DNA of 64,000 bases from Microlunatus flavus (GTDB lineage: Bacteria > Actinomycetota > Actinomycetes > Propionibacteriales > Propionibacteriaceae): positions 124,001 to 188,000 of the forward strand of contig NZ_FOFA01000003.1 of assembly GCF_900110855.1 (NCBI RefSeq), written 5' to 3'. Made by a program: the position numbers and the translations under genes. Position 1 is the stretch's first letter. Each line of letters starts with the position of its first letter. The notes below the pieces were generated by a model, which saw only the letters and a list, made by a program, of their open reading frames with translations, did not search any database and had not been told where the DNA came from. Shown piece by piece: positions 1 through 64,000 of the stretch.

Positions 1-1279
1 CCGCGGACGGCTGCGCCGGCTGCCCGGCCTCGGTGACGACGACCGCCCGGTCGTCGCCGTCCTGGGCCGGCTCGGCCTGCTGCGCCTCCTCGGAGGACGC
101 GGCCTGCTCGGCCGGGAGGGTGGGGGCGGAGTAGCTCTTGAGGATCGTGCGGTCGTCGCCGTCCTCGGGCACGTCGGCCACCTCGGGCGCCGGCGCCCGA
201 CCCGACCCGGAGGCCTGCGGCCGGTCCTCGTCGAGGTCGGGGAAGGACGACGCGGTCTGCTGGGCGAGCTCGGACAGGCTCGCGAGCTGGCTGAGCACGG
301 CCTGCTTGCGCTGCTGGAGCAGCTCGGTCTCGCGCCGCAGCTGCTGCTTGCGCCAGGAGAACTCCTGCTGCGTGCGCGCGGTGATGGCGGCGGCCTGCTT
401 GCGCGCGGTCGCGATGCGGTTCTCGGCCTCGGCGATGGCGTTCGCGCGGACCTGCTCGGCCTCGCTCACCGCCTCGGCGCGGATGCGCGCGGACTCGGCG
501 ATGTCGGCCTCGAGGCGCCCGGTGGACTGGGTGTGGTGATCGGCGGCCTCGGCGAGCATCGCCTTGGTCTGGGTGGTCAGCTCGTCGTGCTCGCTGCGGG
601 CCCTGGCCAGCGCCTCCTCGCGCTCGCGGGCGACGTCGGCCCGCGCCTCGGCGACCTCGCGCTCGACCTCGCGCCTCAGGCCGTCGGTCTCCAGCCGCGC
701 GCCCTCGCGCAGCGACGCCGCCTCGTGCTGGGCCTGCAGCCGCAGGGACTCGCCCTCGCGCCGCGCGGCGTCGAGCAGCGCGGCCGCCTCGGCCTGCGCG
801 CGCTCGACCTGGCCCGCGACCTCGCCCTGCAGCCGGGAGCGGAGCTCGCTGATCTCGCTCATGCCGCCGCTGCGCAGCTCGCCGCTGTCGCGCTCGGCCT
901 GGTCGCGCAGCTGGGCCGCGTCGCGGCGGGCCTCCTCGCGGATGCGCTCGCCCTCGAGGGTGGCCGCGGTGGTCAGGTCGTTCGCCTGCTCCTGGGCCAG
1001 CCGCAGGATCTCGTTCGCGCGCCCGCCGAGCCCGGCGTAGTCGACGTCCTCGGGGTCGACCTCGCGCAGCTTGCTCTCGGACAGCTCGTCCTGCAGGCCG
1101 GTGACCTGGCGCTCCAGGTCGGCGGCGTGCGCCCGCGACTGCACGACGCTCGCCTCCAGCGTGCGGACGTAGTCGTCGACCGCCTGGCGGTCGTAGCCGC
1201 GCAGCGCGCTGGGGAAGTTCCCCGCGGCGCTCGCGGTGTCCTCGAACAGGCCGAGACCGGCGTTCTCCGAACGGGCCAT
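1..1279 (-). CDS. Scy/FilP-like coiled-coil protein with DivIVA-like N-terminus (C-terminus cut by window edge)
   Basis: The reading frame is open from an ATG at 1279 to the window edge (about 426 residues, 3' end missing). Residues 20-45 contain a DivIVA-type motif (FPSALRGYDRQAVDDYVRTL). The rest is almost unbroken heptad-rich coiled coil, dominated by Ala, Glu, Arg and Gln, ending in an acidic Pro/Ala-rich stretch. A GGAAGG ribosome site precedes the ATG. Family knowledge: actinobacterial proteins of this type (Scy, FilP, often misnamed cellulose-binding protein) are cytoskeletal or polar-growth scaffolds. In Streptomyces scy and filP lie beside the methylmalonyl-CoA epimerase gene, as here. 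The scaffold role is inference; the coiled coil and motif are seen directly. Confidence 0.8.
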   Translation of the reverse strand, partial: MARSENAGLGLFEDTASAAGNFPSALRGYDRQAVDDYVRTLEASVVQSRAHAADLERQVTGLQDELSESKLREVDPEDVDYAGLGGRANEILRLAQEQANDLTTAATLEGERIREEARRDAAQLRDQAERDSGELRSGGMSEISELRSRLQGEVAGQVERAQAEAAALLDAARREGESLRLQAQHEAASLREGARLETDGLRREVEREVAEARADVAREREEALARARSEHDELTTQTKAMLAEAADHHTQSTGRLEADIAESARIRAEAVSEAEQVRANAIAEAENRIATARKQAAAITARTQQEFSWRKQQLRRETELLQQRKQAVLSQLASLSELAQQTASSFPDLDEDRPQASGSGRAPAPEVADVPEDGDDRTILKSYSAPTLPAEQAASSEEAQQAEPAQDGDDRAVVVTEAGQPAQPSA

Positions 1280-1359
1280 GTGTGACGTTCCTTCCCCGAG
1301 CCGCGCTCGCGCCCCGACCCCCCGTCGGGTGCACGTCCGGGTCGACTCCTCCGGTCGCC

Positions 1360-1857
1360 CTACGGAACCGCGACCTCCACCAGCTCGAGCAGGACGCCGC
1401 CGGCGTCCCTGGGGTGGACGAAGTTGATCCGCGAGCCGCGAGTGCCCGATGCGGGCCGATCATAGAGCAGACGCAGGCCCCGGGTGCGGAGCTCGGCGCA
1501 GGCGTGGTCGAGGTCGGCCACGCGGTAGGCGAGCTGCTGCAGCCCCGGGCCGGACCGTTCCAGGAAGCGGGCGAGGGGCGAGGCGTCGTCGAGCGGCGCG
1601 AGCAGCTGGACCTGCGCGGCGCCGTCCACCGGGCCGCCGGGGGAGGCGGGTGCCGGGGCGGCGGCGAGCATGGCCTCGGCGACGCCCTGCTGCTCGTTGG
1701 TCTCGCGGTGCACGAGGACGAGGCCCAGGACCTCGGTGTGGAAGCGGATGGCCTCGTCGAGGTCACGGACTGCGATGCCGACGTGGTCCACGGCGACCAC
1801 GCCGGGGACGCCGGGAACGCCCGCGCCGACCGGTGCGCCCCGCCCCTCGTCCGCCAC
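1360..1857 (-). CDS. mce: methylmalonyl-CoA epimerase
   Basis: A 165-residue vicinal-oxygen-chelate (glyoxalase-fold) protein. VDHVGIAVRDLDEAIRFH opens the first beta-alpha-beta module and INFVHPRDAGGVLLELVE closes the last, with the metal-binding His and Glu of the family. It interconverts (2R)- and (2S)-methylmalonyl-CoA in propionyl-CoA metabolism. The GTG start is chosen because a TACCGT -10 box (1864-1869) ends 6 nt upstream, as for other leaderless genes here; a second in-frame GTG just before the VAVDHVG motif is possible. It is divergent from meaB, which serves the next enzyme of the same pathway. Confidence 0.9.
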   Translation of the reverse strand: MADEGRGAPVGAGVPGVPGVVAVDHVGIAVRDLDEAIRFHTEVLGLVLVHRETNEQQGVAEAMLAAAPAPASPGGPVDGAAQVQLLAPLDDASPLARFLERSGPGLQQLAYRVADLDHACAELRTRGLRLLYDRPASGTRGSRINFVHPRDAGGVLLELVEVAVP

Positions 1858-1863
1858 GGCACC

Positions 1864-1869
1864 ACGGTA
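1864..1869 (-). promoter_or_regulatory. -10 box of mce, leaderless arrangement
   Basis: TACCGT on the minus strand lies 6 nt before the GTG of mce. No ribosome site fits between them, so the transcript probably starts at or next to the start codon. Confidence 0.5.
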
Positions 1870-1918
1870 GGCCGGGTGCGGGGCCCGGGCGGCGCGGCCC
1901 TGCGAGACTGGGCCGGCC

Positions 1919-2875
1919 ATGGTGACCGTGACCGACCCCGACGCGCTCGTCGACGGCGTCCGCGCAGGCCGGCCCCGAGCCGTCGGGCGGGCGATCAGCC
2001 TCGTCGAGGCCTCCTCGCCGCTGGTGCCGGCGCTCGTCGCGGACCTGGCCCCCGACACGGGTCGCGCCCTCGTCGTCGGGCTGACCGGCGCTCCCGGGGT
2101 CGGCAAGTCGAGCGCCGTCGGCGCCCTCGTGACCGCGCTGCGCCGCGGTGGGGAGCGGGTCGGGGTGCTCGCGGTCGACCCCACGTCGCCCTTCTCCGGC
2201 GGCGCCGTCCTCGGCGACCGCGTCCGCATGCAGGAGCACGCCCTCGACCCGGGGGTCCACATCCGCTCGATGGCGACCCGCGGCGACCTCGGCGGGCTGG
2301 CGGTCGCGGTGCCGGCCGCACTGCGTGTGCTCGACGCGGCGGGCTGCACCACCACGCTCGTGGAGACGGTCGGCGTCGGGCAGTCCGAGGTGGCGGTGGC
2401 GGCCACCGCGGACGTCACGCTGGTGCTGCTGGCGCCGGGCGCCGGGGACGGCGTCCAGCTGGCCAAGGCCGGGGTGCTCGAGGTCGCCGACGTGCTCGTC
2501 GTCACCAAGGCCGACCGCGACGGGGCCTCCGCGCTGGCGGCTGAGCTGCGGGCCATGGTCAACCACTCCCAGCGCGCGCCGGACGCCTGGGCGCCCCCGG
2601 TCGTGCTGCTGTCGAGCAGCGAGGGCACCGGCGTCGAGGACGTGCTCGCCGCCGTCGAGGCGTTCGTCGGCCGCCAGCGCCGCACCGGGGGCTGGGCCAC
2701 CCGCCGTACGCGCCGGGCGCGCGGCGAGGTCGAGCAGCTGGTCCTGGCGCAGGTGCGGGCGCGGGCCGCCCACGGTCGGGCCGACCTGGACCGCGTGGCG
2801 GCCGAGGTGGCCGCCGGCCGGCTCGACCCCTACGCGGCGGCGCGCGAGGTGCTGGACGGCTCGCAGCCGCGCTGA
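1919..2875 (+). CDS. meaB: methylmalonyl-CoA mutase-associated GTPase MeaB
   Basis: A 318-residue P-loop GTPase of the MeaB/ArgK (MMAA) family, full length for the family. Walker A is GAPGVGKSS near residues 57-65, the DPTSPFSGGAVLGDRVRM segment is the family signature, ETVGVGQSE is the G3/switch region and TKAD is the base-specifying motif. MeaB proteins load and protect adenosylcobalamin on methylmalonyl-CoA mutase in the cytoplasm. Its divergent neighbour is the epimerase of the same pathway; the mutase itself is not in this window. The start may be ATG 1919 or the following GTG 1922. Confidence 0.93.
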   Translation: MVTVTDPDALVDGVRAGRPRAVGRAISLVEASSPLVPALVADLAPDTGRALVVGLTGAPGVGKSSAVGALVTALRRGGERVGVLAVDPTSPFSGGAVLGDRVRMQEHALDPGVHIRSMATRGDLGGLAVAVPAALRVLDAAGCTTTLVETVGVGQSEVAVAATADVTLVLLAPGAGDGVQLAKAGVLEVADVLVVTKADRDGASALAAELRAMVNHSQRAPDAWAPPVVLLSSSEGTGVEDVLAAVEAFVGRQRRTGGWATRRTRRARGEVEQLVLAQVRARAAHGRADLDRVAAEVAAGRLDPYAAAREVLDGSQPR

Positions 2876-2986
2876 CGACGAGCCGACGCTGCGGCGTGGC
2901 ACCGCGACACGGGGCGCGGCGTGCAGCATGATTCTGCGCGGGCCGACGACGGCCCGCCGGCGTGCTGCGACGAGGAGGTGGACCGC

Positions 2987-3154
2987 GTGACGAAGTGGGT
3001 GAAGCGCTTCCTGTTCGTGCTCGTCGTCGGCTTCTGCCTGTTCTACGTCGTCAACCAGCCCGAGGGCGCGGCCGCGGCGGTGCGCACGGCGTTCCTGGCC
3101 GTGGGCAAGGCCTTCGGCTCGATCATCACGTTCTTCACCAGCCTCGCCTCCTGA
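2987..3154 (+). CDS. small single-span membrane protein of unknown function
   Basis: A 55-residue protein starting at GTG 2987, 6 nt after a strong GAGGAGGTG ribosome site. Residues 5-21 (KRFLFVLVVGFCLFYVV) form a clear transmembrane helix, followed by a second amphipathic or hydrophobic stretch. It sits 15 nt before the PH-domain gene and is probably co-transcribed with it and the MarR gene. I believe similar small proteins precede PH-domain genes in other actinobacteria, but no function is known to me. Confidence 0.75.
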   Translation: MTKWVKRFLFVLVVGFCLFYVVNQPEGAAAAVRTAFLAVGKAFGSIITFFTSLAS

Positions 3155-3169
3155 CGCGTCGCCGGTCTC

Positions 3170-3697
3170 GTGATCGCCTGGCTGGACCCGCACGTCGACC
3201 AGTACCTGCTGCGCGCCCAGAACGAGTACGTCGTGCGTGAGGTCCGCAAGCACTGGGCCGCCAGCGCGTTCGCCTGGGTGCGGCTCGGCGTCGCCGTCCC
3301 GCTCGCGGTGAGCGCGTTCGCGTACGCGGGTCCGGTGCGCTGGGTCGTGCTCCTGGCGGGGCTCGCGCTCGGCGGGCAGGCGCTGTTCCGGGTGCTGGAC
3401 GAGTACCGCGACCGGTTCGTCATCACCAACATGCGCGTGTTCCGGGTGCACGGGACCTTCAGCACCCAGCGCGCCAGCGTCCCGCTCGGGCGCATCCTCG
3501 ACATCACCGTCAAGAAGCCGCTGCTCGGGCGGCTGCTGAACTACGGTCACTTCGTGTTCGAGTCGGCGGCCCAGGTGCAGGGGATCAGCGAGATCCGCTT
3601 CGTCGCCGACATCGACGGCCGGGACGCGGTGCTGCAGGACACGATGCAGCGCGCCGGCCTGCGCGCGACCGCCCCGGCCCAGGACGACGGCACGTGA
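3170..3697 (+). CDS. bacterial PH-domain membrane protein
   Basis: A 175-residue protein with two hydrophobic segments (about residues 37-65) followed by a bacterial pleckstrin-homology-type domain. The signature is DRFVITNMRVFRVHGTF, then VPLGRILDITVKKPLLGRLL and a VFESAAQ strand, as in YdbS-like proteins. The start is GTG 3170. The gene overlaps the MarR gene by 4 nt (GTGA), so the two are translationally coupled. The function of this family is unknown; membrane anchoring with a cytoplasmic PH-like domain is inferred from the topology. Confidence 0.8.
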   Translation: MIAWLDPHVDQYLLRAQNEYVVREVRKHWAASAFAWVRLGVAVPLAVSAFAYAGPVRWVVLLAGLALGGQALFRVLDEYRDRFVITNMRVFRVHGTFSTQRASVPLGRILDITVKKPLLGRLLNYGHFVFESAAQVQGISEIRFVADIDGRDAVLQDTMQRAGLRATAPAQDDGT

Positions 3698-4239
3698 GCG
3701 CCGAGCCCGACCCCGGAACGGCCGCGGCCGCGGTGCGGCGTCGCCCGAGCCTGCCGTTCGACCCGATCGAGGCCGCGGCGGGCCTGTGGTCGCAGCACTG
3801 GGGCGACGTCCCGCGGATGCGGGCGGTGACCTCGCTGATGCGGGTGCACCAGCTCGTGCTGACCGAGCTCGACGAGCGGCTCCGGCCGCTCGGGCTGACC
3901 TTCGCCCGCTACGAGGTCCTGGTCCTGCTGTCCTTCTCCCGGCGTGGTGCGCTCCCACTGGGCAAGATCGGCGAGCGGCTGCAGGTGCACGCCACCTCGG
4001 TGACGCCGCTGGTCAAGCGTCTGGAGGCGGCCGGGCTGATCCGGCGTACGCCGCACCCCGAGGACGGGCGCGCGGTGCTGGCGACCATCACGCCCGAGGG
4101 GCGCGACCTCGTCGAGCGCGCGACCGAGGTGGTCATGGGTGCGCGGTTCGGCCTCGGGTCCCTGAGCGACGAGCAGTGCGACGACCTGACCTCGCTGCTG
4201 ACCCCGCCGCGCGAGGCCGCGGGCGACTTCGAGGTGTGA
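3694..4239 (+). CDS. MarR-family transcriptional regulator
   Basis: A 181-residue winged-helix protein. The first 40 residues are an extension, followed by the dimerisation helix (LMRVHQLVLTELDERLRPLG), the recognition helix region (GKIGERLQVHATSVTPLVKRLE) and the wing (GLIRRTPHPEDGRAVLATIT). It is coupled by a GTGA overlap to the PH-domain gene. MarR proteins usually sense small aromatic ligands or oxidants and repress nearby genes; the target here is unknown but may be its own operon. A strong hairpin ends the unit at 4251-4309. Confidence 0.9.
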   Translation: MSAEPDPGTAAAAVRRRPSLPFDPIEAAAGLWSQHWGDVPRMRAVTSLMRVHQLVLTELDERLRPLGLTFARYEVLVLLSFSRRGALPLGKIGERLQVHATSVTPLVKRLEAAGLIRRTPHPEDGRAVLATITPEGRDLVERATEVVMGARFGLGSLSDEQCDDLTSLLTPPREAAGDFEV

Positions 4240-4250
4240 CGCTGCACCGG

Positions 4251-4309
4251 CGAAACGCTGAGGGACGACGGCCCGGAACTCGATCCGGGTGTCGTCCCTC
4301 AGCGGTTCG
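4251..4309. terminator. large two-stage hairpin between convergent genes (bidirectional terminator)
   Basis: CGCTGAGGGACGAC (4256-4269) pairs perfectly with GTCGTCCCTCAGCG (4291-4304). Inside it CCCGGA (4272-4277) pairs with TCCGGG (4284-4289), and outside it CGAA pairs with TTCG. It lies 12 nt after the MarR stop and 31 nt from the DUF3349 stop on the other strand, so it can terminate both transcripts. There is no U-tract, which is usual at this GC content. Confidence 0.75.
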
Positions 4310-4339
4310 TGCAGGTCGGCGGCTCGGCCGAGCGGTGGC

Positions 4340-4645
4340 TCAGGCGGCGCCGCGCGGGTCGGCCAGGGGCCACCCGCCCCGGGCGAGGCGCTCACGGACG
4401 CGGGCGACGTCCTCCTCGCAGGGCAGCTCGTCGATCACCTTGGTGATCACCGTGCCGATGTCGGCGTCGTCGACCGGCAGCCGGCCCTCGCGGACCAGCT
4501 CCGTGGCCACCGCGCGCACCTCGTCGTGGCTCAGCCGTCGCGCCAGCACCGCGATCAGCGGCACGTAGTCGTTCGCGGGGATGCCGTCGGGGTAGCCGGC
4601 GCGCAGCCAGCCCACGACCGAGGACACCCAGCCCGTGAGACCCAC
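4340..4645 (-). CDS. DUF3349 family protein (copy 2)
   Basis: A 101-residue soluble helical protein with the DUF3349 pattern: WLRAGYPDGIPANDYVPLIAVLARRL near the N-terminus and a terminal ARVRERLARGGWPLA. It is clearly paralogous to the gene immediately upstream, which has WLEAGYPDGIPPQDRFPLVAL and SARLAAGGWPLA. The start is GTG 4645, 4 nt after the stop of its paralogue, so the pair is one transcript formed by tandem duplication. The family is common in actinobacteria and of unknown function. Confidence 0.85.
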   Translation of the reverse strand: MGLTGWVSSVVGWLRAGYPDGIPANDYVPLIAVLARRLSHDEVRAVATELVREGRLPVDDADIGTVITKVIDELPCEEDVARVRERLARGGWPLADPRGAA

Positions 4646-4649
4646 GGCC

Positions 4650-5003
4650 TCAGTCCGTGGGGTCCGCGGCGTCGGCGAGCGGCCAGCCGCCCGCCGCGAG
4701 CCGGGCCGAGACCCGGGCGACGTCCTCGGGCGACGGGGACTCGTGCAGCTGCCGCGCGACGAGCTGCTCGATCTCGGCGGCGGTGATCGGGTCGTCGCCC
4801 CGCGTCTCGAGCGCGCCGGGCGCGGTGAGGTCGGCGACGATCTCGTGGGTCTGCTCGTCGGTCAGCCGACGACGCAGCAGCGCGACGAGCGGGAAGCGGT
4901 CCTGCGGCGGGATGCCGTCGGGGTAGCCCGCCTCCAGCCACTGCAGGACGCGGACGACGACGTTCGGGGTCTCGGTGCTGGTGGGGCTGTCGGTGCTGGT
5001 CAT
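4650..5003 (-). CDS. DUF3349 family protein (copy 1)
   Basis: A 117-residue member of the same family as its downstream neighbour, with a Ser/Thr-rich N-terminus (about 14 residues) and the conserved GYPDGIPPQDRFPLVALLRRRL and GGWPLAD segments. ATG 5003 is preferred over the in-frame GTG 5009 because GAGGTG is spaced 4 nt before it. The upstream gene ends 7 nt away, so both DUF3349 genes appear to be transcribed with the PiT transporter. A link to phosphate uptake is only inference from position. Confidence 0.82.
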   Translation of the reverse strand: MTSTDSPTSTETPNVVVRVLQWLEAGYPDGIPPQDRFPLVALLRRRLTDEQTHEIVADLTAPGALETRGDDPITAAEIEQLVARQLHESPSPEDVARVSARLAAGGWPLADAADPTD

Positions 5004-5010
5004 GATCACC

Positions 5011-5286
5011 TCACCCGAAGACCTTGATGCCGAACCCGCCGGCGACGATCAGGAAGATGCCGAAGAGCACCGCCGCCACGCACACCGCGAAGAGCACGGT
5101 CGAGCCGGCCCGGCCGGCGCCGGTGGGCGGGGAGGAGTAGGTCGAGCCGTCGGCGGCCAGCGTGCGGCCGTTGCCGAGCACCCGGATGCCGAGCGCGAAG
5201 ACGGCCGGCAGCCCGGCGCCGAGGACGATCCCGGCGACCAGCACCTGCCAGAGGGCCTCGAAGGCCTTGAGGAAGATCTCACCCAT
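5011..5286 (-). CDS. small two-span membrane protein downstream of PiT
   Basis: A 91-residue protein starting at ATG 5286. There are two transmembrane segments (about residues 15-37 and 62-86) separated by a polar loop rich in Gly, Ser and Thr. It lies 20 nt after the PiT stop and 7 nt before the first DUF3349 gene. The arrangement suggests an accessory subunit or companion of the transporter, but I recognise no characterised homologue. Confidence 0.72.
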   Translation of the reverse strand: MGEIFLKAFEALWQVLVAGIVLGAGLPAVFALGIRVLGNGRTLAADGSTYSSPPTGAGRAGSTVLFAVCVAAVLFGIFLIVAGGFGIKVFG

Positions 5287-5306
5287 GATCAAGTCTCCTG
5301 CGCTGC

Positions 5307-6509
5307 TCAGACGCTGACGGTGGAGCGGGTCTCGGCGGTCTCGGACTTCGGCGCCAGACCACCCTCCCACTCCTCGTTGACGTTGTTGTGGTCGATCTTG
5401 GTCTTGCGGGAGTGCCGGAACATCAGCCCGGCGGCCGCCACGAGGACGACGAAGACGAGGCCGATGCCGGCCGCGCCGCCGATGCCGTGCGCGACGGCCC
5501 AGCAGATCGCGCCGACGACCGCGGCGGCCGGGAGGGTGATCAACCAGGCGACGACCATGCGGCCGGCCACGCCCCAGCGGACCTGCGCGCCCGGCTTGCC
5601 GACGCCCGAGCCGAGGATGGAGCCGGTGGCCACGTGCGTGGTCGAGAGCGCCATGCCGAGGTGGCTGGAGGACAAGATCACGGCGGCGGAGGCGAACTCG
5701 GCGGCCATGCCCTGCGGCGAGCTGATCTCGACGAGACCCTTGCCGAGCGTGCGGATGACGCGCCAGCCGCCGATGTACGTGCCCGAGGCGATGGCGAGGG
5801 CGCAGGCGATCTTGACCCACAGCGGGATGCCCTCACCCGGGTTCCAGCTGCCGTACGCGATCAGCGCGAGCGTGATCACCCCCATCGTCTTCTGGGCGTC
5901 GTTGGTGCCGTGCGCGAGGGCGACGAGCGACGCCGACCCGATCTGTCCCCAGCGGAAGCCCTTCTCGCGGCTGTCGGCGGCGACCCGGGCGGTGATCTTG
6001 AAGACCGTCCAGGTGCCGAGCGCCGCGACGAGCCCGGCGACCACCGGTGAGGCGAAGGCCGGGATCACGACCGAGGAGATCACGCCGTCCCACTTGACGC
6101 CGCCGAGGCCGAGCGCGGCGATGGCCGAGCCGATCAGGCCGCCGAACAGCGCGTGCGACGAGGAGGACGGCAGGCCGAGGAGCCAGGTCACGAGGTTCCA
6201 CAGGATGCCGCCGACGAGCCCGGCGAAGACGATCGTGAGGATCGGCACGCCCATGAGCTCGGGGATCGGGGCCCCGTTGGAGCCCTGGATGCTGATGATC
6301 TTGTTGCTGACGGTCAGGGCCACCTCGATGCTGAGGAAGGCGCCGACGAGGTTGAGCACCGCGGCCAGGACGACGGCGGTCTTGGGCTTGAGGGCACCGG
6401 TGGCGATGGACGTGGCCATCGCGTTCGCGGTGTCGTGGAAGCCGTTGGTGAAGTCGAACGCCAACGCGGTGACGACGACGATCACGAGGATGAACAGCGC
6501 TTCGGTCAC
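5307..6509 (-). CDS. pit: PiT-family inorganic phosphate transporter
   Basis: A 400-residue polytopic membrane protein of about ten helices. It has both halves of the PiT signature: FTNGFHDTANAMATSIATGA near residue 20 and VALAHGTNDAQKTMGVITLA near residue 200, plus the GxPSSSSHAL and STTHVATGSILGSG repeats. PiT carriers import metal-phosphate complexes coupled to protons. The GTG start at 6509 follows an AAAGAT -10-like box by 6 nt with no ribosome site, so a leaderless mRNA is likely. Longer starts would add a Pro/Arg-rich, non-membrane leader that lacks family support. Confidence 0.92.
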   Translation of the reverse strand: MTEALFILVIVVVTALAFDFTNGFHDTANAMATSIATGALKPKTAVVLAAVLNLVGAFLSIEVALTVSNKIISIQGSNGAPIPELMGVPILTIVFAGLVGGILWNLVTWLLGLPSSSSHALFGGLIGSAIAALGLGGVKWDGVISSVVIPAFASPVVAGLVAALGTWTVFKITARVAADSREKGFRWGQIGSASLVALAHGTNDAQKTMGVITLALIAYGSWNPGEGIPLWVKIACALAIASGTYIGGWRVIRTLGKGLVEISSPQGMAAEFASAAVILSSSHLGMALSTTHVATGSILGSGVGKPGAQVRWGVAGRMVVAWLITLPAAAVVGAICWAVAHGIGGAAGIGLVFVVLVAAAGLMFRHSRKTKIDHNNVNEEWEGGLAPKSETAETRSTVSV

Positions 6510-6662
6510 GGCTCGATCTTTGGGTCGGGGGCCTGGGGAAATCCACCTGGGAACGTCCCCCGCGCGATGATTCATCCACTGTTCACCGACTGGTCCGTCA
6601 CGCGACACCGGACGGCCGGCGACGGGCGTCGCGACGACCGGCCGGGAGCGCGCGGGACCGGC

Positions 6663-7823
6663 TCAGGTGAGGTAGAGCAGGGGCGTGCCGGGCAGGCGCG
6701 CAGGCACCTCGGCCTCGAACCACGACCGCAGCGCACGCATGGTCTCGGTGGGGTAGACGTACTTGACCCCGCCGAACTTGGACCGCTTGGCGCGTCGTGC
6801 GTCGACGTCCATCTCCAGCTTGGTGCGCGGGTACCAGGACATCAGCACGTCGCGGCTGCCGGGGGTGAAGCGGTGCGTGATCACCTCGACGGTCAGGTCG
6901 ACCGGGTGGCCGGCCGCCTCGACCGGCGCGAGCACCGCGCGGACGTCGTCGAGCAGCTGCCCGTACGTCTCCCGCCAGCCCTCGACCGGCATCACCGGGG
7001 CGATCGTAAGGCCGACCGGGTAGCCGGCGGCCGCGAGGGTGGCCAGCGCGCGCAGCCGCGCCGGGACGGGGGCGGTGCCGCCGTCGAAGCGCGCGGCGAC
7101 CTCGGCGGCGTTGACCGAGAAGCGGGCGCGCGTCCGGCCGCCGTGCGGCAGGGCGGCCAGCTCGGCGACGTCGTCGAACTTCGTGGTGAAGCGGAGGCTG
7201 GCGCCGTCCCCGTGCACCCCGGTGCCGACCTGCGCGACGGCTGCGGCGAGCGAGCCCGTGACGTGCTCGATCCCGAGCGGGTCGGTGTAGCAGGACAGCT
7301 CGAAGGTCGTCCCCTCGTGCCCGCGCGCCGCGGTCCCGCTGGTCACGTGGCCCTGCCCGGTGAGCCCGGCGATCGGGGCCAGCACCTCGTCGAGGTTGGC
7401 GTAGACGCGCGTGATCGGGGGGCCGGTGAGCGAACCGGCGAGGTAGCAGTACTGGCAGTGGGCGGGGCAGCCGCGGGCCAGGTCGATGCGCCAGTCCGCG
7501 CTCGGCGGGATCGGCTGCGGCTTGCGCGCGCTCGGCGGGGCCACGACGACGGCGAGCGTCGACTTGGCCCACGCGTACGCCTCGCGCTCGTTGGCCGTCC
7601 GCGGCGGCACGATGCGCCCGACGGTCTCGACCTCCTCGACGCCGGCCTGGGCCGCCCGCCGCAGGACCTCGTCGGTGTGCGGCAGCCCGACGGCGGCCTT
7701 CGTGACCAGGACGCGGCGCGGCGTCCAGCGGCGCACGCGGGGCGAGCCGGGCCCCGGCTCGGCGGGGGCAGGGGTGGCGGGAGCGGGGTCGACGGAGGCG
7801 GGGGTGGACGGTGCTGAGATCAC
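6663..7823 (-). CDS. spore photoproduct lyase family radical SAM enzyme
   Basis: A 386-residue radical SAM protein. The cluster motif is CPAHCQYC (Cys 119, 123, 126; CX3CX2C, as in spore photoproduct lyase). Downstream ELSCYTDPLGIEH places a Cys near 178, where spore photoproduct lyase has its hydrogen-donating Cys (AACTSD in Bacillus). The first 30 residues are Pro/Ala-rich and probably disordered. The start is GTG 7823 after an AGGAG ribosome site. The family repairs thymine dimers of the spore type by reversal. Nothing else here suggests sporulation, so the substrate in this organism is open. Confidence 0.8.
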   Translation of the reverse strand: MISAPSTPASVDPAPATPAPAEPGPGSPRVRRWTPRRVLVTKAAVGLPHTDEVLRRAAQAGVEEVETVGRIVPPRTANEREAYAWAKSTLAVVVAPPSARKPQPIPPSADWRIDLARGCPAHCQYCYLAGSLTGPPITRVYANLDEVLAPIAGLTGQGHVTSGTAARGHEGTTFELSCYTDPLGIEHVTGSLAAAVAQVGTGVHGDGASLRFTTKFDDVAELAALPHGGRTRARFSVNAAEVAARFDGGTAPVPARLRALATLAAAGYPVGLTIAPVMPVEGWRETYGQLLDDVRAVLAPVEAAGHPVDLTVEVITHRFTPGSRDVLMSWYPRTKLEMDVDARRAKRSKFGGVKYVYPTETMRALRSWFEAEVPARLPGTPLLYLT

Positions 7824-8105
7824 GAGGGCTCCTGCCCGGGTGACGCGCGACGTGTGCTCGGCGTCCCACCGGAGGGTGACAAACGGCGACTTTTAGCGGC
7901 GATTGCTTGTTCAACATCAACATCCGCGATAGGTCTGTCATTCCGGGCACCGCGGCGCATTCGGGGGGACGTGCTCGCGGTGACCGGGGCTCGGGGGGCG
8001 GGAGGCCGGTCCCTGGCGGGGGAGCCCGGTCGACCACGGTCGACGGGACGGCCGCCGGGGGCCGGTCCGGCAGGCGCGTGGTCCGGCGCCTGGGGAGGGG
8101 AGCAG
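7824..8105. other. divergent intergenic region with an AT-richer core
   Basis: This 282-nt gap separates the divergent radical SAM and sensor kinase genes. The part at about 7878-7940 (ACTTTTAGCGGCGATTGCTT and the following AACATCAACATCC) is much less GC-rich than its surroundings and is the likely promoter area for both. TTGTTC followed 17 nt later by TAGGTC is a weak candidate promoter for the kinase. The open reading frame upstream of 8106 does not look like protein. Confidence 0.4.
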
Positions 8106-10409
8106 GTGAGCGCTGCGCCGGGTGCTGCCCGGTCGACACGCGGCCCAGGCACGCCCTCGTCCGGCCCGGCCGGTGGCCCGGGGTCCTCCAGCCCGGTGGC
8201 TCACGACATGACGGCGATGATCCACCGCCTCGTGGCGGGCTACGCCGTGCTCGGCCTGATGCCCAGCGTCCAGGCCTTCGTGCAGCAGGCGCCGTCGCTG
8301 AACCGCGCCTGGACGACCGCGGTGATGGCCGTCGGGACGGTGATCGTGGTCGCCATGGTCGTGCGGGCCGTCCGCGGCCGACCGCTCGGCCCCTGGCTGC
8401 TCGCCTTCGCCGCGTACACGGTCGTCGGCCTGTGGTCCATGGCGTGGTTCGCCCGGTCCGGCGCCTACCCGTTCTTCTGGTTCCACGTCGGGCTCGCCGT
8501 CGTGTGCGCCTGCGTCTGGGGGCGGGTCTGGTTCGGCGCCGCGTACGGCGTCCTGGTCGCCGTGGCCTGGGCGCGGCTGCGGCTGCTGCCCGGCGGGGGC
8601 GGCGTCAGCCTCGTCGAGGCGGTCGGGGAGGGGCTGTTCGCCTCCTCGGCCGGGCTGGTCGTGGGTGTGGTGGCGCTCGGCATGCTGAGCGCGGCGCGCG
8701 CCGCGGACGAGCTGGCGGCCCGCCTGCGCGAGCAGGGCGTGCGGCAGGCCGTGGACCGCGCGGTCGCCGACGAGCGCGCGCGCCTGGACCAGATGATCCA
8801 CGACGACGTGATGACGACGCTGACCGCCGCCGGGCGGGGCACCGACGCCGCGACCGAGCAGGCCACCGCCCGGCTGGCGCGCGAGACCCTGGCCACGATC
8901 GACGCGCTGGGCGACGCCGGCGAGACCGGCGCCCTGTCGGTCTCCGTCCTCGCGAACCTCACCGAGCAGACGGTGCGCCGGGTCAGCCCCGACGTCGGCT
9001 GGACCTCCGACGTCGACCCGACGGCGGCGTCGCTGCGTGTGCCGGGCCCCGTCGCGCAGGCGCTGCTCAGCGCCTCGCGCGAGGCCGTGCGCAACGCGGT
9101 GCGCCACAGCGGGGCGCGCCGCGTCGACGCGTCCTTCGAGGCCGAGCGCGAGGGGGAGGAGCTGGTCGTGCGGGCGCGCGTGGCCGACGACGGGCGCGGC
9201 TTCCGGCCCGACCACCTGCCCGGCGACCGGCTGGGGGTCCGGGTGTCCATGCTCGAGGCCAGCCGGCAGGCCGGACTGTCGCCCCGCCTGGCGACCCAGG
9301 AGGGACGCGGCACCACCTTCAGCCTGGGCTGGAGCGGACGGCCGCGCGTGCTCGACCGGCTGGTGCCCGAGCTCGAGCAGGGCGAGCCCCTCCTGCCCGC
9401 CGAGTTCCCCGCCCGCCGCTTCAGCGCGGTCACCCTGCTCGCGCTCGTGGTGAACCTCGCCATCGCGGCGGCCACCGCCTCGACCTACCGCTCCACGGGC
9501 GCGCTCGTCGTCGCGATGGTGCTCGGCACGGCGGCGACGCTGCTCGTGCTGCGTCGGGGGACGGGCCTGCGGCTGCGCACGCGCGACGCCGCGCTCGTCG
9601 TGGTGGCCGTGGCAGGCACCTGCGCCTCGATGCTCCTGGCCCTGCCGACGTCCGCGCTCGGCAAGCTGGTCTGGCACTACTTCGTGGTCCAGCTCGTGCT
9701 GGTCACGCTCGTCGTGCGGCGGCGCACCGGCTGGGCCCTGGTGGGGCTCGCCGCGATGGAGGCCTGCGTGCTGTGGTTCTGCCTGACCGGTCCGGACGGC
9801 CTGGCGGGTGTGCTCAGCTGGGGCGTCGGGGCGGTCCTGTTCGTGGTGATGGCCGTGCTCGTCGACCGCGTCCTGCTCGCGATCGGGCGTCGCCAGGTCG
9901 TGCTGCGCCGCGAGGAGGACGAGGCCATCGACGCCTCGGCCCGCCAGCACGTGGCGCGCGTGCAGCGGGCGCTGTGGGTCGCCGACCTGCGGACGCAGGC
10001 CCGGTCGATCCTGCTCCGGCTGGCGCTCGTACGGGGCAGCGTCCCCGACGAGCTGCGGCACGAGGCGCTGATGCTCGAGGCCACGCTGCGCGAGTCCATC
10101 GTCGCCCGCAACGTCATGAACGACGAGCTGGCCGACCTCACGGAGGCCGCCCGGCGGCGCGGGGTGGACGTCCGCCTCGTCGACAGCCGTCACACCGTCG
10201 TCCCGCCGCCGATCGCCCAGTCCGTGCTCGACGTCGTCCGCCGTGCCCTCGCCGTCCCGACGGTCTCGCGGCTGGTCGTGCGCCTGGCGCCCGAGGAGGG
10301 GTCGACCGCCGCGTCGGTCCTCACCGAGGACGCCGGCGGCACCCACCTCGTCCGGCTCGACGCCCGGGGCGCGACCGTGCCGCAGGGGGTGGACACCCGT
10401 GCCCGGTGA
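8106..10409 (+). CDS. double-module membrane sensor histidine kinase
   Basis: A 767-residue protein starting at GTG 8106 after GGGGAGGGGAGCAG. Module one has five or so transmembrane helices (about 40-200), a phosphoacceptor helix with MIHDDVMTTL (His about 232) and an HATPase domain with REAVRNAVRHSGA, DDGRGF and GRGTTF (325-405). Module two repeats the plan: about five helices (440-590), then a coiled helical domain (600-720) with no acceptor His motif or ATP-binding boxes. The second module therefore looks catalytically dead. The gene overlaps the response regulator by 11 nt, so they form a two-component pair with an unknown signal. Confidence 0.82.
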   Translation: MSAAPGAARSTRGPGTPSSGPAGGPGSSSPVAHDMTAMIHRLVAGYAVLGLMPSVQAFVQQAPSLNRAWTTAVMAVGTVIVVAMVVRAVRGRPLGPWLLAFAAYTVVGLWSMAWFARSGAYPFFWFHVGLAVVCACVWGRVWFGAAYGVLVAVAWARLRLLPGGGGVSLVEAVGEGLFASSAGLVVGVVALGMLSAARAADELAARLREQGVRQAVDRAVADERARLDQMIHDDVMTTLTAAGRGTDAATEQATARLARETLATIDALGDAGETGALSVSVLANLTEQTVRRVSPDVGWTSDVDPTAASLRVPGPVAQALLSASREAVRNAVRHSGARRVDASFEAEREGEELVVRARVADDGRGFRPDHLPGDRLGVRVSMLEASRQAGLSPRLATQEGRGTTFSLGWSGRPRVLDRLVPELEQGEPLLPAEFPARRFSAVTLLALVVNLAIAAATASTYRSTGALVVAMVLGTAATLLVLRRGTGLRLRTRDAALVVVAVAGTCASMLLALPTSALGKLVWHYFVVQLVLVTLVVRRRTGWALVGLAAMEACVLWFCLTGPDGLAGVLSWGVGAVLFVVMAVLVDRVLLAIGRRQVVLRREEDEAIDASARQHVARVQRALWVADLRTQARSILLRLALVRGSVPDELRHEALMLEATLRESIVARNVMNDELADLTEAARRRGVDVRLVDSRHTVVPPPIAQSVLDVVRRALAVPTVSRLVVRLAPEEGSTAASVLTEDAGGTHLVRLDARGATVPQGVDTRAR

Positions 10410-11067
10410 CCTGGAGCCCGTGAGCGTGGTCGTGTGCGACGACCACGACGTCGTGTGGGTCGGGCTGCTCGGCGCCGCGCGGGCCGCGTCCGGACGCCCC
10501 GTACGCCTCCGCGGGCACGCGACCGACGCCGGCCGGCTGCTGGCCCTCGTCGAGCAGCAACCGCCCGACGTCGTCGTCCTCGACCTCGCCCTGGGCGACG
10601 GTTCCGACCCGGGGGAGACCGTGGCGCGCGTCATCGCCGCGGGCAGCCGCGTGCTCGTCTACTCCGTGCTGGACAGCCCTCGCCTGATCCGCCGTGCGCT
10701 GGCGGCCGGAGCGCACGGCCTCAGCCACAAGTCCGAGCCCGTGCACCTGACCCTCGACAAGATCCGGCAGGTCGCCTCCGGCCAGATCCTCCTGTCGCCG
10801 GACGTCCTGTCGATGATCGACGGCGACGCCGACTTCGTCCGCGCCCGCCTCAGCGACCGCGAGCGGGAGGTGCTCGTCCTCTACGTCAGCGGCGTCGAGA
10901 TCGCCCAGATCGCGGCGCAGCTCTTCGTCACCGAGAACAGCGCGCGGGAGTACCTGCGGCGCATCCGGGCCAAGTACACCGAGGCCGAACGCCCCGCCTC
11001 GACCAAGGTCGACCTCCTGCGCCGCGCGATCGAGGACGGGATCGTCCCGCCGATCGAGCCGCGGTGA
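10399..11067 (+). CDS. NarL/LuxR-family response regulator
   Basis: A 222-residue regulator. The receiver domain has the acidic pair D14-D15, the phosphoacceptor D62 in VVVLDLALGD and the conserved Lys in LSHKSE. The C-terminal helix-turn-helix is LSDREREVLVLYVSGVEIAQ followed by FVTENSAREYLRRIRAKY. The GTG at 10399 lies inside the end of the kinase gene, giving tight translational coupling; GTG 10420 is an alternative start. It should be phosphorylated by the upstream kinase; targets are unknown. Confidence 0.88.
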   Translation: MPGDLEPVSVVVCDDHDVVWVGLLGAARAASGRPVRLRGHATDAGRLLALVEQQPPDVVVLDLALGDGSDPGETVARVIAAGSRVLVYSVLDSPRLIRRALAAGAHGLSHKSEPVHLTLDKIRQVASGQILLSPDVLSMIDGDADFVRARLSDREREVLVLYVSGVEIAQIAAQLFVTENSAREYLRRIRAKYTEAERPASTKVDLLRRAIEDGIVPPIEPR

Positions 11068-11072
11068 CGCTG

Positions 11073-11105
11073 CCTCGCTCCGCTCGGACGCGGACCGCGC
11101 TGTGA
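11073..11105 (+). repeat. partial 5' duplicate of the dispersed repeat
   Basis: The opening part of the repeat element (CCTCGCTCCGCTCGG, GCGGACCGCGCT) occurs here once and again at 11112, so the left end of copy A is partly duplicated in tandem just after the response regulator stop. Confidence 0.6.
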
Positions 11106-11111
11106 CACTGT

Positions 11112-11217
11112 CCTCGCTCCGCTCGGCCGCGGACCGCGCTCTGACCCGGCGCCTTCCTCCCTCCCGGTGACGACGGAAGAACGTGTCGTCACCGTCCGGT
11201 CGTCCAGGCACCGGCGC
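11112..11217 (+). repeat. dispersed intergenic hairpin repeat, copy A
   Basis: A 106-nt element sharing blocks with copies at 11266-11371 (inverted) and 45550-45654. The blocks are CTCGCTCCGCTCGG, GCTCTGACCCG, CCTTCCTCCCTC, a central hairpin and TCGTCCAGGCA. The hairpin stem is CGGTGACGAC (11165-11174) with GTCGTCACCG (11185-11194) around a 10-nt loop containing AGAACGT. It lies in the gap between the convergent response regulator and pgm genes. It is noncoding and REP-like in character, and may act as a terminator here. Confidence 0.7.
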
Positions 11218-11265
11218 GCGGTCCGGTGTCAGCCGGGTCCCGGAACCCGAGTCACGCCGGAGATC

Positions 11266-11371
11266 GCGCCTTCGTCTGGACGAGCGGACGGGCACGACAC
11301 GCTTTTCGTCGTGCCCGGGAGCGAGGAAGACGAAGGATCAGAGCGATCTCCGCAGGCGAAGCGGAGCGAGC
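11266..11371 (-). repeat. dispersed intergenic hairpin repeat, copy B (inverted)
   Basis: Read on the minus strand this is the same element as copy A: GCTCGCTCCGCTTCG, GCTCTGATCC, TCTTCCTCGCTC, the hairpin, then TCGTCCAGACG. The stem is CGGGCACGAC (11289-11298) with GTCGTGCCCG (11308-11317); the minus-strand loop is GAAAAGCGT, close to the GAGAAGCGT loop of copy C. Copies A and B thus face each other across about 48 nt and fill nearly the whole 307-nt gap between genes. Confidence 0.7.
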
Positions 11372-11374
11372 CCA

Positions 11375-13009
<1,635 letters not shown>

Positions 13010-13015
13010 GGCGCC

Positions 13016-13081
13016 ATTCTGCCGAGCCCCGTGCCCGCCAGGCGTCGGGGTCCCCGGCCCGCTTCGCACGCCTGGGAGGAT
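13016..13081. promoter_or_regulatory. divergent promoter region of pgm and the CnoX-like gene
   Basis: On the minus strand CAGAAT (13016-13021) lies 6 nt before the pgm ATG. On the plus strand GAGGAT (13076-13081) lies 6 nt before the ATG at 13088, although its GGAGGA could equally be a ribosome site for that gene. Confidence 0.45.
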
Positions 13082-13087
13082 GGACCC

Positions 13088-14050
13088 ATGAGCTCGTCCA
13101 GCTTCAGCCGTCCCGGGGCCATCGACCTCTCCCAGCTCGCCGCGCGGGCCAAGGCGTCCGGACCCGCCGGCGGTGCCCCCGGGGGGCCGGGCGCGCCGGC
13201 CCCGGCCGGCGGCGCGTCGTACGTCCTGGAGTCCAGCGAGCAGACCTTCGAGGCCGACGCGATCCGGCCCTCGACGCAGCACCCGGTGGTCGTCGAGCTC
13301 TACTCGCCGCGCGTCGCCACCGGCCATGAGCTGTCCGACGCCCTCGCCGCCGTCGCGAACGCCTCCGAGGGCCGGTTCCTGCTCGTCCGGCTGAACGTCG
13401 ACGCCGCACCGGGCATCGTGCAGGCCCTCCAGCTGCAGGCGGTGCCGACGGTACTGGCCATCATCTCGGGGCAGGCGGTGCCCCTGTTCCAGGGCGTGCT
13501 GCCCCGTGAGCAGGTCCAGCAGGCCGTCGACCAGGTCCTCAAGACCGCCGTCGCCAACGGCATGGTGGGCCGGGCGCGTCCCGTCGCTCCCGGCACCGGG
13601 TCGGCGGGCCAGCCGGACGACGGCGCCGTGGACGAGGACCAGCCCGACCCCCGCTTCGCCGCGGCCGACGAGGCCCTGGCCGCCGGCGACTTCGCCCGCG
13701 CCCGCGACGAGTTCGACCGGCTGCTGCAGGCCAACCCGAACGACACCGAGGCCGCCCTCGGCAAGGCGCAGGCCGGGCTGTTCGCCCGGGCGTCGGTGCT
13801 CGACCCCGGGCAGACCCTCGCCCGCGCCGGTGACCCGACCGACGTCCAGGCGCAGCTGGACGCGGCCGACCTGGACCTCGTGAGCGGCCAGGTGGAGGAC
13901 GCGTTCGACCGGCTGCTCGCGGTGGTGCGCCGCGGCGGGGGCGACCGCGACACCGCGCGCGTCCGCCTGCTCGAGCTCTTCGAGACGGTCGGCCCCACCG
14001 ACCCCCGGGTGCTCGCCGCGCGTCGCAGCCTCATGGCCGCCCTCTTCTGA
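13088..14050 (+). CDS. thioredoxin-fold/TPR co-chaperone, CnoX (YbbN)-like
   Basis: A 320-residue protein. An N-terminal Gly/Pro/Ala-rich linker (1-45) is followed by a thioredoxin-fold domain (about 50-155; VVVELYSPRVATGHELSDAL and VPTVLAIISGQAVPLFQG). Then come TPR-like helices (about 195-320; AADEALAAGDFARARDEFDR and a terminal helical repeat). The CXXC position of thioredoxin is replaced (SPRVATG), so it has no classical redox site. Family members act as holdases or co-chaperones that pass clients to GroEL or DnaK. The lipoprotein gene begins within its stop codon (TGATG). Confidence 0.85.
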   Translation: MSSSSFSRPGAIDLSQLAARAKASGPAGGAPGGPGAPAPAGGASYVLESSEQTFEADAIRPSTQHPVVVELYSPRVATGHELSDALAAVANASEGRFLLVRLNVDAAPGIVQALQLQAVPTVLAIISGQAVPLFQGVLPREQVQQAVDQVLKTAVANGMVGRARPVAPGTGSAGQPDDGAVDEDQPDPRFAAADEALAAGDFARARDEFDRLLQANPNDTEAALGKAQAGLFARASVLDPGQTLARAGDPTDVQAQLDAADLDLVSGQVEDAFDRLLAVVRRGGGDRDTARVRLLELFETVGPTDPRVLAARRSLMAALF

Positions 14051-14658
14051 TGCGCGGGCACCCCCCGGCGGCCGCGCTCGCGCCGCTGGCGCTGCTGGTC
14101 GCGCTCGCGGGCTGCGCCGGCGCCAGGACGGACCCGCCGACGACCGTCCCCGAGGTCCCGGACGCGTCGACCCCCGCCCCGCTGCCGTCGACGCCGACCC
14201 CGGCGAGCCCGAGCGCGACGGCCTCCGCGCTGCAGACGCTCCCGGCCGACCGGTGCCTGACGGGCACCTGGAGCCTCGTGCGCTTCGTGGGCGCGGGCGA
14301 CCAGACGTACGGGACCGGCGAGGGCGGCGACGTGACCGTCCACTTCGGCAAGGGCGGGTACGTGGTGGCGGGGGCCGGGAAGCAGCCGATCACCGTCACG
14401 CTCGCCGGACGCTCCGCCGCCCTGACGATCGACGGTTCCGCCGACGGGACCTTCGCGGCGAGGGACACCCGGGCGAACTTCGTCCAGCGTGGGGCCGACG
14501 GGACCGCGCGGCTCGAGGCGGGCGGTGAGACCCAGGAGCTGCGGATGGGCCAGGTCACCGGCGTCGTGGGTCTGCGGGGCGAGGGCCGGGTCGCCTGCAC
14601 CGCCGACGCCATGACGATCACCCTGCAGTCGGTCCGTCTGGAGCTCGCCCGGGGCTGA
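14050..14658 (+). CDS. putative lipoprotein of unknown function
   Basis: A 202-residue secreted lipoprotein. A short signal peptide (residues 1-21) ends in the lipobox LAGC with Cys22, then comes a Pro/Thr/Ser-rich spacer (24-60) and a beta-rich domain of about 140 residues with Cys at both ends (RCLTGTW and VACTAD), perhaps a disulfide. Many short Gly/Thr strands suggest a lipocalin- or META-like barrel, but I recognise no named family. It overlaps the CnoX-like gene through TGATG, so it is translationally coupled. Confidence 0.78.
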   Translation: MRGHPPAAALAPLALLVALAGCAGARTDPPTTVPEVPDASTPAPLPSTPTPASPSATASALQTLPADRCLTGTWSLVRFVGAGDQTYGTGEGGDVTVHFGKGGYVVAGAGKQPITVTLAGRSAALTIDGSADGTFAARDTRANFVQRGADGTARLEAGGETQELRMGQVTGVVGLRGEGRVACTADAMTITLQSVRLELARG

Positions 14659-14725
14659 ACCCTCGTCCGCCCGATGAGTTCGTGCCGGTGGCCGCGTCTA
14701 CCGTGCAGGACGAGGAGGGGGAGCC

Positions 14726-16177
14726 ATGGCCGAGGGACCACGCCTGGAGCTGCGACGGGGCACGCAGCGCACCTTCCTGCACGTGCTGCTCAACACCGTG
14801 CTCGTGTCGGTCATGAACTTCACGCTGTGGTTCGCGGTGACCTTCTGGGTCTTCCTCGAGACCCGCTCGGTGCTCGCCACCGGGATGATCGCGGGCATCT
14901 TCCTGGTGTGCGTGCTGCTCACCGGGATCTGGTTCGGCAGCCTCGTCGACCACCACCGCAAGAAGACGTCGCTGCAGGGCTCGACGCTGGTCTCGCTGGC
15001 GTTCTACCTGGCCGCCCTCGCGCTCTCCCTGCTGACGCCGCCGGCGACGTTCCGGCGGGCCGACAGCGTGCTGCTGTGGGTGTTCGTCGTGCTGGTCATG
15101 CTCGGCGTGGTCGCCGGCAACATCCGGATGATCGCGACCAGCACGCTGGTCACGCTGCTCATCCCGGCCGACCGGCGCGACCGCGCGAACGGCCTCGTGG
15201 GCACCACGAGCGGAGTGTCGTTCCTCGTCACGTCGGTGATCAGCGGCCTGCTCGTCGCCGCCGGCGGGATGCGCTACGCGCTGCTGCTCGCCGTCGTCGT
15301 CCTGGGCGCGGCGCTCGTCCACCTCGCGCTGGTCCGCATCGAGGGCGACCGGCCCGGGCCGCTCCCGACCGGTGAGGCGGAGCCCTCAGGGGTGGAGGTG
15401 ACGGCGGCGGAGACCGTCGAACCGGTGGCCGGGGCGCCGGCCGCTAGCGGCTCGGTCGACCTGCGCGGCACCGTGCGGCTGGTCCGCTCGGTGCCCGGGC
15501 TGATGGCGCTGATCCTGTTCACCTGCTTCAACAACTTCCTCGGCGGCGCCTTCATGGCCCTCATGGACGCGTACGGGCTGTCGCTGGTCTCGGTGCAGGC
15601 CTGGGGGCTGCTGTGGGGGGTGCTCTCCACCGGCGTCATCATCGGCGGGCTGCTGGTGGCCCGCGTCGGCCTGGGCACCAACCCGGTCCGCACCCTGCTG
15701 CTGGTCAACCTCGTGCTCTGGGCCGTCACCGTGCTGTTCCCGCTGCGGAGCTCGATGCTCGTGCTCGCGGTGGGCATGTACGCGTACATGCTGCTCATGC
15801 CCTTCGCGGAGGCGGCGGAGCAGACGATCCTGCAGCGGGTCGTGCCGTACGAGCGCCAGGGCCGCGTCTTCGGCTTCGCGCAGAGCGTGGAGCAGTCGGC
15901 CTCGCCGCTCACGGCCTTCCTGATCGGCCCGCTGGCGCAGCTGGTGTTCATCCCGTTCATGACCGACGGGGCGGGCGCGCGGAGCATCGGCGGCTGGTTC
16001 GGCACCGGCGCCGACCGGGGCATCGCCCTCGTCTTCGTCCTCACCGGGGTGCTTGGCCTGCTCGCCACCCTCGTGGCGCTGGGGAGCCGCTACTACCGCC
16101 GGCTCGCCGCGCCGTTCGACGAGCGCCCCGCCGTCGGCGACGGGGCGCTCGAGCCGGCTACGAGCCCAGCTTCTTGA
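14726..16177 (+). CDS. major facilitator superfamily transporter
   Basis: A 483-residue membrane protein with about twelve helices in two six-helix bundles joined by a charged loop (about 210-245). FGSLVDHHRKKTSL after helix 2 is the MFS loop 2-3 motif, and a matching VVPYERQGRVFGFAQSV occurs in the second half. It resembles drug/macrolide efflux-type MFS proteins (MefA-like), but the substrate is unknown. Upstream there is TACCGT (14699-14704) and a strong GAGGAGGGGGA ribosome site. The 3' end overlaps the convergent glgB gene by 20 nt. Confidence 0.85.
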   Translation: MAEGPRLELRRGTQRTFLHVLLNTVLVSVMNFTLWFAVTFWVFLETRSVLATGMIAGIFLVCVLLTGIWFGSLVDHHRKKTSLQGSTLVSLAFYLAALALSLLTPPATFRRADSVLLWVFVVLVMLGVVAGNIRMIATSTLVTLLIPADRRDRANGLVGTTSGVSFLVTSVISGLLVAAGGMRYALLLAVVVLGAALVHLALVRIEGDRPGPLPTGEAEPSGVEVTAAETVEPVAGAPAASGSVDLRGTVRLVRSVPGLMALILFTCFNNFLGGAFMALMDAYGLSLVSVQAWGLLWGVLSTGVIIGGLLVARVGLGTNPVRTLLLVNLVLWAVTVLFPLRSSMLVLAVGMYAYMLLMPFAEAAEQTILQRVVPYERQGRVFGFAQSVEQSASPLTAFLIGPLAQLVFIPFMTDGAGARSIGGWFGTGADRGIALVFVLTGVLGLLATLVALGSRYYRRLAAPFDERPAVGDGALEPATSPAS

Positions 16178-18527
16178 CCTTGCCGACGGCCTTGGCGGCC
16201 GTCTCCTTGACCTCGTCGACGGCCTTGCCCGCCGTCTCCTTCACCTCGTCGACGGCCTTGCCCGCCGTCTCCTTCACCTCGTCGACGGCCTTGCCCGTCT
16301 TCTCCGCCGTCTTCTTCGCCGTCTTCTTCGCCACGGTCGGGGCCGCGGCCTTCTCGGCCGGCTTCTGGGTCGGCTTCTGGGCCGGCGTGTCGGACGCCTT
16401 CTTCGCCGGAGCCGCAGCGGCCTTCTCGGCCGCCTTCTTCGCCGGGGCCTTCTCGGTCGCCTTCTTCGCCGGCGCCTTCTCCGCGGCGGCGCGGCGCGCG
16501 CTCTGCTCGGTGTCGGTGAGCGCGCCGCCCGCCTCGCCCGTCGTCGGCGCCGCCGCGGGGGAGACGGCCTTCGCCGCCGCCAGCGTGCCGGCCTCGACCT
16601 GGGCCGGGTCGGCCTGCTCCTCGGTCGGCTCGGGCTGGAAGCACAGCCACACCGCGCCCAGCGGCGGGATCGTGACGGTGGCGGAGGCCTGGTAGCCGTG
16701 CGACGGCACGTCGACGGCGACGACCTGGCCCAGGTTGCCGGACTGCCCGGTGCCGTCGTAGACCTCGGCGTCGGAATTGAGGATCTCCTTCCACACCCCG
16801 GTCGCCGGCAGGCCGATGCGGTAGTCGGCGCGCGGCTCGGAGGAGAAGTTCGTCAGGCAGGCGATCATCTGCCCCTCGCCGTCGTAGCGCAGGAACGAGA
16901 AGACGTTCCCGCCGGCGTCGTCGGCGTCGATCCAGGAGAAGCCGGACGGGTCGGTGTCGCGCTTCCACATCGCCGGGTGCGCCTTGTAGACCTCGTTGAG
17001 GTCCTTGACCAGGCGCTGCACGCCGTGGTGGCCCCACTCCGCGCTCTGCCACCAGTCGATGCTGCGTGCCTCGGAGAACTCACGGCGCTGACCGAACTCG
17101 GTCCCCATGAACAGCAGCTTCTTGCCCGGGTGGGCCCACATGAAGGAGTAGAACGCCCGCATGGTCGCGAACTTGCGCCACTCGTCCTGCGGTGCCCGCT
17201 CGAACATCGAGCCCTTGCCGTGCACGACCTCGTCGTGGCTGATCGGCAGGATGAAGTTCTCCGAGTAGGCGTACGCCATGGCGAACGTCATCTCGTGGTG
17301 GTGGTGCTGGCGGTAGAGCGGGTCGCGTCCGTAGTAGCGGAGCGAGTCGTTCATCCAGCCCATGTTCCACTTGAAGCCGAAGCCGAGGCCGCCCCAGTCG
17401 ACCGGCCGGGTGACGCCCGGGAAGGACGTCGACTCCTCGGCGATCATCATCGTCCCGGGCTCGCGGGCGTACGCGTGCTTGTTCGTCGCGCTCAGCAGCT
17501 CGATGGCCTCGAGGTTCTCCCGGCCGCCGTACTTGTTCGGGATCCACTCGCCCTCCTTGCGGGAGTAGTCGAGGTAGAGCATCGAGGCGACGGCGTCGAC
17601 CCGCAGGCCGTCGATGTGGTACTCGTGCAGCCAGTAGTAGGCGTTGGAGACGAGGAAGCTCTTCACCTCGTTGCGCCCGAAGTTGAAGATGTAGGAGCCC
17701 CAGTCGGGGTGCCAGCCGAGCCGCGGGTCCTCGTGCTCGTAGAGCGCGGTGCCGTCGAAGCGCTGCAGCGCCCACGGGTCGGTGGCGAAGTGCCCCGGCA
17801 CCCAGTCGACCAGCACGCCGATGCCGGCCTGGTGCAGCCGGTCGACGAGGTAGCGGAACTCGTCCGGGCTGCCGAACTTGCTCTGCGGTGCGTAGTAGCC
17901 GGTGATGTGGTAGCCCCACGAGCCCTCGAACGGGTGCTGCGCGACGGGCAGGAACTCGACGTGGGTGTAGCCCTGCCAGACCACGTACTCGACGAGCTGG
18001 TCGGCGAGCTCGACGTAGGTCAGGCCCTTGCGCCACGACCCGATGTGCACCTCGTAGATGCTCATCGGCTCGGCGTACTGCTTCTTCTCGCCGCGGTACC
18101 ACATCCACTGGTCGTCGCCCCAGGCGTACTGGCTCTCGTAGACGATCGACGCGGTGTGCGGCGCGGCCTCGGCGAAGCGGGCCATCGGGTCGGCCTTGAG
18201 CCGCCACACGTTGTCGGCGCCGAGGACCTCGAACTTGTAGACCGTGCCGGTCCCGACGCCCTCGACGAACAGCGCCCACACGCCCGAGCCGGGCACGAGG
18301 CGCAGGTGGTGGCCGTCGCCCTGCCAGGAGTTGAAGTCGGCGACCAGGCGCACGGCCTGCGCGTTCGGCGCCCACACCGAGAAGCGGGTGCCCCGGAGGT
18401 CGCCCCGCTCGTCGTCGTGCACCGTCGTCTCGATCGCCCCGAGCCGGCGGTAGCACTCGGTGTCGTGGCCCTCGTGGAACCCGGACAGGTCCCAGCCCGT
18501 CAGGTTGCCGGTCAGGTCGTGGCTCAT
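16158..18527 (-). CDS. glgB: 1,4-alpha-glucan branching enzyme with a basic repetitive C-terminal tail
   Basis: A 789-residue GH13 branching enzyme. It opens directly at the CBM48 module (FSVWAPNAQAVRLVADFNSW) without the extra N1 module of E. coli GlgB. The catalytic barrel follows with YEVHIGSW, GLRVDAVASMLYLDY (nucleophile Asp), MMIAEESTSFPG (acid/base Glu) and LPISHDEVVHGKGS. The enzyme proper ends near residue 631. The last 158 residues are low-complexity Ala/Lys/Pro sequence ending in three exact VDEVKETAGKA-type repeats, resembling histone H1-like or plant LEA tails. It forms the alpha-1,6 branches on GlgE product and overlaps mak by ATGA, so it is the third gene of a coupled operon. 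Confidence 0.95.
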   Translation of the reverse strand: MSHDLTGNLTGWDLSGFHEGHDTECYRRLGAIETTVHDDERGDLRGTRFSVWAPNAQAVRLVADFNSWQGDGHHLRLVPGSGVWALFVEGVGTGTVYKFEVLGADNVWRLKADPMARFAEAAPHTASIVYESQYAWGDDQWMWYRGEKKQYAEPMSIYEVHIGSWRKGLTYVELADQLVEYVVWQGYTHVEFLPVAQHPFEGSWGYHITGYYAPQSKFGSPDEFRYLVDRLHQAGIGVLVDWVPGHFATDPWALQRFDGTALYEHEDPRLGWHPDWGSYIFNFGRNEVKSFLVSNAYYWLHEYHIDGLRVDAVASMLYLDYSRKEGEWIPNKYGGRENLEAIELLSATNKHAYAREPGTMMIAEESTSFPGVTRPVDWGGLGFGFKWNMGWMNDSLRYYGRDPLYRQHHHHEMTFAMAYAYSENFILPISHDEVVHGKGSMFERAPQDEWRKFATMRAFYSFMWAHPGKKLLFMGTEFGQRREFSEARSIDWWQSAEWGHHGVQRLVKDLNEVYKAHPAMWKRDTDPSGFSWIDADDAGGNVFSFLRYDGEGQMIACLTNFSSEPRADYRIGLPATGVWKEILNSDAEVYDGTGQSGNLGQVVAVDVPSHGYQASATVTIPPLGAVWLCFQPEPTEEQADPAQVEAGTLAAAKAVSPAAAPTTGEAGGALTDTEQSARRAAAEKAPAKKATEKAPAKKAAEKAAAAPAKKASDTPAQKPTQKPAEKAAAPTVAKKTAKKTAEKTGKAVDEVKETAGKAVDEVKETAGKAVDEVKETAAKAVGKVKKLGS
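16198..16296 (-). repeat. three tandem 33-bp repeats inside the glgB 3' end
   Basis: Units 16198-16230, 16231-16263 and 16264-16296 differ at a single base between the first and the other two. Each encodes 11 residues (KAVDEVKETAG type) of the lysine-rich GlgB tail. Such near-perfect repeats indicate recent slippage or duplication, and copy number may vary between strains. Confidence 0.9.
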
Positions 18528-19912
18528 CGTGGTGCCCCTTCGTGCGGCTGCTCGTGCGGATTCTGCTCGGTGGTCTCGTGCGCCAGCCCGGCCAGCGCGC
18601 CGAGCGGGATGGAGACCCAGTCGGGGCGGTTGCGCACCTCGTAGACGACCTCGTAGACCGCCTTGTCCGCCTCGTACGCGGCCAGCCGGTCGGCGTCGCC
18701 GTCCTGCAGGCCCCGACCGGCGGTGTAGCCGTCGAGGAACGCCGCGCGGCAGGCGTCGCGCCAGGCGGCCGAGCCGTCCCCGCCGACGCTCGCCGCCGCG
18801 TAGTCGAACGAGCGCAGCATGCCCGCCACGTCGCGCCACACCGAGTCCGGCGCGACCCGCTCCGCCAGGCTCTTCACCGGCTCGCCCTCGAAGTCGATGA
18901 TCTTCCAGCCCGACGGCGTGTGCAGCGTCTGCCCGAGGTGGAAGTCGCCGTGCACCCGCTGCACCTCGAGCTCGCCGCGGCCGAGCGTCGCGAAGCGGTC
19001 GCGCAGGCCGGGGCCGTACGGCTCCAGCTCGGCCGCCACCGCGGTCGCCGCACCGAGACGGGCCGTCATCACCTCGGCCACGGCGGAACCCGGCTGCGTG
19101 CTGGTGCCGAACGCGGTGCGCAGCGCGTCGTGAATCACCGCGAGGGCGCGCCCCAGGGCGGCCGCGTGCTCGTCGAACGCCCGCCCGGCGCGCAGCTCCC
19201 CCAGCGCGAGGTCCCAGCCGTCGACGGCGTCGGCGAGCTTCTCCACGCACATGCTGAGGTCGGCGCCGAGGACCTCGCCGTCGCGGGTCCACGTCGCCTC
19301 CGACCAGCCGAAGAGCGTCGCGACGTCGGCCGTGCCGGCGTCGTTGAGGGCCGCGTGCACCTGGATGTCGAGGTTGCGCCCGAGCTCGAGCCGGCGGAAG
19401 AGCTTGATCATCGCCACGTCGCCGTACATGACCGAGGTGTTGCTCTGCTGGCCCCGGAACACCTGCGGCACGAGGGCGCGGTCCAGCGCGCCGGTGTCGC
19501 GCAGGTGGAAGCGCACGGCCCCCGCGCCGTCGCCCTCGTCGCGCAGGTCGCGCTCGTCGAGCAGCGCCTCCAGCAGCGAGCGCGCCGCCTCCGGGTCCTG
19601 CGTCGCGTCGTACACGTCGGCGGCGCCGTCTCGGAACAGCGGGGCCAGACCCTCCGGGCCCGGACCGTGACGGTACGCGAGCGCCAGCTGGTAGTGCTCG
19701 ACGCCCGAGCCGTCGGGGTAGCCGACCTCGAGGACGGCGAGCCGTACGCGCGGCCGGTCGCCCGCTGGGCCGTCCGCGTCGAGCCAGGCCAGCGGGGTGA
19801 ACGACCGGTAGACCGGCCGGCGGCCCTTGCCCGCGAACCAGCGGGCGCCGTTCACGGCGGCCATGAGCGGCTCGACGGCCTCCGGGGGGAGGCCGGGGGA
19901 GTCGGCCGTCAC
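18524..19912 (-). CDS. mak: maltokinase
   Basis: A 462-residue kinase of the Pep2/Mak type with an aminoglycoside-phosphotransferase-like fold. The N-terminal lobe has MAAVNGARWFAGKGR and PQVFRGQQSNTSVMYGDVAMIKLFRR. The catalytic lobe has VHGDFHLGQTLHTPSGWKIIDFEGEP, with the catalytic Asp and the metal-binding Asp. It phosphorylates maltose to alpha-maltose-1-phosphate, the donor for GlgE. GTG 19912 overlaps the glgE stop (GTGA) and its own stop overlaps the glgB start (ATGA). In many actinobacteria this gene is fused or adjacent to treS; here treS is absent. Confidence 0.92.
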   Translation of the reverse strand: MTADSPGLPPEAVEPLMAAVNGARWFAGKGRRPVYRSFTPLAWLDADGPAGDRPRVRLAVLEVGYPDGSGVEHYQLALAYRHGPGPEGLAPLFRDGAADVYDATQDPEAARSLLEALLDERDLRDEGDGAGAVRFHLRDTGALDRALVPQVFRGQQSNTSVMYGDVAMIKLFRRLELGRNLDIQVHAALNDAGTADVATLFGWSEATWTRDGEVLGADLSMCVEKLADAVDGWDLALGELRAGRAFDEHAAALGRALAVIHDALRTAFGTSTQPGSAVAEVMTARLGAATAVAAELEPYGPGLRDRFATLGRGELEVQRVHGDFHLGQTLHTPSGWKIIDFEGEPVKSLAERVAPDSVWRDVAGMLRSFDYAAASVGGDGSAAWRDACRAAFLDGYTAGRGLQDGDADRLAAYEADKAVYEVVYEVRNRPDWVSIPLGALAGLAHETTEQNPHEQPHEGAPR

Positions 19913-21954
19913 GCCTGCGCACCCCCGTAGCGCACGAGGGTCAGGATGTGGCACGGGTCGTCCTGCGTGAGGCGCACGAAGGCCCGCTGGCCCCACCGCC
20001 AGGTCTGCCCGGTGATCTCGTCGTGGACGAGGTAGACGTCGCGGTCGGACAGCCCGAGCGCGGCCATGTCGAGCACGACCTCGCTCTCGACCACGGCGTG
20101 CGGGTCGAGGCTGGACACGACGATCACGACGTCGTCCTCGGCACCCGCCGCGCCGTCGGCGGCCCGGGCGCGCTTGGAGAAGACGATCGCCTGCTCGTTC
20201 GTCGCGGTGTGGAAGTGCAGGTCGCGCAGCTGCTGCAGGGCCGGGTGCTCGCGCCTGACCTGGTTGAGCCGGCCGAGCAGCAGGTTGAGGTTCTCCCCGC
20301 TCTCGGCGGCGGCCTCCCAGTCGCGCGGGCGGTACTGGAACTTCTCGGAGTCCAGGTACTCCTCGCGGCCCGGCCCGAGCGGGGCGTTCTCGAAGAGCTC
20401 GAAGCCGGAGTAGACGCCCCACAGCGGCGACATCGTGGCCGCCAGCACCGCGCGGATCGTGAACGCGGTCCGCCCGCCGGTCTGGAGGAAGAACGGGTTG
20501 ATGTCGGGGGTGTTCACGAAGAAGTTCGGCCGCAGGAAGCTGTCGGTCTCGGTGGTCAGCTCGGTGAGGTACTCCTCGAGCTCCCACTTCTCGTTGCGCC
20601 ACGTGAAGTACGTGTACGACATGTGGAAGCCGATCTTGCCGAGCATGTGCATCATCGCCGGCCGGGTGAAGGCCTCGGCGAAGAAGAGCACGTCGGGGTC
20701 GGTCTTGCGGACCTCGGCGAAGAGCCAGGCCCAGAAGTCGACGGGCTTGGTGTGCGGGTTGTCGACGCGGAAGACCCGCACGCCGTGGCTCATCCACAGC
20801 CGCACGATCTCCAGCCACGCGGCGCGGATGCCCTCGCGGTCGTGGTCGAAGTTGAAGTTGTAGATGTCCTGGTACTTCTTCGGCGGGTTCTCGGCGTACG
20901 CGATCGAGCCGTCGGCCCGCTTGGAGAACCACTCCGGGTGCTCCTTGACCCACGGGTGGTCGGGCGAGGCGTTGAGGGCCAGGTCGAGGGCGACCTCGAG
21001 CCCGAGCGAGCGGGCCTTGGCCACGAACGCGTCGAAGTCGTCGAACGTCCCGAGGTCGGGGTGGATCGCGTCGTGCCCGCCCTCGACGTTGCCGATCGCC
21101 CAGGGCGAGCCCGGGTCGCCGGGGCCCGGGGTGAGGGTGTTGTTCGCGCCCTTGCGGAAGGACGTGCCGATCGGGTGGATCGGGGGCAGGTAGACGACGT
21201 CGAAGCCCATGGCCGCCGCCGCCTCGAGCCGCTCGTACGAGGTCGCGAACGTCCCCGAGGTCCAGGTCTGGGTCTTCTCGTCGAACGTCGCGCCCTGCGA
21301 GCGCGGGAAGAACTCGTACCAGGAGGCGAACAGCGCCTCCCGGCGGTCGACGAAGAGCGGGTACTCCGGCGACGGGCTCACCAGCTCGCGCGGGCCGTAC
21401 TGCGCCATCGCGCTGCGCACGTCCGGGGCGAGCACGACCGACAGGCGGTCCTCGACCTGCTCGCCGGCCTCCAGCGCCCGTGCGGCGCCGCGCAGGCGGG
21501 CGGCGGGACCGGGGGCGTCGTCGGCGTCGGCGCGCGCGGCCGCACCGGTGAAGAGCTCGGTGCCCTCGGTGCAGACGAGGTCGACGTCGATGCCCGCGGG
21601 GATCTTGATCTCGGCGGTGTGGACCCACGTCTCCCAGGGGTCGCTCCAGCCCTCGACGCGGAAGGTCCAGGGGCCCTCGACGTCGAGGACGACGGTCGCC
21701 CCCCACCAGTCGAAGCCGGCGGGCGTCGTCGGCTGCATGGGCTCGCGGCGCTCGGTGCCGTCGGGGGCGGTCAGCACGACGGTGGCGTTCACCGCGTCGT
21801 GGCCCTCGCGGAAGACGGTGGCCCGGATCGGGACCGCCTCGCCGACGGTGGCCTTGGCGGGATAGGCGCCCTGCTCGACGACGGGCGACACCTTCGTGAC
21901 GGGGATGCGCCCGATGCGGGTGCTCTGTCCAGGGGGCACGGCGGTCTGGCTCAC
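19909..21954 (-). CDS. glgE: alpha-1,4-glucan:maltose-1-phosphate maltosyltransferase
   Basis: A 681-residue GH13 subfamily 3 enzyme of typical length. It has an N-terminal Ig-like domain (VSPVVEQGAYPAKATVGEAV), a helical bundle and the barrel with VYLPPIHPIGTSFRKGANN, FRVDNPHTKPVDFW (nucleophile Asp) and LFFAEAFTRPAMM (acid/base Glu). It extends alpha-1,4-glucans by transferring maltose from maltose-1-phosphate. The GTG at 21954 lies 7 nt after a TAGGTT box and is taken as a leaderless start. It heads the glgE-mak-glgB operon and is divergent from glgP. Confidence 0.95.
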   Translation of the reverse strand: MSQTAVPPGQSTRIGRIPVTKVSPVVEQGAYPAKATVGEAVPIRATVFREGHDAVNATVVLTAPDGTERREPMQPTTPAGFDWWGATVVLDVEGPWTFRVEGWSDPWETWVHTAEIKIPAGIDVDLVCTEGTELFTGAAARADADDAPGPAARLRGAARALEAGEQVEDRLSVVLAPDVRSAMAQYGPRELVSPSPEYPLFVDRREALFASWYEFFPRSQGATFDEKTQTWTSGTFATSYERLEAAAAMGFDVVYLPPIHPIGTSFRKGANNTLTPGPGDPGSPWAIGNVEGGHDAIHPDLGTFDDFDAFVAKARSLGLEVALDLALNASPDHPWVKEHPEWFSKRADGSIAYAENPPKKYQDIYNFNFDHDREGIRAAWLEIVRLWMSHGVRVFRVDNPHTKPVDFWAWLFAEVRKTDPDVLFFAEAFTRPAMMHMLGKIGFHMSYTYFTWRNEKWELEEYLTELTTETDSFLRPNFFVNTPDINPFFLQTGGRTAFTIRAVLAATMSPLWGVYSGFELFENAPLGPGREEYLDSEKFQYRPRDWEAAAESGENLNLLLGRLNQVRREHPALQQLRDLHFHTATNEQAIVFSKRARAADGAAGAEDDVVIVVSSLDPHAVVESEVVLDMAALGLSDRDVYLVHDEITGQTWRWGQRAFVRLTQDDPCHILTLVRYGGAQA

Positions 21955-21961
21955 GCGGGTC

Positions 21962-22092
21962 AACCTACCGAGAACGACGGTGCTGGTCGCGCGCGGTCGG
22001 TGGGGCGAGCGGGCACCTGGAGGGCGGCGTGCGTGTGGCCCACGTCTCACGTTTGACGGTGCGGCTCCCGGGGAACGGGGTCCCGCTAGGGT
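21962..22092. promoter_or_regulatory. divergent leaderless promoters of glgE and glgP
   Basis: TAGGTT on the minus strand (21967-21962) ends 7 nt before the glgE GTG. TAGGGT on the plus strand (22087-22092) ends 7 nt before the glgP GTG at 22100. The 119-nt stretch between the boxes must hold both -35 regions; TTGACG at 22053-22058 is too far (28 nt) for standard spacing. Synthetic and degradative glucan genes thus share one control region. Confidence 0.55.
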
Positions 22093-22099
22093 GCTGCGG

Positions 22100-24676
22100 G
22101 TGCGTGCCATCCGTCGTTTCACCGTCCGTCCCGTGCTGCCGGAGGTGCTCAAGCCGCTGGGCGACCTCGCCCGGAACCTGCGCTGGTGCTGGAACACCGA
22201 CACCCAGGACCTGTTCCGCTCCGTCGACCCCGAGCTGTGGGAGGCGTCCGGCCACGACCCGGTCCGCCTGCTGGCCGACGTCTCGGTCGAGCGGCTCGAG
22301 CAGCTGAGCCGCGACAAGCGGTTCCTCAAGAACCTGCGCGGCGTCGAGGCGGACCTGGCCGACTACCTGGCCGGCGACCTCTGGTACTCCGGCTACGCCG
22401 CGGAGACCGAGTCCGCGCCCCGGGGCATCGCCTACTTCTCGCCCGAGTTCGGCATCACCGAGGTGCTGCCGCAGTACTCCGGCGGCCTCGGGATCCTGGC
22501 CGGCGACCACCTCAAGAGCGCGTCCGACCTCGGCGTGCCGATCATCGGCGTCGGCCTGCTCTACCGCCAGGGCTACTTCCGCCAGTCGCTGAACGCCGCC
22601 GGCTGGCAGCAGGAGACGTACCCGCTGCTCGACCCGAACGCCCTGCCGCTCACCCTGCTGCACGACGACGAGGGGCCGGTCACGGTCGAGGTCGGCCTCG
22701 GCGGCGGGCGCGTCCTGCACGCCCAGGTCTGGCTGGCGGCCGTCGGCCGCGTGCCGCTGCTGCTGCTCGACTCCGACGTCGAGGCCAACGCCGGGCCGGA
22801 GCGCGAGACGACCGACCGCCTGTACGGCGGCGGCACCGAGCACCGGCTGGCCCAGGAGACGCTGCTGGGCATCGGCGGCGTCCGCGCCGTCCGCGCGTAC
22901 TGCAAGCTCACCGGCACCGCGTCGCCGGAGGTCTACCACACCAACGAGGGCCACGCCGGCTTCCAGGGCCTGGAGCGGATCCGCGAGCAGACGATGGCGG
23001 GTGTCGAGTTCGACACCGCGCTAGAGTCGGCCCGCGCCGGCACGGTCTTCACCACCCACACCCCGGTCCCGGCCGGCATCGACCGCTTCCCGGTCGACCT
23101 CGTGCGCCACCAGTTCGCCGACTTCGGGCTGCCGGTCGACCGCGTGCTCGCGCTGGGCACCGAGGACTACGACGGCGGCGACCGCGGCATGTTCAACATG
23201 GCCGTCATGGGCTTCCGCCTCGGCCAGCGCGCCAACGGCGTCTCGCTGCTGCACGGCGAGGTGTCGCGCGAGATGTTCCAGGGGCTGTGGAACAGCTTCG
23301 ACACCTCCGAGGTCCCGATCACCTCGATCACCAACGGCGTGCACCACCCGACGTGGGTGCACCGCGACCTGCTGGCCCTGCTCGAGGCGCCCTCGGGCAG
23401 CACCAGCGAGACGGTCATCGACGGCTACGACTGGAACGGGCTCGCGGCCGTCGACGACAAGACGATCTGGGACCTCAAGCGCACGATGCGCTCCGAGCTC
23501 ATCGCCTTCACCCGGCGCCGGCTCGCCGAGAGCAGCGCCAACCGCGGGCTCGGCACCGAGTGGGTCGGCGGCGTGCTCGACCCCGACACGATCACCTTCG
23601 GCTTCGCCCGCCGGGTGCCGTCGTACAAGCGCCTCACCCTGATGCTGCGCGAGCCGGAGCGGCTGAAGGCGCTGCTGACCGACCCGAAGCACCCCATCCA
23701 GATCGTCATCGCCGGCAAGTCGCACCCGGCCGACGAGGGCGGCAAGGCGCTGATCCAGCAGATGGTGCAGTTCGCGGACGCGCACGACGTGCGCGAGCGC
23801 ATCGTCTTCCTGCCCGACTACGACATCGGCATGGCCAAGCCGCTCTACCCGGGCTGCGACGTGTGGATGAACAACCCGCTGCGCCCGTACGAGGCCTGCG
23901 GCACCTCCGGCATGAAGGCCGCGCTGAACGGCGCCGCGAACCTCTCCATCCTCGACGGCTGGTGGGACGAGTGGTACGACCCGGCGTTCGGCTGGGAGAT
24001 CCCGTCGGCGGAGTCGGTCGACAGCCCCGAGCAGCGCGACGACCTCGAGGCGCGGGCGCTCTACGACATCATCGAGAACGAGATCGTCCCGCGGTTCTAC
24101 GACACCGACGGCAAGGGCATCCCGAAGCGCTGGGTGCAGATGTTCCGCGACACGGTCGCGGGCCTCGGCCCGAAGGTCCTCGCCACCCGCATGGTGCGCG
24201 ACTACGTGACGCACCTGTACGCGCCGTCCGCCGCGTCCTCGCGCGCGCTCGAGGCCCAGACCGGCGGTCCCGAGGCCCTCGCGGACTGGAAGCGCAAGGT
24301 TCGCGACGCGTGGGGCGGCGTGGTCGTCGACCACGTCCAGTCCCTCGAGGGCGAGCAGGTCGAGGTCAACACCCCGATCCACGTGTCCGCGCTGGTCCGG
24401 CTCGGCTCGCTCTCGCCCGAGGACGTCGAGGTGCAGCTCGTCACGGGCCGCGTCGGTTCCGACGACCAGCTCCGCGAGCCGCGGATCAACCCGTTCCCGG
24501 AGGGCACCGACGTCGACGGCGGGCTGCGCCGCTACGAAGGCACGGTCCAGGCCCGCCGGGCGGGTTCGATCGGCTACACGGTCCGCGTCGTCCCGCACCA
24601 CCCGCTGCTCGCGAGCACCGCGGAGATGGGCCTGGCGACGGTTCCCAGCGGCATGGCCTCCCCGCCGTCCGCTTGA
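22100..24676 (+). CDS. glgP: alpha-glucan phosphorylase
   Basis: An 858-residue GT35 phosphorylase of the actinobacterial (long-loop) type. The N-terminus is RAIRRFTVRPVLPEVLKPLG, YFSPEFGITEVLPQYSGGLG forms the active-site entrance and NPLRPYEACGTSGMKAALNG carries the Lys that binds pyridoxal phosphate. It releases glucose-1-phosphate from alpha-1,4-glucan ends. GTG 22100 is preferred over GTG 22091 because a TAGGGT box ends 7 nt upstream and overlaps the earlier GTG. It is divergently transcribed from the glgE operon. Confidence 0.95.
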   Translation: MRAIRRFTVRPVLPEVLKPLGDLARNLRWCWNTDTQDLFRSVDPELWEASGHDPVRLLADVSVERLEQLSRDKRFLKNLRGVEADLADYLAGDLWYSGYAAETESAPRGIAYFSPEFGITEVLPQYSGGLGILAGDHLKSASDLGVPIIGVGLLYRQGYFRQSLNAAGWQQETYPLLDPNALPLTLLHDDEGPVTVEVGLGGGRVLHAQVWLAAVGRVPLLLLDSDVEANAGPERETTDRLYGGGTEHRLAQETLLGIGGVRAVRAYCKLTGTASPEVYHTNEGHAGFQGLERIREQTMAGVEFDTALESARAGTVFTTHTPVPAGIDRFPVDLVRHQFADFGLPVDRVLALGTEDYDGGDRGMFNMAVMGFRLGQRANGVSLLHGEVSREMFQGLWNSFDTSEVPITSITNGVHHPTWVHRDLLALLEAPSGSTSETVIDGYDWNGLAAVDDKTIWDLKRTMRSELIAFTRRRLAESSANRGLGTEWVGGVLDPDTITFGFARRVPSYKRLTLMLREPERLKALLTDPKHPIQIVIAGKSHPADEGGKALIQQMVQFADAHDVRERIVFLPDYDIGMAKPLYPGCDVWMNNPLRPYEACGTSGMKAALNGAANLSILDGWWDEWYDPAFGWEIPSAESVDSPEQRDDLEARALYDIIENEIVPRFYDTDGKGIPKRWVQMFRDTVAGLGPKVLATRMVRDYVTHLYAPSAASSRALEAQTGGPEALADWKRKVRDAWGGVVVDHVQSLEGEQVEVNTPIHVSALVRLGSLSPEDVEVQLVTGRVGSDDQLREPRINPFPEGTDVDGGLRRYEGTVQARRAGSIGYTVRVVPHHPLLASTAEMGLATVPSGMASPPSA

Positions 24677-24723
24677 GCCCGGGCGGCGGTGTCCGGCGAC
24701 GGGCGTGGAGGTGGTAGGCCGGG

Positions 24724-24813
24724 TTACGACTCCCGGGCTCGGCTCCAGCCCGCCACCCGCAGGACGACAAGGCAGATGAGGGCGATGCCGAACGCGGACA
24801 GCCCGGCGGACAC
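24724..24813 (-). CDS. possible 29-residue membrane peptide (doubtful)
   Basis: In the 227-nt gap between glgP and the CDGSH gene, the minus strand can encode a peptide from GTG 24813 to TAA. It is strongly hydrophobic (VSAGLSAFGIALICLVVLRV) and then basic, like a single transmembrane helix. The frame is open further upstream with no ATG or GTG. Evidence is composition only; it may be a remnant or chance. Confidence 0.2.
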   Translation of the reverse strand: MSAGLSAFGIALICLVVLRVAGWSRARES

Positions 24814-24903
24814 GTAGTCGTGCGCGTGGGGACCGGCACACCCGGGTCGAGCGCCACGCGCCCTGCCGGTGAGGAGTGCACGCAGGGGGAACCCGCACCG
24901 GGG

Positions 24904-25176
24904 TCAGGCGGCGTCGGCGCCGTCCGTCGGCAGCGGGGTCGCGTCGGCCAGGACGTGGTCGATCTGCTCGGCACTGGCCGGGTCCCGGAAGCGGCTCAGG
25001 CGGTGCGAGCCGTCGCAGAGGGGCTTGAGCCGGCTCCGGCCGCAGCGGCACAGGGCCAGCACGGACCGGTCGTGCTCGACCGTCGTGCCGTCGACGGTGC
25101 GCAGCTGGGCCGGCCCGCGGACGAGCAGGGGCCCGTCCGGGCAGATGGTGACGGTGACCTCCTCGTCGGCCCTCAC
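24904..25176 (-). CDS. CDGSH iron-sulfur domain protein
   Basis: A 90-residue protein with the CDGSH motif CRCGRSRLKPLCDGSH (three Cys and one His that bind a 2Fe-2S cluster), preceded by a short beta-rich part (VTVTICPDGPLLVRGPAQLR). It begins with a GTGA overlap at the stop of the haem-oxygenase-like gene, so the two are translated together. Proteins of this type carry a labile, redox-active cluster and could serve as electron donor or cluster carrier for the partner; that role is inference. Confidence 0.88.
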   Translation of the reverse strand: MRADEEVTVTICPDGPLLVRGPAQLRTVDGTTVEHDRSVLALCRCGRSRLKPLCDGSHRLSRFRDPASAEQIDHVLADATPLPTDGADAA

Positions 25177-26255
25177 GCCGCCACCTCCAGGACGGTGCGC
25201 AGGCTGCTCGCCCCGGTCTCCCAGGCGCCGAGGACGTGCTGGGCGAACAGGGTGTCCACGTACGCGGCGCAGCGCGCGCCCCACACGACGTCACCGGCCA
25301 GGGCGGGCTCGACCCGAGCCAGGCCGGCCGCGAGGTCGTGCAGGGCGATCTGCTCGTGGACGGCGTCGGCGACGACGTGCTCGTCGAAGAAGCGCGCGGC
25401 CGCCTCGCCGCCGCCGAGGCGGCGGTGGCCCCGGGCGTAGCGGGCGTTCGGCGTCGAGGACGACATCTCGAACGCGGCCAGGTGGCCGACCAGGGCGCCG
25501 CGCCAGCGGCGGTGCAGCCCGAGCAGGGAGATGACGTTCGTGGCGAGCAGGGTGACCGCCGGGACCTGGTCGAGGTGCGCGCCGTAGGTCGTGGCGACGC
25601 CCCAGTCGGCGAGCAGCGCGCGGAAGAGCTGGGCGTGCATGGCGGAGGCGACGCCGCCGCCGTACTCGTCGGCCTGGATCGTCACGAGGGCGCCCTTGAC
25701 CTGCCCGCTCAGCCGCGGGATCGCCCAGCTGTGCGGGTCGGCCTCCTTGAGGTGGTAGAGCGAGCGGTGCACGAGGAACTCGCGGAACTGCTCCGCCGTG
25801 GCGCTGCGCATCAGGTGCTTCGACAGCGAGGGCTCGCCGTCGGCCTCGGCGAGCGCGGTGAGCCCGGCGACGACGCCGGCGACGTCGACCTCCTCGGTGG
25901 GTCGTGCCACGCCGAGCTCGAGCCCGGCCACGAGCTGCTCCTCCCAGCGCCCGCGCGCCCACAGCAGCTCGGGGTGCCACTCCCAGCGTTCGTCGACGCC
26001 CTCCAGGCCGCGGTAGTGGAGCTCGTAGGCGAGCCAGAGCGCGAGCTGCAGGTCCTCGTCGCAGCAGGCGTGCGCCGCCTCGCCCTCCCACGCCAGGTGG
26101 CGGAGGTCGAGGCTGCGGTGGGGGTCGCGACGCAGCGCGGCGAGCAGGGCGGTGGTGAGCGGCCCCCGGGGCTGCGGGAGCGGTGCAGGGGTGTCGTGCA
26201 GCAGCGCGGCCCGCGAGGGGGCGACGGCGGTGTCGACGGTCACGGCGTCCTCCAT
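25173..26255 (-). CDS. haem-oxygenase-like iron-containing redox enzyme
   Basis: A 360-residue all-helical protein of the iron-containing redox enzyme family (haem-oxygenase-like fold, Haem_oxygenas_2 type). Candidate metal ligands are Glu/His in REFLVHRSLYHLKEADPHSW, the Glu in IQADEYGGG and the Glu/His pairs in FFDEHVVADAVHEQ, fitting a two-iron oxidase or oxygenase. ATG 26255 has no clear ribosome site; a GTG a few codons later is possible. It is coupled to the CDGSH gene (GTGA). Known relatives oxidise amino acids or fatty acids, but the substrate here is unknown. Confidence 0.82.
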   Translation of the reverse strand: MEDAVTVDTAVAPSRAALLHDTPAPLPQPRGPLTTALLAALRRDPHRSLDLRHLAWEGEAAHACCDEDLQLALWLAYELHYRGLEGVDERWEWHPELLWARGRWEEQLVAGLELGVARPTEEVDVAGVVAGLTALAEADGEPSLSKHLMRSATAEQFREFLVHRSLYHLKEADPHSWAIPRLSGQVKGALVTIQADEYGGGVASAMHAQLFRALLADWGVATTYGAHLDQVPAVTLLATNVISLLGLHRRWRGALVGHLAAFEMSSSTPNARYARGHRRLGGGEAAARFFDEHVVADAVHEQIALHDLAAGLARVEPALAGDVVWGARCAAYVDTLFAQHVLGAWETGASSLRTVLEVAA

Positions 26256-26369
26256 GACGACGGGGGGACGACGCCTGGTGCGCCTCCCGAGGACCGGCGC
26301 ACGCTGCTGGACGCCGGCACCTCATGTTTCAGCCGTGTGACGGGCCCAGTTGCAGTAGGGGTCAGTTTT

Positions 26370-26383
26370 CACCCCTTGGGGTG
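26370..26383. promoter_or_regulatory. 14-bp palindrome between esterase and redox enzyme genes
   Basis: CACCCC-TT-GGGGTG lies 4 nt from the stop of the esterase gene and 115 nt upstream of the haem-oxygenase-like gene. It could be a short terminator or a regulator site for the downstream redox pair. The loop is too short for a strong hairpin, which favours a protein-binding site weakly. Confidence 0.3.
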
Positions 26384-26386
26384 GTA

Positions 26387-27340
26387 TCAGACGTGCGCCG
26401 TGAGATGCCCCCGGAGGTGCGCCACCACCTCGTCGAGCGCCTGCGTCGCGGCGTCCTCGAAGCGCGGGATCGCCATGAACCCGTGCAACGCCTCCGGGTA
26501 GACCACCGTCCGGACGTCCACCGCGGCGTCCTCGAGCACCGCCGCGTAGCGCAGCGCGTCGTCCCGCAGCGGGTCCTGCCCGGCGGCCACGACCAGCGTG
26601 GGCGGCAGGCCGCGGTGGTCGGCGGCATGGACCGGGCTGACCCGCGGGTCGTCGAGCGCGATGGAGGTGGGCAGGCCCTGCGGCAGGTACTGCCGCCCGA
26701 ACCAGTCGATCGACGTCTTCGGCAGCACGGGGGCGTCGGCGAGCTCGGCGACCGACGCCGCGCTCATCGTCATGTCGGTGGCGGGGTAGAGCAGCGCCTG
26801 CGCCGCGAGCCGGTCGCGCAGGGCGAGCGCCACGAGGGCCGCGAGGTTGCCGCCCGCGCTCTCCCCGACCACCCCGACCCGGCGGGCGTCGGCGCCGAGG
26901 GAGGAGGCGGTCCGGTCGGCGTCGTCGAGGAGGTACGACACCGCCGCGAGCGCGTCCTCGTACGCGGCGGGGGCCGGGTCCTCGGGCGCGAGCCGGTAGT
27001 CCACCGAGACCACGACGACGTCGGCCATGGCCGCCAGGTGCCCGCAGAACCAGTCGGCCCCGGTGAGGTTGCCCAGGACGAAGCCGCCGCCGTGCAGGTT
27101 CACGACCAGGGGCAGCAGCGCGGACGCGCGGCGGGGCCGGTACACGCGGACGGGCACGGCGGGGTCGACGGGCAGCACGCGGTCGACGAGGCGCACGCCG
27201 CGGTCGACGGGTCCGAGCACCAGGCGTGCCAGCGGGCGGGGGAGCTCGCCGCGGGCGCGCCGCAGGTACGCCTCGGTCGGCGGGTCGGGCCGCGGCAGCC
27301 GGCGGCCCAGCGAGGTCAGGACCCGGGTGCGACGGTTCAC
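26387..27340 (-). CDS. HSL-family alpha/beta hydrolase (GDXG-type esterase)
   Basis: A 317-residue hydrolase of the hormone-sensitive lipase family. The oxyanion motif is NLHGGGFVLGN, the nucleophile elbow is VGESAGGN (catalytic Ser), the acid is in AGQDPLRDD and the His in LHGFM. There is no signal peptide, so it acts in the cytoplasm, probably on short acyl esters. The start is GTG 27340. It lies 29 nt after glgX on the same strand and may be co-transcribed with it, with no obvious metabolic link. Confidence 0.88.
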   Translation of the reverse strand: MNRRTRVLTSLGRRLPRPDPPTEAYLRRARGELPRPLARLVLGPVDRGVRLVDRVLPVDPAVPVRVYRPRRASALLPLVVNLHGGGFVLGNLTGADWFCGHLAAMADVVVVSVDYRLAPEDPAPAAYEDALAAVSYLLDDADRTASSLGADARRVGVVGESAGGNLAALVALALRDRLAAQALLYPATDMTMSAASVAELADAPVLPKTSIDWFGRQYLPQGLPTSIALDDPRVSPVHAADHRGLPPTLVVAAGQDPLRDDALRYAAVLEDAAVDVRTVVYPEALHGFMAIPRFEDAATQALDEVVAHLRGHLTAHV

Positions 27341-27369
27341 GCGGCCTCCGGCCTGGTCGGGCGCAGGCC

Positions 27370-29481
<2,112 letters not shown>

Positions 29482-29769
29482 TCGGCGCTCCCTCCTGGTC
29501 GGGTGGCACCCGCGAGGCGGGCGTGGACGTGCTCATCATGCCCGTTCCGTCGCGTTCGCGTGACCGGTCGTGAGCAGGTCGTGCCCGGAGGAGTGGGCGT
29601 TCGTCCCGAGGGGCCGGGCGTGGATGCACCAGGCCGGTCCTGAGACTAATCCCACAATATTTTTGGGCTATAGACCTGCGAGGCAGAGCGGGCTTACGGT
29701 TCCCGAGCCCGGTCGGTCGAGACGGCTCGCCCGGTGCACATCGTCCCCACCCACCCTCTCGGGAGACCC
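29482..29769. other. divergent intergenic region between glgX and S53 peptidase
   Basis: This 288-nt gap has an AT-rich patch at 29648-29675 (ACTAATCCCACAATATTTTT then GGGCTATAGA) that contrasts sharply with its surroundings. TATAGA is a candidate -10 box for the peptidase gene, which starts about 95 nt later, but no matching -35 is clear. No gene is seen. Confidence 0.35.
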
Positions 29770-31740
29770 ATGCAGCACCGCTCGAGGCGGACACGGCTGA
29801 TCGTCGCCGCGTCCACCCTGCTCGTCCCGGCCGCTCTGCTGGCCACCGTCCAGACGGCCGACGCCGCGCCCGCCGCGGGCAGCGTCGCCATCCCCTCCAC
29901 GCTGCCGAGCTGGCTGCCGAAGGCGACCTCGCGGGCCCGGACCGCCGCCCCGGCCGCCGCCGCGGACGCCAGCCAGACCGTCCGGGTCTACCTCGCCCCG
30001 AACGGCGGCTCCGACGCCCTGGCCAAGGCCGCGCTCGCGGTCTCGGACCCGTCCTCGGCGTCGTACGGCCAGTTCCTCACCGCCGACCAGTTCCACGCGC
30101 AGTGGTCGCCCACCGCGCAGGCCGAGCAGACCGTGCGCGGCTACCTCGCCGACCAGGGCCTGACGGTGTCGGGCACGGCCCCGTTCCGCCGCTACGTCAC
30201 GGCGACGGGCACGGTCTCCCAGCTCGACAAGGCCTTCGGCGTCACGCTGAAGAAGTTCACCCACGACGGCCAGCACGTCGTCGCCCCGACGGGCGCCGCC
30301 CGCGTGCCGGCCAAGGTCGGCGCCGCGGTGCTGACCGTCAGCGGCCTGGACACCACCCAGACCAAGATGGTCCACAAGGACACCCCGAAGGCGACCACGC
30401 CGCCCGCGGGCTTCCGCAACGGCCGCCCGTGCAGCACCTTCTGGGGCGACGTGCAGGCCAAGTACCAGGCCGACTTCAAGACCCCGCTGCCCAAGTTCGA
30501 CGGTTCCACGCTGACGTACGCGCCGTGCGGCTACACCGGCCCGCAGCTGCGCGCCGCCTACGAGGGCGGCACCAACCTCGACGGCTCCGGCGCCACGATC
30601 GCCATCACCGACGCGTACGCCTGGCAGTACATCGCCTCCGACGCGAACCGCTACGCCAGCGAGAACGGTGACGGTTCCTACGCCGCCGGGCAGCTGACCC
30701 AGAACCTGCCGGCGAGCTTCAACAGCCAGGACCTCTGCGACCCGACCGGCTGGAGCGGCGAGGAGACCCTCGACGTCGAGGCCGCGCACGCGATGGCCCC
30801 CGGCGCGAAGATCCGCTACTACGGTTCGTCGAGCTGCCTCGACGACGACTTCCTCGACACCCTGGCCCGCGTGGCCGACGAGGGCGTCGCCCAGGTCGTC
30901 AGCAACTCGTGGGGCGACGCGGGCGAAGTCGGCACCGCTGACAGCTACGCCGCCTACGGCGCGGTCCTGCAGCAGTCCGCCCTGCAGGGGATCAGCGTGC
31001 TGTTCTCCTCCGGCGACAGCGGCGACGAGCTGGCCAACACCGGGATCAAGTCCCCGGACTACCCGGCCTCCGACCCGTACGTGACCGCCGTCGGCGGCAC
31101 GGCGACGGCGATCAACCGCAGCGGCGTGCGTCTCGACACCGGCTGGGGCACGCGCAGCTACGCGCTGTCGGCCGACGGCAAGTCCTGGACCGGCGGCGAC
31201 TACCTCTACGGTGCCGGCGGCGGCGTGTCGAACGTCTTCAACCAGCCCGCGTACCAGCGCGGGGTCGTCAACACCCGCCTGTCGGGCGGCCGTGCGGTCC
31301 CCGACCTGGCCATGGACGCCGACCCGCAGACCGGCATGCTGATCGGGCAGACGCAGACGTTCCCGGACGGCACGTACTACGCCCAGTACCGCATCGGTGG
31401 CACCAGCCTCGCCAGCCCGCTCATGGCCGGCATGACGGCGCTGGCCGTGCAGCACAACCAGGGCCGTGGCTTCGGTCTGCTGAACCCGCTCATCTACAAG
31501 CAGACCAAGGTGTTCGACGACGTGGTGCCGCACTCCAACCTCAAGGCGACGGTGCGTGTCAACTACAACAACGGGGTCAACAACGACGAGGGCGTCAGCT
31601 ACATCGTCCGGACCTTCGACCAGGACTCGTCGCTGAAGACCACCACCGGGTGGGACCAGGTGACCGGGCGCGGCGTGCCGCGGCCGTCGTTCTTCAAGCT
31701 GACGACGCCGAGCCCGGCGACGGCGGCGGTCAAGCGCTGA
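29770..31740 (+). CDS. secreted S53-family serine-carboxyl peptidase (sedolisin/kumamolisin type)
   Basis: A 656-residue preproenzyme. The signal peptide ends near residue 33 (TADA|APA). The pro-kumamolisin activation domain (about 65-200) has VYLAPNGGSDALAKAALAVS and YGQFLTADQFHAQWSP. The peptidase domain (about 265-645) has catalytic Glu331 and Asp335 in SGEETLDVEAAHAMAPGA, the oxyanion Asp in FSSGDSGDE and Ser546 in GGTSLASPLMAG. Such enzymes are acid-active and self-processing outside the cell. ATG 29770 follows GGGAGA and is preferred over an upstream in-frame GTG because it places the signal peptide at the N-terminus. Confidence 0.93.
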   Translation: MQHRSRRTRLIVAASTLLVPAALLATVQTADAAPAAGSVAIPSTLPSWLPKATSRARTAAPAAAADASQTVRVYLAPNGGSDALAKAALAVSDPSSASYGQFLTADQFHAQWSPTAQAEQTVRGYLADQGLTVSGTAPFRRYVTATGTVSQLDKAFGVTLKKFTHDGQHVVAPTGAARVPAKVGAAVLTVSGLDTTQTKMVHKDTPKATTPPAGFRNGRPCSTFWGDVQAKYQADFKTPLPKFDGSTLTYAPCGYTGPQLRAAYEGGTNLDGSGATIAITDAYAWQYIASDANRYASENGDGSYAAGQLTQNLPASFNSQDLCDPTGWSGEETLDVEAAHAMAPGAKIRYYGSSSCLDDDFLDTLARVADEGVAQVVSNSWGDAGEVGTADSYAAYGAVLQQSALQGISVLFSSGDSGDELANTGIKSPDYPASDPYVTAVGGTATAINRSGVRLDTGWGTRSYALSADGKSWTGGDYLYGAGGGVSNVFNQPAYQRGVVNTRLSGGRAVPDLAMDADPQTGMLIGQTQTFPDGTYYAQYRIGGTSLASPLMAGMTALAVQHNQGRGFGLLNPLIYKQTKVFDDVVPHSNLKATVRVNYNNGVNNDEGVSYIVRTFDQDSSLKTTTGWDQVTGRGVPRPSFFKLTTPSPATAAVKR

Positions 31741-31800
31741 ACGTCCTGCTCGTGCCCTGAGTCTGCTCGGGGGTCATGAGCCGAACGACCGGAGCAAGGG

Positions 31801-31830
31801 GAGGGGCACCGCCTGCGGGCGGTGCCCCTC
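31801..31830 (+). terminator. perfect 13-bp hairpin after the S53 peptidase
   Basis: GAGGGGCACCGCC (31801-31813) pairs perfectly with GGCGGTGCCCCTC (31818-31830) around a TGCG tetraloop, 60 nt after the peptidase stop. There is no T-run, but the stem stability is extreme. It insulates the peptidase from etfB, whose promoter begins 19 nt later. Confidence 0.8.
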
Positions 31831-31848
31831 TCGTCGTCGGTGGGGCCG

Positions 31849-31878
31849 TTGCCGGCCTAAGTTACCCGCGGGTAACAT
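31849..31878 (+). promoter_or_regulatory. etfBA promoter with an operator palindrome over the -10 box
   Basis: TTGCCG (31849-31854) and TAACAT (31873-31878) are spaced 18 nt, and the etfB GTG starts 7 nt later, so the mRNA is probably leaderless. The perfect 16-bp palindrome GTTACCCGCGGGTAAC (31861-31876) fills the spacer and overlaps the -10 box. This is the layout of a repressor site, most likely for a TetR-type regulator. Confidence 0.7.
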
Positions 31879-31885
31879 CCGTGCC

Positions 31886-32668
31886 GTGAAGATCGTGGTC
31901 TGCGTGAAGCACGTGCCGGACGCCAGCGGCGAGCGGGGGTTCGGCGACGACCTGACCCTCGACCGCGACGTCGACGGGCTGCTCTCCGAGCTCGACGAGT
32001 ACGCGGTCGAGCAGGCGCTGCGGGTGGCCGAGTCGGCCGACGTCGACGCCGAGGTCGTCGCGCTCACCATCGGTCCCGACGACGCTGCGGCCGCGATCAA
32101 GCGGAGCCTGCAGATGGGCGCCACGTCCGGGATCCACGTGGTCGACGACGCCCTGCACGGCACCGACGCGATCGGCACCAGCACCGTCCTCGCCGCCGCC
32201 GTGCGCAAGGCCGGCGCCGACCTCGTGGTCTGCGGGATGTCGTCGACCGACGGGGCGATGGGCGTCGTCCCGGCGATGCTCGCGGAGCGCCTGGGCTGGC
32301 CCGCCGCGACGTACGCCGGCCGCCTCGACGTCGCCGACGGCCACGCCACGGTCGTGCGCGAGGACGACACCGCGCGCCTGACCGTCGAGGTCGACCTGCC
32401 GGCCGTGGTCAGTGTCACCGACCAGTCCGGCGAGGCGCGCTACCCGTCGATGAAGGGCATCCTCGCGGCCAAGAAGAAGCCGGTGCTCGAGTGGGGGCTC
32501 GACGACCTCGGGCTGGGCTCGGACGACGTCGGCCTCGACGCCGCCTGGACCGGTGTCGTGGGCGCCGAGCCGCGCCCGGCCAAGGGGGCCGGCCGGGTGG
32601 TCACCGACGCCGACGGTTCCGGCTCGGCCGCGGTGCTCGAGTTCCTGGCCGCCGGCCGCTACGTGTGA
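31886..32668 (+). CDS. etfB: electron transfer flavoprotein beta subunit
   Basis: A 260-residue ETF beta subunit (FixA type). The start is KIVVCVKHVPDASGER, and the family signature region VSVTDQSGEARYPSMKGILA lies near residue 175. With EtfA it forms the FAD/AMP heterodimer that takes electrons from acyl-CoA dehydrogenases. GTG 31886 fits the TAACAT box 7 nt upstream. etfA follows 69 nt later with its own ribosome site. The palindrome overlapping the promoter suggests regulation by fatty acid or acyl-CoA state, which is inference. Confidence 0.94.
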   Translation: MKIVVCVKHVPDASGERGFGDDLTLDRDVDGLLSELDEYAVEQALRVAESADVDAEVVALTIGPDDAAAAIKRSLQMGATSGIHVVDDALHGTDAIGTSTVLAAAVRKAGADLVVCGMSSTDGAMGVVPAMLAERLGWPAATYAGRLDVADGHATVVREDDTARLTVEVDLPAVVSVTDQSGEARYPSMKGILAAKKKPVLEWGLDDLGLGSDDVGLDAAWTGVVGAEPRPAKGAGRVVTDADGSGSAAVLEFLAAGRYV

Positions 32669-32737
32669 CGGCGCCCGACTACCTCTCGCCCCGACCCGCG
32701 CGCCACCCACCGCACCACGCAGCAAGTAGGAGACCGC

Positions 32738-33697
32738 ATGGCCGACGTCCTCGTCCTCGTCCTCGCCGAGCTCGACGGGGGCACGCCCACCCGCCCGGCG
32801 CTTGAGCTGCTGACCCTCGCCGCGCGGGTCGGCACGCCCGTCGCCGTCGTGCTCGACGAGGTCGACCAGGACGCCGCCGAGGTGCTGGCCGCCCACGGTG
32901 CCGCCCGGGTGCTGAGCGTCGTCGACCCCGCCTTCGAGGCGTACCTCGTCGCCCCGCGTTCCGAGGCCCTCGACCAGGTCGCCGCGGCCGTCCGGCCCTC
33001 CCTCGTCCTGCTGCCCTCGACGCCCGAGGGCAAGGAGGTCGCCGGCCGGCTGGCCGTCCGGATCGGCGCGGGCCTCGTGACCGACGCCGTCGACCTGGAC
33101 GCCGACGCGACCACCACCCAGTCGGTGCTGGCCGGCGGGTGGACCGTCCGCGCCCGCGGCCGGCGCGACGTGCTCGTCGCCACGATGAAGCCGAACAGCG
33201 TGGCGCCGGCGCCGGTCGAGGCGCCCGCCGCGGTGACGGTGGAGCCGTTCGCCGTCACGATCTCCGACGCCGCCCGCGGCGCCCGCATCACCGCCCGCGA
33301 CCCGCGGGTGGCGAGCGGTCGGCCGAGCCTGACCGAGGCCCCCGTCGTCGTCTCCGGCGGCCGCGGGACCGGCGGCGACTTCGCCAAGGTCGAGGCGCTC
33401 GCCGACGCCCTCGGCGGGGCCGTCGGGGCCTCGCGCGCGGCGGTGGACGCCGGCTGGTACCCGCACGCCTACCAGGTCGGCCAGACCGGTACGACGGTCT
33501 CGCCGCAGCTCTACGTCGCCGCCGGCATCTCCGGCGCCATCCAGCACCGTGCCGGCATGCAGACCTCCAAGGCCGTCGTCGCCGTGAACTCCGACCCCGA
33601 GGCCCCGATCTTCGCGCTCGCCGACCTCGGCGTCGTCGGCGACCTCCAGACCGTGCTCGACGAGGTCGTCCAGGGCCTGCAGGACCGCAGCGCCTGA
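32738..33697 (+). CDS. etfA: electron transfer flavoprotein alpha subunit
   Basis: A 319-residue ETF alpha subunit (FixB type). The C-terminal FAD-binding domain holds VVVSGGRGTGGDFAKVEALA, VGQTGTTVSPQLYVAAGISG and IQHRAGMQTSKAVVAVNSD, which contact the flavin. ATG 32738 follows GTAGGAG. It is co-transcribed with etfB; the pair lies upstream of the cysteine desulfurase and mnmA genes as in mycobacteria. Confidence 0.95.
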   Translation: MADVLVLVLAELDGGTPTRPALELLTLAARVGTPVAVVLDEVDQDAAEVLAAHGAARVLSVVDPAFEAYLVAPRSEALDQVAAAVRPSLVLLPSTPEGKEVAGRLAVRIGAGLVTDAVDLDADATTTQSVLAGGWTVRARGRRDVLVATMKPNSVAPAPVEAPAAVTVEPFAVTISDAARGARITARDPRVASGRPSLTEAPVVVSGGRGTGGDFAKVEALADALGGAVGASRAAVDAGWYPHAYQVGQTGTTVSPQLYVAAGISGAIQHRAGMQTSKAVVAVNSDPEAPIFALADLGVVGDLQTVLDEVVQGLQDRSA

Positions 33698-33758
33698 CCG
33701 CGACCTCTGGCAGCAGAAGTCACCCGCGTACGGCGGGGGCCCGGTCAGCGGTACGCGC

Positions 33759-34424
33759 TCAGCCGGGGTGCTCCGAGGGGCCGCGCTCGAGGTACTTGAG
33801 AACGGCGAGGACGCGCCGGTGCTCGCTGGTCGAGGGCGGCAGCCCGAGGGTGTCGAAGATCGCGGAGATGTTGCGGGCGACGGCGTGCTCGGTGACGACG
33901 AGCTCCTCGGCGATGCGGGCGTTGCTCATGCCCTGCGCCATGAGGGCGAGCGTCTCGCGCCGCCGTGGGCTCAGCCGCTCGATCGGGTTGTCCACGCGCC
34001 GGCGCCGCATCATGCTCTCGACGACCGAGGGGTCGACGAGGGTGCCGCCGTCGAGGACGTCGCGCACGCCGCGCAGGAACGGGTCGACGTCCATGATCCG
34101 CTGCTTGAGCAGGTAGCCGACGCCGCGCGACCCGCGGCCCAGCAGCTCGGTCGCGCCGGCGCTGTCGACGTACTGGGACAGGACCAGCACGGCCAGCGTC
34201 GGCGTCTCCTCGCGCAGCAGCAGGGCCGCCTCGATGCCGTCGCGGGTGTGGGTGGGCGGCATGCGGATGTCGGTGATGACCAGGTCGGGGTGCAGCGCGC
34301 GGGTGGCGGCGACCAGGTCGGGCGCGTTCGACGCCGTGGCGACGACGTCGTAGCCCTCGTCGGTGAGCAGCCGCGACAGCCCGGCGCGCAGCAGCACCTC
34401 GTCCTCGCCGATGATCAGCCGCAC
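33759..34424 (-). CDS. NarL/LuxR-family response regulator
   Basis: A 221-residue regulator. The receiver has IIGEDEVLLRAGL (acidic pair), the phosphoacceptor Asp in LVITDIRMPP and the conserved Lys in YLLKQR. The helix-turn-helix is LSPRRRETLALMAQGMSNARI with VVTEHAVARNISAIF. It overlaps the upstream kinase gene by 10 nt, so they are translated together. This unit is inserted in the otherwise conserved etfBA to cysteine desulfurase block. Targets are unknown. Confidence 0.9.
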   Translation of the reverse strand: MRLIIGEDEVLLRAGLSRLLTDEGYDVVATASNAPDLVAATRALHPDLVITDIRMPPTHTRDGIEAALLLREETPTLAVLVLSQYVDSAGATELLGRGSRGVGYLLKQRIMDVDPFLRGVRDVLDGGTLVDPSVVESMMRRRRVDNPIERLSPRRRETLALMAQGMSNARIAEELVVTEHAVARNISAIFDTLGLPPSTSEHRRVLAVLKYLERGPSEHPG

Positions 34425-36199
34425 GGGACCTCCACCACCACGGTGGTGCCCTCCCCGTCCGGCGAGACGACCTCGAGCGTCCCGCCGAGCGCGGCGACCC
34501 GGTCCTGGAGGCCGCGCAGCCCGGTGCCGTCGGCCGGGTCGGCGCCGCCCTTGCCGTCGTCGCGGACGCTCGCCCGCAACCGGCCCCCGTCGCCGGCCGG
34601 GGGCTCGAAGCGCACCCGCGCGGTGGTCGCGGACGCGTGCTTGGCCACGTTGGTGAGGGCCTCCGAGATCGTGAAGTAGAGCGTGGACTCGGCGTCGGTG
34701 GCCAGCGGCGGGACGGGGCCGGACGTCTCGACGGTCGTCGGCACCGGCATCCGCTCCGCCAGCATCTCCACGGCGGGGACGAGGCCGCGCTCGACGAGCG
34801 GCGCGGGCATGATCCCGGCGATGAAGTCGCGGAGCTCGGTCAGCAGGCCGGTCATGCCGTCGGCGATGCCGGCCGCGGAGGCCGCGACGACCGGGTCGCT
34901 CGCCGTCCGGCTCAGCTGGCGGGCGGTGAGGCCGAGCAGCACGATGTGCTGCTGGGCGCCGTCGTGCAGGTCGCGCGAGATCCGCCGGCGCTCGCTGTCC
35001 TCGGCCTGCAGCAGGCGACGGCGCGACGCGTACAGGTCGGACTCGCTGGTCCGCAGCTCGGCCAGCAGCGCCCGCTGCTCGGCCGCGAGCCGCTCCGCCT
35101 CGATGCCGAGGGCGACGACCCCGCCCACGACCTCGATCTCGGAACCGTCGGCGAGCGCGTCGTCGCGGTGCACGATGCCGCCGACCACCACGCCCCCGTG
35201 GCGTACGGGGTGCACGTGCCGGCCGCGCTCCGGCTCGGCGGGCACCAGCCGGCCGGCCTCGTCGACGAACCCGTCGGCGCCGGTCCGCGCGAACACCACC
35301 CGCGCGTCCGGGTCGCCGAGCGCCTGCGCCACGGCCGCACTGAGGGCGCCGGCGCTCGGCGTGGCGCCGCCGATCCGCGCGACCAGCTCGTCGACCTGCC
35401 CGGTCCGGCCGAACGAGCCGAAGAGCAGCCCCACCAGGAACACCACCGGCAGGCCGAGCACGGCGGCGAACTGGAGCCAGCTGAGACCCACGGCCAGCGG
35501 CGTACGGACCTGGATCGCCAGGGCGCCCACGCCGATCATCACGGGCAGCAGCACGCGGTACCAGACCATGGGACCGAGCAGCCGGCGCTCCAGCGGGTCG
35601 GCCCGGAACGCGCGGACGGCGACCAGCCCGGCGGCCAGGAAGACCGATGAGACGCCGACGACGCTCTGCACCCAGCTGGCCACGAGCAGGACCTGCGCGG
35701 CGTCGGCCGGCCGCCAGACGGCGGGCGGCTCGGGGCCGACGACGGCCAGGGGCACCTGCAGCACCGTCGAGGCGACGTAGCCCGCGCCGACGACGACGCG
35801 GTCGACGCCGCGCTGCACCCGCCCGGAGGGGAAGGCCATCAGCAGGTGCAGCGTCAGGGCCAGCGGCAGGGTCGAGCAGACCAGGCCGATCATCGACAGC
35901 GCGCGGTCGGGCAGCGCTCCCAGCACGCTCACCCACACCGAGAGGGCGGCGACCAGCATCAGCACGCCGATACGGTTGTGCGGCCGGCGCCGCCAGGCGA
36001 CGAGACCCGTCACGGCGTAGAGGGCGGTCATCCCCAGCAGCGGCAGCCAGTCGGCGACGGCCAGCCCCGGGGCGTCGGCCGCCAGCACGGCCCCGACCAC
36101 CAGGAGCACGAGGAACAGGCCGGCGACCAGGGCCGCCGCGGGGTCGGCCGACCAGCGACGCCTCGAGGCGGTCGGCCCCGCAGGAGGACCGGCCGGCAT
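34415..36199 (-). CDS. membrane sensor histidine kinase (HisKA_3 type) with GAF-like segment
   Basis: A 594-residue kinase. There are seven or eight transmembrane helices (about 22-285), a GAF-like sensor segment (about 300-410), then a coiled region and the phosphoacceptor SERRRISRDLHDGAQQHIVL. The HATPase domain has ISEALTNVAKHASA, VRDDGKGG and GTGLRGLQDRV. It phosphorylates the overlapping response regulator. ATG 36199 lies 6 nt after a CATGCT box and looks leaderless. The many helices with short loops suggest it senses the membrane itself or a lipophilic signal. Confidence 0.9.
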   Translation of the reverse strand: MPAGPPAGPTASRRRWSADPAAALVAGLFLVLLVVGAVLAADAPGLAVADWLPLLGMTALYAVTGLVAWRRRPHNRIGVLMLVAALSVWVSVLGALPDRALSMIGLVCSTLPLALTLHLLMAFPSGRVQRGVDRVVVGAGYVASTVLQVPLAVVGPEPPAVWRPADAAQVLLVASWVQSVVGVSSVFLAAGLVAVRAFRADPLERRLLGPMVWYRVLLPVMIGVGALAIQVRTPLAVGLSWLQFAAVLGLPVVFLVGLLFGSFGRTGQVDELVARIGGATPSAGALSAAVAQALGDPDARVVFARTGADGFVDEAGRLVPAEPERGRHVHPVRHGGVVVGGIVHRDDALADGSEIEVVGGVVALGIEAERLAAEQRALLAELRTSESDLYASRRRLLQAEDSERRRISRDLHDGAQQHIVLLGLTARQLSRTASDPVVAASAAGIADGMTGLLTELRDFIAGIMPAPLVERGLVPAVEMLAERMPVPTTVETSGPVPPLATDAESTLYFTISEALTNVAKHASATTARVRFEPPAGDGGRLRASVRDDGKGGADPADGTGLRGLQDRVAALGGTLEVVSPDGEGTTVVVEVPCG

Positions 36200-36377
36200 G
36201 GCGCCAGCATGGCAGAACCGGTCGGTCCCAGATGTGGACCCAGCGCTACAGACCGGGCGCCGGCGGCTGCCTAACGTTTCGCGCGTCCCGCCCACGGGCG
36301 GGCGTCCGGTCACGCAGGTGGAGGGGCATCTGCGTGGCCGGCCCTCGGGCCCCGCCGGGCTCGGCCCGCCGTCGACC

Positions 36378-36405
36378 GCTGAGCGGCTCAGCGAGCGGGC
36401 AGACT
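36378..36405 (+). promoter_or_regulatory. leaderless promoter and palindrome before the cysteine desulfurase
   Basis: CAGACT (36400-36405) ends 6 nt before the GTG at 36412. Eight nt upstream of it is the perfect palindrome GCTGAGC-G-GCTCAGC (36378-36392), placed in the spacer where a regulator would block polymerase. Confidence 0.45.
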
Positions 36406-36411
36406 GAGGGC

Positions 36412-37608
36412 GTGCGCAGCGACCCCGACCGCAGCCCTGCGGACCGCAGCTATCTCGACCACGCCGCGACGACGCCGATGCGGGCCGAGGCGGTGGCGGC
36501 CGTCACCGCCGAGCTGACCCGTACGGGCAACCCGTCCTCGGCCCACGGCTCGGGCCGCGCGGCACGCCGGGTGGTCGAGGACGCGCGCGAGCTGATCGCC
36601 GCGCGCCTCGGCGCCGACCCGGCCGAGGTGGTCCTCACCGGCGGCGGGACCGAGGCCGACAACCTCGCGGTCAAGGGGGCGTACTGGGCCCGGCGCGACG
36701 CCGACCGCCGCGACGTCCTGGTGAGCGCGGTCGAGCACCACGCGGTCGGCGACGCGGCGCTCTGGCTCGCCCAGACGCAGGGGGCGCAGGTGACCCTGCT
36801 GCCCGTGGACGCCGCGGGGCGACTCGACCTCGACGCGTACGCCGCCGCCCTCGGCCCGCGCAGCGCGGTGGTCTCGGTGATGTGGGCCAACAACGAGGTC
36901 GGCACCGTGCAGCCCGTGCGGGCCGTGGCCGAGGCCGGGCGCGCCGCGGGTGCCGTCGTGCACAGCGACGCCGTGCAGGCCGTCGGGCACGTGCCGGTCG
37001 ACTTCGCGGCCAGCGGCCTGGACCTGCTGAGCCTGACCGCCCACAAGCTGGGCGGGCCGGTGGGCGTCGGCGCCCTGCTCGCGCGGCGCTCGACGGCGCT
37101 GGCCGCGGTGCAGCACGGGGGTGGCCAGGAGCGCGACGTCCGCTCGGGCACCCTCGACGTGGTCGGGGTGGCCGGCTTCGCGGCGGCGGTCGACGTGGCG
37201 GTGCGCACGCTGCAGGAGGAGGCGGCGCGCGAGGTCGCGCTGCGCGAGGAGCTCTTCGCGCGGGTCCGGGCCGCGGTGCCCGACGCGTCGCGCCACGGCG
37301 CCTCCCCGGACGACCCCGCCGCGGGGCTGCCCGGCGTGCTGAGCGTGCAGATCCCCGGCGCCCCCGGCGACGCCGTGGTGATGCTGCTCGACGCGGCCGG
37401 GGTCGACGCCTCCACCGGGTCGGCCTGCTCGGCCGGCGTCACCGCGCCGAGCCACGTGCTCACCGCGCTCGGGGTGAGCGAGGCGGAGGCCCGCAGCGTC
37501 GTGCGCTTCTCGCTCGGCCACACGACCACCGCCGCCGACCTCGACCGGGTCTCCGCGGTGCTGCCGGACGTCGTCGCGCGGGCCCGTGCGGCCGCGGCGT
37601 ACGTCTGA
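36412..37608 (+). CDS. cysteine desulfurase (NifS/IscS-like)
   Basis: A 398-residue class V aminotransferase. Its motifs are [29 protein letters not shown], the PLP lysine in [15 protein letters not shown] and the persulfide-forming Cys in [17 protein letters not shown]. The long Cys loop resembles group I enzymes that donate sulfur directly. It lies 47 nt before mnmA, and the expected role is to feed sulfur to tRNA 2-thiouridine formation; it may also serve iron-sulfur assembly. GTG 36412 is supported by the CAGACT box. Confidence 0.93.
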
Positions 37609-37617
37609 GCGCGCCCG

Positions 37618-37623
37618 TACAGT
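37618..37623 (+). promoter_or_regulatory. -10 box (TACAGT) for mnmA
   Basis: TACAGT lies 38 nt before the mnmA ATG, just after the cysteine desulfurase stop. It is followed by an AGGAGGAC ribosome site, so mnmA may have its own leadered transcript in addition to read-through. Confidence 0.4.
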
Positions 37624-37655
37624 GGGGCCGTCATGACAGCAGGAGGACGGTCCAG

Positions 37656-38759
37656 ATGAGGGTGCTCGCCGCGATGTCCGGCGGGGTCGACTCCGCCGTG
37701 GCCGCCGCCCGCGCGGTCGACGCCGGGCACGACGTGACCGGGGTGCACCTGGCTCTGTCGAAGAACCCGCAGTCCTTCCGCAGCGGCGCGCGCGGCTGCT
37801 GCTCGCGCGAGGACGCGCACGACGCGCGACGGGCGGCCGACCGGCTCGGCATCCCCTTCTACGTCTGGGACCTCTCGGACCGCTTCGCCGCCGACGTCGT
37901 CGACGACTTCGTGGCCGAGTACGCCGCCGGCCGCACGCCCAACCCGTGCCTGCGCTGCAACGAGAAGATCAAGTTCGCCGCGGTGCTCGAGCGCGGGCTG
38001 GCGCTCGGGTTCGACGCCGTCTGCACGGGCCACTACGCGCGCCTTCAGCGGGCGGACGACGGGACCGTCGAGCTGCACCGGGCGGTCGACGCGGCCAAGG
38101 ACCAGTCGTACGTCCTCGGCGTGCTGACGGCGCACCAGGTCGCGCACAGCTGGTTCCCGCTGGGCACCTCGACCAAGACCGAGGTGCGGGCGGAGGCGGC
38201 GGCCCGCGGGCTCTCGGTCGCGGCGAAGCCGGACAGCCACGACATCTGCTTCATCCCCGACGGGGACACGGCCGGCTTCCTCGACGCCCGCCTGGGCACC
38301 CGGCCGGGCGCGGTCGTCGACGCCGACGGCACCCGGCTCGGCGAGCACGACGGCACCCACCACTTCACCGTCGGCCAGCGCCGCGGGCTGCGGCTCGGTG
38401 TGCCCGCGGCCGACGGCAAGCCGCGCTTCGTCCTCGACGTCACGCCCGTCGACGGAACCGTCACCGTCGGCCCGCGCGAGGCGCTGGCGGTCTCGCACCT
38501 GGCGGGTCTGCGCCCGACCTGGACCGGGATCGTTCCGGAGGGCCCGTGGCGCGGGCTGGTCCAGGTGCGGGCCCACGGCGAGCCGGTGCCCGCGACCGTG
38601 GAGCTGCGCGACGGCGAGCAGGGGAGCACGCTGCTGGTCGACACCGACGAGCCGCTCGTCGGCGTCGCGCCCGGCCAGGCCGTCGTCGCGTACGCGGGCA
38701 CCCGGGTCGTCGGCAGCGCCACCATCTCCTCGACCCGGTCACCGGTCGGGGCCCGGTGA
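37656..38759 (+). CDS. mnmA: tRNA-specific 2-thiouridylase MnmA
   Basis: A 367-residue enzyme. The PP-loop is [14 protein letters not shown] at the N-terminus, the two catalytic Cys are in [12 protein letters not shown] and [10 protein letters not shown], and [15 protein letters not shown] begins the central domain. It makes 2-thiouridine at position 34 of tRNAs for Glu, Gln and Lys, using sulfur relayed from a cysteine desulfurase such as its neighbour. ATG 37656 follows AGGAGGAC. It overlaps the next gene by GTGA. Confidence 0.96.
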
Positions 38760-39781
38760 CGACCCCGACGTCCGGCACGACGGGCACGCCCTCCCAGGTC
38801 TGGTGGACCGGGATCGGCTCCTGGCCGGGCACCGACGTGACGGACGCGGTCAAGACGGCGTTCGCGGAGTGCCCGGACCTGCCGTACCTGCCCGAGCTGC
38901 CGGCCCGTGGGCCGGGCGCGCAGCTCGTCGGGCGCGGGGCCTCGCTGCTCAGCGGCCTGGCCGTGGACCTCCAGCCCGCCGGCTGGCGGCTCGCCGACGC
39001 GCCGAACCGCGACGCCCGGCAGGCGCGCTCGCTGCTGCGCAGCGACCTCGACGTGCTCGAGGAGGTCGCGCAGGGCTACACCGGCCTGGTCAAGGTGTCG
39101 GTCGCCGGGCCCTGGACGCTGTGCGCGACGCTCGAGCGCCCGCGGGGCGACCGGGTGGTGGCCGACAGCGGCGCTCGGCGCGACGTGGCCCAGTCGCTCA
39201 CCGACGGCATCGGCGAGCTGGTCGGCGAGCTGCGCCGCCGGCTCCCCGACGTGGAGCTCGTCGTGCAGCTCGACGAACCGCTCCTGCCCGCCGTCCTGAC
39301 GGGCAGCCTGAGCACGGCCAGCGGCTTCTCGCGGCACCGCTCGGTGGACCGGCCGGAGGTCGCGGAGGTCTACACGAGCCTCGTCGAGCACGTCGGCCGC
39401 CCGGTCGTCGTGCACTGCTGCGCGGCCGACGCGCCCGTCGGCCTGCTGCGCCAGGCCGGCGTGGCCGGCGTCGCGCTCGACCTCGGGCAGATGTCGACCC
39501 GGCAGTGGGACGAGGTCGGCGAGGGGCTGGGCGAGGGGCTGTGGTTCGGCGCCGGGGCGCTCCCGACCGACGGGCCGGCGCCCGCGGTCCCGCGGCCCGA
39601 CGCCGTGGCCGCGCGCGTCCTCGGCCGCCTCGACGACCTGGGCCTCGACGCCGAGGCGGGCCTGCGGACGGTGCTCACGCCGGCCTGCGGGCTGGCGGGG
39701 TTCGACCGGGCCGGTGCCACCGCGGCCCTGCGCACGCTGCGGTCGGCGGCGGACATCGTCACCGACCGGCTGCTCGGCTGA
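38756..39781 (+). CDS. cobalamin-independent methionine synthase-like protein (MetE C-terminal domain type)
   Basis: A 341-residue single-domain protein, far shorter than full MetE (about 750). It matches the catalytic C-terminal barrel: [14 protein letters not shown], the [12 protein letters not shown] strand, the VVVHCCAAD zinc-ligand region (HCC) and a terminal [10 protein letters not shown] with Cys. Such proteins occupy the position between mnmA and ligA in mycobacteria and related genomes and are annotated as methionine synthases, but the methyl donor is not proven. The start overlaps the mnmA stop (GTGA), so it is coupled. Confidence 0.8.
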
Positions 39782-39822
39782 GGTTCCGGCCCGCGGGCCG
39801 TGCGCTGGGGCATGATGACGCC

Positions 39823-40218
39823 GTGGCCCAGATCCGGCAGCTCCGCATCGTCGCGACCCTGTTGTTCGCCTTCGCCGTCGCGCAGGCGGGGCTGGGGTCG
39901 GGCTACCTCGACGGCTCCCACGTCCTGCTGGTCGCGCACGCCACCAACGCGTTCGCGGTGCTGGTGCTCGCCGTGATCGGCGCGGTCCTCGGCGTGCCGC
40001 TGCGCCGGGCCGGGCGCCCGGGCTGGACGCTGTTCTTCCCGCTCGGCATCGTCGTCGCGATCGCGCTGCAGATGACGCTCGGCTTCGCCGGGATCAAGGG
40101 CCTGCACGTCTTCTTCGGCGTGCTGATCCTCTGCTCGATCACCGCCTACTGCTCCTACTCGTGGCGGCTCCGGGCGCCCGAGGCCGGCGCGACCGCCGCG
40201 ACCCGCGCGTCCGCGTAG
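39823..40218 (+). CDS. four-helix membrane protein of unknown function
   Basis: A 131-residue integral membrane protein with four predicted helices (about residues 8-24, 33-55, 64-85 and 90-108) and an Ala-rich tail. The start is GTG 39823, 6 nt after a CATGAT box (39811-39816), consistent with leaderless initiation. Its last 64 nt overlap the 3' end of the convergent M1 peptidase pseudogene. I recognise no characterised family. Confidence 0.7.
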   Translation: MAQIRQLRIVATLLFAFAVAQAGLGSGYLDGSHVLLVAHATNAFAVLVLAVIGAVLGVPLRRAGRPGWTLFFPLGIVVAIALQMTLGFAGIKGLHVFFGVLILCSITAYCSYSWRLRAPEAGATAATRASA

Positions 40219-41635
40219 CCGCCCGGCTTCTCGGCGACGAAGAGCCACGTCTCGAAGAAGCCGTCGAGGTCCTGCCCGCTGACCCGCTCGGCGAGCGCGA
40301 CGAACCGCTGCGTCCGCACCCCGCCGTTCGCGTGCTCGCGCGTCCAGGTGCGCAGCAGCCGGCGCATCGCGGCGTCGCCGATCCGGTGCCGCAGGGCCTC
40401 GAGGGTGAGACCGCCGCGGGTGTAGACGGGGTCGGAGAAGAGGTCGGCCGGGTCCGTCAGCGCGGCGGGCGCGGGTGACCACAGCTCGGAACCCTTGCCC
40501 TCGGCCGGGTGCGCGGCGTAGACCGCCTGGAACGCCTGCCAGGTCGTCGGGCCACCGTGCTCAGCGGCCCAGTTCGCCTCCGCGTAGGAGGCGAAGCCCT
40601 CGTTGAGCCAGATGTCGCCCCAGTCCTTCGGGGTGACCGAGTCGCCGACCACTGGTGGGCGTACTCGTGGACCAGGGTCGCCTCGTCGGGGACGCCGTCG
40701 AAGAAGGGCCGCGTCTGGGTCTCGAGCGCGTAGCCGACGCCGAGGTCCTGGATCACCATGCCGGCGGCGTCGAACGGGTAGCGGCCGTACTGCTTCTCGC
40801 TGAAGCGGAGGACCTTCGGCAGCAGGCTGCGCTGCGCCTTCGCCGAGCCGAGCGACGGCTGGACGAACGTCCAGGCCGGGATCTTCCGGCCGTGCCGGAG
40901 CTCCACCGTCGAGCGGTAGACGTCGAAGCGCCCGATCGCGACCATCGAGAGGTAGGTCGCCATCGGCCGGCGCTGGCGCCAGCGCCAGGTGGTCTGCCCG
41001 TCCTTGGTGCGACGGCTCCGCAGCACGCCGTTCGAGGCGGCCGCGAGCTTCTTCGGCACCGTGAGCGCCACGTCGAAGGAGGCCTTGTCGCGCGGGGTGT
41101 TGTTGTTCGGGTACCAGGTCTGCGCGCCGACGGGCTCGTTCAGCGCGGTCGCCCCGGTGGTGCTCGGCACCCAGCCGTCCTGCGAACCGTCCGGGTCGGT
41201 GTGGGTCACGGGCCGGCCGTGGTAGCGGACGGTGACGGTGAAGCGCCCCTTCGCGGGGCGCGCGGGGGTGACGACCAGCTTGGTCCCGTCACGCCGGAAG
41301 GCCGCCGTCCGGCCGTCCACCCGCACCCGGTCGACGCTCAGCCCCTCGAGGTCCAGGGAGAACGACGACAGCGCCCGGGCCGCCCTGGCCTCGACCGTCG
41401 TCGTCGCCCTGATCGAGCCGTTCTTCGCGTACGCCAGGGCGATGCCGTAGTGCCGGACGTCGTAGCCGGTGTTGCCGTACGCGTCGAAGAGCGAGTCGCC
41501 GGACGTCTGGCCACCCGCGACCGGCGTCGGGCTGGTCGCGCCCGGGGCGGCGGACGCGGGGGCGGCCGGGACGACCGCGAGGCCCACGGCCGCGCTGGTG
41601 AGGAGGGCGGCCAGGCCGCGCAGGGGTCGACGCAC
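40155..41635 (-). pseudogene. secreted M1-family metallopeptidase interrupted by a one-base frameshift
   Basis: The N-terminal part (GTG 41635) has a signal peptide (1-29, ending ASA) and an M1 N-terminal beta domain, and runs to LVHEYAHQW. There the frame is lost. The sequence continues in another frame with GDSVTPKDWGDIWLNEGFAS down to 40155. The expected text is HEYAHQW-F-GDSVTPKDW; one T is missing near 40648 (TGG-TC-GGC in place of TGG-TTC-GGC). The break lies inside the zinc site HEXXH...E, so the truncated product would be inactive. Both halves are otherwise intact (about 493 residues together), so the lesion is recent or a sequencing error. TACCGT 6 nt upstream of the GTG is still present. 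Confidence 0.85.
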
Positions 41636-41641
41636 GAGCGC

Positions 41642-43874
<2,233 letters not shown>

Positions 43875-43910
43875 CGTGGACCCAGGGGTCTCGAGCGTGA
43901 CAGCCGCGCC

Positions 43911-44192
43911 CTAGAGGCGCAGCATCCCGAGCACCACGTCGGGGGCGAAGAAGCTGCTGTTGCGGTCGAGGCCGAAGCCCCAGCTGCCGGTCATCGCGTG
44001 GTAGACGTACCAGCCGAGACCGAAGATCGCGAGCATCGCGCCGAGCAGCACGAGCCCGACCCAGATGCGCATGCGGCGCTTCTGGCCGGTGCTCGGCACC
44101 AGCTCCGGGCCCCACTCGCCGAGGCGGGGCTGGACGCGCGGCGGGGTCGACCCGTTGAGGTTCAGGTTCGAGAACGCCGCGCGCAGCCGCAT
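43911..44192 (-). CDS. single-span membrane protein of unknown function
   Basis: A 93-residue protein with a basic N-terminus (RLRAAFSNLNLNGSTPPRVQ), one transmembrane helix (about residues 43-65; IWVGLVLLGAMLAIFGLGWYVY) and a short outside tail. ATG 44192 is chosen over an upstream start at 44246 because a TACTCT box (44200-44205) ends 7 nt before it, the leaderless pattern seen elsewhere here. No family is recognised. Confidence 0.65.
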   Translation of the reverse strand: MRLRAAFSNLNLNGSTPPRVQPRLGEWGPELVPSTGQKRRMRIWVGLVLLGAMLAIFGLGWYVYHAMTGSWGFGLDRNSSFFAPDVVLGMLRL

Positions 44193-44264
44193 GGCGACCA
44201 GAGTAGCGATCGGGGAGTGCGGGCCGAGGGGCCGGAGCAGACTCACAGGGACTGCTCAGGCCGG

Positions 44265-44771
44265 TCAGGGGTGCAGGACGGCGACCCCGCGGGCGACGAG
44301 CACGAAGCGGACCGTCCGGCCGACGAGGACGACGGCGGCGAACCAGCCGAGCCGCATCCGGGTCGCCCCTGCGAGCAGGGCGACCGCGTACAGCGGCGGG
44401 AAGCCCGTGACCGCGGCGAGCAGCACGATCGGCAGGCCCCAGCGCTTCTCGCCGACCAGGCGCAGCAGCGCGGCGATGGTGCGGCGGAAGCGCCGACGGG
44501 CGGGTCCGACCGGGTGGCTGCGCAGCCGGGCGCGCTGGTGGCGGACGAAGGGGAACTGCCTGCCGCGCCGGACGCCGAGGAAGAGCAGCACCTTGCCGAG
44601 GGTCTGGCCGAGCGTCACGCCCGCCACGACGGGCGCGGCGTGCCCGATCGAGGAGAGGCCGGAGACGAGCACGTACCCCTCGGCGTTGGCCAGGGGGACG
44701 AGGGCGGACAGGATGCCGTAGCCGAACGACGTCACCAGCTCGCCCAGCTCGGCCCAGCCCCACGCGTCCAT
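44265..44771 (-). CDS. VTT/SNARE-associated (YqaA-like) membrane protein
   Basis: A 168-residue membrane protein with the VTT-domain pattern: a re-entrant segment LVPLANAEGYVLVSGLSSIG, then GVTLGQTLGKVLLFLGVRRG, a basic cytoplasmic loop and LLAAVTGFPPLYAVALLAGA. It resembles the small YqaA subgroup of DedA relatives, which are thought to act in lipid or undecaprenyl-phosphate flipping. ATG 44771 is used. Function here is inferred from the family only. Confidence 0.75.
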   Translation of the reverse strand: MDAWGWAELGELVTSFGYGILSALVPLANAEGYVLVSGLSSIGHAAPVVAGVTLGQTLGKVLLFLGVRRGRQFPFVRHQRARLRSHPVGPARRRFRRTIAALLRLVGEKRWGLPIVLLAAVTGFPPLYAVALLAGATRMRLGWFAAVVLVGRTVRFVLVARGVAVLHP

Positions 44772-44870
44772 GCGCACCCCCGATCCCGGCATTCTGCCTG
44801 CCCGCGGGGTTCGTGGACCCGTCGGTGGGGGAAGTTCCAGGGGTCGCGGGTCCCGGCGACCCGCCCGGCG

Positions 44871-45497
44871 CTACTTGACGAGCGCGGCCAGGTGGTTGAG
44901 CCGGGCGACCTCGGAGTCGAGGAAGGCCGGGCCGCCGAGGCGGCCGATGGCGATGACGCGGTCCTGGGTGATCGGGGTGACGACCAGGGTGCAGTCGCCC
45001 CAGCCGGGCGCCCAGCCGCTCTCGAGGTCGAGGCGGTGGGTGACGTCGAAGGGCGCGAGGCGCGCGGCCAGCTCGGGGGTGACGTCCGGCGCGAGCGTCG
45101 TGGAGTAGGTCATGGCCGGCTCGCCGGGCCCGGTCTGGACGAGGATCGCCCAGTGCGACCGGAACACCACCGGGCACAGCGAGACGAGCGTCTCCGCCGC
45201 GTGCACGGGGTCGGCCGTCATGCGCTCCAGCGCCTCGAGGTCGGACTGCAGCCCGCCGCCCTCGGGGTAGCGCGCGATCCACTCCACGCGGACGCCCTCG
45301 AGGTTCTGGCAGGCGGTGACGAGCGACTCCGGCAGCTGGCCGGGCGGCAGGTCGACGATGAAGTCGTCGACGACGACCCCGTCGCCCTTCTCGACGATCT
45401 CGACGGCGTTGATGTCGCCGCCCACGCCACCCATGGCCGTGGCGACCGAACCGAGCGAACCCGGTCGGTCGGGAAGGGTGACTCGCATGAGGAACAC
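44871..45497 (-). CDS. ACT-domain protein
   Basis: A 208-residue soluble protein with an N-terminal ACT domain (FLMRVTLPDRPGSLGSVATA then GGDINAVEIVEKGDG and a second beta-alpha-beta) and a C-terminal half with no clear enzyme motif (TLVSLCPVVFRSHWAIL and VVTPITQDRVIAIGRLGG). Its place between ligA and gatC matches mycobacterial Rv3013. ACT domains bind amino acids, so it may be a sensor. The start is GTG 45497 (GACGAT box 6 nt upstream) or the internal ATG 45488. Confidence 0.85.
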   Translation of the reverse strand: MFLMRVTLPDRPGSLGSVATAMGGVGGDINAVEIVEKGDGVVVDDFIVDLPPGQLPESLVTACQNLEGVRVEWIARYPEGGGLQSDLEALERMTADPVHAAETLVSLCPVVFRSHWAILVQTGPGEPAMTYSTTLAPDVTPELAARLAPFDVTHRLDLESGWAPGWGDCTLVVTPITQDRVIAIGRLGGPAFLDSEVARLNHLAALVK

Positions 45498-45549
45498 GGC
45501 GACATCGTCGCAGAAAAGCGATTACCGGGCGGTTTCAGCGTTGTTGTGT

Positions 45550-45654
45550 CCTCGCTTCGCTCGGACGCGCCCCGTGCTCCGACCCGCTGCCTTCCTCCCT
45601 CTCTCGCACGACGAGAAGCGTGTCGTGCTCCCTCCGTCGTCCAGGCAGCGGCGC
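45550..45654 (+). repeat. dispersed intergenic hairpin repeat, copy C
   Basis: A 105-nt element aligning with copies A and B at 11.1-11.4 kb: CCTCGCTTCGCTCGGACGCG, GTGCTCCGACCCG, GCCTTCCTCCCTC, the hairpin, CCGTCGTCCAGGCAGCGGCGC. The stem is GCACGAC (45606-45612) with GTCGTGC (45622-45628) around a GAGAAGCGT loop. Unlike the A/B pair it sits between divergent genes, ending 21 nt before the -10 box of the DUF1015 gene. Confidence 0.7.
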
Positions 45655-45687
45655 ACGGGCCGGTCGTGGTCGCGCACAATGCCACTC

Positions 45688-46893
45688 ATGCCTCGGTTCG
45701 AACCCTTCCGCGCCCTCCGCTTCGCCGACCGAGACCTCCAGCCGCTGCTCGCGCCGCCGTACGACGTCCTGGACGACAGCGACGTCGACGCGCTCCAGGC
45801 GCGCTCGGCGCACAACGTGACGTTCGTCGACGTGCCGCGCGGCGGGGCGGACCGGTACGAGGTCGCTGCTGCGACGCTGCAGGACTGGGTCGACCAGGGC
45901 GTGCTGGTCCTGGACCCCGAGCCGTCCTTCACGATCTACCGGCTGCGCTTCACCGACGCGAGCGGGTCCCGGCGTGACGTCGCCGGGGTGCTGGGGGCCC
46001 TCGAGGTCCTCGATCCCGGTGCCGACAGCGGGGCGGGCCGCGTCCTGCCGCACGAGCGGACGACGCCGAAGGACTCCACCGACCGGCTGGAGCTGACCCG
46101 CGCGACGCGGGCGAACCTCTCGCCGGTCTGGGGGCTGTCGCTCGCCGCGGGGCTCGCCGCGATGCTGGCCGAGCCGGGAGAGCCCGTCGGGCGCCTGGTC
46201 GAGCTGACCGAGGGCCTCGGCGGGCCGGAGGTCGTCCACGTGTGGGAGCGGGTGACCGATCCCGAGCGGGTCCGCGCGATCGGCGCGCTCCTCGCCGCCG
46301 ACGACGTGCTGATCGCCGACGGCCACCACCGCTACGCGGTGAGCCGGACCTACCGCGACGAGGTCCGCGCGGCGACCGGGCGGGACGACACCGGGGCGGA
46401 GCGCACGCTGGCCTTCGTCGCCGAGCTCGTCGCCGACCAGCTGAGCGTGGAGCCGATCCACCGGCACTACTCCGGCGTCGACCTCGCCGAGCTCCGGGCG
46501 GCGCTGGAGCGCTTCTTCGTGCTCAGCCGGGTGGGGGGCGACCACGGAACCGTCTCGGCGCTGAACGCCACCGCGATGGTCCTGCTCACCGTCGAGGGCG
46601 CCTGGCGCCTCGACCCGCGTCCCGGCGTCTTCGACGACGTGCGCGCGCTGGACGGGCTCTGGTTGGAGACCGCGCTCGAGGGCGTCGACGTGCAGGTGGC
46701 CTACCAGGACGGCGTCGACGCCGCGCTCGACGCGGTGGCCGACCGGGTCGCGGTGGCCGCGGTGCTCGTGCGCCCGCCGAGCCTGGAGGAGATCCAGCGG
46801 ACCGCCCGCGAGGGCCTGCTGATGCCGCCGAAGTCGACCTTCTTCACGCCCAAGCTCAAGACCGGCGCGGTGCTGCGGCCGCTGGAGCCGTAG
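45688..46893 (+). CDS. DUF1015 family protein
   Basis: A 401-residue cytoplasmic protein of the DUF1015 family. Its motifs are FRALRFADRDLQPLLAPPYD at the N-terminus, VLPHERTTPKDSTDRLELTR, IADGHHRYAVSRTYRDEV (the most conserved block, suggesting a metal or phosphate site) and a C-terminal MPPKSTFFTPKLKTG. Members are often called uncharacterised conserved or serine kinase-like proteins. ATG 45688 is chosen because a CACAAT box ends 7 nt upstream; ATG 45679 overlaps that box. Confidence 0.88.
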   Translation: MPRFEPFRALRFADRDLQPLLAPPYDVLDDSDVDALQARSAHNVTFVDVPRGGADRYEVAAATLQDWVDQGVLVLDPEPSFTIYRLRFTDASGSRRDVAGVLGALEVLDPGADSGAGRVLPHERTTPKDSTDRLELTRATRANLSPVWGLSLAAGLAAMLAEPGEPVGRLVELTEGLGGPEVVHVWERVTDPERVRAIGALLAADDVLIADGHHRYAVSRTYRDEVRAATGRDDTGAERTLAFVAELVADQLSVEPIHRHYSGVDLAELRAALERFFVLSRVGGDHGTVSALNATAMVLLTVEGAWRLDPRPGVFDDVRALDGLWLETALEGVDVQVAYQDGVDAALDAVADRVAVAAVLVRPPSLEEIQRTAREGLLMPPKSTFFTPKLKTGAVLRPLEP

Positions 46894-47001
46894 GCCTGGA
46901 AACCGGGGGAGCGGGTGCCGTCGGCCGCCCTAGGATGGACAGCCGGGTCGCGCCGTGCGCGGCAGACCCGTCCCGTCCCCTGAAGGAAGAGTGACGCCGC
47001 G

Positions 47002-47298
47002 GTGGCCCTCACCCCGAACGACGTGGCCGACCTGGCCAGGCTGGCCCGGATCGAGCTGACCCCCGACGAGCTGGCCCACCTGGCCCCGCAGCTCGACGCG
47101 ATCCTGGAGGCCGTCGCGAAGGTCTCCGAGGTCGCGGCCGACGACATCCCGCCGACGTCGCACCCGCTGCCGCTCGACAACGTCCAGCGCGCCGACGTGG
47201 TGCGCCCGTCGCTGCCGCGCGAGGCCGTGCTGGCCGGCGCGCCGGCCGCCGAGGAGGACCGGTTCCGGGTCCCGCGGATCCTGGGGGAGGACGCCTGA
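47002..47298 (+). CDS. gatC: Asp-tRNA(Asn)/Glu-tRNA(Gln) amidotransferase subunit C
   Basis: A 98-residue GatC with the family pattern [20 protein letters not shown], then [20 protein letters not shown] and the terminal [10 protein letters not shown]. It is the scaffold that wraps around GatA and holds the GatCAB complex together. The start is GTG 47002 about 11 nt after GAAGGAAGAG; TAGGAT at 46931-46936 is a possible -10 box. gatA begins inside its stop (TGATG). Confidence 0.95.
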
Positions 47299-48821
47299 TG
47301 AGCGCCGACCTGACCCGCAGCACCGCCGCCGAGCTCGCGTCCGCCATCGCCTCCGGCGAGACCAGCTCCGTCGAGGTCACCCAGGCCCACCTCGACCGGA
47401 TGGCGGCCGTCGAGCCGGCCGTGCACGCGTTCCTCCACGTCGACGGCGAGCGCGCGCTCGCCGCGGCCGCCCGCGTCGACGCCGACCGCGCCGACGGCAA
47501 GCCGCTCGGTCCGCTGGCCGGCGTGCCGGTCGCGCTCAAGGACGTCCTCACCTACGCGGGCGCGCCGACGACCTGCGGGTCGCGGGTGCTCGAGGGCTGG
47601 GTGCCGCCGTACGACGCGACGGTCACCCGCCGCATGCTGGACGCCGGCCTGGTGATCCTCGGCAAGACGAACCTCGACGAGTTCGCCATGGGCTCCTCCA
47701 CCGAGAACTCCGCCTACGGACCGACGCACAACCCCTGGGCCCTCGACCGGATCCCCGGCGGCTCCGGCGGTGGTTCGGCGGCGGCCGTGGCCGCGTACGA
47801 GGCCCCGCTCGCCATCGGCACCGACACCGGCGGCTCGATCCGCCAGCCGGCCTCCGTCACGGGGACCGTCGGCATCAAGCCGACCTACGGGGGCACCTCG
47901 CGCTACGGCCTCGTCGCCCTGGCCTCGAGCCTCGACCAGCCCGGCCCCTGCGCCCGTACGGTCCTGGACGCGGCCCTGCTGCACACCGTCATCGCCGGGC
48001 ACGACCCGCTCGACTCGACGTCGATCGACGCGCCGGTGCCCGACGTGGTGGGCGCGGCCCGTTCCGGCGACGTCCGCGGGATGAAGATCGGCATCGTCCG
48101 GGAGCTCGGCGGCGAGGGCTACGCGCCCGGCGTCGAGCAGCGGTTCCGCGAGGCGGTCGAGGTGCTGTCCTCCCTCGGCGCGGAGGTCGTCGAGGTCTCC
48201 TGCCCGCACTTCTCGTACGCGCTGCCCGCCTACTACCTGGTGCTGCCCAGCGAGGCGAGCTCCAACCTGGCCAAGTTCGACGGCATGCGCTTCGGCCTGC
48301 GGGCCGGCGACGACGGCACGCGCAGCGCGGAGGAGGTCATGGGCCTGACCCGCGAGGCCGGCTTCGGCGCCGAGGTCAAGCGCCGCATCATCCTCGGCAC
48401 GTACGCGCTGTCGAGCGGCTACTACGACGCCTACTACGGGCAGGCGCAGAAGGTGCGCACGCTCGTGACGCGCGACTTCGAGGCGGCGTTCGCGGCTGTG
48501 GACGTGCTCGTCTCGCCGTCGACGCCCACCACCGCGTTCCGGCTGGGCGAGAAGGTCGACGACCCGATCGCGATGTACCTGAACGACCTGTGCACCATCC
48601 CCTCGAACCTCGCCGGCAACGCCAGCGCGTCGTTCCCGGTCGGGCTCGCGCCGGAGGACGGCCTGCCCGTCGGGCTGCAGGTCATGGCGCCGCCGCTGGC
48701 CGACGACCGGCTCTACCGCGTCGGCGCCGCGCTCGAGCGCGCGCTGCAGGAGCGGTGGGGCGGGCCGCTGCTCGCGCAGGCCCCCGAGCTCGCCACGCTC
48801 GTCGAAGGAGTCGCCCGATGA
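47298..48821 (+). CDS. gatA: Asp-tRNA(Asn)/Glu-tRNA(Gln) amidotransferase subunit A
   Basis: A 507-residue amidase-signature enzyme. The triad Lys is in [11 protein letters not shown], the cis-Ser in [12 protein letters not shown] and the nucleophile Ser in [14 protein letters not shown]. It hydrolyses glutamine and channels ammonia to GatB for conversion of misacylated Glu-tRNA(Gln) or Asp-tRNA(Asn). It is translationally coupled to gatC (TGATG) and to gatB (ATGA), which fits fixed subunit ratios. Confidence 0.97.
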
Positions 48822-50338
48822 CCACGACCGCTCCCGACTTCGTCATGGACTACGACGACGCCGTCGGCCGCTTCGACCCGGCACTGGGGCTCGAGGTGCA
48901 CGTCGAGCTCAACACCGCGTCGAAGATGTTCTGCGGGTGCTCGACCGCGTTCGGCGCCGAGCCGAACACGCAGGTCTGCCCGACCTGCCTCGGCCTGCCC
49001 GGCTCGCTGCCGGTGGTCAACGCCAAGGCGGTCGAGTCGGCGATCCGCATCGGGCTGGCGCTCAACTGCTCGATCGCGCGCTGGTGCCGCTTCGCGCGGA
49101 AGAACTACTTCTACCCCGACCAGCCGAAGAACTACCAGATCAGCCAGTACGACGAGCCCATCTGCTACGACGGTTGGGCCGAGGTCGAGGTGCCCGACGA
49201 CGAGGGCGTGCTGCGCACGTTCCGCATCGAGATCGAGCGGGCGCACATGGAGGAGGACACCGGCAAGTCGCTGCACGTCGGCGGTGCCACCGGGCGCATC
49301 CACGGTGCGGAGTACTCGCTGCTGGACTACAACCGTTCCGGCGTGCCCCTGATCGAGATCGTCACCAAGCCGATCGAGGGCGCCGGCAAGTACGCCCCGG
49401 CCGTGGCCCGGGCGTACGTCGCGATGCTGCGCGACCTGCTGCGCGGCCTCGGCGTGTCCGACGTGCGGATGGAGCAGGGCTCGCTGCGCTGCGACGCGAA
49501 CGTGTCGCTGCGCCCGACCCCCGACGCACCGCTCGGCACACGGACCGAGACCAAGAACGTCAACTCCCTGCGCAGCGTCGAGCGCGCGATCCGCTACGAG
49601 ATCACCCGCCAGGCCGCCGTGCTCAGCGACGGCGGGCGCGTCAAGCAGGAGACGCGGCACTGGCAGGAGACCTCGGGCACCACGTCGTCGGGCCGCAGCA
49701 AGGAGCAGGCCGAGGAGTACCGCTACTTCCCCGACCCCGACCTCGTGCCCGTGGCGCCGTCGGTCGAGTGGGTCGAGGAGCTGCGCGCGACGCTGCCCGA
49801 GGCCCCGGCCGTACGGCTGCGCCGCGTCAGCGCGGAGTGGGGCTTCAGCGAGGCCGAGCTGCGCGACGTCGTCGCCGCCGGTGCGCTCGACCTCGTCGAG
49901 GCGACCGTGTCCGCCGGCGCGTCCCCGCAGAGCGCCCGCAAGTGGTGGCTGGGTGAGCTGGCCCGCCGGGCCAACACCGAGGGCGTCGAGCTCGACGCCC
50001 TGGCCGTCACGCCGGCCCAGGTCGCCGAGCTCCAGGGCCTCGTCGACGCCGGCACGATCAACGACAAGCTCGCCCGTGAGGTCCTCGAGGGCGTGCTGGC
50101 GCGCGAGGGTTCGCCGGCCGCGGTCGTCGAGTCGCGTGGGCTCGCGGTGGTGTCGGACGACGGCGCCCTCGGTGCTGCCGTCGACCAGGCCATCGCCGCC
50201 AACCCGGGCGTCGCCGACAAGATCCGTGCGGGCAAGGTCCAGGCCGCCGGCGCCCTCATCGGTGCGGTCATGAAGTCCATGGGCGGCAAGGCCGACGCCG
50301 CCCGCGTCCGCGAGCTCGTGCTGGAGCGCCTGACCTAG
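48818..50338 (+). CDS. gatB: Asp-tRNA(Asn)/Glu-tRNA(Gln) amidotransferase subunit B
   Basis: A 506-residue Gat[19 protein letters not shown] and [16 protein letters not shown] contribute the zinc-site cysteines; [20 protein letters not shown] and [17 protein letters not shown] form the kinase-like cradle; the C-terminal YqeY-like tail ends with [18 protein letters not shown]. It phosphorylates the tRNA-bound Glu or Asp and adds ammonia. ATG 48818 overlaps the gatA stop. It directly follows gatA, without the pfkA insertion seen in M. tuberculosis. Confidence 0.97.
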
Positions 50339-51330
50339 GCCCGGTGGGCCTGGACCGTCGGGTCGACCAGCACGCGGCGCCGGTTGTCGCGGTCGACCTG
50401 GTCGTGGGCCGCGGCGACGTCGGCGAGCGGCAGCGGGTCCGCCGTGCGGATCGTGAGGGCGCCGTCGGCGGCGGCCGCGGTCAAGCCGACCGCCGCCTCC
50501 TGCCGGGCCGCCGGCGGGAAGTCGTCGCTGCCGAGCAGCCGGATGGTCAGGTTGTCGAAGAGCATCGGCCAGAAGGGGATGCTCGGCCGGTCGTCGCGCG
50601 TCGCGTACGCCGCGATGACCCCGCCGAGGCGCAGCGCCGCGGCGTCGAGGTCGACGTTGTCGGAAAAGGCCACCTCGACGACGCGGTCGACGCCCTGCGG
50701 CGCCCGGTCGCGGACCGCACCCGCCGGCTCGTCGACGTCGAGGCTGACGGTGTGCTCGCGCAGCGAGGCGGGCAGGTCGGCCAGGTCGGCGGTCTTGCGG
50801 ACGGTCGCCACCACCGTGGCGCCCGCGTGCAGGGCGAGCTGGGCGGCCAACGACCCGACGGCGCCCAGCGCACCGTGCACGAGCACCGTCTGCCCGGCGA
50901 CCGGCCCGTCGGCGAAGACGGCACGGTGGGCGGTGATGCCCGGGATGCCCAGGCACGCGCCGACCGCGTCGGGCACGGCGTCGGGCAGCGGGACCGCCAG
51001 CCACGCGGGCACGACGACCAGCTCCGCCGCCGTGCCGAAGGGCCGGTAGGACTGCGCGCCGTGGACCCAGACCCGCCGTCCGACGAGCGCGGCGTCCACG
51101 CCGTCGCCGACCGCGTCGACCACGCCGGCACCGTCGCTGTGCGGGACGACGCGGGGGTAGGGCATCGACGAACCGAGCCAGCCCCGCCGCTTCTTCGTGT
51201 CGCCCGGGCTGACGCCGGAGACGGTCAGCCGGACGCGGACCTCTCCGGGCCCCGCGGCGGGATCGGGCAGCTCACCGACCTGCAGGACCTCCTCGGCCGG
51301 TCCCTGGCGGTCGTACCACGCAGCTCGCAC
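50335..51330 (-). CDS. zeta-crystallin-type NADPH:quinone reductase
   Basis: A 331-residue medium-chain dehydrogenase without structural or catalytic zinc ligands. The substrate side has [14 protein letters not shown], the nucleotide fold has [20 protein letters not shown] (AXXGXXG variant) and the C-terminus the usual [20 protein letters not shown]. It should reduce quinones or enones with NADPH. The start is GTG 51330. Its 3' end overlaps gatB by 4 nt in convergent orientation, and the universal stress gene lies 3 nt upstream, so those two form an operon. Confidence 0.87.
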
Positions 51331-51333
51331 GCC

Positions 51334-51696
51334 TCAGGCGTCGCTGGTCTTGACCGACAGCACCGGAACCGTCGCCTCGAGGATGAGGCGCTGGGCGATG
51401 CTGCCGAGGACGGCCTTGCCGATGGGGGAGCGCTTGCGGACGCCGACGACGAGGCGGGTGACCTCGGAACGTTCCTCGATGGCCTGCAGGACCTGCTCGA
51501 CCTCGTCGACGTCACCGCCGGCCCGCGGGACGACGACCTCGTACGGGACCTCGGTGGCGATCGAGGAGGTGTCGAGGTCGGACCCGGTCAGGTTGACGAC
51601 GGTGAGCTGCACGTTGAGCAGGTCGGCCTCGTTGGCGGCGGCCTCGAGGGCGGCCCGGCCCTCCGCGCTGTCGGTGACGGCGACCAGAACGCTCAT
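51334..51696 (-). CDS. universal stress protein (UspA family)
   Basis: A 120-residue single-domain UspA protein. MSVLVAVTDSAEGRAALEAA opens the fold, and the nucleotide-binding signature VVGVRKRSPIGKAVLGSIAQ followed by LILEATVPVLSV closes it (the G-2X-G-9X-G(S/T) type is partly altered to RKRSPIGKAVLGS). ATG 51696 follows a perfect AGGAGGA. It lies 3 nt from the quinone reductase gene, suggesting a joint stress response. Confidence 0.88.
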   Translation of the reverse strand: MSVLVAVTDSAEGRAALEAAANEADLLNVQLTVVNLTGSDLDTSSIATEVPYEVVVPRAGGDVDEVEQVLQAIEERSEVTRLVVGVRKRSPIGKAVLGSIAQRLILEATVPVLSVKTSDA

Positions 51697-51772
51697 GCTT
51701 CCTCCTGCGGTGCTGGGGCTTGTCCTGCGCATGATGCCGCACCGGCCAGGGTCCTCGACGGGGGCCTTCGCC

Positions 51773-53686
51773 TCAGGGGTCGAGGACGTCGTCGAGGAAC
51801 AGCAGCATCGCGCCCAGCAGGCGCCGCCGGGACGAGGCACGGCGGTACTCGTGGCCCTCGCCGTGCAGCGTCAGGAGCTCGACGCGGCGTCCGAGCGTCC
51901 GCAGCGCGTCGACGACCTGCGTCGCCTCCCCGTACGGGACGTTCGTGTCGAGCTCGCCGTGCACGACGAGCACCGGCACGTCGATGTTCTCGACGCGCTG
52001 CATCGGTGAGAGCGCCCGCAGCAGCGTCCAGTCGCGCGCCGGGTCGCCGTACTTGGTGACCGCCGCGGCCGCGATCCAGGGCTCGGTGTCGCGGTAGAAG
52101 GTGTGCAGGTCCGACATGCCGCAGATGTCGACCCCGCCGGCGAAGACGCCGGGGTGGAAGGCGAGCATCGCCAGGGTGAGGTAGCCCCCGTACGAGCGCC
52201 CCGTCACGGCGACCCGCCCGGGTTCGGCGACGCCGAGCCGGACGAGGAAGTCCTCGCAGGCGAGCACGTCGTCGAAGGCGTCACGACGTCCGTGCACGTC
52301 GTCGGCGTGGACGAACGCGCGGCCGAAGCCCGACGAGCCGCGCACGTTGGGCGCGAAGACCGCGATGCCCGCCGCCGCCATCGCCTGGTGCTGCGGGTTG
52401 AACGTCGGGCGCTCCTGCGCCTCCGGCCCGCCGTGCAGGCTCAGCACCGCCGGCCCCGGCCCGGTCCAGCCCGGCGGGCGGTAGAGCCAGCCCGTGAGCG
52501 GCAGCCCGTCGCGCCCGTGGAGGAACTCCAGCGTCGGCGACACGAGGCGGGCCGCCGGTGCCGCGGGCCGCGCGGTCGCGAGCGTCCAGGTGCGGCTGGC
52601 CACGTCGAGGCGCCACAGCTCGCGCGGCCGTTCCGGGCCCTCGACGGCCACCAGCGCGGTCGAACCGTCGCGGCTCAGCAGGGCGCCGCTGACCACCGCA
52701 CCGGGCAGGCCGTCGACGACCTCGCCCTTCCCGGTCCAGGCGTCGACGAGCTCGAGCTCGGAGCGGCCGCCGGCGACGTTCCAGACGCAGAGCAGCGTAC
52801 GGCCGGCGTCGTCGGCGTCGAGGCCCTCGAGCTCGGCGTCGGGACGCGGTGCGAGGACGCCGGACTGCCCGCGCCAGCCGGCCGGGCCGAGCGGGATGGC
52901 CACGAGCTGGCGGCGGGGGAGGCCGGCGTCCGTGGCCAGGTACGCGATCAGCGGCGGGCCCGCGGGACGCCCGGGCGGGTCCGGGTCGCCGGGCGGCGCC
53001 GGCCGGACGAACGCCCGGTCGGTCGACCCGGTCGCCGGATAGGGCAGCAGCGGGTGGTCGGCGTCGGCGACGCGGTCGACGACCACGCAGAACTGCCGCC
53101 CCCGCTGGCCGTCACGCAGGACCACGTGGTCCTCGTCGACCGACAGGTCGAGCACCGAGATCAGCTCGCCGGTCGCCAGCGCGTACATCTCGCCCGACGC
53201 CGGGTCGACGAGGTAGGCCCGGGTCGGTTCGCCGGCCGTCTCGCCGGGGACGGACACGCTGAGCCGGTGGCCGCTGCGGGTCCAGGGACCCAGCTCGGCG
53301 TGGACCGTCGTCGAGCCCGCGACCCGGCGGGCGTCGGAACCGTCGGGGCGCACGACCCACACCTGCGTCCGGACGCCGCCGCCCGTCGCCACCGCGCAGG
53401 CCAGCCAGCCGCCGTCGGCGGACCACTCCACCTCGACGACCGGGTCGTCGCCCAGCGCGACCTCTCGGGCCTCGGGCAGCGCGGCACCGCCGGCTCCGTC
53501 TCCGCCGCTGTCCGGCAAGTTCTGCACGAACAGCCGCGGGCTCCCGGTGCGGTCGCTGACGAAGGCGATCCGGGTGCAGTCGGGCGAGAGCGTCGGCGCC
53601 CAGCTGCCCCAGGCGTCGACCAGCTCTTCGCCCAGCCGGACGGCGTCCGCGAGCGCCCGGTCCTCGGTGCGCACGTCAGCCGACAC
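51773..53686 (-). CDS. S9-family prolyl oligopeptidase-like peptidase
   Basis: A 637-residue cytoplasmic peptidase. An N-terminal beta-propeller (about 20-370, with TOLB/PD40-like repeats such as SPDCTRIAFVSDRTGSPRLF) precedes an alpha/beta hydrolase domain (about 375-637). The nucleophile is in VTGRSYGGYLTLAML, the Asp in VHGELDTNVPYGEA and the His in LHGEGHEYR. GTG 53686 overlaps the amidotransferase gene by 11 nt, so it is translationally coupled. In the N-acetylglutaminylglutamine system the equivalent third gene is an M42 peptidase; here an S9 enzyme takes that place. Confidence 0.9.
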   Translation of the reverse strand: MSADVRTEDRALADAVRLGEELVDAWGSWAPTLSPDCTRIAFVSDRTGSPRLFVQNLPDSGGDGAGGAALPEAREVALGDDPVVEVEWSADGGWLACAVATGGGVRTQVWVVRPDGSDARRVAGSTTVHAELGPWTRSGHRLSVSVPGETAGEPTRAYLVDPASGEMYALATGELISVLDLSVDEDHVVLRDGQRGRQFCVVVDRVADADHPLLPYPATGSTDRAFVRPAPPGDPDPPGRPAGPPLIAYLATDAGLPRRQLVAIPLGPAGWRGQSGVLAPRPDAELEGLDADDAGRTLLCVWNVAGGRSELELVDAWTGKGEVVDGLPGAVVSGALLSRDGSTALVAVEGPERPRELWRLDVASRTWTLATARPAAPAARLVSPTLEFLHGRDGLPLTGWLYRPPGWTGPGPAVLSLHGGPEAQERPTFNPQHQAMAAAGIAVFAPNVRGSSGFGRAFVHADDVHGRRDAFDDVLACEDFLVRLGVAEPGRVAVTGRSYGGYLTLAMLAFHPGVFAGGVDICGMSDLHTFYRDTEPWIAAAAVTKYGDPARDWTLLRALSPMQRVENIDVPVLVVHGELDTNVPYGEATQVVDALRTLGRRVELLTLHGEGHEYRRASSRRRLLGAMLLFLDDVLDP

Positions 53687-55460
53687 CGTGGTGCTGCAGC
53701 CACATCTCGAGCAGCCCGAGCTGCCACAGGGCGTTGGAGCCGAGACGGGTGCGGGTGCGGTTCGGGTCCTTCAGCAGCGACTGCACCGTGTCGGCCCGGA
53801 ACAGCCCGCGCCGTCGCGCGGCCGGGTCGGTCAGCGCGTCGCGGACCCGGTCGAGCATCGGGCCCTGGAGCTGGCGGATCGCCGGCACCGGGAAGTAGCC
53901 CTTGGTGCGGTCGATGACCGCATCGGGCACGACGCCGCGGGCGGCACGCTTGAGCACGCCCTTGCCGCCGTCGGCGAGCTTGAGCTCCGGCGGGATGCGC
54001 CCGGCGAGCTCGACCAGCTCGTGGTCCAGGAAGGGCACCCGCGCCTCGAGGCCCCAGGCCATGGTCATGTTGTCGACCCGCTTGACGGGGTCGTCGACGA
54101 GCATGACCGTCGTGTCGCTGCGCAGCGCGGCGTCGACGGCGGTGTCCGCGCCCGGCGCCGCGAACCGCTCCGTCACGAACGCGTACGGGGCGTCGTGGTC
54201 GACGAGCCAGTCCCGCGACAGCAGGCCGGGCATCGCCGACCAGCGACGGTCGAAGAAGACGTCCGCGTACGCCTCGACCGCGTCGGCGCGGGGGACCCCG
54301 ACCAGCGGCGGGTACCAGTCGTAGCCGCCGAGCACCTCGTCGGCGCCCTGCCCGGACTGGACGACCTTGACGCTCTTCGAGACGTCCTCGCTCAGCAGGA
54401 AGAAGGCCACGCAGTCGTGGCTGACCATCGGCTCGCTCATCGCGGCGACCGCGGCGTCGACGCCGGGCAGCAGGCGGGCGTCGTCGATGGCGATGCGGTG
54501 GTGGTCGGTGCCGAAGTGCTCGGCGACGAGGGTGGAGTACTCGAACTCGTCGCCGGACTCGCCGCCCGCGCTGTCGAAGCCGATGCTGAACGTCTTGAGG
54601 TCGTGCTGCCCGGCCTCGGCGAGCAGGGCGACGACCAGCGACGAGTCGATGCCCCCGGACAGCAGCACGCCGACCGGCACGTCGGCGACCATCCGCCGGT
54701 CGACCGCGACGCGGAGCTTCTCGAGCAGCGCCTCCTCCCAGTCGCGGCTGCTCCAGCCGGCGCGGTCGGGGTCGCGGGTGAACGACGGCGTCCAGTAGGT
54801 GTGCTCGCGCCACGTGCCGTCGGGCTCGACGACCCGGACGGTCGCGGGCGGCAGCTTCTTGACGCCGTTGAGGATCGTGCGCGGCGGCGGCACGATGCTG
54901 TGGAAGCTCATGTAGCAGGCGAGCGCGACCGGGTCGATCGAGGTGTCGGTGCCGCCGCCGGCGAGCAGCGCGGGCAGCGACGACGCGAACCGCAGCCGCT
55001 CGGGCGTCTGGTCGAGGTAGAGCGGCTTGATGCCCAGGCGGTCGCGGGCCAGCACGAGCCGGCCGCTGGCGTGCTCCACGACCGCGAAGGCGAACATGCC
55101 GAGGAAGTGGTCGACGCACGAGGTGCCCCACTGAGAGTAGGCCTTGGCGATCACCTCCGTGTCGGAGGTCGAGAAGAAGCTCATGCCCAGGCCCTGGAGC
55201 TCGTGGCGCAGGGCCTTGTAGTTGTAGATGCAGCCGTTGAAGGCGACCGTCAGGCCGAGCGCGGAGTCCACCATCGGCTGGGCGCCCGCCGGGCTCAGGT
55301 CGATGATCGACAGCCGTCGGTGCCCGAGCGCGACCGGCCCGCGGGCCCACACCCCGGAGCCGTCGGGCCCGCGCCGCTGCATCGCCTCGGTCACGCAGGC
55401 GCAGGCGGCGACGTCCGCCGACCGGCCGTCGAACCGGATCTCCCCGGACAGTCCGCACAT
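53676..55460 (-). CDS. asparagine synthase-like amidotransferase of the N-acetylglutaminylglutamine type
   Basis: A 594-residue enzyme. The class II glutaminase domain has the N-terminal nucleophile Cys2 (MCGLSGEIRFDG), RRGPDGSGVW and NGCIYNY; the synthetase domain has the PP-loop LLSGGIDSSLVVALL and SGQGADEVLGGYDWYPPL. By my recollection of the families, NGCIYNYKALRHELQ and ALACYMSFHSIVPPPRTILN point to the amidotransferase of the osmolyte N-acetylglutaminylglutamine amide pathway (AsnO, trio_amidotrans) rather than plain AsnB. It should turn a peptide carboxylate into an amide. ATG 55460 follows GAGGTGAGAG. Confidence 0.82.
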   Translation of the reverse strand: MCGLSGEIRFDGRSADVAACACVTEAMQRRGPDGSGVWARGPVALGHRRLSIIDLSPAGAQPMVDSALGLTVAFNGCIYNYKALRHELQGLGMSFFSTSDTEVIAKAYSQWGTSCVDHFLGMFAFAVVEHASGRLVLARDRLGIKPLYLDQTPERLRFASSLPALLAGGGTDTSIDPVALACYMSFHSIVPPPRTILNGVKKLPPATVRVVEPDGTWREHTYWTPSFTRDPDRAGWSSRDWEEALLEKLRVAVDRRMVADVPVGVLLSGGIDSSLVVALLAEAGQHDLKTFSIGFDSAGGESGDEFEYSTLVAEHFGTDHHRIAIDDARLLPGVDAAVAAMSEPMVSHDCVAFFLLSEDVSKSVKVVQSGQGADEVLGGYDWYPPLVGVPRADAVEAYADVFFDRRWSAMPGLLSRDWLVDHDAPYAFVTERFAAPGADTAVDAALRSDTTVMLVDDPVKRVDNMTMAWGLEARVPFLDHELVELAGRIPPELKLADGGKGVLKRAARGVVPDAVIDRTKGYFPVPAIRQLQGPMLDRVRDALTDPAARRRGLFRADTVQSLLKDPNRTRTRLGSNALWQLGLLEMWLQHHGVG

Positions 55461-55618
55461 CTATCTCTCACCTCGCACCCGGTCGTGCCCTGAAGCCCCT
55501 GGCTTCCTCCTCGCTGCGGTCGCCGGCCCTGGGTCGGCCTCCGCGCGGGTCGGGAGCCGGCGATCCTCGCTCGTCGTCCAGCCAGGACCCGGGCCCGACC
55601 TGCCCGATGCTCGGTGAG
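55461..55618. other. intergenic region between amidotransferase and ligase fusion
   Basis: A 158-nt gap between two same-strand genes of the putative peptide-amide operon. It carries a vague resemblance to the dispersed repeat (CTCGTCGTCCAGCC) but lacks its hairpin. No gene or clear terminator is seen. Confidence 0.35.
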
Positions 55619-58162
55619 TCATCTCTCACCTCTCGTCTCGTCGAGCTCCGGGTCGAGCACGACCCACGTGTCCTTGGCCCCGCCGCCGCGCGAGGAGTTC
55701 ACCACCAGCGAGCCCTCGGGCGCCATCCGGGTCAGGCCGAGGCCGGCGACGACGACGTCGTCGGGACCCGTGCCGGTGACGTAGGCGAAGACGCGCAGGT
55801 CCACGTGCCGCGGCTGCAGGAGGCTGCCCGCCAGGGTGGGGTGCGACGAGAGCGCCACGACCTCCTGCGCGACCCAGCCCGCGGGGTTCGCGGCGATCTC
55901 GGCGCGGCGGGCGGCGACCTCGGCCGCCGACGCGTCGGGCCCGATGAGCACCCCGGCCCCGCCGTGGCCGTCGACCGGCTTGGTGACCAGCTCGCCGACC
56001 CGGTCGAGCACGACGCGGTACTCGGCCGCGTCCCCGGTGCGGTAGGTGGGCACGGACTCGATGACCGGGTGCTCCTCGAGGTAGTAGCCGATGAGCTCGG
56101 GCACGTAGCAGTACATGGCCTTGTCGTCGGCGACGCCGTTGCCGGGCGCGTTCGCCAGCCGGACGCCGCCCGCGACCGCCACCTCGAACGCCTCCGCGCC
56201 GACCGGACGGCCCGCGGCGTCGACCAGGTCGACCAGCTCGACGTCGAGGCGCAGGTAGAGCGCGTCGAGGCGTCGCCCGTCGCGGTGCCGCACGGTTCCG
56301 TCCGCCACCTCGAGGTCGTCGGCCGTGACGAGCACGAGACCGGCGCGCTCGGCGAGCAGCGCGTGCTCGAACCAGGCCGAGCTGCCCGGCCCGCTGGAGA
56401 GCAGCGCCGCCGTACCCGCGTCCTCGCCGCCGAGCAGGGCGCGGCGCAGCAGGGGCATCGCGGCACCGGGGTCCTGCAGGCCCGCCGGGCGCGGCAGGTC
56501 CGGCATGACCGCGTCCAGGAGCTCGCGGACGGCGAGGGCGTACCCCGCCCCGGACGGGTTGCGCACGTTGTCCTCCAGGACGCGCCAGCCGCCGAACTCG
56601 TTGCGCACCAGGTCGAAGCCCATCACCGGCGCACGCACCGCGCCGGTCGGCAGCCGCCGGGCCTCCTCACGCCAGCCGGGGGACCCCGTGACCAGCTCGG
56701 GCCGCAGGACGCCGTCGCGCACGATCCGCTGCTCGCCGTAGACGTCGCGCAGGAAGGCCTCGATCGCCCGGGCGCGCTGACCCAGGCCGCGGACGAGGTC
56801 GTCCCACTCGTGGGGCGACACGATGCGCGGGACGAGGTCGACGCTGAACGGCTGCTGCGTCCCGTCGACCCCGAAGGTCATGCCGCGCTCGTCCACCCAC
56901 GCGTCGCGGGCCCGGGTCCGCTCACCGATCCGGTCGGCGCCCAGGTCGCGGAACACCTCGACCAGCGCCTCGTACGCGGGCCGCGGGCGGCGGTCCGAGC
57001 CCACCGCCTCGTCGCCGGCGCGGGAGCGGTAGCGACGCAGCTCGGGCGCCGCCGGTCGCGGACCCTCGGCGGGGCCGCGCGTCTCGGCCACGACGAGCTC
57101 CATGACGTCGGTGAGCCGGCCCCGCTCGGCGTACGCGGCGCGCTGGCGGTCCGCCGAGTTGCCGCGGGCCAGCGTCGCCTCGGCCAGCCACCGCACCTCG
57201 TCGGCGTCGCCCAGCTCGGCCAGCGGCCCGGACAGCCGCTCGACCATGGCCCACACCGCGTCGGCGGCCGGGACGGGCCTCGGGTGCAGGCTGTGGTCGA
57301 GCAGGTTGCCGCGCAGCCCGCCGCGCGCCGCCTGCCACAGGGCCGCGCGGTGCACCGGGGCCGGGACCGGCTGGTGCGGCCGGCCCTCGAGCACGTCGAT
57401 CTCGGCGGCCCGGACGGCGGCGCGGAACAGCCCGGCTATGAGGATCGCGTCGTCGACCACCGGGCAGGCGTCGCAGACCCGCAGCTCCAGCGTCGGCGCG
57501 TGCGACGAGGGCCGCACGTCGAAGTAGGCCATCTTCTCGTCGGCGATGACGCCGCTGCTGATGAGGTCGGCCAGCAGCGCGTCGTACTCGGCGGCCGAGG
57601 CCAGCGGGCCGGTCGCGCCCGCGGTCGGCCAGCGCTGCCAGATGATCGTGCGGATCGAGGAGTAGCCGGTGTCCTGCTCGTTGAAGTACGGCGAGCTCGC
57701 GGACAGCGCGGTGAGCACCGGCAGGTCGCGGGCGACGCGCTGCATGATCTCGACGGCCAGGTCGCGGTCGGAGACGCCGACGTGGATCTGCAGCCCGCAG
57801 ATCAGCTGCTCGTCGACGAGCATGCGGTACTGCTCCTGCATCCGCCCGTAGCGCCCGGTCGTCGTCAGCTCGAAGTCGGCGAAGGCCGCGCTCGGCGCCG
57901 TGCCCGCCGCCGCGATGCCGACGTTGTCCTTGGCCGCCTCGGACACCAGGAGCCGGCGCAGCCGGAGCAGCTCGGCCCGGAGCCCGTCGAGGGTGGTCAC
58001 CACCTCGGTGTTCGTCTCGACCGTGGTCCGCTGGATCTCGGCGGAGTAGTTCTCGCCCGGGAGCCGCGACAGCAGCTGCGGCGCGCGCCCGACCAGCTTC
58101 TGGCTGTCCAGGTCGACGAGGTGCAGCTCCTCCTCGGCCCCCAGCGTCAGCTCGGCGGGCAC
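55619..58162 (-). CDS. fusion of GCS2-type carboxylate-amine ligase and circularly permuted ATP-grasp ligase
   Basis: An 847-residue two-ligase fusion. Residues 1 to about 365 form a glutamate-cysteine ligase type 2 (YbdK-like) domain: TLGAEEELHLVDLDSQKLV, VETNTEVVTTLDGLRAEL, CGLQIHVGVSDRDLAVEIM and SSHAPTLELRVCDACP. Residues from about 385 form a circularly permuted type 2 ATP-grasp domain (DUF404/DUF407 type): PFSVDLVPRIVSPHEWDDLV, GFDLVRNEFGGWRVLEDNVR, NAPGNGVADDKAMYCYVPEL and VTKPVDGHGGAGVLIGPDAS. Both halves make peptide-like bonds with ATP. The start is GTG 58162 after GGGGGAA. Product unknown; the neighbouring amidotransferase suggests an amidated small peptide. Confidence 0.85.
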   Translation of the reverse strand: MPAELTLGAEEELHLVDLDSQKLVGRAPQLLSRLPGENYSAEIQRTTVETNTEVVTTLDGLRAELLRLRRLLVSEAAKDNVGIAAAGTAPSAAFADFELTTTGRYGRMQEQYRMLVDEQLICGLQIHVGVSDRDLAVEIMQRVARDLPVLTALSASSPYFNEQDTGYSSIRTIIWQRWPTAGATGPLASAAEYDALLADLISSGVIADEKMAYFDVRPSSHAPTLELRVCDACPVVDDAILIAGLFRAAVRAAEIDVLEGRPHQPVPAPVHRAALWQAARGGLRGNLLDHSLHPRPVPAADAVWAMVERLSGPLAELGDADEVRWLAEATLARGNSADRQRAAYAERGRLTDVMELVVAETRGPAEGPRPAAPELRRYRSRAGDEAVGSDRRPRPAYEALVEVFRDLGADRIGERTRARDAWVDERGMTFGVDGTQQPFSVDLVPRIVSPHEWDDLVRGLGQRARAIEAFLRDVYGEQRIVRDGVLRPELVTGSPGWREEARRLPTGAVRAPVMGFDLVRNEFGGWRVLEDNVRNPSGAGYALAVRELLDAVMPDLPRPAGLQDPGAAMPLLRRALLGGEDAGTAALLSSGPGSSAWFEHALLAERAGLVLVTADDLEVADGTVRHRDGRRLDALYLRLDVELVDLVDAAGRPVGAEAFEVAVAGGVRLANAPGNGVADDKAMYCYVPELIGYYLEEHPVIESVPTYRTGDAAEYRVVLDRVGELVTKPVDGHGGAGVLIGPDASAAEVAARRAEIAANPAGWVAQEVVALSSHPTLAGSLLQPRHVDLRVFAYVTGTGPDDVVVAGLGLTRMAPEGSLVVNSSRGGGAKDTWVVLDPELDETRGER

Positions 58163-58192
58163 GGTTCCCCCGGTGCGGCCCTCATCTGCGAG

Positions 58193-58224
58193 ACCCTAGA
58201 GCCGCCTTGTTACGAACCCGTCAA
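58193..58224 (-). promoter_or_regulatory. promoter of the ligase-amidotransferase-peptidase operon
   Basis: On the minus strand TTGACG (58224-58219) and TAGGGT (58198-58193) are spaced 20 nt, slightly long. Transcription would start near 58186 and give a 24-nt leader carrying the GGGGGAA ribosome site. Confidence 0.55.
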
Positions 58225-58263
58225 CGCACGGGCCGGTCCGCGTCCGGGCGGAGCAGGACAGCG

Positions 58264-58455
58264 CTACCGCCGGCGGGCGAGGAGCAGCAGGCCGAGGCCG
58301 CCGAGGAGGCAGGCGAGGCCGACCCAGAACCAGAAGCGGACGCCGGTCATGAAGCTGCCGGGCAGGTAGCCCAGGCCCTGGCCGACCCAGACGGCACCGA
58401 TCACGAGGGCGACGACCCCGACGACGCGCACGACGACGCGGGCGGCCGGGCTCAC
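58264..58455 (-). CDS. small two-span membrane protein
   Basis: A 63-residue protein with two transmembrane helices (about residues 7-24 and 39-58; FWFWVGLACLLGGLGLLLLA) around a short loop containing GLGYLPGSFMTG. The GTG start overlaps the stop of the upstream TIGR03085-type gene (GTGA), so it is coupled to it. Similar GxxPGSxMtg-type small membrane proteins are common in actinobacteria; function unknown. Confidence 0.75.
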   Translation of the reverse strand: MSPAARVVVRVVGVVALVIGAVWVGQGLGYLPGSFMTGVRFWFWVGLACLLGGLGLLLLARRR

Positions 58456-59111
58456 GAGTCGCTCTGGTCCATGCCGAGGAGCTGCTCCACGGCGTCGGGC
58501 TCGCCGACGAGGCGGACGTTCGCGGCCCGCGTACGGCCGTGGGCGAGCAGGGTGAGCTCGCTGGGGGCGCCGACGGCGGTGACGATGTGCGCGCCGGCGG
58601 CCGCGCGGATGGTCTCGGGCTGCCCGTCGGCGTCCTGCGAACCCTCGCGCTCCAGCACCACGCCGACCTTCGCGCGGCGGAACTGCGCCCTGGCCAGCAG
58701 CTTGAGCCGGCGCCACAGCCAGCCCTCGACGTCCTCGGGCAGCGCGCGGGCCGCCAGGGGTGCGTCGCCGGCGCGGCGTACGTCCTCGTGGTGGACGAAG
58801 TACTCGATCGTGTTCGCGCCCTCGTCGACGCCCGGGATCGCGAACACCGAGAAGCGCGCGGGACCGTTGCGGACCTTGTCGACGAGCTCGGCGTACGGCC
58901 AGCGCGTCTTGGCCTCGGTCATCCGCCGCTCCAGCAGGCCCGCGAGAGGCCGGGCGACGATGCCGCCGGCGCCGACGGGGTCGGTCTCGCGGATCCACAG
59001 GTGGGCGGCGAGGTCGTGGGCCGTCCAGCCCTCGCAGAGCGTGGGGGCCTCGGGGCCGACCTGGTCGAGGAGGTCCGCCAGCTCGGCGCGCTCGGACTGG
59101 GCAAACGTCAC
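58452..59111 (-). CDS. TIGR03085-type protein of the DinB/maleylpyruvate isomerase superfamily
   Basis: A 219-residue helical-bundle protein with TLCEGWTAHDLAAHLWIRE near the N-terminus and NTIEYFVHHEDVRRA about residue 100. The His residues (HDLAAHL and HHEDV) are the metal ligands typical of the DinB/mycothiol-dependent isomerase superfamily. A variable beta domain follows (LTLLAHGRTRAANVRLVGEP). The start is GTG 59111; TACCAT lies 8 nt upstream. It is divergent from hisI, a placement seen in mycobacteria too. Thiol-dependent chemistry is possible but unproven. Confidence 0.82.
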   Translation of the reverse strand: MTFAQSERAELADLLDQVGPEAPTLCEGWTAHDLAAHLWIRETDPVGAGGIVARPLAGLLERRMTEAKTRWPYAELVDKVRNGPARFSVFAIPGVDEGANTIEYFVHHEDVRRAGDAPLAARALPEDVEGWLWRRLKLLARAQFRRAKVGVVLEREGSQDADGQPETIRAAAGAHIVTAVGAPSELTLLAHGRTRAANVRLVGEPDAVEQLLGMDQSDS

Positions 59112-59189
59112 GAGGGTCGATGGTAGTGGCGCGGGGACGGGACGCTCCGAGCGGCGAGACGGCTCGGGCGCGCGGGGGACACTGGTCGG

Positions 59190-59621
59190 GTGACCGCCTC
59201 CGCTGCCCCGACGACCGTCCCGGCCTCCTCGCTCGACCCGGCGCTCGCGGCGCTGCTCAAGCGCGACGCGGCCGGCCTGGTTCCCGCCGTCGTGCAGGAC
59301 GAGGAGTCCCGCGACGTGCTGATGGTCGGCTGGATGGACGACGAGGCGCTGCACCGCACGCTCACCACGGGGCGCTCGACGTTCTACTCGCGCAGCCGCG
59401 GCGAGTACTGGGTCAAGGGGGAGACGAGCGGCCACCGGCAGTGGGTGCGCGGGGTGCGCCTCGACTGCGACGGCGACACCCTCCTCGTGACCGTGCGCCA
59501 GGAGGGGCCGGCCTGCCACACCGGCGACCGGACCTGCTTCGACGCGCGCGAGCTGCCGGCGCTCGTCATCGGCCCCGACACCCTTCCCGACGCCGCGCCC
59601 GCCCCCGGGACGGCCGCGTGA
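59190..59621 (+). CDS. hisI: phosphoribosyl-AMP cyclohydrolase
   Basis: A 143-residue His[50 protein letters not shown] (metal-binding Asp/Cys) and [12 protein letters not shown] (zinc Cys and His) are all present. It opens the ring of phosphoribosyl-AMP in histidine biosynthesis. It lacks a fused HisE domain. GTG 59190 lies 6 nt after GACACT. It overlaps the next gene by GTGA, so here histidine and tryptophan genes share a transcript. Confidence 0.94.
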
Positions 59622-60277
59622 GGTCACGTCCGCTCGCCCTCGGCGGGCTCGCCGTCGGGGCCGTGCTCGCCCTCGTCGCCGGCTCGCGCGCCTGGTGGCG
59701 CGCGTCCGGCACCGGCGTCTCGGTGAGCTTCTCCGGCACGGAGGCGAGCGCCGGGCTGGCCCAGGCGCTGGCGCTCGTGGTGCTCGCCGGCGCGCTGCTC
59801 GGCCTCGTGCTGCGCAGCCGCGGGCGGCGCGTGCTGGGGGTGCTGCTCGCCCTCGCCGGCGTCGGCGTGGTCGTGCTTGGGGTGACCCGCCCGCGGCCGG
59901 CGTCCCAGGCGGTGCAGAGCCGCGTGCTCGAGGTGAGCCTGGCCGACCAGTTCGCGCTGGTCGGGACCCCGTGGCCGTACGTCTACGCCGCCGCGGGCCT
60001 CGTGGTGCTGGCGGCGGCCGTGCTGATGGCCGCGCGGGCGGGACGCTGGCCGACCCGTGCCGCCCGCTTCGAGCGGGCCGGCGTGCCGGCGGCGCGCACG
60101 GCCCCGGCGGTCTCGGACGACCCGGCCACCCTCTGGCGCTCGATGGACGCGGGCGTGGACCCCACCGTCGAGCAGGACCCACCGGCGGGTCCGCCCGACG
60201 GGGCCGGTGCGCAGGAGGTGCCGGGCCGGGTGACAATGGGGCCCCGGGCAGCCGCCCGGACCGACGAGCCCACCTGA
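59618..60277 (+). CDS. Trp biosynthesis-associated membrane protein (TIGR02234 type)
   Basis: A 219-residue membrane protein with four helices (about residues 8-22, 50-65, 70-90 and 122-140) and a Pro/Ala-rich acidic tail. RAWWRASG after the first helix and the position inside the trp cluster match the actinobacterial Trp_oprn_chp family. Its function in tryptophan synthesis is unknown. The GTG start overlaps hisI. In relatives trpE usually separates these two genes; it is absent here. Confidence 0.85.
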
Positions 60278-60301
60278 CGGGTGGGGGCAAGGAGCAGCGT
60301 G

Positions 60302-60571
60302 ATGGCAGCCCCGTCCCGTGCCGCAGACCCGTCGGGCACCGCCCGCCGGTCCGAGATCTCCGACTCGCAGGGCGAGCGTCACAAGCACGTCCACCACGGC
60401 CAGACGCTGGCCGCCTGGGTCGGCAGCCTGACCGCCATGGTCGCCGTCGTCATCGGCGGCTTCGGCGTGGTCTTCCAGAACTGGGTCGTCTTCGGCGTCG
60501 GCGTCGTGCTGCTCGCGGCCGCCGGCATCGCCGCGCTCGTCCTGCAGAAGACCGGGCACGGCGCCTACTAG
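60302..60571 (+). CDS. HGxxPAAW-motif small membrane protein
   Basis: An 89-residue protein with a polar N-terminus, the motif [20 protein letters not shown] (a variant of the HGxxPAAW signature, with Leu for Pro) and two helices (about residues 38-56 and 61-81). ATG 60302 follows CAAGGAGCAG. It occupies the conserved slot before trpC in actinobacterial trp operons. Function unknown. Confidence 0.85.
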
Positions 60572-60623
60572 CCCAACCGGCCGTCCGGCCGCCCGCGAAC
60601 GCCACCGACGCAGGGGAAACGTC

Positions 60624-61427
60624 ATGGGAGTGCTCGACGACATCGTCGCCGGGGTCCGCGAGGACCTCGAGCTGCGCCAGGCCGACGTGTCCCTCGACAC
60701 GCTCAAGGAGCGCTGCCGTCACGTCGACCCGGCGCTCGACCCGATGCCGGTGTTCCGCGGGCCGGGCGTGTCGGTGATCGCCGAGGTCAAGCGCTCGAGC
60801 CCCAGCAAGGGCGCGCTCGCCTCGATCGACGACCCGGCCGAGCTCGCCGGGCAGTACGAGGCGGGCGGCGCGGCGGTGATCTCGGTGCTGACCGAGCAGC
60901 GCCGCTTCTCCGGCACGCTCGAGGACCTCGTCCGCGTCCGCGCCCGCGTCGACGTCCCGGTGCTCCGCAAGGACTTCATCGTCACCGCCTACCAGCTCTT
61001 CGAGGCCCGGGCCGCCGGCGCCGACCTCGCGCTGCTGATCGTGGCCGCCCTCAGCGACACCGAGCTGGTGGGGCTGGTCGAGCGCGCCGAGTCCATCGGG
61101 CTCACGCCGCTCGTCGAGGCCCACACGGCCGAGGAGGTGCAGCGCGCGGTCGACGCCGGCGCCCGGCTCATCGGCATCAACAACCGCAGCCTGCAGACCC
61201 TCGAGGTCGACCCGACCACCTTCGCCCGGCTCGCCCCGTCGATCCCCGACGGGATCGTGCGCGTCGCCGAGTCCGGGGTGCGCGGGCCGCGCGACGTCAT
61301 CGAGCTGGCCCGTGCCGGTGCGGACGTGGTGCTGGTCGGCGAGGCGCTCGTCACCGGTCGCGACCCGCGCAGCGGGGTGGCCGACCTGGTCGCCGCCGGG
61401 GCGCACCCGGCCGTGCACCGCAGCTGA
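60624..61427 (+). CDS. trpC: indole-3-glycerol phosphate synthase
   Basis: A 267-residue TIM barrel of full length. The substrate motif is [16 protein letters not shown], the catalytic Lys is in [10 protein letters not shown], and [15 protein letters not shown] and [20 protein letters not shown] line the phosphate site. It makes indole-3-glycerol phosphate for TrpA. The ATG follows CAGGGGAAAC. A gap of 78 nt before trpB holds a separate promoter. Confidence 0.96.
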
Positions 61428-61493
61428 CCCGTACGGCCGAGCGCGCGCTGACCACCGCTCGGCAAAGCGGGAGGGCCGCGCGGCCACGCGCCG

Positions 61494-61499
61494 TATCCT
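61494..61499 (+). promoter_or_regulatory. -10 box of trpB, leaderless arrangement
   Basis: TATCCT ends 6 nt before the trpB ATG, with no ribosome site in between, pointing to an internal promoter for trpB-trpA-lgt. Confidence 0.5.
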
Positions 61500-61505
61500 C
61501 GGGCC

Positions 61506-62846
61506 ATGGTCAGCGCCCTGCCCGACGCCCGCGGTCACTTCGAGGACTTCGGGGGCAAGTTCGTCCCCGAGGCCCTCTGGACGGCGCTCGCCCAGCTCGA
61601 GCGTGAGTTCCGCTCGGCGATGGACGACCCCGGCTTCGGCGACGAGCTGCGCCGGCTGCTCGCCGACTACACCGGGCGCCCGACGCCGATCACGGTGGCG
61701 ACGCGCTTCGCCGAGCACGCGCGCCCGGCGGACGGGCCCGCGCCGCTGATCCTCCTCAAGCGCGAGGACCTGAACCACACGGGCTCGCACAAGATCAACA
61801 ACGTCCTCGGGCAGGCCCTGCTCACCCGCCGGATGGGCAAGACCCGCGTCATCGCCGAGACCGGGGCGGGTCAGCACGGGGTCGCGACCGCGACCGCGGC
61901 GGCCCTCTTCGGGCTCGAGTGCACCGTCTACATGGGCAAGGTCGACACCGAGCGCCAGGCCCTGAACGTCGCCCGCATGCGCCTGCTGGGCGCCGAGGTC
62001 ATCGCCGTCGAGTCCGGCACGCAGACGCTGAAGGACGCGATGAACGAGGCGATGCGCGACTGGGTCGCCAGCGTCGACGAGACGCACTACCTGATCGGCA
62101 CCGTCGCGGGGCCGCACCCCTTCCCGCTGCTGGTGCGCGAGTTCCAGCGCGTCATCAGCACCGAGGCCCGCGCCCAGGTGCTCCAGACGTACGGCCGGCT
62201 GCCCGACGCCGTCGCGGCCTGCGTGGGTGGCGGCTCCAACGCGCTCGGCATCTTCGCCGACTTCATCGGCGACGAGGGCGTCGCGCTGCACGGCTACGAG
62301 GCCGGCGGCGACGGTGTCGAGACGGGGCGGCACGCCGCGACCATCTCGGCCGGCTCGGTCGGCGTGCTGCACGGCATGCGCACCTTCGTCCTGCAGGACG
62401 AGGACGGCCAGACCAAGGACTCGCACTCGATCTCCGCCGGCCTCGACTACCCCGGCGTCGGCCCCGAGCACTCCTGGCTCGCCGCGACCGGACGGGCGAC
62501 GTACGAGGCCGTCACCGACACCGAGGCGATGGAGGCGTTCCGCCTGCTCACGCAGACCGAGGGCATCCTGCCGGCCATCGAGTCGGCCCACGGCCTCGCC
62601 GGCGCCCTGCGGCTGGGCCGCAACCTGGCCCCGCGGCCCGACGGCCAGCCGCCGATCGTCCTCGTGAACCTGTCCGGCCGCGGCGACAAGGACGTCGACA
62701 CCGCGATCCAGTGGTTCGGCGTGGACACCCGCGGCACCGGTTCGGAGTCCGGCCGGCCGGTGGGCACCAACCTCAGCGATGACCCCGAGCTCGACCTGAC
62801 GCTCGACGAGAGCGGCCCCGCGAGCACCACCGCGGTGCAGCTGTGA
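61506..62846 (+). CDS. trpB: tryptophan synthase beta chain
   Basis: A 446-residue TrpB, longer than the usual 400 because of a polar C-terminal extension of about 40 residues (after the barrel end [13 protein letters not shown]). The PLP lysine is in [47 protein letters not shown] and [13 protein letters not shown] are typical of TrpB1. It joins indole with serine. ATG 61506 fits the TATCCT box. trpA begins in its stop codon (GTGA). Confidence 0.96.
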
Positions 62847-63676
62847 CGTTCGACGTCGGCCGTTCGGGCGGGGCCTTCGTGGCGGCGAAGGGGGAGGGCC
62901 GCGGCGCGCTCGTGGGCTTCCTCCACGTCGGCTACCCCGACGTCCCGACCTCCCTCGACGCCATGCGGGCCCTGGCCGGCGACGGCGAGGGGCCCGGCGT
63001 GGACCTCGTGGAGGTCGGACTGCCCTACAGCGACCCGATGATGGACGGCGTCACCGTGCAGCGCGCCGGCACGCGGGCGCTGCAGCGCGGCGTCCGCACG
63101 CGGGACGCCTTCGCCGCGGTCGAGGCGGTGGCGGAGGCCGGCACCCCGGCGGTCGTCATGACCTACTGGAACCTGGTCGAGCACTACGGCGCCGACGCCT
63201 TCGCCCGCGACCTGGCCGCCGCCGGCGGGGCCGGCCTGATCACGCCCGACCTGACGCCGGACGAGGCGGAGACCTGGTTCGAGGTGTCCGACGCCCACGG
63301 CCTCGACCGCGTCTTCCTGGTGTCGCCGTCGTCCACCGACGACCGCCTCGCCGAGACGGTGGCCGCCTGCCGGGGCTGGGTTTACGCGACCTCGGTGATG
63401 GGCGTGACCGGTGCCCGCGCCCAGAGCTCGACGGCGGCGCCGGGCCTCGTCGCGCGGATCCGGGACGCGGAGCCCGACGCCCTCGCGGGCGTCGGCCTCG
63501 GGGTGTCCACCGGTGCGCAGGCCCGGGAGATCGTCGCCTACGCCGACGCGGCGATCGTCGGCTCGGCCCTGGTCAAGACCCTGCTCGACGCCGAGGACCG
63601 CGGCACCCCCGACGACCTCACGGCCCTGCGGGGCCTGGTCGCCGAGCTGGCCCGCGGGGTGCGGGGGGAGTCGTGA
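62843..63676 (+). CDS. trpA: tryptophan synthase alpha chain
   Basis: A 277-residue TIM barrel. The catalytic Glu and Asp are in [17 protein letters not shown], with loop 6 near [15 protein letters not shown] and the phosphate site [15 protein letters not shown]. It cleaves indole-3-glycerol phosphate and channels indole to TrpB. GTG 62843 overlaps the trpB stop, and lgt overlaps its own stop in the same way. Confidence 0.96.
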
Positions 63677-64000
63677 CCCCGCTCTTCATCCCCAGCCCGA
63701 GCGAGAACGTCTGGCACCTCGGGCCGCTGCCGCTGCGCGCGTACGCGCTGTGCATCATCGCCGGGATCATCGTCGGGATGATCATCGCCACCCGTCGCTG
63801 GCGGGCCCGCGGCGGGACGTCGGACGCCCTGGAGTCGGTCGTCGTCGTGGCCGTCCCGGCCGGGATCATCGGCGCGCGGATCTACCACGTCATCACCGAC
63901 TACGAGCTCTACTTCGGCCCCGGCCGCCACCCGGTCGACGCCCTCAAGATCTGGCAGGGCGGGCTCGGCATCTGGGGTGCGGTGGCCCTCGGCGCGCTCG
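63673..64000 (+). CDS. lgt: prolipoprotein diacylglyceryl transferase (3' end beyond window)
   Basis: The first 109 residues of Lgt: [20 protein letters not shown], two membrane helices, then [14 protein letters not shown] and [11 protein letters not shown], the start of the family's conserved glycerol-phosphate-binding region. It transfers diacylglycerol to the lipobox Cys of prelipoproteins such as the one encoded at 14050-14658. GTG 63673 overlaps the trpA stop. The trpA-lgt junction is conserved in actinobacteria. Confidence 0.93.

Follow-up and report, generated by a model that had tools for sequence, protein, structure and literature searches.

The window analyzed here, a stretch of 64,000 nucleotides from Microlunatus flavus, contains a gene for a protein of the haem-oxygenase-like HDO superfamily and, directly behind it, a gene for a small CDGSH protein, and these two form a real, conserved two-gene unit whose pairing is not due to chance. 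The enzyme class of the HDO is well supported, and the chemistry and the electron-transfer role of the pair are good hypotheses. The proposal that the pair is a two-component oxygenase, in which a diiron, probably N-oxygenating HDO would be served by the CDGSH protein as its dedicated redox partner, is one that we regard as evenly poised.

The Gene Pair and Its Setting

The HDO gene lies on the minus strand (26255-25173), starts with ATG and encodes 360 amino acids, of which residues 158-331 match PF14518, the iron-containing redox enzyme family, with 180.6 bits (cut-off 28.9) in a Pfam profile search; a Pfam match to a cupin domain was not found in this protein. The CDGSH gene (25176-24904, minus strand) starts with GTG and encodes 90 amino acids, residues 14-59 of which match PF09360 (zf-CDGSH) with 65.4 bits (cut-off 29.5, Pfam). 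The motif, CRCGRSRLKPLCDGSH, from which a [2Fe-2S] cluster is expected, is the only one present, and PF09360 was the sole Pfam match at an E-value of 1, with no added domain, so that the protein has the composition of a type 4 CDGSH protein (one motif, three Cys and one His, single domain). A longer reading frame of 126 amino acids listed from position 25284 was rejected as a mechanical extension, the likely start being the GTG at 25176. Neither protein matched an NCBIfam model at an E-value of 1, and each of the two families had one match in the genome of the window (E 0.001).

The two genes share a GTGA stop/start overlap of 4 nt (25173..25176, minus strand), and GGAGGT precedes the GTG by a few bases; the overlap suggests that translation of the CDGSH gene may be coupled to that of the HDO gene. 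The identical overlap was present in 12 of the 19 loci, the window included, in which the HDO is followed, on the same strand and at most 400 nt on, by the start of a CDGSH motif, and a Streptomyces plasmid has a 4-nt overlap in the reverse order, CDGSH followed by HDO. The initial annotation, which had described two genes overlapping by 4 nt, the second with a CDGSH motif, was accurate on both points.

Upstream of the HDO gene on the same strand is a hormone-sensitive-lipase-like alpha/beta hydrolase of 317 amino acids (26387..27340), which scores under the NCBIfam cut-offs and is not among the recurrent partners described below. The pair had also been described as set among glucan genes, and this is correct locally, as a GlgX glycogen debranching protein (27370..29481, minus strand) and an alpha-glucan family phosphorylase (22133..24676, plus strand, convergent with the pair) flank it, but it does not extend to the relatives in general. 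A glucan family (GlgX or phosphorylase) is common to the window and 3 of 80 other loci, because of which these genes are kept as local context only. The GlgX family is near the HDO in two Arthrobacter loci (L055, L076) and one Micromonospora locus (L071), as in the window, and the phosphorylase family is near it in the Arthrobacter loci too; this is either an old common setting or coincidence.

Fold and Predicted Diiron Site

A structure model of the HDO, made with AlphaFold2 on 39 alignment rows, is helical (pLDDT 91.9, pTM 0.90), and its top matches are HDO structures, in agreement with the haem-oxygenase-like helical fold of the superfamily. The best match in the PDB is HrmI (Z 32.9, 2.5 Å over about 309-313 residues), followed by SznF (Z 29.1), RohS (Z 28.3), the related entry 3BJD (Z 26.6) and FlcD (Z 25.9), with CADD, BesC, UndA and PolF at Z 16-20 (UndA 16.5, PolF 16.4). 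Foldseek likewise ranked HrmI above RohS and SznF, and these above FlcD.

Seven residues of the window HDO are predicted iron ligands from alignment to SznF: E171, E197, H207, E263, H293, D297 and H300 align by phmmer with SznF E189, E215, H225, E281, H311, D315 and H318 (SznF numbers counted from the printed alignment), and the last six of these we take to be iron ligands. All 102 CDGSH-linked rows keep each of the seven equivalents, and of the 142 rows in total 141 or 142 do, one locus (L095) being the lone exception at six positions. By this alignment and conservation, the protein has at least three His and at least three carboxylate ligands, as is expected of an HDO. The partner of E171 in the alignment, SznF E189, is like RohS E93 an extra iron ligand, a Glu of auxiliary helix 2 that these two N-oxygenases have and AetD lacks (PMC11611611), and E171 is kept in 102/102 CDGSH-linked rows. 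By its predicted ligands, the window HDO would belong with SznF and RohS in the 3H/4C class, whose ligand set is thought to be present in around a quarter of HDOs (PMC13108848). HrmI, the best structural match, is however a 3H/3C enzyme (PMC13108848), and the fold alone does thus not settle the chemistry of the window HDO.

A diiron-type helical fold with conserved Glu and His residues had been claimed from the letters of the window, with loss of the proposed ligands in alignments as a possible refutation. The claim agrees with the model and its intact predicted ligands, and such loss was not seen among the CDGSH-linked rows.

Conservation of the Pairing

Among the best 80 of 229 HDO relatives in genome_contigs, a CDGSH motif lies within 1.5 kb of the HDO in 72 loci, with CDGSH detected by motif, tblastn or PF09360. 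In 7 of the 8 misses one side has <2 kb of contig, and the eighth (L052) is a full miss. Both families were also searched for in 296 genomes of the phylum, in order to reach beyond close relatives, and in 148 genomes of the class, two samples that overlap and are not independent. The phylum sample has an HDO in 62 genomes and CDGSH in 95, the latter in 45 of the 62 HDO-positive vs 50 of the 234 HDO-negative genomes, and CDGSH is within 5 kb of the HDO in 38 of the 62. The class sample has an HDO in 83 genomes, CDGSH in 93 and both in 72, with CDGSH within 5 kb of the HDO in 70 of the 83 HDO-bearing genomes and not in the other 13, and 72 of the 78 CDGSH places in its HDO-positive genomes adjoin an HDO. 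CDGSH is also found in 21 of its 65 HDO-negative genomes, and the idea of perfect co-occurrence was dropped on this count. Among genomes of the class in the first sample, CDGSH was found in 24 of 25 with an HDO, the exception having an HDO match of merely 42.7 bits, and in 0 of 10 among those listed without one. The conserved pairing in other genomes on which the initial annotation had let its reading depend is therefore observed both at the level of loci and at the level of genomes.

Genomes with more than one HDO were also found. Two of the class sample (G104, G255) have two HDO copies each, every copy with its own CDGSH, and in the phylum sample one genome (G075) has two HDOs, one of them with CDGSH within 5 kb, and another (G215) has two with none. 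The distance matrices of 92 HDO/CDGSH pairs are correlated with r 0.80, part of which is explained by shared ancestry, whilst the highest of 1000 permutations gave 0.19. Plasmids carry the pair as well: it was seen in 4 of 14 plasmid records (two from Streptomyces, one from Kitasatospora and one from Curtobacterium), 7 of the others being without annotation.

Tree History and Rows Without CDGSH

The tree of 142 HDO rows, of which 102 are CDGSH-linked, 27 are without CDGSH within 4.5 kb and 13 have too little flank, is a quick build with SH-aLRT support only, and its counts of changes are minima. CDGSH presence changes at least 5 times in this tree and arrangement (side or strand) at least 17 times, compared with 3 and 16 changes in the 121 rows available before those of family f79 were included. 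Arrangement thus changes more often than presence, and the linkage between HDO and CDGSH outlives rearrangement. The 27 rows without CDGSH within 4.5 kb, out of 129 with enough flank, include many fetched for that reason, and as L083-L102 and L136-L147 were mostly fetched for having no CDGSH found near the HDO, the tree gives no estimate of frequency.

Two groups in the tree are CDGSH-free and keep the ligands, the one of 19 rows (14 demonstrated, 5 with too little flank) and the other of 11 rows of family f79 (10 demonstrated, 1 with too little flank), so that the CDGSH partner is not universal. There are further single rows of this kind (L052, L099 and L153, the last with a CDGSH 7.7 kb off). 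In f79, 11 of the 12 HDO-positive genomes have no CDGSH match genome-wide at an E-value of 1e-6, and of the 13 HDO matches in the class sample without CDGSH within 5 kb, 11 are from this family. Seven positions differ between 19 CDGSH-free and 93 CDGSH-linked rows (>80% vs <40%), and five of these (202, 267, 292, 299 and 301) are within 5 residues of a ligand in sequence. A ferredoxin or Rieske replacement was not recognized among the direct neighbors inspected in part of the CDGSH-free loci.

One genome of the class sample (G255) has two HDO-CDGSH pairs of different lineages (L118 and L119). In one pair, the HDO is nearest Arthrobacter rows and its CDGSH is nearest Actinotalea/Cellulomonas rows; in the other, both are nearest a row of f5, the family to which the genome itself belongs. 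This is a weak hint that the pair may move as a unit, and co-transfer in this genome was given no weight (distances of 0.47-0.50, the HDO row being a long branch).

Recurrent Neighbors

Genes in the fetched loci were called with a home-made codon-bias caller, not a standard gene finder, and, for 142 loci, families found no farther than 2.5 kb from the HDO (675 kb) were compared with those found only in the remaining flanks (837 kb). Three families recur near the HDO: a HemK2/MTQ2-type methyltransferase (43 loci vs 6 only beyond), a YbdK-type ligase (33 vs 1) and a glycosyltransferase-like protein (19 vs 0). Two methyltransferases and two ligases that were scanned pass the NCBIfam cut-offs of TIGR00537 (HemK2/MTQ2) and TIGR02050 (YbdK), respectively; the glycosyltransferase-like protein was scanned in two cases, with a sub-threshold Pfam hit of 17.5 bits in one and no hit in the other. 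Zinc-alcohol-dehydrogenase-like and short-chain-dehydrogenase-like families are found in 13 and 11 loci, at a median of 2-3 kb, and when the 30 largest neighbor families were read by eye, none stood out as a flavoprotein of the ferredoxin-reductase type. In the NCBI annotation, the plasmid of Streptomyces NBC_00984 has a VOC protein, HDO, CDGSH and a HemK2/MTQ2 methyltransferase together, and that of Kitasatospora NBC_00039 has a YbdK ligase, a dimethylargininase, HDO, CDGSH and a HemK2/MTQ2 methyltransferase. As a general partner DDAH was rejected, being present in 1 of 142 loci, and is a lead only.

In locus L144 (genome G371, ~3013-6300 with the HDO turned to plus), consecutive genes, each overlapping the next by 4 nt as in an operon, encode a CysK-like PLP enzyme (PF00291), a carbamoyltransferase of the aspartate/ornithine type (PF02729, PF00185), the HDO and the CDGSH protein; the row is possibly a compact pathway for an oxidized ureido amino acid. 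These various partners would act on amino acids and nitrogen groups, in keeping with an HDO that oxygenates nitrogen in an amino-acid-derived compound.

The CDGSH-free HDOs have neighbors of their own. In 8 of 12 f79 loci fetched (L136, L137, L140-L143, L146 and L147), a protein of 240-320 amino acids with an NPPY motif is encoded directly upstream of the HDO, with a 4-nt overlap in 6 of the 8, and a Pfam match at 1e-5 was absent from the two that were scanned. The NPPY motif is typical of amino-methyltransferases, and from this motif the protein looks like a second, unrelated methyltransferase-like partner. In another locus (L093, G276), the CDGSH-free HDO is followed by a 504-amino-acid protein of GCS2 type, whose Pfam match is weak (29.6 bits), and by one that resembles AstE/AspA (27.8 bits), and the association with a ligase may, by this weak match, recur there with a different ligase. 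Three more CDGSH-free HDOs (L086, L088, L089) adjoin genes for Ku and a LigD primase-polymerase of end joining, as scanned in L088 and assigned by shared neighbor family in the other two.

A full set of these companion enzymes was sought in the genome of the window and rejected: a glycosyltransferase-like relative (60% identical) and a YbdK relative (49%) are on other contigs, a YbdK relative 38% identical is inside the window but 30 kb from the pair, and methyltransferase hits are weak (best 69.6 bits). The glycosyltransferase-like relative (L130, contig C15, 7875-8981) is far from the HDO, and its surrounding genes are presumably the isoprenoid-precursor genes Dxr and IspG. The window also has an 847-amino-acid fusion of a YbdK/GCS2-type ligase and a circularly permuted ATP-grasp domain (55619-58162, minus strand), followed by an asparagine-synthase-type amidotransferase (53676-55460, minus strand), which together resemble a pathway of its own for a small amide or peptide, at a distance of 30 kb from the HDO and CDGSH genes.

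Proposed Mechanism and Alternatives

In the mechanism proposed, the HDO would bind two irons through its 3-His/4-carboxylate set and activate O2, with the diferrous enzyme and O2 giving a peroxo species that oxidizes a substrate nitrogen, a step modeled on SznF and HrmI (PMC13108848). The substrate would be a small amino-acid-derived metabolite, nitrogen oxidation being most likely by fold and ligand set, and in the relatives a methyltransferase, carboxylate-amine ligase or glycosyltransferase-like protein would handle substrate or product. The CDGSH protein, presumably a [2Fe-2S] dimer, would reduce the diferric HDO to the diferrous state between turnovers, by analogy with MboA. Thus, of the earlier reading of the pair as an oxygenase with its own electron carrier, the oxygenase part is favored by the diiron-type fold, the ligands and the pairing, whilst the electron-carrier part is a role that the CDGSH protein would take. 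HDOs studied so far need no protein effector according to a review (PMC13108848), and the CDGSH-free HDO groups count against a strict requirement for CDGSH. The genomes with CDGSH and no HDO likewise count against the reading.

The main rival to this reading, unlikely in our view although to be taken seriously, is that the CDGSH protein is a maturation or sensing factor, which would provide iron or an iron-sulfur cluster, or protect or load the labile diiron site of the HDO. CDGSH proteins of the mitoNEET kind transfer clusters, and HDO groups without CDGSH are easier to reconcile with an aid than with an obligate donor. The diiron clusters of many HDOs are, moreover, labile (PMC13108848). 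A supply of iron would serve many enzymes, however, yet CDGSH places in the HDO-positive genomes of the class are nearly all next to an HDO (72/78), and both HDO copies of G104 and of G255 have a CDGSH of their own. It is improbable that the pair is instead a stress-defense module that removes peroxide or another oxidant, with no dedicated metabolite pathway, in the manner of Acinetobacter DtpC, a predicted HDO that limits hydrogen peroxide in dried cells (PMC13232832). In 4 of the 24 genomes (G049, G172, G249, G255) a SigB/F/G match lies no more than 6 kb from the HDO, against an expectation of ~0.45 from 228 matches in 171 Mb, both among the matches listed, and two plasmid copies have SigB/F/G, STAS, GAF-ANTAR, SpoIIE-phosphatase or CsbD genes around them. 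This sigma count is nevertheless post hoc, made on the loci that suggested it, and so is not independent, whilst the recurrence of ligases, methyltransferases and glycosyltransferase-like proteins near the HDO, and the operon-like row of L144, speak for a metabolite pathway.

The chance is similarly small that the HDO, with CDGSH still as donor, oxidizes carbon (by desaturation, lyase reaction or rearrangement) and not nitrogen. HDO chemistry is diverse (PMC13108848), MboA forms an alkyne (PMC13185094) and FlcD, a carbon-excising HDO, matches the model at Z 25.9, but UndA and PolF (Z 16.5 and 16.4) are far below HrmI, SznF and RohS, and the window HDO shares its seventh predicted ligand with SznF and RohS. 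Lastly, it is barely credible that mere chance, or descent within a glycogen locus, has made the two genes neighbors, as might be thought from the GlgX and alpha-glucan phosphorylase families shared around the pair by the window and the Arthrobacter loci L055 and L076. With a glucan family in 3 of 80 other loci and a linkage that survives at least 17 changes of arrangement, this explanation is contradicted by the 72 of 80 loci, by the counts of the class sample and by the tree.

The two-component oxygenase reading, if true, would have wider meaning. We know of no earlier physiological oxygenase partner of a CDGSH protein, and the window HDO would be the first; the bacterial CDGSH proteins with a single motif would gain a defined function. 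The CDGSH protein would likewise join MboB as another, unrelated kind of redox partner for HDOs, a fast-growing enzyme superfamily in which a dedicated redox partner is described for one member, MboA (PMC13185094). The recurrent neighbors make the substrate testable, and suggest a nitrogen-containing, amino-acid-derived compound of many actinobacteria. We would tentatively go further, in a view that we hold with some doubt, and suggest that Actinomycetota have a widespread, undescribed family of small-metabolite pathways around a two-component, CDGSH-dependent diiron N-oxygenase, with partners in different lineages that would be the methyltransferase, the YbdK-type ligase and the glycosyltransferase-like protein, and in single cases the carbamoyltransferase or dimethylargininase.

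Comparison With Known Systems

A description of the HDO-CDGSH pair was not found in the open-access literature as far as its text was available, subscription papers being mostly outside this scope; one paper names a CDGSH gene (PMC11854999) and another an HDO-type gene (PMC10445470), each in another setting. The central HDO domain of the streptozotocin N-oxygenase SznF (PDB 6VZY) has the same fold as the window HDO, is 3H/4C and aligns at all seven ligands, but is 19% identical, and the window protein is without a cupin domain match. No CDGSH partner of SznF is mentioned in those parts of the literature that were available, whereas the window HDO has an adjoining CDGSH. The azomycin N-oxygenase RohS (PDB 9PFX, 9PFW) has the same fold and the extra auxiliary-helix Glu, at 18% identity, and the lysine N-oxygenase HrmI (PDB 9N1X), at 17% identity, is the best structural match and yet 3H/3C.

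For the CDGSH protein, the closest known relative considered is the type 4 protein RsCISD (PDB 3TBM, an assignment made from chain length), which has a single motif like the window protein and matches it by phmmer with an E-value of 2.5e-8. The window protein has an Arg after the His ligand, where >90% of type 4 proteins have Lys or Arg, and type 4 is the commonest CDGSH kind in the table for Actinobacteria (PMC3174974). The available text of that paper gives no function or partner for type 4, whilst for the window protein a partner enzyme is proposed here.

The nearest precedent to the pair as a whole is MboA/MboB of mangotoxin (2026), in which an HDO, a dedicated redox partner and amino-acid ligases are encoded in one cluster (PMC13185094). 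MboA stalls at the alkene without its reductase MboB, which is needed for full turnover, and according to its authors MboAB is possibly the first dedicated pair of HDO and redox partner (PMC13185094). As in that system, a candidate partner gene adjoins the HDO of the window. The partners are however unrelated: MboB is a flavin-containing NAD(P)H reductase that also has an Fe2S2 cluster, whereas the partner proposed here is a 90-amino-acid protein whose sole Pfam match is zf-CDGSH. The ligases differ too, those of the MboA cluster being ATP-grasp proteins and those of the HDO-CDGSH loci being of the GCS2/YbdK type.
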